Shown here: in pieces, positions 1 to 32,592 of the stretch
Numbering within the stretch: the first letter of the stretch is position 1
How the letters are laid out: each line of letters opens with the position of its first letter
IMG/VR virus record: IMGVR_UViG_3300047496_000074
Span: 1 to 32,592 of that record
Strand: one strand, 5' to 3'
Length of the DNA stretch: 32,592 nt
Source: a virus
Translations under genes and position numbers: made by a program
Notes under the pieces: generated by a model
What the model saw: the letters and a program-made list of their open reading frames with translations, nothing else
What the model was told of the DNA's origin: nothing
The model's database searches: none

Positions 1-1
1 C

Positions 2-79
2 CGAATGGCACTCGCCGACATGCTCGCAAAACAGACCATACACGGAATCGAACTGGGAAAGTCTAGCCCTCTAAAGTAA
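2..79 (+). CDS. 3' end of a gene entering from the left (unknown function)
   Basis: An open frame runs from the left edge to TAA at 77-79. The visible 25 residues are RMALADMLAKQTIHGIELGK followed by SSPLK. An ATG at 5-7 is in frame, but an upstream continuation is more likely, so this is treated as 5'-partial. The fragment is too short to assign a function. It shares strand with the late genes that follow. Confidence 0.5.
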   Translation, partial: RMALADMLAKQTIHGIELGKSSPLK

Positions 80-120
80 AAAGAACTTATGTCCTCCTCC
101 CTCACCCCAAAGAAGTAGCC

Positions 121-393
121 ATGGAATCTGCCCGCGACCTGTTCGGAGCTTTCCGGTATATCCCCTCTAAGAAGCGGCAATCGGAACGGGGGATACTCCT
201 GGAGTACTTCGCCTCTAAGCTGGGATGGCAGATAGGTAGGGTTGTAGGGAAGCTCGGACACCTGAAGGATATCCAGGATTTATATTACATAAAAAGCATT
301 TGCGATCAGTACGAGCGGGAAGGCAAGGAATGGAGTAAGGCATTTAATGGCTCACTGAAGCCTCGAAAGTTATCCCCACCTACCCTATTGTGA
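121..393 (+). CDS. hypothetical protein, 90 aa, basic and helical
   Basis: Not recognised. The 90-aa product is rich in Lys/Arg and predicted mostly helical, with aromatic residues (FRYIP, LEYFASKLGW, DLYYIKS). It has no Cys cluster, membrane segment or obvious catalytic motif. The start is the ATG in gccATGG; there is only a weak purine stretch (AAAGAAG) upstream. Its stop codon (391-393) lies inside the -35 box of a candidate promoter for the next intergenic region. It could be a small DNA- or RNA-binding accessory protein, but nothing in the sequence proves that. Confidence 0.55.
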   Translation: MESARDLFGAFRYIPSKKRQSERGILLEYFASKLGWQIGRVVGKLGHLKDIQDLYYIKSICDQYEREGKEWSKAFNGSLKPRKLSPPTLL

Positions 394-416
394 ATATTCC
401 GTGAGGTTGCTATATT
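388..416 (+). promoter_or_regulatory. candidate sigma70-type promoter
   Basis: TTGTGA (388-393), a 17-base spacer, then TATATT (411-416): 4/6 and 5/6 matches to the -35 and -10 consensus at ideal spacing. It sits at the very end of the preceding gene and points into a gene-free region holding a structured terminator-like element. A similar TTGTGT-17-TATATG lies upstream of the portal gene. Confidence 0.45.
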
Positions 417-422
417 CTACCT

Positions 423-505
423 AGGCAATATACAACGCTAATCTGTTGGAGCAGATTGGAGGCAGAAACGCCCCCCCGCTCCAACGGTGTGGGGTTTTTG
501 CTTTA
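423..505 (+). ncRNA. candidate small structured RNA or leader with built-in terminator
   Basis: Between a promoter-like sequence (388-416) and a T-tract (495-499) lies about 80 bases with no reading frame. The arm GCAGAAACGCCCC (462-474) pairs with GGGGTTTTTGC (491-501), allowing a CG bulge and one G-T pair, which makes a terminator-type hairpin. Separately, GTTGGAGC (445-452) is perfectly complementary to GCTCCAAC (478-485), which lies in the loop of that hairpin. The two pairings together would form a pseudoknot, or the first could compete with the second. The boundaries are inferred and expression is unproven. Confidence 0.4.
462..501 (+). terminator. probable intrinsic terminator hairpin
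   Basis: CCCC/GGGG stem extended by an A-rich/T-rich lower stem (GCAGAAA with TTTTTGC). The T-tract immediately follows the G run, as in rho-independent terminators. The loop is 475-490. It would end transcripts from the candidate promoter at 388-416 or from upstream genes. Confidence 0.45.
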
Positions 506-770
506 TGTCCTACCTGTAGGGATACAACGATTACAGGCGACCGACGAAGACCTGATAACGCAGACGGGAAGAAGTGATTTTTCTTTTTAGGATTTCTTTA
601 GTACTTAGAGAAAACTAGAGGGTGGGACACTTCCCGGAGCGGAGGAGGGGGAGAGGAGGGAGGGGCTAGAGGATGTGGGTGGGAGATAATCAGCGTCGTA
701 AAACATTACACTGCATGACATAGAGTGGATAACCCAGAGTACATTGACATAGACCTGATATGATTTAGTT
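506..770. other. intergenic stretch without a gene; polypurine, G-rich tract
   Basis: No convincing reading frame is present on either strand. The notable content is a G/A-only tract at about 636-667, followed by GGGTGGG at 677-683. These G runs could in principle form a G-quadruplex. A TTGACA at 744-749 lies 22 bases before the next ATG but has no good -10 at proper spacing. Confidence 0.4.
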
Positions 771-974
771 ATGTACAAGTGTAGCTGTAAGAGAACAACT
801 AAGGGACTCTATGCAGACGGAGATGTGTGGTCATGCTGGGATTGCTTCGTAATGCACACCCCAGAGCAAGCGCATAAGGTTCGTGCGGCAGAAGGAGAAC
901 TGCTCACGATAAAGTCCAAGGAACGCATCGATGCTAAGAGTAAGGCTAATAGGCTCATGAATACCACCCAATGA
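771..974 (+). CDS. small zinc-ribbon-like protein, 67 aa
   Basis: The 67-aa product has Cys4, Cys6, Cys22 and Cys25 (CxC-x15-CxxC), a four-cysteine arrangement expected to bind one zinc ion. It is followed by a charged helical tail rich in Lys, Arg, Ala and Glu. No catalytic residues are visible. The stop overlaps the start of the NinG-like gene by the ATGA arrangement (971-974), so the two are translationally coupled. A role with the next gene in nucleic-acid binding is inference only. The start has no Shine-Dalgarno site. Confidence 0.6.
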   Translation: MYKCSCKRTTKGLYADGDVWSCWDCFVMHTPEQAHKVRAAEGELLTIKSKERIDAKSKANRLMNTTQ

Positions 975-1432
975 CCTTCACCCCTAACTACAAGGTAAAG
1001 CTCCGCGATGGGACGATACACAAGGCCATAAACCCCTCTACGGGCAGGATACTAAGCGTTAAGGGTGCGAAGCTGAAAGCATGGAGTGCCCTCGCTCGGT
1101 ACGTTAGAAAGACAGAACCACGCTGCTGTACCTGCGGAGCCCCTACGACTGAAGCAGGCCACTTCATCCATGACAGCGACAAGGAGAATAAGCAGTTAGG
1201 AGGCAATGAACTCTGGTACGACATCAGGAACATCCACGGGCAGTGCGGCATCTGTAATAGATGGAAGTCAGGCAACGGAGTCCTCTACAGCGAGTATATG
1301 GAGAAGCGCTATGGATTCGGCATAACCCAGGAACTCCGCACGCTCTATAACACCCCGAGGAAGTGGACGATCCCCGAGATACTCGCGGTAGGGGTATATT
1401 ATAAAGACCTGTTTAATAAACTAACCACATAA
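971..1432 (+). CDS. NinG/Rap-like HNH recombination protein
   Basis: The 153-aa product resembles the C-terminal zinc/HNH part of lambda NinG (Rap), a Holliday-junction endonuclease in phage recombination. Visible motifs are CCTCG at 52-56, EAGHF at 61-65, then NIHGQCGICNRWKSGN at 87-102, which supplies the second pair of cysteines and the HNH-type His/Asn. This is the characteristic order of the family (Cys-x2-Cys, AGH, N-x-H-x-QC-x2-CN, GN). At 153 aa it is shorter than lambda NinG. It is coupled to the upstream zinc-ribbon gene by a 4-base overlap and lies just before the terminase genes, so it may act on genome ends or branched DNA before packaging. Family assignment is fairly firm; the specific role is inferred. 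Confidence 0.7.
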   Translation: MTFTPNYKVKLRDGTIHKAINPSTGRILSVKGAKLKAWSALARYVRKTEPRCCTCGAPTTEAGHFIHDSDKENKQLGGNELWYDIRNIHGQCGICNRWKSGNGVLYSEYMEKRYGFGITQELRTLYNTPRKWTIPEILAVGVYYKDLFNKLTT

Positions 1433-1435
1433 TCT

Positions 1436-1570
1436 ATGTTCAAGGTATTCGCCTCCATATTCTTTATCCTTTTCGGTCTATCAGCATTAGGACTCACCAT
1501 ACAATACCTGAACTTCATTATTGCCCTTGCAGCGATAGTAGCTGGGGTAGCACTTGCTACAGGTTATTAA
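1436..1570 (+). CDS. tiny two-helix membrane protein, 44 aa
   Basis: ATG at 1436, three bases after the NinG-like stop, opens a 44-aa frame ending TAA at 1568-1570. The product is almost entirely hydrophobic. One segment is about residues 4-20 (VFASIFFILFGLSALGL); a second is about 26-42 (FIIALAAIVAGVALATG). They are separated by a short QYLN turn, so two membrane helices are predicted. It has no charged tail. Such small proteins are common in phages and some are holins or superinfection factors, but position alone does not decide this. It is below usual length cut-offs yet looks real from composition and spacing. Confidence 0.6.
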   Translation: MFKVFASIFFILFGLSALGLTIQYLNFIIALAAIVAGVALATGY

Positions 1571-1614
1571 CACAAGTCGCTAGTATTCCTAGACAATGAG
1601 GTTATACTGTGGTA

Positions 1615-1914
1615 ATGAAGTCTGTTAAATCAGCAAACAAACAATCCAAGCCGTGGTTATTCCAACCAGGACAGTCGGGCAATCCAGCCGGTAGACCCAA
1701 GGGATCACTCTCAGTGATAGGCAGGTTGAAACAGATATACCAGGACAACCCCGAGAAGTTTGAGGCTTTTGTTCTACGCTACGCTGAGAATCAAGAGAAT
1801 GATAAGCACCAGGTGGAGATGATAGATGGTAAGCCTAAGCAAGCTCTAACAGGCGACCCAGAGAATCCAATAGTAGTGAACATAATCAAATACCAAGATG
1901 ACAAGGTCGACTAA
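1615..1914 (+). CDS. terS: DUF5681-type protein, probable small terminase subunit
   Basis: The 99-aa product opens with a DUF5681 signature: FQPGQSGNPAGRPKGS at residues 16-31. This is typical of short phage proteins encoded directly before the large terminase. It is followed by a helical region (VIGRLKQIYQDNPEKFEAFVLRY) and an acidic tail. The expected role is recognition of the packaging site and recruitment of TerL, inferred from position and family. ATG at 1615 is preferred; an in-frame GTG at 1609 would add two residues. A 33-aa overlapping frame starts inside its 3' end at 1898. Confidence 0.65.
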   Translation: MKSVKSANKQSKPWLFQPGQSGNPAGRPKGSLSVIGRLKQIYQDNPEKFEAFVLRYAENQENDKHQVEMIDGKPKQALTGDPENPIVVNIIKYQDDKVD

Positions 1915-1999
1915 AGAACAACGTGCTATTTGGAATAGGGAATGGATACGCAAGAATCGCGAATTGTATGAGCAGTATTACAATTCCATACAACTTTAA
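1898..1999 (+). CDS. possible overlapping small protein between TerS and TerL, 33 aa
   Basis: ATG at 1898 starts a 33-aa frame ending TAA at 1997-1999. It overlaps terS by 17 bases and the beginning of terL. The peptide is strongly charged (MTRSTKEQRAIWNREWIRKN, then RELYEQYYNSIQL) and resembles the helical leader found at the N-terminus of some HNH nucleases. It could be a genuine coupling peptide, a relic of a lost HNH gene, or chance. Low confidence. Confidence 0.3.
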   Translation: MTRSTKEQRAIWNREWIRKNRELYEQYYNSIQL

Positions 2000-3254
2000 G
2001 CCTCGGGACTACCAGTTAGAGTTCTTGAGCGCACCGCAACGCTTCAAGATAGGCGTGATGCATCGCCGCGCCGGCAAGAGTAAGATGGCATTAAACGGCC
2101 AAATCGCTAAAACACAGCTTACCAAGGGAATCTATTACGTTTTTGCCCCTACCTACCGCCAAGCTAAGCAAATCTACTTTGATAGCCTCGTTAAAGAGCA
2201 CGTTCCCCGAGAGATTGTGGACAAGATCAATGATAGCGAACTTGCTATCTACTATAAGAACGGCTCAATCCAAAGGTTCGCTGGGTGTGAAGATGTGGAT
2301 AAGCACAGAGGGATTAACCCTATCGATGTTGTCTTCGATGAGTTTTCTGAAGAACCACCCGCAATCTGGGAAGCAGTAATACAGCCAGTCCTCCGAGAGA
2401 ATAAGGGAACAGCAACCTTTATCTTCACCCCCAAGGGTAAGAACCACTCCTGGAAGCTCGTGCAAATGGCGCGGGACAACCCCGCAGAATGGTTCGTAAG
2501 CATAAAGACCGTAGCCGATACAGGGACGTTCACACAAGAGGAGCTGGCCGAGATTAAGCGCAACACCCCCCAAGCCCTCTATGAGCAGGAGTACAGTTGC
2601 TCATTCATTGAGGGTGCAGGCCAGTTCTTTAGGCGTATTAAAAATAACCTCTATCCCCATGACAAACCTCTTCCCGAGCAAGGAGACTTCCAGTTGGGAG
2701 TTGACCTTGCTAAATATCAGGACTGGACAGTCATCACCCCCTTTAATCTCAACTTCTTCGTCGCCTACCCGCAAGACCGCTTTAATCAAGTCGATTGGAA
2801 CCTACAGAAAGCAAGGATTGAGTCAGCAGCACGCCGTTATTCGTCGGTCGATAGCCGTGAGACAGCGCTTATTTGGCCAGATAGTACAGGTCTTGGCGAC
2901 CCTATTGTTGAAGACCTCAAGGCCCGAGGACTACGAATTGGTGGTGAAGACGGTAAAGGATTCAAGTTCACGGAACAAAGCAGGACTAACCTCCTCAACA
3001 ACCTCGCCATCCTTCTAGAGCAAGACAAGATAAAGATTCCCGATGATGAGGGCTTAATAGGCGAGCTAGAAGCATTCTCGTACCAGCTCACCGACCGAGG
3101 TAAGGTAAAGATAGGTGTGCCGGAAGGTATGCACGATGACCGCGTGATGTCATTAGCCCTAAGCGTATGGGGCGTGAGCGAGCGAATAAAGCCCGACCTC
3201 TACGCTATAAGCCAAGTCCTCGCCAATAGGCAGATTAGTAAGTCATTCAAGTAG
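1968..3254 (+). CDS. terL: terminase large subunit (ATPase and nuclease)
   Basis: The packaging motor: it pumps DNA into the procapsid through the portal and cuts concatemers. From ATG 1968 the product is 428 aa. The N-terminal ATPase shows Walker A HRRAGKSK at 32-39, Walker B PIDVVFDE at 118-125 and a coupling-type motif FIFTPKG at about 151-157. The C-terminal RNase H-like nuclease shows LGVDLAKYQDWT (Asp246), then PDSTGLGDP and HDDRVMSLAL, giving the acidic metal ligands. The terminase_6 type fits. An in-frame GTG at 1923 would add 15 residues, but the ATG puts the alignment-like start (YNFKPRDYQLEFL) close to the N-terminus. It is followed after one base by the next gene. Confidence 0.93.
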   Translation: MSSITIPYNFKPRDYQLEFLSAPQRFKIGVMHRRAGKSKMALNGQIAKTQLTKGIYYVFAPTYRQAKQIYFDSLVKEHVPREIVDKINDSELAIYYKNGSIQRFAGCEDVDKHRGINPIDVVFDEFSEEPPAIWEAVIQPVLRENKGTATFIFTPKGKNHSWKLVQMARDNPAEWFVSIKTVADTGTFTQEELAEIKRNTPQALYEQEYSCSFIEGAGQFFRRIKNNLYPHDKPLPEQGDFQLGVDLAKYQDWTVITPFNLNFFVAYPQDRFNQVDWNLQKARIESAARRYSSVDSRETALIWPDSTGLGDPIVEDLKARGLRIGGEDGKGFKFTEQSRTNLLNNLAILLEQDKIKIPDDEGLIGELEAFSYQLTDRGKVKIGVPEGMHDDRVMSLALSVWGVSERIKPDLYAISQVLANRQISKSFK

Positions 3255-3255
3255 A

Positions 3256-3615
3256 ATGCTGATTAAGCTCCATGAGTCAAAGCTCTTCACCATAGACCCC
3301 GCAACGAGGTTTGCTAGAGAATATGGGGTAGAGCCAGTGATTTGGAACGAGGTATGGAAGCGGTATCTTGCTGAATACGACCTTGAGGCACTAGCTGGCT
3401 ATGTGCTGTATAAGACAGGGCGACACATCAAGACACGGCAGCTAAAGCGGTGGCTGGTGATGACTGAAATACACTGCCGGGCTAATCACATCATGCTTAT
3501 GGGAATCCGCGTAGTGCAGAGTGAATACTTCGGTCAATACGAACAGCAAATGCTCGAAGAGGTGTTGCGGAACATGAAATATAGTGGAAGCAAGGAGAGT
3601 CGGACTATCGTGTAA
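3256..3615 (+). CDS. hypothetical protein between terminase and portal, 119 aa
   Basis: Not recognised. The 119-aa product is predicted mostly helical and has many aromatic residues (WNEVWKRYLAEYDLEALAGY, RWLVMTEIHCR). It has no cysteine cluster or membrane segment. The start is exactly one base after the terL stop, so reinitiation is likely. Genes at this place often encode packaging or head-maturation accessories, but nothing in the sequence identifies it. Its 3' end is followed by a short intergenic element shared with position 16432. Confidence 0.7.
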   Translation: MLIKLHESKLFTIDPATRFAREYGVEPVIWNEVWKRYLAEYDLEALAGYVLYKTGRHIKTRQLKRWLVMTEIHCRANHIMLMGIRVVQSEYFGQYEQQMLEEVLRNMKYSGSKESRTIV

Positions 3616-3644
3616 ATAAGCCATATCCTAGGATTGTGTGGTAG
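3614..3644 (+). repeat. intergenic repeat copy 1 (AAATAAGCCATAT-N11-GTGGTAG)
   Basis: AAATAAGCCATAT at 3614-3626 and GTGGTAG at 3638-3644, separated by 11 bases. The same two blocks at the same spacing occur at 16432-16462. Both copies begin at the stop codon of the upstream gene, though in different phase relative to it, so coding constraint does not explain them. A shorter AGCCATA also follows the stop codon at 7264. Function unknown. Confidence 0.5.
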
Positions 3645-3662
3645 TCCTTCACGCATTATATG
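3634..3662 (+). promoter_or_regulatory. candidate promoter upstream of portal gene
   Basis: TTGTGT (3634-3639), a 17-base spacer, TATATG (3657-3662). The spacing is ideal and both boxes are partial matches to sigma70 consensus. It lies in the 69-base gap before the portal gene and would give that gene a short untranslated leader. Confidence 0.35.
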
Positions 3663-3684
3663 GCGTAGTTGTTAGTGTTGTACT

Positions 3685-5649
3685 ATGGCTGACCAGCCCC
3701 CACAACAACCGCTCGTAGACAAACCGCAGAACATCTTTGCCCAAATCCGCAAAGAGCAGCAGGACTTCATGTACAACTGGATTTCCATAGTCCCTGGCTA
3801 CGTGTTCAACCAGTACATGAACATCAAGCGCTGCCACCTCTACCTTAACTCTAAGTTCGAGGATGGGCAGTTCTACAACGGCAGGGAAAAGATATTCTTC
3901 AACATAGTGCTCCCCCCGTGCGAGGTGGCGATGCGTATGTTGAATGTAGATACCAAGAACATCCGTCTCTGGCCGCTTGAACCCAAGAGCTATTTCAGTA
4001 CCTACCTCCTAGAGAAAGAGCTTAAATACTGGCTCAAGCACCACAAGCTCGGCATCATTTTGAATCAACTAGCGGCAGAGGCACCGCGCTTTGGCTCTGT
4101 TGTCCTTGAGAAGACCGTGGATGGCGCACAGATGGTTGACCTTCGTCGCCTCATCCTTGACCCAACGGTCGAGAAGATACAGGACTCGCGCTTCGTCACG
4201 ACGATTAGCTACATGACACCCACGCAACTGCGTGAGGCTAAGAACTTCGACCAGGAGATGGTGGAGACGGCTATCGAACGATTCTCCAACATGAACACTG
4301 AAGAGCCGTATGAAGACCAGTACTTGAACGTGAACGTGATGCGCTCGACGCCCTACATCAAGGTCTTCAAGCGCTATGGCGAAGTCCCTACCTGGTGGGT
4401 GGACGATAAGGCGAAGCCCGGCACCGCTAAGGGCGATAAGCTGGTAAAGAGCGTGTTCATCGTCGCAGGTGCTGATTGGCTCTCGAAGACTAATGACGGG
4501 AAGCCGATAGGCGACCTTGGCGTCGTGCTCTTCAAGTCTAAATGGACTAAGGAGTGGCCGTTCAAGGATTTCCACTACATGAAGACCAAGGGCCGCTGGC
4601 TCGGCGTCGGTATCGTGGAAATGCTCTTCGATGTCCAGGTGCGGATGAACGAGATGAAGAACCAGAAGCGCGTGGCGATGGAGATAAGCCAGATGCACCT
4701 CTTCCAGACCAAGGACAAGTCCATCATGCGTAACGTCCTCACCGACCTACAGAGTGGCGATTTGGTGATTACAGGCCCCGCAGGGAATGGTATTGAACCT
4801 ATTAACAACTCCCAGGCTCGGTTCAGTGAGTCTGAGTTCTCGAACGAGGAACAGTCTTATGCAGGACAGACCGATAAGCTCTCATTTGCCTATGAAGCAC
4901 TGCGTGGTGATACTGGTGATGCATCTACCCCGCTTGGCACGACCCAGATTGCGGTTGCCCAAGGCACATCAGTCTTTGCGTTCAAGAAGGAGAACCTCTC
5001 ACTCTTCCTGCAAGAATACTTCAACGACCTAGTGATGCCTGAGCTGATGAAGGATCTAAGTGCCGAGCACATTATGCGCTTCACAGGCACATCCCAGGAG
5101 CTACAGATACTCGATCAAGCTGCCGCTGAGGTCTACGCTAATGACTATGTGAAAAAGAAGATACTTTCAGGCCAGATGACAACGCAAGACGACCTTGACG
5201 CGGCAAAGGCGAAAGCCACCAAGGCATATCAAAAGCTCGGCGCTAATCGCTTCCTCAAGATAAAGGATGCCTTTTACGACGATGCTGAGTTTGAGTTTGA
5301 CTTCCTCACTACAGACGAACAGGCTGACCCTGCGAAGATGGCGACCAATATCCAGGCAGTCATCAGCGAAGTCTCATCGAATCCCAACATTATGACTGAC
5401 CCGCGCTTGAAGCTCTTGTTCTTCAAGCTCTGTGAGCAGTTAGGTATCTCACAGGGTGAGTTGGAGATTGCAGACCAGCAAGCTACTGCTATGCAGCAAA
5501 CACAACAGCAGGGACTACCGCCTGGTGGACAGCCACCCGCTCCAGGCGGTTCTAACGTGGGTGGCGGGTTCAGTGCGAACTCACTCTTACGCCTAGCTGG
5601 AAAGTCGAATCCAGCGATACCGAGCGTAGCAGGATTATCAAAAATCTAA
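3685..5649 (+). CDS. portal protein
   Basis: A 654-aa protein directly after the terminase genes, of the size and character of podovirus-type portals. The dodecameric portal is the head vertex through which DNA passes and the platform for the tail. Supporting features are an N-terminal mixed alpha/beta region, a long helical core (VEMLFDVQVRMNEMKNQKRV), and a segment rich in threonine and glutamine (STPLGTTQIAVAQGTSVFAF) like the clip and stem region of portals. The flexible C-terminus is rich in Gln/Pro/Gly (about 590-640). The call rests on size, order and general resemblance, since portal sequences diverge strongly. No Shine-Dalgarno site is seen upstream of the ATG. Confidence 0.8.
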   Translation: MADQPPQQPLVDKPQNIFAQIRKEQQDFMYNWISIVPGYVFNQYMNIKRCHLYLNSKFEDGQFYNGREKIFFNIVLPPCEVAMRMLNVDTKNIRLWPLEPKSYFSTYLLEKELKYWLKHHKLGIILNQLAAEAPRFGSVVLEKTVDGAQMVDLRRLILDPTVEKIQDSRFVTTISYMTPTQLREAKNFDQEMVETAIERFSNMNTEEPYEDQYLNVNVMRSTPYIKVFKRYGEVPTWWVDDKAKPGTAKGDKLVKSVFIVAGADWLSKTNDGKPIGDLGVVLFKSKWTKEWPFKDFHYMKTKGRWLGVGIVEMLFDVQVRMNEMKNQKRVAMEISQMHLFQTKDKSIMRNVLTDLQSGDLVITGPAGNGIEPINNSQARFSESEFSNEEQSYAGQTDKLSFAYEALRGDTGDASTPLGTTQIAVAQGTSVFAFKKENLSLFLQEYFNDLVMPELMKDLSAEHIMRFTGTSQELQILDQAAAEVYANDYVKKKILSGQMTTQDDLDAAKAKATKAYQKLGANRFLKIKDAFYDDAEFEFDFLTTDEQADPAKMATNIQAVISEVSSNPNIMTDPRLKLLFFKLCEQLGISQGELEIADQQATAMQQTQQQGLPPGGQPPAPGGSNVGGGFSANSLLRLAGKSNPAIPSVAGLSKI

Positions 5650-5655
5650 CAACCT

Positions 5656-5949
5656 ATGGGAAAACCGATTACACAATGGGAAGTAGAAGACAGCGGCACG
5701 CTCGGTGTAGGAGCCGAGTACACGCCAGTCGAATACCCGCGCTCCGATGTGAACCGCGGACAAGTGAGCAACAGCAACAAGGGTGCAGCCTCTAGGACTG
5801 ATATCGTATTGGATTCCGTGGCTCTCAACGATACGGGGAACGTAAATGTTCCTCGCCGTGATGCCTCGGTGAAATACGATGCAGGCCCGTATCCCGTGAT
5901 TGACGACGCTGATGAGGGCGTTGATGAGAACGACGGAGGCACCGCATAA
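5656..5949 (+). CDS. hypothetical acidic protein, 97 aa
   Basis: Not recognised. The product is polar and acidic, with Val/Asp/Asn-rich sequence and a very acidic C-terminus (VIDDADEGVDENDGG). It looks largely unstructured or beta, without membrane segment or zinc site. It follows the portal by 6 bases and is the first of a run of small genes leading to the capsid gene. It could be a minor head or decoration component; this is position-based guesswork. Confidence 0.65.
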   Translation: MGKPITQWEVEDSGTLGVGAEYTPVEYPRSDVNRGQVSNSNKGAASRTDIVLDSVALNDTGNVNVPRRDASVKYDAGPYPVIDDADEGVDENDGGTA

Positions 5950-5951
5950 GT

Positions 5952-6200
5952 ATGGTTGATATTCAGAAGCTTAAGGACAAATTTTTCACCGACCCTGATT
6001 GGTCGGTGATGGAGGAGTTACTACGGGAGTACATCACTCCCCTAGAGAGTGCCTTGAATATCGATGCCACATGGTCGAATGACCAGATAGCGACAGAAGT
6101 GAGAGGTCGACAACTCGCTTACAACTCGATTGATAAGTTCCTGGTTGATGCAGGAGTACTCAAGCCGAGGATTATTAACGACAAACCTAGCTTCAAGTGA
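5952..6200 (+). CDS. hypothetical helical protein, 82 aa
   Basis: Not recognised by name. The 82-aa product is helical (VDIQKLKDKFFTDPDWSVMEELLREY, NSIDKFLVDAGVL) and resembles the short proteins often encoded after phage portals. The start is two bases after the preceding stop (TAAGTATG). The stop is followed after one base by the next ATG. No catalytic or metal-binding motif is visible. Confidence 0.65.
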   Translation: MVDIQKLKDKFFTDPDWSVMEELLREYITPLESALNIDATWSNDQIATEVRGRQLAYNSIDKFLVDAGVLKPRIINDKPSFK

Positions 6201-6201
6201 T

Positions 6202-6534
6202 ATGGAAATAGTAATGCCACGAAATGACCCAGGCTCTGAGTCGATGACTCAAGGCCAGGAAGTGAAACAGCCAGTCTACATGCCGACCGCTACTAATGCA
6301 GTAGGTAATGAGAGTGGTGTAAGTGATACAGCAGGGTTGGGGACGGTATCGGGTGAACAGGCAGTTGCAGGTGGCTACTCTATCAAAGATGTAAACACCA
6401 ACAACTCCACTACTGATTACTCTGCAACCGATCCAAGCAACTACTCTACTGAAAACAGGTCAGCCAAGTTCAAGAATGGTGAAGGCGGTCCTGCGTTCGA
6501 CCCAGGGCAGTACGGCAATAACCAGTACCAATAG
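6202..6534 (+). CDS. hypothetical Asn/Ser/Thr/Gly-rich protein, 110 aa
   Basis: Not recognised. The 110-aa product is low in hydrophobic residues and rich in Asn, Ser, Thr and Gly, ending AFDPGQYGNNQYQ, so it is probably disordered or fibrous. ATG 6202, one base after the TGA at 6198-6200, is chosen over an upstream in-frame ATG at 6130. This gene has the same stop-N-ATG junction as its neighbours. It may be a minor virion component. Confidence 0.6.
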   Translation: MEIVMPRNDPGSESMTQGQEVKQPVYMPTATNAVGNESGVSDTAGLGTVSGEQAVAGGYSIKDVNTNNSTTDYSATDPSNYSTENRSAKFKNGEGGPAFDPGQYGNNQYQ

Positions 6535-6535
6535 C

Positions 6536-6715
6536 ATGAGTACCCGCGACCCACAGAATCCGCAATCGCCTGTTATGGGCAATGATGCTGCGGTAGAGCT
6601 AGCCGACCTTGTTATCAGCTGGTATCGAGGACACAGGAACCTGTTAAGTGCTTCTCAGCAATCGACTGTAATTACGACAATCACTAACGTCCTTAATGGG
6701 ACTATTAAAGTCTAA
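6536..6715 (+). CDS. hypothetical protein, 59 aa
   Basis: Not recognised. The start ATG at 6536 lies one base after the previous TAG. The 59-aa product has a polar N-terminus (MSTRDPQNPQSPVMGNDAAV) and a helical remainder (ELADLVISWYRGHRNLLSAS, then TVITTITNVLNGTIKV). An upstream in-frame ATG at 6476 exists but would overlap the previous gene by 59 bases and break the junction pattern. No motif is identified. Confidence 0.55.
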   Translation: MSTRDPQNPQSPVMGNDAAVELADLVISWYRGHRNLLSASQQSTVITTITNVLNGTIKV

Positions 6716-6716
6716 T

Positions 6717-6887
6717 ATGGCGGTAAAGAAATCAGGTTCGTATGATGGGAAGGGCAACAAGCTCGGCCACGGCGGTCGGGCAGCTCAGCTCAAAGCACAA
6801 GGCGTCCCTGGCGGGGTGATAGGTGAACTAGCTCGCAAAGCTCATGCAGCCCCAGGCCAGAAGAATTATCATCCTAAGAAGAAATAA
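6717..6887 (+). CDS. small basic protein, 56 aa
   Basis: The 56-aa product is very basic and Gly-rich (VKKSGSYDGKGNKLGHGGRA; tail QKNYHPKKK), with no acidic patch or membrane segment. It resembles small DNA- or RNA-binding or head-internal peptides. ATG 6717 is one base after the upstream TAA; the in-frame ATG at 6696 would overlap the previous gene. Function is not assignable. Confidence 0.55.
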   Translation: MAVKKSGSYDGKGNKLGHGGRAAQLKAQGVPGGVIGELARKAHAAPGQKNYHPKKK

Positions 6888-6888
6888 C

Positions 6889-7014
6889 ATGGTAACTAAA
6901 GTAACAATCACGAACGATGACGGCACGACCGTCGACTACTTTCCGGCAGCACCGACCCCTTCACAGGTGGTCGAGATTAGCGCCGGTCAAGTGGTGGAGA
7001 TTAAAGCGGTCTAA
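6889..7014 (+). CDS. hypothetical 41-aa protein
   Basis: A short frame from ATG 6889 (one base after the previous TAA) to TAA 7012-7014. It encodes MVTKVTITNDDGTTVDYFPA and a Val-rich, beta-prone end (QVVEISAGQVVEIKAV). Two short similar strands (VVEIS, VVEIK) suggest a small beta unit. The junction spacing and codon texture match the genes around it, which supports reality despite the length. Confidence 0.5.
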   Translation: MVTKVTITNDDGTTVDYFPAAPTPSQVVEISAGQVVEIKAV

Positions 7015-7035
7015 CTTATTAGCTAACAAACAACT

Positions 7036-7266
7036 ATGGCAGGAGTAATGATGCCTGGCGACGAGGGAAAGGAGATTGCGATGCAGTCTGTTCCTTCAGT
7101 CCAAGGCGACGGCACAGCCGAGATAGTAGCGAGTCAGCATGTGAGCGACGAGTTCCGCGCTAATGGCGTGGAATACAACGAGGTTCCAGGTGTTGACCTC
7201 ACCGACCAGCCCTACCCGGCAGGAACGGTGATGACTGACTCGACCCCGAACGACGACGTTAACTAG
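7036..7266 (+). CDS. hypothetical acidic protein, 76 aa
   Basis: Not recognised. The 76-aa product is acidic, rich in Val/Asp/Gly/Ser (MAGVMMPGDEGKEIAMQSVP), with no helical coiled coil or membrane segment. Its composition resembles the 97-aa gene after the portal (both carry VEY/PVE and acidic ends), so both may be related minor structural proteins. Its leader is A/C-rich without a Shine-Dalgarno site. Confidence 0.55.
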   Translation: MAGVMMPGDEGKEIAMQSVPSVQGDGTAEIVASQHVSDEFRANGVEYNEVPGVDLTDQPYPAGTVMTDSTPNDDVN

Positions 7267-7269
7267 CCA

Positions 7270-7314
7270 TACGGTTCTCAGTCCGTCCAAAATTGACACG
7301 GTCTCAATCCCGCC
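7270..7314. repeat. imperfect direct repeat in gap before scaffold gene
   Basis: ACGGTTCTCAGTCCGTCC (7271-7288) is echoed by ACGGTCTCAATCCCGCC (7298-7314), separated by an A/T-rich stretch. The 73-base gap also contains TTGACA at 7293-7298, but no good -10 follows. Possibly a protein-binding site in front of the scaffold/capsid pair. Weak evidence. Confidence 0.3.
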
Positions 7315-7339
7315 GATTGAATAACATAACATCATCATT

Positions 7340-7849
7340 ATGAATTCTGATGAAAACGGACACATTGACCCGAATGACAATGAGGTTGTACTTCCTCAAG
7401 CTGGAGAGATAGACCCTATCGACCAAATCGAGAATGTCGAAGACCTCCGCAAAGTAGCGAAAGCTAACCGCGCTATGGCGAGCCGTTACAAGAACAAGCC
7501 CGCCCGAGTCGTCGAGATTGAGAAGCCAGCCGAAACCATTACTACCCAGTCTCCTCCCGCAAGTACCGTCACCTTAAATGACGAAGTGGTCGACTTGAGG
7601 CTTGATGGATATAGCAAGCAGGAAGTGGAGTTCATATTACGGAACGGTGGGCGCAAGTCTCTCGAAGACGCAAACTCATTCGTCTCTATAGCAATCAACA
7701 CCCAGCGTGAGCAGAGGCAGGCAGAACAGGCCGCAAGCCAAGTAGCCGATACCTCTGGTCAGTCTGAGATTGAACGCAAATATACTCCCGAACAGCTTCG
7801 CAACATGTCCGTCAAGGAATTGGAGACACTTCTGCCTCGGAATAGCTAA
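7340..7849 (+). CDS. probable scaffolding protein
   Basis: The 169-aa product lies immediately before the major capsid gene, the usual place for a scaffold, and has the expected design. The N-terminal half is acidic and low-complexity (MNSDENGHIDPNDNEVVLPQ), the middle is a Pro/Thr linker, and the C-terminal half is helical and charged (about residues 95-165, including NTQREQRQAEQAASQVADTS and YTPEQLRNMSVKELETLL). Scaffolds guide capsid assembly and then leave or are degraded. Family identity cannot be shown from sequence alone; the call rests on position and composition. Confidence 0.6.
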   Translation: MNSDENGHIDPNDNEVVLPQAGEIDPIDQIENVEDLRKVAKANRAMASRYKNKPARVVEIEKPAETITTQSPPASTVTLNDEVVDLRLDGYSKQEVEFILRNGGRKSLEDANSFVSIAINTQREQRQAEQAASQVADTSGQSEIERKYTPEQLRNMSVKELETLLPRNS

Positions 7850-7885
7850 CAAGCGAAACGAGTGCGAAGTAAAACATAGAAATCT

Positions 7886-9572
7886 ATGGCAACTACAACT
7901 GCTGCCCAGGGGTCAAACCCAGGTCTTACGCAGACTATGCAGATTTATTATGACCGCGTCTTCTTGACGCGCGCCATGATTGAATTGCGCCACGACTTCG
8001 GTGCCCAGGTACGCCCTGTCCCGATGAACGCTGGTATTGACTTGCCAGCCCCGACAGTAATGTCGGTCATAAAGTCGTGGTTTACGGTTGTAATGTTGCC
8101 ACAAATGTGCTAAACTAAACTTCGCTATATGCTGGAAACTCCAGTCAAGCAAGGGGACTTATTAGGTAACACTCCCAAGTTATGGACAATCAGCAGGAAA
8201 CTCTATATATCGCGGGTCTATTCGAGGGCGAGGGAAGTATCCAGATAAACAAAATACTTGTTTATGGAAAAATACTTCAGTATCGACAGGCCGTGCAGTT
8301 CACCAATACCGAGCCAGAGATAGCGCAGAGGTTTGTAGACTATCTAAAGGCAAATGGTTGGAACTACCACGTCCACATAGACAAGCGTGAGAACAAAAGC
8401 AGGCTGTGCTACGGAGTTACAATCACGAAACTCAAAGACAGACAGGCTTTTCTTGAGAGGATGTATCCGCACTTCGTAGGTAAGAAGCGCAGAGAATCAG
8501 AACTTTCTCTCAAGTTCCTTCAGCTCCGACTAGCTCTTGAGAACCCACACGAACGCAGTAAGACAAATGGGCGATTCCTACCAAATGTCTCCTCGTTCGA
8601 TAAAGAGCAAATAGGATTGTATGAAGAGTTCAAGAAGATAAGAGGCTCCCCAGAGACTACACGCGAAGCTCCTATACAGATAGGATGAAGATATAGTCCG
8701 AACTTCCTAAGAGACTAGGAGATAACATACTGAAGTCTATCGCATGGACTCGTTTCACCCCGCTCGCAGTCGTCACGGCAGCTCTCTCTGAAGGCGCAAA
8801 TCCTTCGGCAGTAGATATGTCCGCAACCCAGGTTTCTGCAACCCTTTCAGAGTATGGTGCGTACACGACTGTTTCTTCGCTCTACTCGATGACTTCCATC
8901 GAGACGGGCCTCAAGGAGCACATCGAGGTACACGGCCAGAACGCTGGAGAGTCTATCGACCAGCTCATCCGCACCGAACTTGCGACCAATGCTACGGCAG
9001 CCCTCGCTCAGTTCCCGTCGGGTGCAGCAGCCGCATCGACTTTCTCCAACATCCACACCACTGACACGCTTACTGGCCTTGAGATTCGCCGTGCAGTCCG
9101 CACGTTGAAGAACAACAAGGCACAGAAGTTCGACAATGGTTTGTACCGAGGCATCCTTGGCCCTTATGTAGCTATGGACCTTATGGGCAACTCTGAATGG
9201 CTGGATGCTCACCGCTACACCACGTCCGATGCTATCGAGCGCGGTGTCGTTGGTAAGCTCCACGGTGTCGAGTTCGTCGAATCCAACAACCAGTACGTCG
9301 TACTGTCGACTGGCTTCTCGACCTCCGCAACGAACGTCGCAGACACCTACGTCACCTTCATCTTCGGCAAGAACGCCTATGGCGTTGTCAATCTCGCCTC
9401 TATCACTGCACCGAAGGTGTATGTGAAGAATCCGAGTGGCAACTCCACGGATAACCCTCTCGACCTCTTCTCAACCGTTGGTTGGAAGATGCCGTTCGCG
9501 GTTAAGACCCTCAACACCGCCTTCATCGTCGGTATTGCAACGGGTGCTACTGATGCGTTCCGCGCCTCGTAG
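7886..9572 (+). CDS. major capsid protein, N4-gp56 family, interrupted by a group I intron
   Basis: Spliced gene: exon 1 7886-8035 (50 codons) and exon 2 8733-9572 (279 codons plus stop), giving 329 aa. Joined, the reading frame passes from ...RPVPMNAG into KSIAWTRFTPLAVVTAALSE, then SATLSEYGAYTTVSSLYSMT and a C-terminal GKLHGVEFVESNN. This matches the N4-gp56 capsid family (HK97 fold). Without splicing, exon 1 reads into the intron and stops after 75 residues. Exon 2 alone would have to start at an internal ATG (8817) and would lack a conserved part of the fold. The leader before ATG 7886 is A-rich with no Shine-Dalgarno site, surprising for the most expressed virion gene. A strong hairpin follows the stop. 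Confidence 0.88.
8036..8732 (+). ncRNA. group I intron (697 nt) in the major capsid gene
   Basis: Self-splicing intron supported by base pairings I can trace. P1: exon GCTGGT (8030-8035) with guide GCCAGC (8044-8049), placing the required U-G pair at the 5' splice site. P10: GACTT (8039-8043) with exon 2 AAGTC (8733-8737). P2: CCGACA/TGTCGG (8051-8066). P3: CTTCGC (8120-8125) with GCGAAG (8663-8668). P4: GCTG (8131-8134) with CAGC (8191-8194). P7: GACTA (8655-8659) with TAGTC (8694-8698), inside the classic R and S boxes (S box AAGATATAGTCC). P8: TCCTAT/ATAGGA (8670-8685). P9: TCCTA/TAGGA (8705-8720). The terminal G is 8732. Subgroup is probably IA, not settled here. Confidence 0.92.
8182..8688 (+). 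CDS. intron-encoded LAGLIDADG homing endonuclease
   Basis: The 168-aa protein carries one LAGLIDADG-type motif at residues 10-19 (IAGLFEGEGS), with Glu17 at the position of the metal-binding acid. It continues with the typical ITNTEPE-like segment (FTNTEPEIAQRFVDYLKANG). A single motif implies a homodimer. The expected role is cutting intron-less capsid genes so that repair copies the intron; it might also help folding. The gene overlaps the ribozyme. The ATG lies just before the P4 3' strand, and the last codons cover P7, P3 and P8 with the stop TGA just before the S box. The same bases are thus constrained as both RNA core and protein. No clear Shine-Dalgarno site. Confidence 0.88.
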   Translation: MDNQQETLYIAGLFEGEGSIQINKILVYGKILQYRQAVQFTNTEPEIAQRFVDYLKANGWNYHVHIDKRENKSRLCYGVTITKLKDRQAFLERMYPHFVGKKRRESELSLKFLQLRLALENPHERSKTNGRFLPNVSSFDKEQIGLYEEFKKIRGSPETTREAPIQIG

Positions 9573-9617
9573 TCCACAGGGTGCTATTGTATTCCGATTC
9601 CATGGTGGTATCGTGAG

Positions 9618-9683
9618 GATACGATTGTCTCTCGGGCGGCTCACCTTTTAGGTCGCCCGAGGATAAAGGAGAGAATCGTTATC
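9618..9683 (+). promoter_or_regulatory. long RNA hairpin after the capsid gene
   Basis: Outer arms GATA-CGAT-TG-TCTCTC (9618-9633) pair with GAGAGA-ATCG-T-TATC (9669-9683 region). An inner stem CTCGGGCG (9631-9638) pairs perfectly with CGCCCGAG (9654-9661). No T-tract follows, so it is not a standard terminator. It ends three bases before the next ATG and buries the only purine-rich GGAGAG there. Likely effects are 3'-end stabilisation of capsid mRNA and/or damping of the next gene's translation. Confidence 0.5.
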
Positions 9684-9686
9684 TCA

Positions 9687-9914
9687 ATGAAATCCCCAAA
9701 AACACAAATATCCACATTCTCACACGGTGAGCAAGACATAGAGGTGCTGTATAACAAAGATAAGATAAGCTATGTGTTTGAGTACGGCTCTAAGCGGTTC
9801 GGCAACGCGGTCAAGGTCGCAGGAAATACTAAGCAAGATATCGTGGATGCCGCATTTGCCTTAGCAATAAACTATCTATCTACCTATGCCAAAGTCAAAA
9901 AAGCAGGCAAGTAA
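9687..9914 (+). CDS. hypothetical protein, 75 aa
   Basis: Not recognised. The 75-aa product is a small alpha/beta-looking basic protein: beta-like EVLYNKDKISYVFEYGSKRF, then a helix DIVDAAFALAINYLSTYAKV and a Lys-rich end. It starts three bases after the base of a long hairpin, so its translation is probably low relative to capsid. It overlaps the next gene by 29 bases. No motif is identified. Confidence 0.6.
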   Translation: MKSPKTQISTFSHGEQDIEVLYNKDKISYVFEYGSKRFGNAVKVAGNTKQDIVDAAFALAINYLSTYAKVKKAGK

Positions 9915-10122
9915 GATAGACCTTTTCCCGCCGAAGGTCTCTATATCTAAGCGCACAGACAAATATAACCTGTACCTTGATGTCCAGTGGGGTGAGTATA
10001 GAGATGAGATAAAGCTCACGAAGGAGTTCGCCTCGCTTACTGAACGGGCTATAGAAGCCATCTCAGCCTCCTTATTAAAAGCCTCCGAAACTACTAAACC
10101 TTATATAACCTATGGCGACTAA
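9886..10122 (+). CDS. hypothetical protein, 78 aa
   Basis: Not recognised. The 78-aa product has a basic N-terminus (MPKSKKQASKIDLFPPKVSI), a beta-like middle (DKYNLYLDVQWGEYRDEIKL) and a helical end. Its layout resembles the preceding 75-aa gene (aromatic strand pair, then an alanine-rich helix), and the two may be distant duplicates. It overlaps both neighbours (29 and 11 bases), indicating coupled translation. Confidence 0.6.
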   Translation: MPKSKKQASKIDLFPPKVSISKRTDKYNLYLDVQWGEYRDEIKLTKEFASLTERAIEAISASLLKASETTKPYITYGD

Positions 10123-10420
10123 AACACCAGGAGTGATGACTGCCAAAGAGTTCGAGAAGGTGATTAAGAAGCTCGACAAGCGGTTCAGCGTCTCTGACAA
10201 CTTGAATCGCCCTGGCCTCACAAACATCTACTTCGATGGGATGAACTACGACTTGCCCGTTATCGCAACGCATAACATTAAGGAAGAGATAGATCTCTCA
10301 TACCGCTATGAGTTCCCGAATGGTATGCGCCCACGCCACCACACCCAGAGTGAAGTAATAGATAGCCTTAAGAAGTTCCTGAAGGACTATGAGAACGGGG
10401 TCTACAAAGACCATGACTAA
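10112..10420 (+). CDS. hypothetical protein, 102 aa
   Basis: Not recognised. The 102-aa product mixes helical, charged stretches (TAKEFEKVIKKLDKRFSVSD; SEVIDSLKKFLKDYENGVYK) with a central aromatic segment (GLTNIYFDGMNYDLPVIATH). It overlaps the previous gene by 11 bases and the dehydratase gene by 8 bases, so it sits at the junction between head genes and the sugar island. No catalytic or membrane motif is seen. Confidence 0.6.
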   Translation: MATKTPGVMTAKEFEKVIKKLDKRFSVSDNLNRPGLTNIYFDGMNYDLPVIATHNIKEEIDLSYRYEFPNGMRPRHHTQSEVIDSLKKFLKDYENGVYKDHD

Positions 10421-11423
10421 AGCGCTGCTAACGGGAGCGGGCGGTGCAATAGGGGTCCACCTGCTTATACATATCTTCGATAACACCGACTGGGATGTCG
10501 TCGCCACGGACTCGTTTAGGCATAAGGGCTACCCAGACCGCATCTCTATGCTCCTAGACGCACACCCCGATTGGCGACCTCGCCTTACGACTATCGTCCA
10601 CGACCTCAACGCGCCGTTCACATCTCGGGAATTGAACCAGATGGGGGAGATAGACTACATCATCAACCTAGCCTCCATCTCTGATGTACAGGCCTCTATA
10701 GATGACCCTGTACCCACAGTACGCAACAATGTGGAGCTGATGCTTAATATGCTTGAGGCAGCCAGGACTCTAAAGCCTAAAGCATTCCTGCACTTCTCGA
10801 CCGACGAGGTATATGGAGCCGCAGAAGGTAATTCTAAAGGGCATAAGGAGTGGGCAACTATCCTGCCCTCTAACCCGTACTCTGCTTCTAAGGCGGCACA
10901 AGAGGCTCTCGCAATCGCTTGGTGGAGAACCTACGGTGTCCCAGTTATCATCACCAACACAATGAATAACTGGGGTCAAACCCAAAGTTCCTCTAAGTTC
11001 CCTGCGATGATTCAAAACAAGATAGAGAATGATGAGACCATAAGAGTACACGTCTCTCCTAATGGAGAAATTGGAAGCCGTTATTACATTCACTCCAGAA
11101 ATGTCGCCGATGCAGTTCTGTTTATATTGAAGAAAGAGCCGACTATGCATTCTCCTGGCGAAATGGACAGACCAGACCGCTACAACATTGTGGGCGATAA
11201 GCAGATAAACAATTTGGAGTTAGTTGAGACTATCGGGGAGTTGATGGGCAAGAAGCCCAAGTATGAACTAGCACAATTCCACGATAAAAATCCAGGGCAC
11301 GACCTCCATTATGGGCTGGACGGCACTAAACTGTCCGAGATGGGCTGGAAAGCCCCAGTTGACTGGAAGCAAAGCCTCAAGGATGTCATTGATTGGCAAC
11401 AGACTCATCCCGAGTGGATTTGA
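10413..11423 (+). CDS. NDP-sugar epimerase/dehydratase (SDR), 4,6-dehydratase-like
   Basis: 336-aa extended SDR enzyme acting on a nucleotide-diphosphate sugar with NAD. Visible features: the dinucleotide-binding glycine motif TGAGGAIG at 7-14, STDEVYG at 129-135 (the Asp-Glu pair is characteristic of RmlB-type 4,6-dehydratases), and the catalytic Tyr156-x3-Lys160 in YSASK. A C-terminal sugar-binding region follows (SRYYIHSRNVADAV; RYNIVGDKQINNLE). ATG 10413 is used rather than an in-frame upstream start at 10389, because it begins at the Rossmann strand. The product would be a 4-keto-6-deoxy sugar, substrate for the aminotransferase encoded downstream. No nucleotidyltransferase is present, so the NDP-sugar must come from the host. 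Confidence 0.85.
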   Translation: MTKALLTGAGGAIGVHLLIHIFDNTDWDVVATDSFRHKGYPDRISMLLDAHPDWRPRLTTIVHDLNAPFTSRELNQMGEIDYIINLASISDVQASIDDPVPTVRNNVELMLNMLEAARTLKPKAFLHFSTDEVYGAAEGNSKGHKEWATILPSNPYSASKAAQEALAIAWWRTYGVPVIITNTMNNWGQTQSSSKFPAMIQNKIENDETIRVHVSPNGEIGSRYYIHSRNVADAVLFILKKEPTMHSPGEMDRPDRYNIVGDKQINNLELVETIGELMGKKPKYELAQFHDKNPGHDLHYGLDGTKLSEMGWKAPVDWKQSLKDVIDWQQTHPEWI

Positions 11424-11829
11424 GCTTAATGTCGTAATTCTTATGGCACGAAACACACAAAGGGATGTAATCGCAGACAAGACGACGATACTTGCCGTCA
11501 ATGTTAGCCCACTGAATGAAACGGGGACGGGTATCAACCTTGCTACACTCACCGCACTTCGTAGGTTTACCGAGCCTGCGCATAAGCCACTGGTGCAGAC
11601 CCCGATAGCCAACACCATCTCCCTTCCAAGCATAGTGAGCAGTACCAGTCGGCTGGTTCTTAGCAATAGACTTTTGGCCTTTCTTGAATCTATTAGCTTC
11701 TCCATTCTTAGCAAGTTCCGCGTTGCGTACTACCGCATAGCATTCTCTACTACAGAAATTGCGCGGTTGTACATGGGATGGACTCTTGGAGAACGCTTTG
11801 GAGCAATTGTCGCAGTTTATTTTAGTCAT
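11386..11829 (-). CDS. HNH homing endonuclease with zinc finger (antisense to island)
   Basis: 147 aa from ATG at 11829, preceded on the minus strand by AGGGGG, one of the few Shine-Dalgarno-like sites here. An in-frame ATG at 11865 would add 12 residues. N-terminal Cys6-x2-Cys9 and Cys26-x3-Cys30 form a zinc finger. The C-terminal HNH core shows CGEC (92-95), WANIDGKYRRL with Asn109, and IPLCVSCHKNYD with Cys125, Cys128 and His129. It lies between the dehydratase and glycosyltransferase genes in the opposite direction, and its 3' end overlaps the dehydratase by 38 bases. It is a free-standing mobile gene, not interrupting a reading frame. The antisense frame covering it on the plus strand is a shadow. 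Confidence 0.82.
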   Translation of the reverse strand: MTKINCDNCSKAFSKSPSHVQPRNFCSRECYAVVRNAELAKNGEANRFKKGQKSIAKNQPTGTAHYAWKGDGVGYRGLHQWLMRRLGKPTKCGECSKVDTRPRFIQWANIDGKYRRLVCDYIPLCVSCHKNYDIKLKSTRDESVANQ

Positions 11830-11870
11830 ACCCCCTATTATAGGAGCAATAACGGAGAAATGCAACTAAT

Positions 11871-12716
11871 ATGAAAGCCACTCGTATATTCTTCCTACCT
11901 TGGGGCGACGAGAACATAGCGAGCAGTAGACTCCGTGTGTACAAGCCGATGAAGTACATGAAGGCATCTCTTATCTTGCCTAAGAAGTATAAGAAGGGAG
12001 ATGTGCTCATCATCCAGAAAGCTCTACGACCAGATGAGATGACCAAAGCTCAAGCTCAAGGGGCTAAAGTCATCTACGACATAGATGATAACTATATGGA
12101 CCAGCGGGAGTTCGTGCAGATGTGCGAAAACGCTGACCTCGTTACCGTAGGTTCCTCCTACTTCCACAGGTACTTCCCCGACGCTCCCGTCATAGATGAC
12201 TCCCTAGATTGGGACGGCGTACACAAGAAGAAGAAAGGTAAAACAAACCTCGTCGGGTGGCACGGTTACGGCAATCACGCCTTCATAGAGGGCATCTCAA
12301 GCGTATTAGAGCGTAGAGGCTACCGAATCCGCACCATCGTAGGCAAAAGCTACATGCAGAACTATGAGCAGTACGATGCTAAGGAGTGGACACTCAAGAC
12401 GGTGGATAAAGACCTGGCCGAGTGTGATTTATGCGCTATCTACCTTGAACTTGACGACTTCTCACAGGCGAAGGGCATGAATAAGCTCATTAAGGCATGG
12501 GCTATCGGTATCCCAGCCTTTGTCTCCTATAACCCAGAGTATGACCGTGTCTTCAGGGAGTCTGGTATCACAGGGTTTATGGTACGAAACTGGGACACCC
12601 ACGACCTCTCTAAGCCTTGGACACCTGCGATGCGTACTTACGCGCTCAAGTTTCACCCGAAACAGATTGCTAAACAGTGGATGGCTGCTATAAAACTCGT
12701 CAATGCCAAAAAATAA
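11871..12716 (+). CDS. glycosyltransferase, GT-B-like
   Basis: The 281-aa protein is similar in build to the 382-aa glycosyltransferase at the end of the island. Both contain an (V/L)IYDIDDNY motif (here about residues 64-73) followed by a segment testing for a second domain (ADLVTVGSSYFHRYF). The C-terminal half has a nucleotide-sugar-binding flavour (NLVGWHGYGNHAFIEGISSV; KGMNKLIKAWAIGIPAFVSY). A GT4-like enzyme transferring a sugar from an NDP donor is the best reading. Its start is 41 bases from the divergent HNH gene, and it overlaps the methyltransferase by 14 bases. Confidence 0.72.
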   Translation: MKATRIFFLPWGDENIASSRLRVYKPMKYMKASLILPKKYKKGDVLIIQKALRPDEMTKAQAQGAKVIYDIDDNYMDQREFVQMCENADLVTVGSSYFHRYFPDAPVIDDSLDWDGVHKKKKGKTNLVGWHGYGNHAFIEGISSVLERRGYRIRTIVGKSYMQNYEQYDAKEWTLKTVDKDLAECDLCAIYLELDDFSQAKGMNKLIKAWAIGIPAFVSYNPEYDRVFRESGITGFMVRNWDTHDLSKPWTPAMRTYALKFHPKQIAKQWMAAIKLVNAKK

Positions 12717-13185
12717 GACAGTATTGCGGCTTGGTGCTGGTGAGGAGCCTAAAAAGAAGGGCTACTTGAACGTGGACATTCGAGACTTGCCTACCACGGA
12801 CATTATCGCTGACATCCGCAAACTACCTTTCAAGACCGGAGAGTATGGGGGAATCGAGAATAGGAATGTTATAGAGCACTTTGACCGATTCGAGGTACTT
12901 CCGCTCCTCAAGGAATGGATACGGGTAGTAAAGAAAGGCGGTACAGTCTTAATAGAGACCGTAGACGCAGGTAAGTGCATGGATATGTGGCGTTACATCC
13001 CAGAGGAGAACTTGAAAGATGCTTTGTTAGGCCAACAGACATACCCCGAGAACTACCACAAGATGTTTTTCACCGAAGAGAGTCTTGCCCAGCTTATGAA
13101 AGACGCGGGAGTCCGTGTATCGGGAGTCCAGAGCTTTAATCATCGCCAGATACCTAGAATGATTCTCCATGGAAAGAAAGATTAA
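12703..13185 (+). CDS. SAM-dependent methyltransferase, class I
   Basis: 160-aa Rossmann-fold methyltransferase. The SAM-binding motif is LRLGAGEEPKKKGYLNVDIR (about 8-27), followed by IIADIRKLPFKTGEYGGIEN and RNVIEHF, a common post-motif pattern in sugar and lipid methyltransferases. It is shorter than most class I enzymes (usually over 200 aa) but complete in core elements. It overlaps both neighbours (14 and 17 bases). In this context the substrate is probably the hydroxyl or amino group of the island's sugar; this is inference. Confidence 0.78.
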   Translation: MPKNKTVLRLGAGEEPKKKGYLNVDIRDLPTTDIIADIRKLPFKTGEYGGIENRNVIEHFDRFEVLPLLKEWIRVVKKGGTVLIETVDAGKCMDMWRYIPEENLKDALLGQQTYPENYHKMFFTEESLAQLMKDAGVRVSGVQSFNHRQIPRMILHGKKD

Positions 13186-14146
13186 CCTATTCGAGACCGT
13201 CCCTACGGGAACGGAGATAGACGCAATCAGAGAAGTCCTCGATTCTCATTGGTGGGGTTCGGGGAAGAAAGCCCGCGAGTTTGAGGATAAGTTTGCTGAA
13301 TATGTAGGTGCAAAGTATGCGATAGCGACTAATTCTTGTACTTCTGCCCTTGATATCGCAGTGCAGGTCGCGCCTCTGGGTGAAGAAGTGTCTGTAAGCC
13401 CGTTCACCTTCGTCTCCTCGGCTCTAGCAATCCTGCGGGCTGGTAAAAAGGTCAAGTTCGTGGATATAGACACTAAGTCGTACTGCACTCCTAATGCTGA
13501 TATCCAAGTCCTCTATGCTGGAAATGACTCTGGCGAAGGAATTATCTACGATATGGCGCACTTCGGAGGCGGTAAGCACAAGGGGTTAATCTCTTGTTGG
13601 TCTTTCCAGGCTCGCAAGAACCTCCCGACAGGCGATGGAGGTATGATAACGACCAACGACGAGGCTCTATACAAGCGGATGAAGGCACTTTCATGGTGTG
13701 GAATCGACAAAAGCACCCTAGACCGCTCGAAAGATTCATATTCGTGGGACTACGACATCCAAGAAGTAGGCTTTAAGGCAGATATGACTGACATTGTGGC
13801 TACGATAGGACTCGAACAGCTCAAGTTCTTAGACATAAACAATAAAAAGCGCGCGCAGATAGCCTCTTGGTACGATATTCACCTGCCGACACATGTGGAA
13901 CGACCATTCAGGTCGACGACGTGGCATTTGTACACGATTCAAGTACCGAATCGGGACGAATTGTATAAGAAACTAGCTGAAAACGGCGTATCGGCTGGAA
14001 TACATTATAAACCGCTCTATAAATACCCCATCTTCCCGCAAGAAGTCCTGCCGAACACCGAAAGTGTCTTCCAACACATCCTAAGCCTCCCAATGCACGT
14101 CAATCTCGATGAGGAGCAAGTCAAATACGTATGCAGTCTGATTTAA
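13169..14146 (+). CDS. DegT/DnrJ/EryC1/StrS-type sugar aminotransferase
   Basis: The 325-aa PLP enzyme is expected to convert a 4-keto (or 3-keto) sugar to an amino sugar, normally with glutamate as donor. Evidence: the N-terminal SHWWGSGKKAREFEDKFAEY, the GAKYAIATNSCTSALDIA cofactor region, Asp128 in IYDMAHFGGG, and SFQARKNLPTGDGGMITTND with Lys150 as Schiff-base lysine. The middle of the fold (about 100-130) is compressed, and the protein is about 40 residues shorter than typical relatives. It forms a natural pair with the dehydratase at 10413. It overlaps both neighbouring genes (17 and 16 bases). Confidence 0.85.
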   Translation: MERKINLFETVPTGTEIDAIREVLDSHWWGSGKKAREFEDKFAEYVGAKYAIATNSCTSALDIAVQVAPLGEEVSVSPFTFVSSALAILRAGKKVKFVDIDTKSYCTPNADIQVLYAGNDSGEGIIYDMAHFGGGKHKGLISCWSFQARKNLPTGDGGMITTNDEALYKRMKALSWCGIDKSTLDRSKDSYSWDYDIQEVGFKADMTDIVATIGLEQLKFLDINNKKRAQIASWYDIHLPTHVERPFRSTTWHLYTIQVPNRDELYKKLAENGVSAGIHYKPLYKYPIFPQEVLPNTESVFQHILSLPMHVNLDEEQVKYVCSLI

Positions 14147-14820
14147 TCGTCTACACCTCCATAACGGGCGGTAAGGACACCCCGGTAGAGGCTCAAAATT
14201 GGGGCAAGGCGCACTGGATTGCGTTTAATGATAAACCACTAGACTCGGCCGTATGGGAGCGCAGAGAGGCGTATAATCGCTTCAAGGACGATAGAAGGAA
14301 CTCTAGAGCACCAAAGATACTCGCCCACCAGTTCTTAGACACCAAGTACAGCATTTGGATCGATGGGAACTGCTCTCTTTTACGACCCCCAGAGGAGTTG
14401 ATAGAGAAATACCTCATCGACCACGACATCGCGGTATTCAAGCACCCCGAGAGAGACTGTATTTATGGGGAAGCTATCAAGTGTGCTAAAGCAGGACTCG
14501 ACGACCCTGAAGTAATCATTGAGCAGGTATCTGCCTATGAGAAACGCGGATACCAGAAAGAGAAAGGACTCTGCGAGTGCATGATGATAATGCGCCGACA
14601 CACGAGAAAAGTAGAAGAGTTCAATAACGCCTGGTTTTCGGAATGGACACGACATTCTGTACGCGACCAAATCTCTTTCATGTACGCTGCGGATAAGGTG
14701 GGGATACGGGTACGAGTGATAGACCTTCCGTGGCACTTGGCTTCCGATGGCCTTGCAGGACTGCGAGGGAACTTCTTTAAGATAGAACCACATATTATTT
14801 CTAACCCTACAGTCCTATGA
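14131..14820 (+). CDS. DUF616-type glycosyltransferase
   Basis: The 229-aa protein shows the DUF616 pattern: YTSITGGKD at the start, a central segment DDRRNSRAPKILAHQF, and YSIWIDGNCSLLRPPEELI, in which the DGN acid is the likely nucleotide-sugar/metal site. It also has FKHPERDCIYGEA and DQISFMYAADK downstream. DUF616 proteins are bacterial, phage and plant glycosyltransferases. It overlaps the aminotransferase by 16 bases and the HNH gene by the ATGA arrangement. Substrate unknown. Confidence 0.75.
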   Translation: MQSDLIVYTSITGGKDTPVEAQNWGKAHWIAFNDKPLDSAVWERREAYNRFKDDRRNSRAPKILAHQFLDTKYSIWIDGNCSLLRPPEELIEKYLIDHDIAVFKHPERDCIYGEAIKCAKAGLDDPEVIIEQVSAYEKRGYQKEKGLCECMMIMRRHTRKVEEFNNAWFSEWTRHSVRDQISFMYAADKVGIRVRVIDLPWHLASDGLAGLRGNFFKIEPHIISNPTVL

Positions 14821-15299
14821 GGAGAATAATCAGCGGGAAACGGGTATGTACCATTTGCAAAGTGTCGTATTCTCGTAAACCGAGGACAACTATCGAGCAG
14901 TGGGACAAGAGTAGATTCTGCTCTATCAAGTGCAAGAGTACAGCCCAGAAAGAGGAGAATAGGGGTAGGAAGCATGCCATTGAGACCCGTGAGAAGATGC
15001 GGAAGTCGGCTAAGAAAGGTAAGGAGTCTCACTTATGGCGCGGAGGAGTTACTGGGCATCTGCGGAACCTGCGTAACTCGGTAGAGTACAAATTGTGGCG
15101 GGATGCTGTATACGCAAGGGATAATTGGACTTGTGTATGGTGCAATAAGCGTGGATGTGTATTGCAAGCCGACCACATCAAACCTTTTGCTTACTTTCCT
15201 GAACTAAGATTTGCTATCGATAATGGGCGAACACTCTGTGTTCCGTGCCACTTAAAAACTGATACTTATGGCGAACGCGCCAAACAAATATATGGCTAA
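14817..15299 (+). CDS. HNH homing endonuclease with NUMOD3-like region
   Basis: 160 aa with an N-terminal zinc finger (Cys11-x2-Cys14, Cys35-x3-Cys39). A NUMOD3-like DNA-binding motif follows (GRKHAIETREKMRKSAKKGK, about 50-69), then a complete HNH core: RDNWTCVWCNKRGC, ADHIKPF with Asp119/His120, Asn136, and CVPCH (141-145). The expected activity is site-specific nicking or cutting to spread the gene. It is co-directional, starts within the stop of the DUF616 gene (ATGA) and ends 8 bases into the next gene, so it is integrated into the operon without breaking it. The ORF is intact. Confidence 0.85.
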   Translation: MRRIISGKRVCTICKVSYSRKPRTTIEQWDKSRFCSIKCKSTAQKEENRGRKHAIETREKMRKSAKKGKESHLWRGGVTGHLRNLRNSVEYKLWRDAVYARDNWTCVWCNKRGCVLQADHIKPFAYFPELRFAIDNGRTLCVPCHLKTDTYGERAKQIYG

Positions 15300-16437
15300 A
15301 CTTTTACTTCACTTCACTGATTTCAACCATCGTCCCGAGCGACGTAAGGCCAATACTTTCGGTGCGCTAGGCTATTACCGTACCTTTAAGCCCTCACAGA
15401 TAATCAAAGGCCATCAGGTAGACGTGGTAGGGACAGATATAGTCAATTACGGCTCTACCTTCGAGAAGAATTGGGAGAATATCTTTAAAAAGTACGACAT
15501 CGTATGGATAATGCACTTCCTAAATGAGCAGAACGCTGCCGCACAAGCCTACTTCGCTGACAAGTACAAGAAGAAGCTCATCTATGACATCGACGACAAC
15601 TACCTCGATGTCCCTGAGAGCAACCCTGTCCATAAGGATTTCGCCCCCACTAAGCGGAACAGAGCTATCCTGTCTGCCTCGTTCTTCTTCGCAGACGCTC
15701 TTACTGTCTCGACAGAACCTCTCAAGGAACGCCTCCAAGCGCATTTCAGACATGTACACGGGGTAGAAAAGCCTATGTTCATCGTGCCGAATATGAACGA
15801 TGTGAAGGACTGGGACTTCAAGCCCCGGGCGAAGCGTAAGGACAGGATAACGATAGGCTACTCTGGGTCTAATTCCCACAAGGATGACTTGCGGATGTTC
15901 TTCCCTGTACTGGCGAAACTGATGAAGAAACATAGCAATCTGTACTTCGAGTTCATAGGGTCAATTCCTAAAGAGGAACTTCCCGACTACTTGAGGGGAT
16001 GCGGATTCACTGATGCGTTGCTAGACCGCGTCGCTGGCCTGCCTGCCACACCGACATTCTGGGAGTACCCGCAGTATCTTGCACAACAGCGATGGGATGT
16101 AGGCGTCGCACCTCTTGTAGATTCCTCGTTCACTCGTTGTAAAAGCCACATAAAGTGGATGGAATATGCGATGTACAAGATTCCCGTGGTGGCGTCTAGG
16201 GTCTATCCATACTTCATGGAACTTGAGGGACGACAGACCATAACCGATGATGAGACTGGATTCTTAGCAACAACTCCCGATGAATGGTACGAAAAACTCG
16301 AAGCCTTGATTAAGAGCGAGTCCTTGCGAAAAAAGATAGGTGAACAGGGATACCAGCATGTAAAAGACAACTGGCAGTACAAGGATTATGACCTTAATAA
16401 AGTGGTAGACAAGATACTAGCTCTACCTAAGAAATAA
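15292..16437 (+). CDS. glycosyltransferase family 4-like (GT-B)
   Basis: 381 aa from ATG 15292; an in-frame ATG at 15268 would add 8 residues and overlap the HNH gene further. The N-terminal Rossmann domain begins MAKLLLHFTDFNHRPERRKA and contains KLIYDIDDNYLD. The C-terminal donor-binding domain begins near ITIGYSGSNSHKDDLRMFF and has FEFIGSIP and a CKSHIKWMEYAMYKIPVVAS segment, where GT4 enzymes place the nucleotide-sugar acid. It ends with the typical LIKSESLRKKIGEQGYQHVK helix. It is a full-length relative of the 281-aa enzyme at 11871 and is the last gene of the island. Confidence 0.82.
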   Translation: MAKLLLHFTDFNHRPERRKANTFGALGYYRTFKPSQIIKGHQVDVVGTDIVNYGSTFEKNWENIFKKYDIVWIMHFLNEQNAAAQAYFADKYKKKLIYDIDDNYLDVPESNPVHKDFAPTKRNRAILSASFFFADALTVSTEPLKERLQAHFRHVHGVEKPMFIVPNMNDVKDWDFKPRAKRKDRITIGYSGSNSHKDDLRMFFPVLAKLMKKHSNLYFEFIGSIPKEELPDYLRGCGFTDALLDRVAGLPATPTFWEYPQYLAQQRWDVGVAPLVDSSFTRCKSHIKWMEYAMYKIPVVASRVYPYFMELEGRQTITDDETGFLATTPDEWYEKLEALIKSESLRKKIGEQGYQHVKDNWQYKDYDLNKVVDKILALPKK

Positions 16438-16462
16438 GCCATATTCCAGCAAGTAGTGGTAG
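16432..16462 (+). repeat. intergenic repeat copy 2 (AAATAAGCCATAT-N11-GTGGTAG)
   Basis: AAATAAGCCATAT (16432-16444) and GTGGTAG (16456-16462) at the same 11-base spacing as at 3614-3644. It begins at the stop codon of the last island gene and runs directly into a small hairpin plus T-tract. Confidence 0.5.
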
Positions 16463-16478
16463 CCAGAAGGCTGTTTTT
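16460..16478 (+). terminator. short hairpin with T-tract after the sugar island
   Basis: AGCC-AGAA-GGCT (16461-16472) followed by G and TTTTT (16474-16478). The stem is only 4 bp (5 with a T-G pair), so termination would be partial. It would separate island transcription from the tail genes. Confidence 0.4.
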
Positions 16479-16488
16479 GACGTTTACC

Positions 16489-16502
16489 CGCTACAGTTAG
16501 CG
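16489..16502 (+). promoter_or_regulatory. hairpin just upstream of a TTG start codon
   Basis: CGCTA-CAGT-TAGCG forms a perfect 5-bp stem ending two bases before the TTG start at 16505. It occupies the place where a ribosome binding site would be. It may tune initiation of the adaptor gene. TTGACG at 16477-16482 overlaps the preceding T-tract, but no convincing -10 follows. Confidence 0.3.
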
Positions 16503-16504
16503 TA

Positions 16505-17206
16505 TTGACTATCAACGATATTAGGACGAAGACTTATTTCCTTACGTCGACTAACGCGAGTTCTTTTCCTGATGCGACTCTGATTGCCGAGGCGAACAAT
16601 GCTCTTGACCGCGTGTCCTCACTTATTATGGCCTCCGACGGTCGGTGGCAGTGGGATGATGAGAACAACACTGACCTCCCAATAGCGACAACTGCCCTCG
16701 TCTCCGGCCAGCAGGACTACACCATCGCGGTCTCGCATCTTCAGATTGAACGAGTGGAAGTACAGAGCACGAACTCTGCATGGACGAAGCTCGTAGCAAT
16801 CGACCAGGCTGATGTCTATAATCAGGCACTTGAGAACTTTCCTATCATCGGCTCTGGCTCAAGCCAGACAGGCGCACCGCAATATTACGACATGATAGGA
16901 AACTCTATCTTCCTCTATCCGTCACCTAATTACTCCCAGGCAGCCTCACTGAAGCTCTGGTTTAAGCGCGGCCCAAGTTATTTCACAACTGCTGATACGA
17001 CCAAGTCTCCTGGGTTTAATACGCTGTACCACGAACTCATCCCGCTCTGGATTGCCTATAACTTCGCTATCGCCAATGGGAAAGCAAACGCCACGATTAT
17101 CTACAACCAAATCCTCTCGAAAGAGGATGCCCTCAGGGATGATTACTCGGTGAGGAACAAGGATGACCTCCCCTCTTTACAAGCGCGTCCTATGCGTTGG
17201 AACTGA
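16505..17206 (+). CDS. probable head-tail adaptor (connector) protein
   Basis: The 233-aa product opens with a helical repeat-like region (TLIAEANNALDRVSSLIMAS, DGRWQWDD). It continues as a beta-rich middle (ALVSGQQDYTIAVSHLQIER, GAPQYYDMIGNSIFLYPSPN) and ends in a helical segment (LIPLWIAYNFAIANGKANAT). This layout is common for podovirus-type adaptors that bind the portal base and start the tail. It is the first structural gene after the sugar island. The start is TTG at 16505; no ATG or GTG start lies between it and the in-frame TGA at 16478, and no Shine-Dalgarno site is present. Identity rests on resemblance and position. Confidence 0.6.
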   Translation: MTINDIRTKTYFLTSTNASSFPDATLIAEANNALDRVSSLIMASDGRWQWDDENNTDLPIATTALVSGQQDYTIAVSHLQIERVEVQSTNSAWTKLVAIDQADVYNQALENFPIIGSGSSQTGAPQYYDMIGNSIFLYPSPNYSQAASLKLWFKRGPSYFTTADTTKSPGFNTLYHELIPLWIAYNFAIANGKANATIIYNQILSKEDALRDDYSVRNKDDLPSLQARPMRWN

Positions 17207-17207
17207 T

Positions 17208-17393
17208 ATGGAGACTTGGAACAATCAGACTAAAGATACTTCAACCTTTGTTGGGATAAATATAAATGCCACCGCTACATGGGATAGTTCAATTATCACT
17301 TGGGACTCTCTTTTTGAGGCGTGGGATGGCAAGACTGGCTATGCAAATAGCCCCAAAGATTCCTCCACATTCGTGAATCTGCCTATACACTGA
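17208..17393 (+). CDS. small protein with a duplicated KD(T/S)STFV motif, 61 aa
   Basis: From ATG 17208, one base after the previous TGA. The 61-aa product carries the same short motif near both ends: KDTSTFV (about 9-15) and KDSSTFV (about 50-56). A Trp-rich centre lies between them (TWDSSIITWDSLFEAWDG). It looks like a small beta-type structural protein or fibre-associated subunit. The upstream in-frame start at 17163 is rejected because it would overlap the adaptor gene. Not recognised. Confidence 0.55.
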   Translation: METWNNQTKDTSTFVGININATATWDSSIITWDSLFEAWDGKTGYANSPKDSSTFVNLPIH

Positions 17394-17394
17394 T

Positions 17395-18696
17395 ATGGCA
17401 TTCCCCACCTCTCTAGATTCGCTTACCCCAGGGATAGGAACGACTGGTCAACCGCTGTCTAACCCCAACCACATAACACAGCACAACGCCGAGAGCACTG
17501 CTATTCAGTCCATAGAGGCCAAGGTTGGTATAGATAGTTCAGCAGTCACCACGTCTATAGATTATCTGTTGAAAAGTACATCTTCCTCTAATCCAGGGCA
17601 TAAGCACACCTTGGCTACTGGAGCTACGGATGTAACCGCTTCTTCGACGGAACTCAATTACAGCACGGGAGTGACCAGCGCGATACAAACTCAACTGGGG
17701 ACCAAAACAGACAAATCTACTTTGACGACTAAGGGGGATATATATGCTGCAACGGCAACCTCTACCCCAGCACGACTTGCAGTAGGGAGTGATGCACAAG
17801 TCCTTACGGCGGATTCCTCTCAAACCACTGGACTGAAATGGACTACTCTCGGCACAAAGTTTGGGGGTACAGGGGCAGACGGCGCTCTTTCCATATCTTC
17901 TGGTACAACCACCATCGACTTAGCAAACGCTTCAGTTGTGGTCAAGAATTATACAAGTGTTTCGATAACAGGAACCGCCGTACTTACTTTCTCAAATCCG
18001 AATACAAATGGAACCATTATAATAATAAAATCACAAGGTGCGTTTACTTGCACATCAAGTAGCGGTATCACTGCTTCAGGTTTTGGCGGGGCTGGAGGAG
18101 CGGGAGGGACAGGTAGTGGAGGTGGTACTGGCGGGAATAATGGTAAGGGTTGGATTGTTGCTGCAAGTGGTGGGGGGGCAGGTCCAGTCGGGAGTGGACA
18201 TGCAAGTGGGGTAGCTCCAATTCTCAGTGTGTCCGCGTTGGCAGCAATAGTTAAACATGTATTTCTTACTCCTGGCGCAGGTGGTGGAGGTGGAGGTTCT
18301 GGTACTGGTAATGCTGGTGCGGGCGGGAATGGTGGCGCAAGTCTATATATTGAGTGTTTTGGTGCATTCAATTTCACGACAGGGACTATAACGGTTGCAG
18401 GAGCTGTGGGAGGTACTGGAGCAGCAAATAGTAGTGGTGGTGGTGGTGGTGGTGGTGGAACCTTCCTAGCCTTGGTAGGCTTGATTACAGCGAATAGTGG
18501 GACTATTACTGTATCTGGTGGAGCGTTGGGCGCACCAGGAAGCGGTTCTAGTGGAACATCTGGTGGTGGTGCAGGCGGTGGTTCGGTAAATGTGGCGGGT
18601 AGCGATGGTGTCGGTGTTGCCTCGGGTGGCTCAAATGGTGGCGCGGGAGCTACTGGCGTCAACTTTGGAGTAATGGTGAATAATGATTATGTCTAG
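17395..18696 (+). CDS. glycine-rich tail fibre / adhesin protein
   Basis: The 433-aa product begins one base after the previous stop. The N-terminal third looks like a virion-attachment and shaft region (SNPNHITQHNAESTAIQSIE, LYAA-type repeats, HKHTLATGATDVTASSTELN). From about residue 230 the sequence becomes extremely Gly-rich (GFGGAGGAGGTGSGGG), alternating with short hydrophobic strands such as FLALVGLITANSGTITVSGG. That resembles polyglycine-sandwich receptor-binding tips of phage adhesins. A run of nine glycines is encoded by consecutive GGT-type codons near 18436-18458. It probably contacts the host surface; the exact position in the tail is unknown. Confidence 0.7.
   Translation: MAFPTSLDSLTPGIGTTGQPLSNPNHITQHNAESTAIQSIEAKVGIDSSAVTTSIDYLLKSTSSSNPGHKHTLATGATDVTASSTELNYSTGVTSAIQTQLGTKTDKSTLTTKGDIYAATATSTPARLAVGSDAQVLTADSSQTTGLKWTTLGTKFGGTGADGALSISSGTTTIDLANASVVVKNYTSVSITGTAVLTFSNPNTNGTIIIIKSQGAFTCTSSSGITASGFGGAGGAGGTGSGGGTGGNNGKGWIVAASGGGAGPVGSGHASGVAPILSVSALAAIVKHVFLTPGAGGGGGGSGTGNAGAGGNGGASLYIECFGAFNFTTGTITVAGAVGGTGAANSSGGGGGGGGTFLALVGLITANSGTITVSGGALGAPGSGSSGTSGGGAGGGSVNVAGSDGVGVASGGSNGGAGATGVNFGVMVNNDYV
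18436..18458 (+). repeat. GGT triplet microsatellite in the glycine-rich fibre gene
   Basis: An uninterrupted run of about eight GGT triplets within a nine-glycine stretch of the polyglycine-rich fibre. Slippage in a triplet array changes length without shifting frame, so loop length in the adhesin could vary between isolates. Confidence 0.65.
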
Positions 18697-18697
18697 T

Positions 18698-20161
18698 ATG
18701 AAAACAGTCTCTATCACCAATCTAGCGAATGAAGGCATGACCTCGGATATCCGAGATGAGACTACGGGCGCAGTCAGGCTGGTAAGCCATTTCGATGTCT
18801 TGACCCGTCCTCACTCTTTAACCCCCTACCCGTCACAGATAACTGCTGACAACAACCCGACCGCGCACCAGTTAACTGATTTCCTCCCCTATACAGACGG
18901 GCTCTATGCGGTTGGCTCGGCCACAGGGACTACCGTACCTCTCGTATTTTATCGTTCAGACTACACCAGCACAGCATGGTTATCTAAGGCGAATAATTCA
19001 GGCACCACGGCAGGATATGTACCAGGGGTCTTTGTCTACTATCATTCTAAGTTCTACGGGTCTAATTCTAATGGAAACATATGGAAGAATGACCCAGCTG
19101 GAGGGGCATGGGTTGATGGCGATACAACACTCGCTGGCCCCTGTACCGCCAATGGCCTCGTTCACTCGAAGGACGATATCCTCTATATGGCAACGAACAA
19201 CATCATCGCTTCGAACAATAATGGGTCATGGACTACTGCTGCGTTGACTCTTCCTAATAACTTTACTATTACTTGCCTCGCTGAGTACGGGAATTACCTT
19301 GCGATAGCCTGTGCACCGATAGTCGGGAAGAAGTCAGTGGTCTTCCTATGGGATAGGGATTCGACGGTTAATACACTCGCAGAATCTATTGATTTTGGTA
19401 CGGGCAACTTACAAATCATCACACAGATTGAAGGCGATTTGATTGGAATCTCTAGGCGTACAGATGCAGGTGCACCCGGCACCGTCAAATTGGTCTTTCG
19501 TAGTTACTCAGGAGGAGTGGCCGACGTGTTTAGGGAGATTACAGCATCTTCAGCGGCGAGTTTCCAGCTGCTCTCGGGACAGAAACAAAACCAGCGATTG
19601 TACTTCCTAGCAGGGCTCTACATAGATTCCGTATACCACCCTGGTATCTGGGCAGTAGGGAAGAACGCAGCAGGGCGGTGGATTATCTGGCATGACCGTC
19701 TACCGGCTAATAATACTGCTCTTACTGGGAACGCCCCGCTTCAAGGATTCTACATCGAGGGGGATTATGCCCTTACCTCATATCTTGCGAGTGGTGCGTT
19801 TGTCCTCACGATGACCAGCTCGGGGAGTGGCGCTTACGCAGGCTCTTCGGTCATAGAGACGACTATAAATCCCGAGATGCCGCTTATAGAAAGAACCAAT
19901 AACAAAACGCTCGTAGTCCTGGCTCCGACCTATGACCCTATCCCCAGTGGCGGACAGGTCGTCATTAAATGGAGGGTGGATGGAAGCGCCTGGGCGACCG
20001 CTCGGACGGAGACCGCCATGGGAACTGTGGTAAGCGAGATAAGCCAGACCGAAGCATCGTTCACTAACGGCCGTGAATATCAATTCCGTATCGAATCGAC
20101 GGGAGGGGTTGTCGTGACGGGCATTAAGTACAAGTACGAAGTCCTCGACTCGCTTATATGA
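18698..20161 (+). CDS. tail structural protein, beta-propeller-like
   Basis: The 487-aa product from ATG 18698 (one base after the preceding TAG; upstream in-frame ATGs at 18683 and 18689 overlap the fibre gene). It shows repeated short blocks with hydrophobic strands and turn motifs, such as DGLYAVGSATG, FYGSNSNGNIWKND, NGLVHSKDDILYMATNN, YGNYLAIACAP and IEGDLIGISRR, typical of a beta-propeller. The end (NGREYQFRIESTGGVVVTGI) is beta-sandwich-like. Podovirus tail nozzles also contain propellers, so a tail hub/nozzle role is plausible but not proven. It overlaps the next gene by the ATGA arrangement. Confidence 0.6.
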   Translation: MKTVSITNLANEGMTSDIRDETTGAVRLVSHFDVLTRPHSLTPYPSQITADNNPTAHQLTDFLPYTDGLYAVGSATGTTVPLVFYRSDYTSTAWLSKANNSGTTAGYVPGVFVYYHSKFYGSNSNGNIWKNDPAGGAWVDGDTTLAGPCTANGLVHSKDDILYMATNNIIASNNNGSWTTAALTLPNNFTITCLAEYGNYLAIACAPIVGKKSVVFLWDRDSTVNTLAESIDFGTGNLQIITQIEGDLIGISRRTDAGAPGTVKLVFRSYSGGVADVFREITASSAASFQLLSGQKQNQRLYFLAGLYIDSVYHPGIWAVGKNAAGRWIIWHDRLPANNTALTGNAPLQGFYIEGDYALTSYLASGAFVLTMTSSGSGAYAGSSVIETTINPEMPLIERTNNKTLVVLAPTYDPIPSGGQVVIKWRVDGSAWATARTETAMGTVVSEISQTEASFTNGREYQFRIESTGGVVVTGIKYKYEVLDSLI

Positions 20162-20460
20162 CCCTTGAGCAACGCATCAAACTACTAGAAGACCGCTTCG
20201 CCATATTGGAGAAGTCAGACCGTTATACCTTCCAAAAGACCATCGAGATGCTGGACGGGAGGAAGATACAAGTAGGTCGTTCGACGGGGACGACCATCGC
20301 TACTTCCGCTACGCAGAAACTATCGGTCTTTGGGGTAACACCAGTAATACAGGCTGGGTCAATCTCCACTCCAAGTGGAGGGGCAACGATAGATTCCCAG
20401 TCCCGTGCCGCCATCTCCTCTATTATCACCGCTATTAAAAACTTTGGTATTACCGCTTAA
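20158..20460 (+). CDS. small coiled-coil plus fibre-tip-like protein, 100 aa
   Basis: The first about 20 residues are a heptad-like helix (MTLEQRIKLLEDRFAILEKS). The end VIQAGSISTPSGGATIDSQS followed by RAAISSIITAIKNFGITA is a segment often seen at the C-terminus of phage tail-fibre proteins. The gene overlaps the propeller gene (ATGA, 20158-20161). It may trimerise through the N-terminal helix as a short fibre or cap. The first four bases of the next gap (CGT then ATG) leave no room for a ribosome binding site for the following gene. Confidence 0.6.
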   Translation: MTLEQRIKLLEDRFAILEKSDRYTFQKTIEMLDGRKIQVGRSTGTTIATSATQKLSVFGVTPVIQAGSISTPSGGATIDSQSRAAISSIITAIKNFGITA

Positions 20461-20463
20461 CGT

Positions 20464-22311
20464 ATGGCTACTACTTCTACCGCAGGTTCTTCCGTCCAAG
20501 CCAACGCAGGCTTCGGTGGAAGTGGTGTCGCCCAGACCCCTGAGCAACTTGCGTCAAACTTCCAGACCACCCAAGCATCGGGCGCTCCAGTGACAAACCT
20601 GAACGGCGGTAGTATCGCTGGCTCACCTGACCCGACAGCGCCTCCAGTTAACCAGACACAGGATGCGGCCGCTATAAATGGTCAAATCTCGGGGAATACT
20701 CAAGGTGTTATCTTCCCCCAAGCACCTGCGGCCCCCACGAATGGGCCAGCGGTAAATAACGCAACCACATCGCCAAATATTCCGTCGGCGGCAGATATAA
20801 TCTCACAAGGCACCCAGTCTACTCCCGCAGAGCAGACAAATACAACGCTTCTTCAGAAAGTCGCAGCTCTCATTGGTGGGAAGAAAAGCCAGCAGGGATT
20901 AACCAATAGTGCAGAGCAGGCGGCAGGAGTGCCACAACTGAATCAAACCCTCACCAGTCTTAACGACCAGCTCACGGCTCTCAATAACCAGGCGACGGAT
21001 TTACAGAATCAAGCAAGTCCAGGAGGGTCTATACAAAATCAGGAACAGCAGAATGTACTAGGTCGAGGGGTGACAGACGCTGGGCTTCAGCCTCTTGCCG
21101 CTGGAGACCTACGCAAGAATCAGATACAACAATCTGCGATAGCATCACAAGCCCTCACGCTAAAGTCACTCGTATATGCGGCACAAAATAGTTACTCAAA
21201 CGCCAAGACAGCGGCAGATAACGCTGCTGAAGCTGCTTTCGAGGACCAGAACAACCAAGTCGCTTACCAACAAGCTCTGATTGCAGCAAATGCCCCACAA
21301 ATGACTAAAGAAGAGAAGGCACAGGCTGACTTGGTGACAGCCAACCTTCAGGACCGTCAGACCCAGATAACAAATGGGATTGCAGATGCTAAGACAGGCC
21401 AAGGACTCATCGCTACAGCATTGGCAAATAACCCTGATGACCCGAATGTGGCTTATGCGGTCCAGCAGGCTGCAAAATTAGATAAGACAGACCCCAACTA
21501 CCTAACTCAAGTACTTGGTCTCGTCGGCCAATACCAGAAAGACCCGATTGCAGTAGCAACAGCTGTGGCGAATCTACAAAAGGCTCGTGCTGATGCCGTG
21601 ACAGCTACTAATACAGCTGATGCGTCGAGTGGTAATACTACTGTACCTGTACAGAACGGCGATGGCTCTACAACTAATGTGCCTGCAAATGTCGCCCCTT
21701 ATTACAACACTTCGCACTCTGGAGTTGGATATGTTGATGCGTCCACTCTTCAAGGCACAGCAGCACAAAAAACAGCTATCGTGAACCAAGCACAGGCAGC
21801 AGGTCTCAAGGTCATTACCAATAAGGACCAAGCTGTAGACCTGTTCAATATCGGAGACGCTAATAACAAGCTCAACACCGTGATGAGTACACTCTCAAGT
21901 ATCGACCAGCCAGGAGCTGTGCAGCGTGACACCTATGGTCTCTTGGGATCTACCGCAGCTTCATATCTACAGACTGACTCACAGAAGGCAGCGGCAGGGG
22001 CACTTAGTTCTATTGGGACAGATATCTTGAAGGCGTTGCAGGGTGTGCAAGGTTCCCGCATGAGCCAGGCGGCAGTGGCGAACATCACTAAGGAGTTGCC
22101 TACAATCTACGATACCGACGCGGTGGTGCAGACAAAGGTTGCTAACTTGCAGAAGCTCCTGAACGACCGCGAAGATGCCCTCCTCGGTTCTTCAGGCACA
22201 AATACGACAGGCAACACGACCCTTATGGTTGGCCCAGATGGTAAGCAGTATAACGTGCCGAATACTAAGGTGGCAGACTTTACCAAAGCTGGTGGAAAAC
22301 TCGCACAATAG
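20464..22311 (+). CDS. probable internal virion protein, helical, 615 aa
   Basis: Large Ala/Gln/Asn/Thr-rich protein. The first about 120 residues look disordered (Gly, Ser, Pro, Thr, Gln). From about 130 to 370 it is a long helical, coiled-coil-like region with repeated QNQ/LNDQL patterns (LNQTLTSLNDQLTALNNQAT) and the segment AYQQALIAANAPQMTKEEKA. A second helical part runs to the end. No lysozyme or transglycosylase motif is seen. Position between tail genes and the main fibre, plus composition, fits an ejected internal protein of a short-tailed phage. Name-level homology cannot be stated. Confidence 0.5.
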   Translation: MATTSTAGSSVQANAGFGGSGVAQTPEQLASNFQTTQASGAPVTNLNGGSIAGSPDPTAPPVNQTQDAAAINGQISGNTQGVIFPQAPAAPTNGPAVNNATTSPNIPSAADIISQGTQSTPAEQTNTTLLQKVAALIGGKKSQQGLTNSAEQAAGVPQLNQTLTSLNDQLTALNNQATDLQNQASPGGSIQNQEQQNVLGRGVTDAGLQPLAAGDLRKNQIQQSAIASQALTLKSLVYAAQNSYSNAKTAADNAAEAAFEDQNNQVAYQQALIAANAPQMTKEEKAQADLVTANLQDRQTQITNGIADAKTGQGLIATALANNPDDPNVAYAVQQAAKLDKTDPNYLTQVLGLVGQYQKDPIAVATAVANLQKARADAVTATNTADASSGNTTVPVQNGDGSTTNVPANVAPYYNTSHSGVGYVDASTLQGTAAQKTAIVNQAQAAGLKVITNKDQAVDLFNIGDANNKLNTVMSTLSSIDQPGAVQRDTYGLLGSTAASYLQTDSQKAAAGALSSIGTDILKALQGVQGSRMSQAAVANITKELPTIYDTDAVVQTKVANLQKLLNDREDALLGSSGTNTTGNTTLMVGPDGKQYNVPNTKVADFTKAGGKLAQ

Positions 22312-22312
22312 T

Positions 22313-23653
22313 ATGGCCTTTGACCCATCACAATTCGGCGCGACTCCAGCAACGGGAGGCACCCCTGGTGGGTTTGACCCCAGTCAATTCGGTGCTACTC
22401 CTGTGCAACCAGCAGTCTCTAGCTCTCAACCAAAACAGTCTTTAGCAGACCAGATATGGAGTGGCCTCGCCGGTGGAGTTAAGGCTATAGGGAGTGTCAC
22501 AGGAGCCAACGCCGTAGGAGATTCCCTTGGTACTGCGGGCTTTGATGCAGGGCAAATTGTCCAAGGTAAAAATCCATTCACCAACCCCGCTAAAGTAGGT
22601 GGCGTCACCCAACCAGGACTCAACCCAGCGGCTAACGCACATCCACTACAAGAAGCTGGCGGGATTATCCAGGGCGGGGCGACGGTGGCTGGTCTCGGTG
22701 CCGCACCAGCAACCATCGGTGGGGCAATAGGAATAGGCGCTGGCGCTGGCGGTCTTAGTTCTGCTGGTAGCGCATTAGCCGGTGGCGCAGACGTTGGTTC
22801 AGCACTCAAACAGGGTGCTATAGGAGCTGCGGTTGGTGGTGGAACAGCGGGAGCAATCGCAGGGGCAGGTAAGGTTCTTTCAATGCTTCCTAACAGACTT
22901 GTACAAAGCGCACTTCCCAAGCTCGACCCAGATAATGTAGATGATGTATTGAATAATACAAAGCTCGGCACGATCAATGGCATGCTCCAAGATTCTAAGA
23001 CTGCCGTATCTGATGGGGGCAGCCAGATAGATGACATCCTGCACAGTGCACAATACGCAACAAATACAGGTAATGGGAATCAGGCTCTTACAGACGCGGC
23101 TTTGGCATTCCCACACTCAAACTACACAGCAGACGACGTGCTAGGCGCAGCGAAACAAGTGGTCCCAGGGTACGCGAAAACTCTCGACCAGATAAATGAT
23201 GGAACCGCTACGCTTGCAGATAAGAACGAAGTGCGTTCGGCTATAGACATGGCTACGAAGAAGATATTTACAGACTCGCCACAAGTATCTGCGACAAAGA
23301 CTCTAGCCGCCTCGCTCGCAAGTGAGCTACGAGATGAGGTGAAGACAACGGCACCGGAGACTCAGCCCGTCTTCGATGACTTGTCTAAAGAGCTTAATCT
23401 ACGCACGGCACTTGCCTCCGTAAGCAAGAAGCTAGGAACTAAATCACCGATAAATCTGTATTCGATAGTCTCTTTCCTGGCAGGCGGCCTACCAGCGGCT
23501 CTTGGTGAAGAGTTCGTACACAGTCCAGCTACGAGCATTGCTACTGCAAAAGCTGTTAACGCTGTAGCGCCAGTAGTAAGTAAACTGGCCTCACCATTGG
23601 GAACGCTAGCTGGTGGACTTACCGGCCAAAGCAGCTCCAAACCCAATCAGTAA
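22313..23653 (+). CDS. probable internal/ejection protein with Gly/Ala-rich membrane segment, 446 aa
   Basis: ATG 22313 lies one base after the previous TAG; the upstream in-frame start at 22175 overlaps the previous gene. The N-terminus has a near-perfect repeat, FDPSQFGATP twice (residues 3-12 and about 21-30). Residues about 115-190 are Gly/Ala-rich with small hydrophobics (IGGAIGIGAGAGGL, GAIGAAVGGGTAGAIAGAG), as in glycine-zipper helices that can insert into membranes. The rest is helical and charged. This resembles phage ejection proteins that form a DNA conduit through the host envelope. Function inferred. Confidence 0.5.
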   Translation: MAFDPSQFGATPATGGTPGGFDPSQFGATPVQPAVSSSQPKQSLADQIWSGLAGGVKAIGSVTGANAVGDSLGTAGFDAGQIVQGKNPFTNPAKVGGVTQPGLNPAANAHPLQEAGGIIQGGATVAGLGAAPATIGGAIGIGAGAGGLSSAGSALAGGADVGSALKQGAIGAAVGGGTAGAIAGAGKVLSMLPNRLVQSALPKLDPDNVDDVLNNTKLGTINGMLQDSKTAVSDGGSQIDDILHSAQYATNTGNGNQALTDAALAFPHSNYTADDVLGAAKQVVPGYAKTLDQINDGTATLADKNEVRSAIDMATKKIFTDSPQVSATKTLAASLASELRDEVKTTAPETQPVFDDLSKELNLRTALASVSKKLGTKSPINLYSIVSFLAGGLPAALGEEFVHSPATSIATAKAVNAVAPVVSKLASPLGTLAGGLTGQSSSKPNQ

Positions 23654-23691
23654 GCCTATGACTACTGCAAATATCATGGCTCGAATCTAAC

Positions 23692-26600
23692 ATGGATAAA
23701 CTAGAAAAGCAACTGGAGAAAGTAGAGGCCGTAATGAAGGCTATCGATGGCGATTTCGTCAGCGAGAGTGAGCTTGAGGATATTGTTGCGGTCATTGTTG
23801 CGGCTATAGAGACTAACGCCAAAGCCCAGGATAAGAGACTTGAGGATTGGAAACAGCAGGACGATATAGACGATGCCGAGATGTACGGTAAGTGCGAAAG
23901 TGAACTCAAGGCTCTACAGACCTCCCTAGAGGCTCAAATCGGCTCTATAGAGCGAGTAAGTAAGGCAGACGTACAGACCGCTATAGACCGTGCTATGGCC
24001 TCTGTACAGGCAATGAAAGGAGATAAAGGAGATAAGGGCGACCCAGGAATCGGCATAAAAGGAGATAAGGGCGACCCAGGCTCCCCAGATACTCCCGATC
24101 AAGTCGTACATAAAGTTAATCAGTCGCAGGCAGTAATTAAAAAAGAGCGCATTGAAGGTCTTATTGACCTGATGATGAATGTGGCGGCACAGGCGGCAGG
24201 AGCAGTCGGAACCACTACCAGTTTCTTCAACGGGCTAAGAGCTAAGAATCTCACTATAAATGGAGCAACGGCCACCCAGAGCGGTGATACTGTTTACCTC
24301 ACTGTCTCTGGTAGTGGCGGGTCTGGGACTGTGACTGAAGTGGATACTGGTTCAGGGCTTACAGGTGGTCCCATAACCACATCAGGCACCATAGCTCTCA
24401 ACTCTAAGCTCTCTCCTCTCGATACTCTGGGTACTCCAGGGCAGGCAGTACGAGTCAATGCAGGGCAGACCGCACTCGAATACTTCACTCTCGGTGGAGG
24501 GTCAGGGACGGTCACATCAGTCGCCTCGGCTGATAGCAGTGTCACGATAACTAACCCGACGACTACCCCAGACCTCTCGGTAGCCACATCACCGAAACTC
24601 ACCACGGCAAGGAACATAGATGGACAAGCATTTGATGGAACAGCGGCGATTACGGTCATCGCTCCAGGTACCCACGCAGCAACAAGCAAGGCTACCCCCG
24701 TGGATGCCGATGAGATGCCTATCGTAGACAGCGCAGCCTCCTATGTCCTCAAGAAGCTCACTTGGGCGAATGCTAAAGCGACACTCAAGACATATTTCGA
24801 TACTCTCTATGGAGCAGGGACAGTGACCGCAGTCTCTGTAGCGACTGCTAACGGGTTCAGCGGGAGCTCGAGCGGCGGAGCGACGCCAGCCTTGACCATC
24901 GTGGCTGGTGCTATTACTCCGACAAGCGTTAACAGCGTCGTACTGTCAGGCTCTACTACGCCCACTCTCGCAGTCACTGGCACAACTACTGTCTCAGGCT
25001 CAAATACTGGCGACCAAACTATCACGCTTACAGGTGCGGTCACAGGCTCGGGCACAGGTTCCTTCGCTACGACCATTGCAACACCAGGGACACTGACTGT
25101 CTCATCGTCTAATTCAACTGCGACTGCTCATACCCATGCGATAACCTCAAGTTCTGCTCCAGGTGCGGCAGCCTCGATCCTCGCCACGGACTCAAGTGGA
25201 ATCATCGGCTCGACAGGGACGAGGATTGTTAAAGGGTGGTTCACCGATCTTACCGCGACTAATGCTATCGCTGGCTCCATCACGGGCAACGCAGCGACAG
25301 TCACGACGAATGCGAACCTCACCGGCCCCGTCACTTCTTCAGGAAACGCAACAACGATTGCGAACAGCGTTAGTCTCCCAGGCTCGCCGACAACTACGAC
25401 CCAGACACCTTCAGATAACTCAACGAAAATAGCTACCACGGCATATGTTGACGCTGCTGTTCTTGGACAGAATTTCAAGGAAGCAGCGTTGGTGGCCACG
25501 ACAGCGAACCTTGTAGGAACGTACCTATCGGGGGTGTTCACCTATACAGCTACAGGAGTGGACACGATTGATGGTGTTGCTCTTGCCCTGGGAAATAGAG
25601 TACTTGTAAAGAATCAAACAACTACATTTCAGAACGGTATTTACACCGTCACCACCGCTGGAGCAATAGGTGTTGCAGGAGTGCTTACTCGCTCTTCTGA
25701 CGCAAATACATCAGGACAATTTAAAACGGGTGACTCCATTTTCGTTACTTCGGGTACTGCGAACAGTGCAACTACATGGGCATACACGGGCGTTGATTCA
25801 CCAACAATTGGTACGGACGCAATTACTTATGCTCAGGTGGCAGGACAGGGTTCGTTCTCGGCGGGGAACGGTATTGCTATCACAGGAAATTCCATCGCCA
25901 TTGATACAAGCATCACGGTAGACAAGACCACAGCGCAGACACTCTCGAACAAGACATTGTCGGGCGCAGCGATAAGTGGTGCGCTCACAGGCACAGGCGC
26001 GTATGTGCCAACTTCTCTGCTCAATTCGGGCACTGGTGCCTCTTCGACGACATTCTGGCGTGGAGATGGTAGCTGGGCTACTCCTGCGGGTTCAGGCACC
26101 GTGAACTCAGGCACGGCAGGACAGCTCGCCTACTACGCAAGCTCAACGACCGCCGTAAGCGGGAATGCGGACGCGACCATATCGAACGGCGCACTCACTC
26201 TTGGTGTGGGGGGTTCTGTTCTAGGTCAGCTCCTCCTTGCGAATACAACTTCAGGGGCGACAACCCTAAGTCCAGGGGCAAGCGCGGGGGGGACATTGAC
26301 GCTCCCCGCAGGAACCGACACCCTCATCGGCAAGGCAACCACAGATACCCTCACCAACAAGACATACGACACCGCGGGCACAGGCAATACTCTCAAAATC
26401 AACGGTACAGGTGTCTCGGCTGTCGTAGGCTCTGGTTCGGTGGTGCTTTCCTCAAATGCTCCTGCGACAGCTCCTGCTGCCTCTACCATCGCCGAATGGG
26501 ACGCGAACAAGAACCTCTCCGCAAATGCCTTTATAGAAGGGTTCACCACGACTGCAACGGCCGCAGGGACGACCACGATGACGATTGCGGATACCCAAAC

Positions 26601-27900
26601 ACAGGTATGGACAGGTTCATCTACGCAGACGGTCAAACTCCCGACTACTTCAGTCGCCCAGGGCGCGCAGTACACCATCATAAACCAGAGTACGGCGGCA
26701 GTAACCGTGCAGTCTTCAGGCGCGAACACGATTACCATTCTCGCCGCAGGCACCTCGGCGCAATTCACGGCAGTGGTCGCAACTCCTACCACAGCCACAA
26801 ACTGGACCGCGCAATACTTTGGAGACGTGGTCGCAAGCGGCAAGTCTCTTACCGTATCGAACAGCCTAACGCTCGCGGGAACGGACGCGACAACGATGAC
26901 GTTCCCTGCATCTTCTACGACGGTTGCTGGGCTCGGTACGACCCAGACGTTTACCGGCATACAGACGCTCTCGCCTACCGCCCGTTCTTCTGGCACGACT
27001 CCGTACTTCAACATAAATATTCCTGCCGATACCAGTATAACTGCTGCTACGGAAGGGATAGGCTTACGCACTACGACGGCAACACGCACCTGGGCGACGA
27101 CAGGAACAGTCGCACTCCAACGTGAAAACTACTTTGCGGGGCCTACGTATGCTTCAGCTAGCGCTTCGCAGACGTTCACGGATGCTACGACGATGTACAT
27201 TGATAAGCCGATTCAAGGTACAAATGCCATCTTCACCCGTGCTCATTCACTCACCATAGTGGACTCGACGAGTGCATCTTCAGCAATCACTGGCGGTTTC
27301 GTAATCGCAACTACCCTTGGCACCTCAGCCACTTCAGTAGGCATCGGCGGAGGCAATATAAACGCAGGAGGTACGCTTACGGTAGGTGGCCATGTCACGC
27401 TCGAAGGTGTCACTTCGACCGGTGCGACAGGCACGGGGAACCTAGTATTTGCCACTTCCCCCACTCTTACTACGCCGACTATAGGTGCAGCGGTAGGAAC
27501 GTCGTTGACTCTTTCTTCGCCAAACACCACATCCACAGATGTGCCGAATCTCTCTAATACCGCGACCTTCACCAATAAGCGAATCACTCGCCGTACCACA
27601 ACGGTTACTCAAAGCGCGACACCAACCATTAACAGCGACAATATGGATGTCGCTTCTATCACGGGACTTGCACAGGCAATAACGTCAATGACGACTAATC
27701 TTACCGGTACTCCTGTCCAAAACGATTTCCTTGAGGTGCAGATTACCGACAACGGGACGGCAAGGGCCATAACCTGGGGCGCATCGTTCTCTAATGGTGG
27801 TCTGGTGAACCTCCCGACTACTACGGTGATAAGCACTAAATTGCGTGTTCTCCTAGAATGGGACTCGACGACAAAATGGACGTGCGTCGCGGTAGCATGA
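23692..27900 (+). CDS. long tail fibre protein, 1402 aa, with collagen-like segment
   Basis: The main fibre. Residues 1-100 are a charged coiled coil (MDKLEKQLEKVEAVMKAIDG). A collagen-like Gly-x-y stretch follows at about 110-131 (GDKGDKGDPGIGIKGDKGDP), which would form a triple helix at the virion end. The remainder is a Thr/Ser/Gly beta-repeat shaft with recurring units such as GSGTVT and a known fibre module around residues 595-700 (ATTAYVDAAVLGQNFKEAAL, LVKNQTTTFQNGIYTVTTAG). The C-terminus is a compact beta domain. A trimeric host-binding fibre is expected. It is the longest gene in the window and has no chaperone gene next to it. Confidence 0.85.
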   Translation: MDKLEKQLEKVEAVMKAIDGDFVSESELEDIVAVIVAAIETNAKAQDKRLEDWKQQDDIDDAEMYGKCESELKALQTSLEAQIGSIERVSKADVQTAIDRAMASVQAMKGDKGDKGDPGIGIKGDKGDPGSPDTPDQVVHKVNQSQAVIKKERIEGLIDLMMNVAAQAAGAVGTTTSFFNGLRAKNLTINGATATQSGDTVYLTVSGSGGSGTVTEVDTGSGLTGGPITTSGTIALNSKLSPLDTLGTPGQAVRVNAGQTALEYFTLGGGSGTVTSVASADSSVTITNPTTTPDLSVATSPKLTTARNIDGQAFDGTAAITVIAPGTHAATSKATPVDADEMPIVDSAASYVLKKLTWANAKATLKTYFDTLYGAGTVTAVSVATANGFSGSSSGGATPALTIVAGAITPTSVNSVVLSGSTTPTLAVTGTTTVSGSNTGDQTITLTGAVTGSGTGSFATTIATPGTLTVSSSNSTATAHTHAITSSSAPGAAASILATDSSGIIGSTGTRIVKGWFTDLTATNAIAGSITGNAATVTTNANLTGPVTSSGNATTIANSVSLPGSPTTTTQTPSDNSTKIATTAYVDAAVLGQNFKEAALVATTANLVGTYLSGVFTYTATGVDTIDGVALALGNRVLVKNQTTTFQNGIYTVTTAGAIGVAGVLTRSSDANTSGQFKTGDSIFVTSGTANSATTWAYTGVDSPTIGTDAITYAQVAGQGSFSAGNGIAITGNSIAIDTSITVDKTTAQTLSNKTLSGAAISGALTGTGAYVPTSLLNSGTGASSTTFWRGDGSWATPAGSGTVNSGTAGQLAYYASSTTAVSGNADATISNGALTLGVGGSVLGQLLLANTTSGATTLSPGASAGGTLTLPAGTDTLIGKATTDTLTNKTYDTAGTGNTLKINGTGVSAVVGSGSVVLSSNAPATAPAASTIAEWDANKNLSANAFIEGFTTTATAAGTTTMTIADTQTQVWTGSSTQTVKLPTTSVAQGAQYTIINQSTAAVTVQSSGANTITILAAGTSAQFTAVVATPTTATNWTAQYFGDVVASGKSLTVSNSLTLAGTDATTMTFPASSTTVAGLGTTQTFTGIQTLSPTARSSGTTPYFNINIPADTSITAATEGIGLRTTTATRTWATTGTVALQRENYFAGPTYASASASQTFTDATTMYIDKPIQGTNAIFTRAHSLTIVDSTSASSAITGGFVIATTLGTSATSVGIGGGNINAGGTLTVGGHVTLEGVTSTGATGTGNLVFATSPTLTTPTIGAAVGTSLTLSSPNTTSTDVPNLSNTATFTNKRITRRTTTVTQSATPTINSDNMDVASITGLAQAITSMTTNLTGTPVQNDFLEVQITDNGTARAITWGASFSNGGLVNLPTTTVISTKLRVLLEWDSTTKWTCVAVA
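24019..24087 (+). repeat. collagen-like coding repeat in the long fibre
   Basis: Near-identical units of GGAGATAAGGGCGACCCAGG occur twice (near 24027-24050 and 24061-24080). They encode G-D-K-G-D-P type triplets interrupted by a GIGIK segment. This is the triple-helix-forming part of the fibre. Confidence 0.7.
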
Positions 27901-27915
27901 TGTATTAGCCTAATA

Positions 27916-28932
27916 ATGAATTATATGAAACCGAAGATGAGGAGGAGAGTAAAGGCAGGAATAGACTTCGAGTGGTCAAAGTCTCTGTGGACACATAACG
28001 TCTTCCGTGTGTTTGAGTTACTCTTCGGAGCTCCTATCGGAATACGGGCGAGTGTAACGAGTTTCCCTGACGGGAAGGGAGGCTCTTTGCAGTACGCCCA
28101 TACTTTCGAGGCAGCCATTGCTCTTATGGAAGTAGAGTTGCGTCGTCGGTTTAAGAAATTGAACCCAACTACTTGGTTTGAGGGCGTGCGCATATATGTG
28201 CCCCAGATGGCGACTTCTGGCCTGCCGTTGCCGAGTTCTCCTTGGATTTTTGCTATCGCGTTTGATAACTTTGCTTCCTCGGCTTCTGGTGCCAACGTAA
28301 GCAGTCTTACGTACACACACGTGTGTACAGGAAGCAATCTCACGCTCGTCGCCCTTGTAGTTAAGGGAACGAATACGGCACCGACGGCGAATACCTATAA
28401 TTCTGTGGCAATGACTGCGGGCCCATTCATCGCTGGCGGCCTCGATAGTACTGGCAACTCCCGTAACTGGAGCGGTGTTTTCTATGCGGCATCCGCGCCT
28501 TCAGGGAGCCATTCGGTTGCCTACACTATAGGTACGACAACCGCGCTTAACGGCGCGAGTATCTCGCTCACAGGCACAAACGCATCGCCTGCTGGCGGCT
28601 CCAATACGCAGAGGAACACATCGAACGTAACCAGTTCTTCGACCACGGTTACCACTACAGGTGCCAACTCTGTCATCGTGGACTTCCTTGTGTTGAATGA
28701 GGACTGGACGACCACAACAGCAACAGGCTCTGGTCAGACTATACGAGGACACCAGAATGATACATCGTTCACTGGCTGGGGTATGGGTGGTAGCACAATG
28801 ACCACGACGACTGCGGGCAGCTACACCCCAGGGTACACATTCGTGTCAAGCATCTCTAATGAACTTGCGCTTGAGATACTTGCCGCCGCGACTGCGGTAA
28901 ATAGCGGGTTCTTTTTAGCTACGGCCGTATAA
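27916..28932 (+). CDS. tail fibre/tip-associated protein, 338 aa
   Basis: The N-terminal about 90 residues are basic and alpha/beta (MRRRVKAGIDFEWSKSLWTH, RRRFKKLNPTTWFEG). The remaining about 240 residues are beta-rich and Thr/Ser/Gly/Asn-rich (NTAPTANTYNSVAMTAGPFI, STTVTTTGANSVIVDFLVL), like a secreted or virion-surface sandwich domain. An internal ATG at 27925 is an alternative start. Together with the preceding fibre it may form the receptor-binding tip, perhaps as a fused carbohydrate-binding-like module. Specific family not recognised. Confidence 0.55.
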   Translation: MNYMKPKMRRRVKAGIDFEWSKSLWTHNVFRVFELLFGAPIGIRASVTSFPDGKGGSLQYAHTFEAAIALMEVELRRRFKKLNPTTWFEGVRIYVPQMATSGLPLPSSPWIFAIAFDNFASSASGANVSSLTYTHVCTGSNLTLVALVVKGTNTAPTANTYNSVAMTAGPFIAGGLDSTGNSRNWSGVFYAASAPSGSHSVAYTIGTTTALNGASISLTGTNASPAGGSNTQRNTSNVTSSSTTVTTTGANSVIVDFLVLNEDWTTTTATGSGQTIRGHQNDTSFTGWGMGGSTMTTTTAGSYTPGYTFVSSISNELALEILAAATAVNSGFFLATAV

Positions 28933-28933
28933 C

Positions 28934-29080
28934 ATGTCCTATCTACTTCTCATCGGTGCAGCCTCTGGGAGCAACAGCGGAGTATTCACCTGGAACTCTG
29001 GTGCACTTATTGGCATGCAGTCGATGTCGTTCGCGCCTGTCCCGCAATCTCAAAACAGCAACTTCCTAGCCTTCATTTAG
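28934..29080 (+). CDS. hypothetical 48-aa protein
   Basis: ATG 28934 follows the previous TAA after one base. The 48-aa product begins MSYLLLIGAASGSNSGVFTW and ends SFAPVPQSQNSNFLAFI. The short hydrophobic start is followed by a Ser/Asn/Gly-rich stretch. It could be a small fibre or lysis-associated peptide. It is supported by the stop-N-ATG junction and by filling the gap to the next gene almost exactly (two bases before ATG 29083). Confidence 0.45.
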   Translation: MSYLLLIGAASGSNSGVFTWNSGALIGMQSMSFAPVPQSQNSNFLAFI

Positions 29081-29082
29081 AT

Positions 29083-29580
29083 ATGGAAGACCACGAGATT
29101 GTAGCCAATGCGAACGAGACAGCGGCGAAGGTAGTACACGACGCCAAGAACGCCGCTCAAGCGGTGATGTCTACCGCAGAAAAGACCGCCCACGAGATTA
29201 TCGAGAACGCGAACACCAACCCTACGAACGCGGAACTCAAAGACCTCTTCGAGCTTCATGCAGAGAGCGATAGGGAGTTCCAAGACCGACAGAATAAGGT
29301 AAATGACGAAGCCTCAAGGAGCCGTACCCTTATCCACGAGCGGCTCGACGAACTGCCGACCAAGGAGGATATGGCAGCGCTCGCCACTAAGAATGATGTT
29401 GCCGAGCTGAAGCAGGTACTGAAAGCGGTACGTGTCGGCACGGGCATCTTCAGCTACAGTTTTAATAATGCGGCCAAGATAGGGTCATTTGTCCTCTTCC
29501 TCATTGCCATCTACGGCATCATCAAGTTCGGAATCTTCGGAGCAGTGAGGTGGTTCTTCAAGCTAATAAGCGGAAACTAA
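29083..29580 (+). CDS. coiled-coil protein with C-terminal membrane helix, 165 aa
   Basis: Residues about 1-125 are strongly helical and charged with repeated AA/EK/D patterns (NANETAAKVVHDAKNAAQAV, KNDVAELKQVLKAV). Residues about 133-155 form a single membrane helix (SFVLFLIAIYGIIKFGIFGA), followed by a short basic tail. This architecture is like some phage lysis-associated or spanin-like membrane proteins, and also like host-envelope anchors. It sits just before the endolysin, so a lysis role is reasonable but unproven. Confidence 0.6.
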   Translation: MEDHEIVANANETAAKVVHDAKNAAQAVMSTAEKTAHEIIENANTNPTNAELKDLFELHAESDREFQDRQNKVNDEASRSRTLIHERLDELPTKEDMAALATKNDVAELKQVLKAVRVGTGIFSYSFNNAAKIGSFVLFLIAIYGIIKFGIFGAVRWFFKLISGN

Positions 29581-29581
29581 T

Positions 29582-29677
29582 ATGCGTCAAGGACTCAACC
29601 CAGTCAGACCATCGAGGAAGGATTACAGGCTCTTGCGAAGAAAGTATTTCATTAGCACTATCTTACCACAACGCTAA
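29582..29677 (+). CDS. small basic peptide, 31 aa
   Basis: ATG 29582 follows the previous TAA after one base and the frame ends at TAA 29675-29677. The 31-aa product is highly basic (RPSRKDYRLLRRKYFISTIL) with no membrane helix long enough to span. Junction spacing supports it, but length makes this uncertain. It lies between the coiled-coil membrane gene and the endolysin. Confidence 0.4.
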   Translation: MRQGLNPVRPSRKDYRLLRRKYFISTILPQR

Positions 29678-29688
29678 ATAAAATCAAT

Positions 29689-30420
29689 ATGAAGTTAACA
29701 CCTCCATTTCCCCTCTCGACGATAGATAACGGTTTCGGGCCATCAACCAGCCCTGCGGTGAATGCGTATTATGAGTCTTTAGGGCTGAAAGGACACCCTG
29801 GAGTTGACTATGACGTTCCGTGGGGCACCAACATACCCGCTGCAAGCCCCTGTACGGTCTCTGCGCTGTTGTCTGAGGGTAATCCCAACCTTATGGCCTT
29901 TCGTGCCGTAAACACGATTGTAGAGGCTCCAGAGGGCTGCTACGAGGTGCAGTACGGCCATGTGAATACTATGTATGTGAAGGTGGGGGATATCCTGAAG
30001 ACTGGAGACTTGGTAGCTACCGTAGGGAATACGGGAGATGTCTTTGAGTGTTCTGCGGGAAAGTGCGTAGAGGTAACTGCCGCGCAAAAGAGTGCGGGGA
30101 GCCATCTCGGTTCCCACCTCCATTTCCAAGTCCGTGTACTGAATAAAGTACCTGCCGACCAGCCGAATGTCGCTGGAATCCATTACTTGAACGATGGGGT
30201 CGGCGAACTCATACTCAACGGCTTCAAGTACCAGATACAGAACTATGACAACGGCGAGAACGGCTGCGTTGACCCAGCCATCTTCTTCCCAGGCGGCCTA
30301 GAAGATGTAGTCAAGGCAGAGGTCGCCGTTGATAACGCCACCACTGACCCTTCGGTTAAAGCATCTCTTGAAAAGGAGATTGCCGAAGGAGTGGAAAAGA
30401 TTACTGGAATAACTATCTAA
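29689..30420 (+). CDS. endolysin, M23-family metallopeptidase
   Basis: 243-aa zinc peptidase that should cut peptidoglycan cross-bridges to release progeny. The M23 signature is complete: HPGVD (His36, Asp40) for the first zinc ligands, YGHV with His91, and HLHF (His143, His145) for the catalytic/zinc histidines. No signal peptide is visible, so export through a holin is expected. The C-terminal about 60 residues (about 180-243) are helical and acidic (AEVAVDNATTDPSVKASLEK), perhaps a wall-binding or regulatory tail. The holin candidate follows after two bases. An A-rich leader (AAATAAAATCAAT) precedes the ATG. Confidence 0.88.
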   Translation: MKLTPPFPLSTIDNGFGPSTSPAVNAYYESLGLKGHPGVDYDVPWGTNIPAASPCTVSALLSEGNPNLMAFRAVNTIVEAPEGCYEVQYGHVNTMYVKVGDILKTGDLVATVGNTGDVFECSAGKCVEVTAAQKSAGSHLGSHLHFQVRVLNKVPADQPNVAGIHYLNDGVGELILNGFKYQIQNYDNGENGCVDPAIFFPGGLEDVVKAEVAVDNATTDPSVKASLEKEIAEGVEKITGITI

Positions 30421-30422
30421 TT

Positions 30423-30608
30423 ATGAACTACTCATTACTTCGTTCTAGGACGTTCTGGACTATCATGGCTACGCTTATCGTCTCTGGCGGTAACGCCGTC
30501 TCGCCGCTCATCCCTGCCGATATGGAGCTGTTGTTACAAGCTATCCTATCCGCTATAGCCGCGTACTTCCATCTCCAGACTGCACAAGCGGGGAACGTCT
30601 CAAACTAA
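30423..30608 (+). CDS. holin candidate, 61 aa
   Basis: The 61-aa product has a short basic N-terminus (MNYSLLRSRTFW). Two hydrophobic segments follow (about 13-30, TIMATLIVSGGNAVSPLI, and about 34-52, MELLLQAILSAIAAYFHL), with a polar tail. Small size, two predicted membrane helices and position directly after the endolysin fit a class II-like holin that would release it. No dual-start motif is obvious. It is the last gene before the rightward terminator. Confidence 0.65.
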   Translation: MNYSLLRSRTFWTIMATLIVSGGNAVSPLIPADMELLLQAILSAIAAYFHLQTAQAGNVSN

Positions 30609-30632
30609 GATCCATTAAAAGAAACTAAGACG

Positions 30633-30658
30633 ACGCCCGCCTTTATTTCGGCGGGTGT
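30633..30658 (+). terminator. terminator hairpin ending the late operon
   Basis: ACGCCCGCC (30633-30641) pairs with GGCGGGTGT (30650-30658) over 9 bp, one of them G-T, with loop TTTATTTC. Only a weak T run follows (TTCGCG), but the stem is strong. It lies 24 bases after the holin stop and should close rightward late transcription. The complementary strand has a similar stem. Confidence 0.6.
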
Positions 30659-30756
30659 TCGCGTACCAGAGTTGGAGAATGAAAATGCATTACCATCACG
30701 CGGGTTTGGTAGTACGCAGTTAGTTCGTCGTCTACCAGAACACTAGCATAGGAAAA

Positions 30757-30786
30757 GCGGGGTGCTGAAAGTTATCAACACCCCGC
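30757..30786 (-). terminator. terminator for the leftward gene block
   Basis: GCGGGGTG (30757-30764) and CACCCCGC (30779-30786) are perfectly complementary. Read on the minus strand, the 3' arm is followed by TTTTCC, the right arrangement for an intrinsic terminator of transcripts coming from the right. Inner TGA/TCA pairs extend the stem across a mismatch. Confidence 0.7.
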
Positions 30787-30847
30787 CTCACTAGCCTAAC
30801 GCAGGCGGTAGCTCTGCGTAGTAGATATGAATCGCCTCCCTTCGGGT

Positions 30848-30916
30848 TGGTCACGGGCAGGAGGGCTCGAACTCCTTGGTCGGTACTGGTTTTCTCGACC
30901 AGCGCCAGCACCCGTG
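30848..30916 (-). other. tRNA-like element with CCA end, lacking a D arm
   Basis: Minus strand 5' to 3': CACGGGT (30916-30910) pairs with GCCCGTG (30858-30852), a 7-bp acceptor-like stem with one G-T pair, followed by A and an encoded CCA (30850-30848). A CTGGT/ACCAG stem with a 7-base loop follows, then AGGAG-TTCGAGCC-CTCCT, a T-arm-like hairpin with an 8-base loop containing TTCGAG. Only about 7 bases remain where the D arm should be, and position 33 is G rather than U. So it is not a standard tRNA; it could be degenerate, a mimic, or chance. Confidence 0.3.
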
Positions 30917-31135
30917 TCAGTTGAGCTTGTGCAGGTACTCCCGTACATAGACGGGGGTGAACCCGCTCGTCTCGAATCGTTCGATAGTGGCTTTCACTTC
31001 GAACTTATCAAGTAGGCCGTAGTAGGAATGGTAGGCGCAGGCAAATAAAGTGTAGAGGTCGGTCTTGTGAGTAGCCAAGTAGGTTCTCACGCTGGCCGAA
31101 TCCTTCTCTTGCTGACTTCTGAACTTTAGTATCAC
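30917..31135 (-). CDS. hypothetical protein, about 72 aa
   Basis: Not recognised. GTG at 31135 is preferred because GAGGAG lies 6 bases upstream on the minus strand; a TTG at 31153 would give 78 aa. The product starts MILKFRSQQEKDSASVRTYL and ends VREYLHKLN. It is helical and charged with Tyr-rich middle (HSYYGLLDKFEVKATIERFE). The stop codon abuts the tRNA-like element. It belongs to the leftward gene block and is transcribed toward the terminator at 30757-30786. Confidence 0.55.
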   Translation of the reverse strand: MILKFRSQQEKDSASVRTYLATHKTDLYTLFACAYHSYYGLLDKFEVKATIERFETSGFTPVYVREYLHKLN

Positions 31136-31237
31136 GACACGCTCCTCTACCAAGAGAACGGATGACCGAAGATGAGCACCCGCACGCCTTCAACCAAAAG
31201 ATAGATGAATCTCATATGAAAGACCTCCCAACTTCCT

Positions 31238-31243
31238 CTATTA
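31238..31243 (-). promoter_or_regulatory. candidate minus-strand -10 box (TATAAT)
   Basis: A perfect TATAAT on the minus strand (plus-strand ATTATA at 31238-31243), preceded by GAGG rather than an extended -10. No good -35 is found at 17 bases. It would start transcription near 31231, leaving a leader of about 95 bases before the 72-aa gene. Confidence 0.35.
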
Positions 31244-31370
31244 TACCTCGACAGGAACAGGGGGAGATAGAGTTATGCACATTAGAGAGGTAAAGGACTG
31301 GGTTCTGGGTTTCTCCATTACCGCGCGGATAGGAGAGATAGGTCTGACGACCCGCCCAGAACTCAGCCCT

Positions 31371-31511
31371 CTATCTCTTGGAATGAGATGGCTTGCCCTT
31401 GTAAATAAACCAGTCGGCGAAAGGATACTTAAACGTATATAGGCGGTCTTGCGGTGCTCTATCCGCGTACTCGATATGTCCCTCGGGCATCGGTGGAAGA
31501 TAGTACTGCAT
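31371..31511 (-). CDS. hypothetical 46-aa protein
   Basis: Minus-strand ATG at 31511 to TAG at 31371-31373. The 46-aa product MQYYLPPMPEGHIEYADRAP continues with DRLYTFKYPFADWFIYKGKP and a basic tail. It is aromatic- and proline-rich and looks like a small folded or binding peptide. No homolog is recalled. The frame is clean and lies between the other minus-strand genes, which supports it despite its length. Confidence 0.5.
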   Translation of the reverse strand: MQYYLPPMPEGHIEYADRAPQDRLYTFKYPFADWFIYKGKPSHSKR

Positions 31512-31536
31512 AAGTTTATTTAGTATGAGCTGGTGG

Positions 31537-31731
31537 TTAGACGGGGCGGATATTCACTATCGGCTCATCGGGGCGACCATCCGAGTACGACCACCACTCC
31601 TTTGACTGGTAGTGCTTCATCCTCTTGAGGCCGCAATTCGCACATTCAGCCCCCGTTTCTAGCCCGAAACCGATGACCGACTCGGTATTCCTCCAAGCGT
31701 GCACCAGTCCCGCTTCTTCGCATTTGTTCAT
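31537..31731 (-). CDS. small Cys/His protein, 64 aa (start uncertain)
   Basis: The recognisable part starts MNKCEEAGLVHAWRNTESVI and contains Cys4, His11, then ECANCGLKRMKHYQ with a CxxC pair. This spacing (C...H...CxxC) suggests a single zinc site. The end is WWSYSDGRPDEPIVNIRPV. The frame stays open upstream to an ATG at 31878 (113 aa), but the added N-terminus is less protein-like. ATG 31731 follows AAGAAGAATATAAC. It is probably a small DNA-, RNA- or protein-binding accessory, and its Cys/His end resembles the 139-aa neighbour. Confidence 0.5.
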   Translation of the reverse strand: MNKCEEAGLVHAWRNTESVIGFGLETGAECANCGLKRMKHYQSKEWWSYSDGRPDEPIVNIRPV

Positions 31732-31910
31732 AGAGTTATATTCTTCTTGGTAAAGAAAGGCGCTGAGTACTTTGGGCAAGGTTTGACTTGCAGTAAAGCG
31801 AGAATTCATCTTGGTGTTCTTCAGCAATCGCCTTGATAGCCAGTATTCCAAGCTCTTAGCTATCTTGGCCCAGCTCACTGTCTGGCTCCAAAGTATTCAA
31901 CGTCCTTCTT

Positions 31911-32029
31911 AGGAACAGCACTGAGAGGGGGAGAAGAGGGGTGTCGCTTATGTTGGCTTGCGGCGGTCTCTTCTCCTAATGGGGGCGGGTATTCTCCTCC
32001 CAACAAGTGCCCCTCTCAATGTTCTTCCT
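31911..32029 (-). promoter_or_regulatory. candidate structured leader RNA with alternative stems
   Basis: Nested inverted repeats: AGGAA/TTCCT (31911-31915 with 32025-32029), TGAGAGGGG/CCCCTCTCA (31922-31930 with 32010-32018) and TGTTGG/CCAACA (31951-31956 with 32000-32005). A competing 9-bp helix, GGAGAAGAG (31930-31938) with CTCTTCTCC (31968-31976), crosses the third helix, so the TGTTGG pairing and this one can exclude each other or form a pseudoknot. Together these resemble a switching leader. No reading frame with an ATG is seen here. Confidence 0.4.
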
Positions 32030-32046
32030 TAGAGACTTCTAACCTA

Positions 32047-32066
32047 ACTATAGCATATCTTGGTGG
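32047..32066 (-). promoter_or_regulatory. candidate extended -10 promoter, minus strand
   Basis: On the minus strand the bases TGCTATAGT (TG-n-TATAGT, -10 at 32052-32047) form an extended -10. There is no good -35. It overlaps the end of the 139-aa gene region and would start transcription near 32040, just before the structured leader candidate. Confidence 0.3.
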
Positions 32067-32486
32067 CTATTTCTTGCGTGGAATAGCGCAGAGACAGCAG
32101 ACCGTATGCCCTTCTAACGGCAACCCACACGCAGGGGACTTGCCTTGATTCCAACAATGATTATGATCGAGTTGGGAATAAGGCACGACCACAGGCGCGT
32201 CATCACCAACTTGATATGCGGCGAGCTTCTTATCGCTCTTTTCTGCTCTAGCTGCCTCAAGCACTTCCTCCCATAGACGCTTCTCGCCAGAGACCCAGTA
32301 CTTTTTGATATACGCAATAGCATCATTACGACCCTGTTCTGTTGCGGTACGGATGGCCTTTAACAAGAAGACCTCCATATCGCCATCGTTAGCAAGAATC
32401 TGGTGCGGGTGCTCTTGTGAGCCAAAGCGCTCCCTGAACTCCTGCACTATCTTAGTTTCGAGTGGGGTCAGTTGGTTGTTGTCCAT
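32067..32486 (-). CDS. hypothetical protein with Cys/His-rich C-terminus, 139 aa
   Basis: ATG at 32486 on the minus strand. Residues 1-95 are helical and acidic/basic (LETKIVQEFRERFGSQEHPH, MEVFLLKAIRTATEQGRNDA, KRLWEEVLEAARAEKSDKKL). The last about 40 residues, HNHCWNQGKSPACGLPLEGH, then TVCCLCAIPRKK, have clustered Cys and His, likely a zinc site. It follows the partial gene at the right edge with one base between stop and ATG. Function not recognised. Confidence 0.65.
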   Translation of the reverse strand: MDNNQLTPLETKIVQEFRERFGSQEHPHQILANDGDMEVFLLKAIRTATEQGRNDAIAYIKKYWVSGEKRLWEEVLEAARAEKSDKKLAAYQVGDDAPVVVPYSQLDHNHCWNQGKSPACGLPLEGHTVCCLCAIPRKK

Positions 32487-32487
32487 A

Positions 32488-32592
32488 TCAGTAGCTATTA
32501 CGGGCTTCGCCTTCTAAGATCCTTAACATAGACTTGAGCGCGCTCTGGCGCTTCTCATTCGCTTTGAGGATCAACTTCAACTGCATCTCCCT
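32488..32592 (-). CDS. hypothetical small basic protein at right edge (possibly partial)
   Basis: Minus-strand frame ending TGA at 32488-32490, immediately before the ATG of the 139-aa gene (TGA-T-ATG). An ATG at 32586 directly preceded by AGGGAG could make it a complete 32-aa peptide (MQLKLILKANEKRQSALKSM, then LRILEGEARNSY), helical and amphipathic. The frame also remains open to the window edge, so it may be the end of a longer protein. Not recognised. Confidence 0.45.
   Translation of the reverse strand, partial: REMQLKLILKANEKRQSALKSMLRILEGEARNSY

Follow-up and report, generated by a model that had tools for sequence, protein, structure and literature searches.

Among the described systems, the td intron of phage T4 resembles the element analyzed here in being a group I intron whose P6 loop holds an endonuclease ORF that reaches P7 at its end (PMC3073962, PMC2988022). 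For td/I-TevI, interference of ORF translation with ribozyme folding has been shown (PMC3073962, PMC2988022). The T4 endonuclease is, however, a GIY-YIG enzyme, and its ORF overlaps the core only at the 3' end, by about 20 nt, leaving P3 and P8 uncoded. In the 23S rRNA intron of Synechococcus lividus, a LAGLIDADG ORF shares 81 nt with P6/P7/P3/P8 and beyond (PMC3073962 Table 1), whereas its host gene encodes rRNA and the ORF is listed as inserted in P8 (PMC3073962). The overlaps tabulated in the same paper are 9, 56, 61, and 81 nt. In terms of host gene, mycobacteriophage LittleE carries a probable group I intron with a LAGLIDADG-like ORF in its major capsid gene, and splicing of this intron was confirmed by RT-PCR and protein sequence; the ORF, however, lies on the opposite strand, and both the capsid family and the insertion site differ from ours (PMC3706429). 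The lactococcal phage Tuc2009 is cited in PMC3706429 as having a probable group I intron in its major capsid gene. Finally, the 23S rRNA introns of CPR bacteria, including that of I-ShaI, are comparable by type and length, as group I introns with single-motif LAGLIDADG enzymes and a length of 691 nt, but reside in an rRNA host (PMC11270868).

The window, a 32,592-nt viral contig (IMG/VR record IMGVR_UViG_3300047496_000074), contains on its plus strand an N4-gp56-like major capsid gene in which bases 8036–8732 are, as read from the sequence, a group I intron of 697 nt. We put the probability at roughly 95% that this is a mobile group I intron with a LAGLIDADG endonuclease in its P6 loop, which interrupts the capsid gene, self-splices, and carries an ORF both ends of which have grown into the ribozyme core. 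The unspliced capsid frame, opening at 7886, encodes 75 aa and is terminated by a UAA at 8111–8113 within the insertion. Exon 1 (7886–8035, residues 1–50, ending PMNAG) closes with GCTGGT at 8035, the intron closes with G8732, and exon 2 (8733–9572) opens with AAGTC and matches the PHROG 1357 major head protein (E = 1.8e-45). When 8035 is joined to 8733, an unbroken protein results (MATTTAAQG...PMNAG|KSIAWTRFTP...), as the initial annotation had proposed, and the two exons encode one protein in intronless relatives.

The observed insertion can be placed exact to the base, in agreement with the boundaries first proposed. The predicted joined flanks, CCGATGAACGCTGGT|AAGTC, are the exact DNA found in close intronless relatives, three of which (L002, L003, and L004) contain the uninterrupted sequence CCGATGAACGCTGGTAAGTC, letter-for-letter equal to the predicted spliced junction. 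These empty sites fix both intron ends. Across 47 capsid loci recovered by protein search, the site is uninterrupted wherever it is covered, with the exceptions of L005, the one other locus with an intron at the identical site, and L026, which carries a different intron.

The helices proposed from the sequence are borne out by compensating changes in L005, the one same-site relative, in P1, P10, P2, P3, P8, and P9. P1 (8030–8049) pairs GCUGGU (8030–8035) with GCCAGC (8044–8049) and places a U·G pair (U8035 with G8044) at the splice site; its counterpart in L005, read by eye, is AGCGGU/GCCGCU. The P10 guide GACUU (8039–8043) pairs with AAGUC of exon 2 (8733–8737), and in L005 both sides have changed to GGUUU/AAAUC (again by eye), indicating that the intron guide tracks its exon. 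The splice-site U·G pair, the terminal G8732, and P10 are all present here and all kept in L005. P2 (8051–8066, CCGACA/UGUCGG by fold) and P9 (8704–8721, UUCCUA/UAGGAG by sequence) correspond to CUAC/GUAG at the same place and to CUUUGCA/UGCAAAG in L005, respectively.

The fold of the core is observed by covariation, in that P3, P4, and P5 covary across about 25 related introns. In a set of 26 introns that were selected by their R and S boxes and the J3/4-P4 motif, P3 not being consulted, the two P3 strands (CUUCGC at 8120–8125 with 8663–8668) pair at 5.88 of 6 positions, as compared with 3.94 ± 0.18 for shuffled partners and 4.5 for the best of 2000 shuffles. P4 (UGCUG at 8130–8134 with 8191–8195) is paired in 24 of 24 introns with two matched pair types. 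P5 (UCCA at 8140–8143 with UGGA at 8183–8186, the latter sharing U and G with the start codon of the ORF) reaches 3.54 of 4 pairs against 2.58 ± 0.13 when shuffled (24 introns). Of 24 relatives, 23 have a predicted hairpin at the P8 position (8669–8686 here). P7 shows no variation among the sampled introns, as the search pattern demands, and hence provides no covariation support. Together with the Rfam match below, these data reveal a conserved P3-P4-P6-P7-P8 core with R and S boxes.

A covariance-model search, which had been suggested as a check of the fold, identifies Intron_gpI (RF00028) as the sole Rfam family in the region (45.7 bits, E = 3.1e-10), slightly under the gathering cut-off of 50 bits; at the default gathering thresholds, the Rfam search returned nothing in this region. 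The 430-nt ORF that lengthens P6 probably lowers the score; the ORF-less introns L056 and L059 score 65 to 66 bits. The Rfam alignment sets P3' and the 5' strand of P7 (the R box) on LAGLIDADG codons near 8224, a placement that was rejected, as P3 covariation puts the R box at 8652. Comparison with L005 and with L056 and L059 places the R box at 8652–8663 and P3' at 8663–8668, with the R box directly before P3' and P8, and the near-complete native pairing of P3 supports this position. The R-box segment (8652–8668) thus comprises GACUA of P7 (8655–8659) and GCGAAG of P3 (8663–8668), and the S box, GAAGAUAUAGUCC at 8687–8699, supplies the 3' strand of P7, UAGUC (8694–8698). Subgroup IA looks unlikely, as the stretch between P7 and P3 gives no indication of P7.1/P7.2.

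The intron ORF (8182–8688, plus strand) encodes 168 aa with the body in the P6 loop and both ends in the core, and its family is observed to be that of the single-motif LAGLIDADG homing endonucleases. It matches Pfam LAGLIDADG_3 (E = 3e-8) and, when searched as a family profile, I-MsoI, I-CreI, and I-AniI in the PDB. Its AlphaFold2 model (mean pLDDT 84.5) has the helix-strand-strand-helix-strand-strand-helix order of the LAGLIDADG fold, and I-CreI structures are the top Foldseek hits of this model (E = 1.6e-7). The motif reads IAGLFEGEG (residues 10–18), with G16, E17, and G18 nearly invariant among 23 relatives. Residues 151–168 have pLDDT values of 56–66, and this C-terminal tail is probably disordered as judged from the model. 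Outside the core, comparison with L005 gives dS = 1.46 and dN = 0.16, indicating that the endonuclease is kept under purifying selection. Synonymous change amounts to 7 of 17.7 sites in the overlap as compared with 57 of 88.8 elsewhere, a difference that, for one sequence pair (Fisher p = 0.065), is suggestive only.

Elsewhere in the window, two NinG-like ORFs are found at 971–1432 and 14817–15299 (Pfam NinG, E = 1e-12 and 3.5e-7), the second within a phage sugar gene cluster (10389–16437) that includes genes for an NAD-dependent epimerase/GDP-mannose dehydratase-like protein, a methyltransferase, a DegT aminotransferase, and two glycosyltransferases. A 159-aa ORF on the minus strand (11389–11865) runs antisense to a 187-aa ORF in the otherwise plus-strand cluster; it has cysteine pairs and appears HNH-like by eye, with no Pfam match.

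Starting at 8182 in P5', the endonuclease ORF runs through P4' and P6 (8191–8198, CAGCA followed by GG, within the codons Q-Q-E), loops out, and returns via P6', the 5' strand of P7, P3' (the R-box codons E-T-T-R-E), and P8 to the UGA at 8686–8688. By our count, roughly 60 core bases double as codons. The initial annotation had the frame open ahead of P4' and close just short of the S box, crossing P3', P7, and P8, which is correct, and P5' and P6 are covered too. It had also taken the depth of this overlap as a tight evolutionary constraint; the view of the overlap as something exceptional is not supported, as overlaps are common in the family. A viral pattern scan for R and S boxes, counting all loci gathered, yielded at least 103 distinct introns, and, among the matches listed, an ORF of at least 80 aa extends across the R box (a read-through ORF) in 47 of the 103. 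The ORFs were called mechanically and may include frames that are not genes. The R box is read as ETTR in 29 of these 47 ORFs, as RDYT in 9, and as QRLH in 9; many continue past the S box as EDIV, and many related ORFs begin M-D-N-Q-Q at the same P4 codons (all among the matches listed). Of 44 read-through ORFs scanned from the same matches, 26 contain LAGLIDADG_3 and 18 LAGLIDADG_1, sets that may overlap. A related capsid-gene intron (L058:3570-3990) has an 88-aa P6-loop ORF that lacks a LAGLIDADG motif by eye and has the same tail from the core, SETTREALLTY, at its end.

That homologous endonucleases read the tail in different frames indicates that the tail follows the RNA. With three frames among relatives and low model confidence here, the tail sequence is taken to be set by the RNA, and the protein seems to tolerate it. 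Both ORF ends would have extended into the core (core creep), so that MDNQQ at the start and ETTREAPIQIG at the tail would be provided by the core. By analogy with td, competition between translation and folding, raised in the initial annotation, is plausible in this intron, the more so because the start codon sits in P5.

It is improbable that the overlap is an annotation artefact of a real intron, in which the endonuclease would start or end within the P6 loop and the protein ends encoded by the core would not be made. Such artefacts in predicted ORFs are cautioned against in PMC3073962, and the tail is modeled with low confidence and is frame-variable among relatives. However, the next in-frame stop is the UGA at 8686–8688, so the 3' overlap follows once the ORF is translated at all; at the other end, the first helix begins at residue 4 and the LAGLIDADG motif at residue 10, so that a later start could hardly be accommodated, and many relatives likewise have MDNQQ. 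A role of the endonuclease as a maturase that aids the folding of its own intron, with translation and folding cooperating rather than competing, is in our estimate equally unlikely. Maturase-like activity of a LAGLIDADG protein has been reported for a Thermotoga 23S intron (PMC3984707), and the known endonuclease-maturase I-AniI is among the profile matches, but the fold comparison ranks single-motif enzymes of the I-CreI type highest, and the same ribozyme has relatives with no ORF (L056 and L059). Hardly credible is a dead relic, i.e., a broken capsid gene on a contig that stems from a defective phage or from chimeric assembly: splicing here is deduced rather than observed, but the splice-site pairings are intact, the exon changes are compensated in L005, the endonuclease is intact with low dN/dS, and the same arrangement is found on independent contigs.

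The reading of a self-splicing mobile intron, drawn from this anatomy and from established knowledge of such families, would operate as follows. The RNA would fold, P1 and P10 at the exon ends would guide self-excision, and the joined exons would give a normal capsid mRNA. In mixed infections, the endonuclease, of homodimer type, would probably cut intronless capsid alleles at GGT|AAG, and the intron would be copied in.

The sporadic occurrence of the element is likewise observed. Both intronless and intron-bearing capsid alleles are found among the relatives, and in a capsid tree with 30 members, three gains or losses are needed to account for the three intron carriers, two of these events being forced by well-supported branches; this scatter fits the expectation for a mobile element. 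A second, independent LAGLIDADG group I intron (L026:906-1650) interrupts a related capsid gene at about residue 72 with its own P1 (GAAGCU/GGCUUC by eye) and P10; it gave no Rfam match even at E = 1. A scan with the exact P4-P5 core pattern matched only the contig of L005, and among cultured phage genomes, neither the DNA nor the ORF retrieved a match.

For 50 introns (L001-L169, among the matches listed), the downstream exon was of sufficient length for a scan; 37 of these exons encode major head proteins of several PHROG families (one of these, L059, inferred from family counts), none encodes a terminase large subunit, and the others include one GroEL-like and one RecJ-like exon. As IMG/VR may be enriched in contigs with hallmark genes, which bears on this capsid share, a preference of the introns for capsid genes is not proven by these sequence counts. 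In bacterial genome contigs, a read-through ORF is present in 21 of 117 introns, and 29 of 117 lie, by a rough count, near at least three 23S motifs; these matches share the ORF ends DNQQER... and ...SSETTR. The genome contig loci with this R/S-box intron type (L174-L292) are mostly from Patescibacteria (CPR), with a few from Agromyces and Microbacterium, and some lie near 23S rRNA motifs.

Capsid-gene introns are already known from LittleE and Tuc2009; the present locus adds a well-supported example, and its overlap of ORF and core is the usual design of a widespread mobile intron. A wider view, which we hold to be possible but doubtful, is that one intron family, shared with bacterial genomes including their 23S rRNA, has spread into major capsid genes across many unrelated families of capsid, in preference to other phage genes, with endonucleases that recruit both ends from the ribozyme core: a start codon in P5, hidden by the folded ribozyme, and a tail from P7/P3/P8 in any of three frames. 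If true, folding would turn the homing gene off without an extra hairpin. The single locus matters little, but at least 103 viral introns of one core type, with the tail in three frames, constitute a natural data set for the published core-creep idea, and the same set could test whether the RNA, not the protein, fixes the tail residues. Should an unbiased survey uphold the capsid bias, this would add something new to what is known of the location of phage introns.
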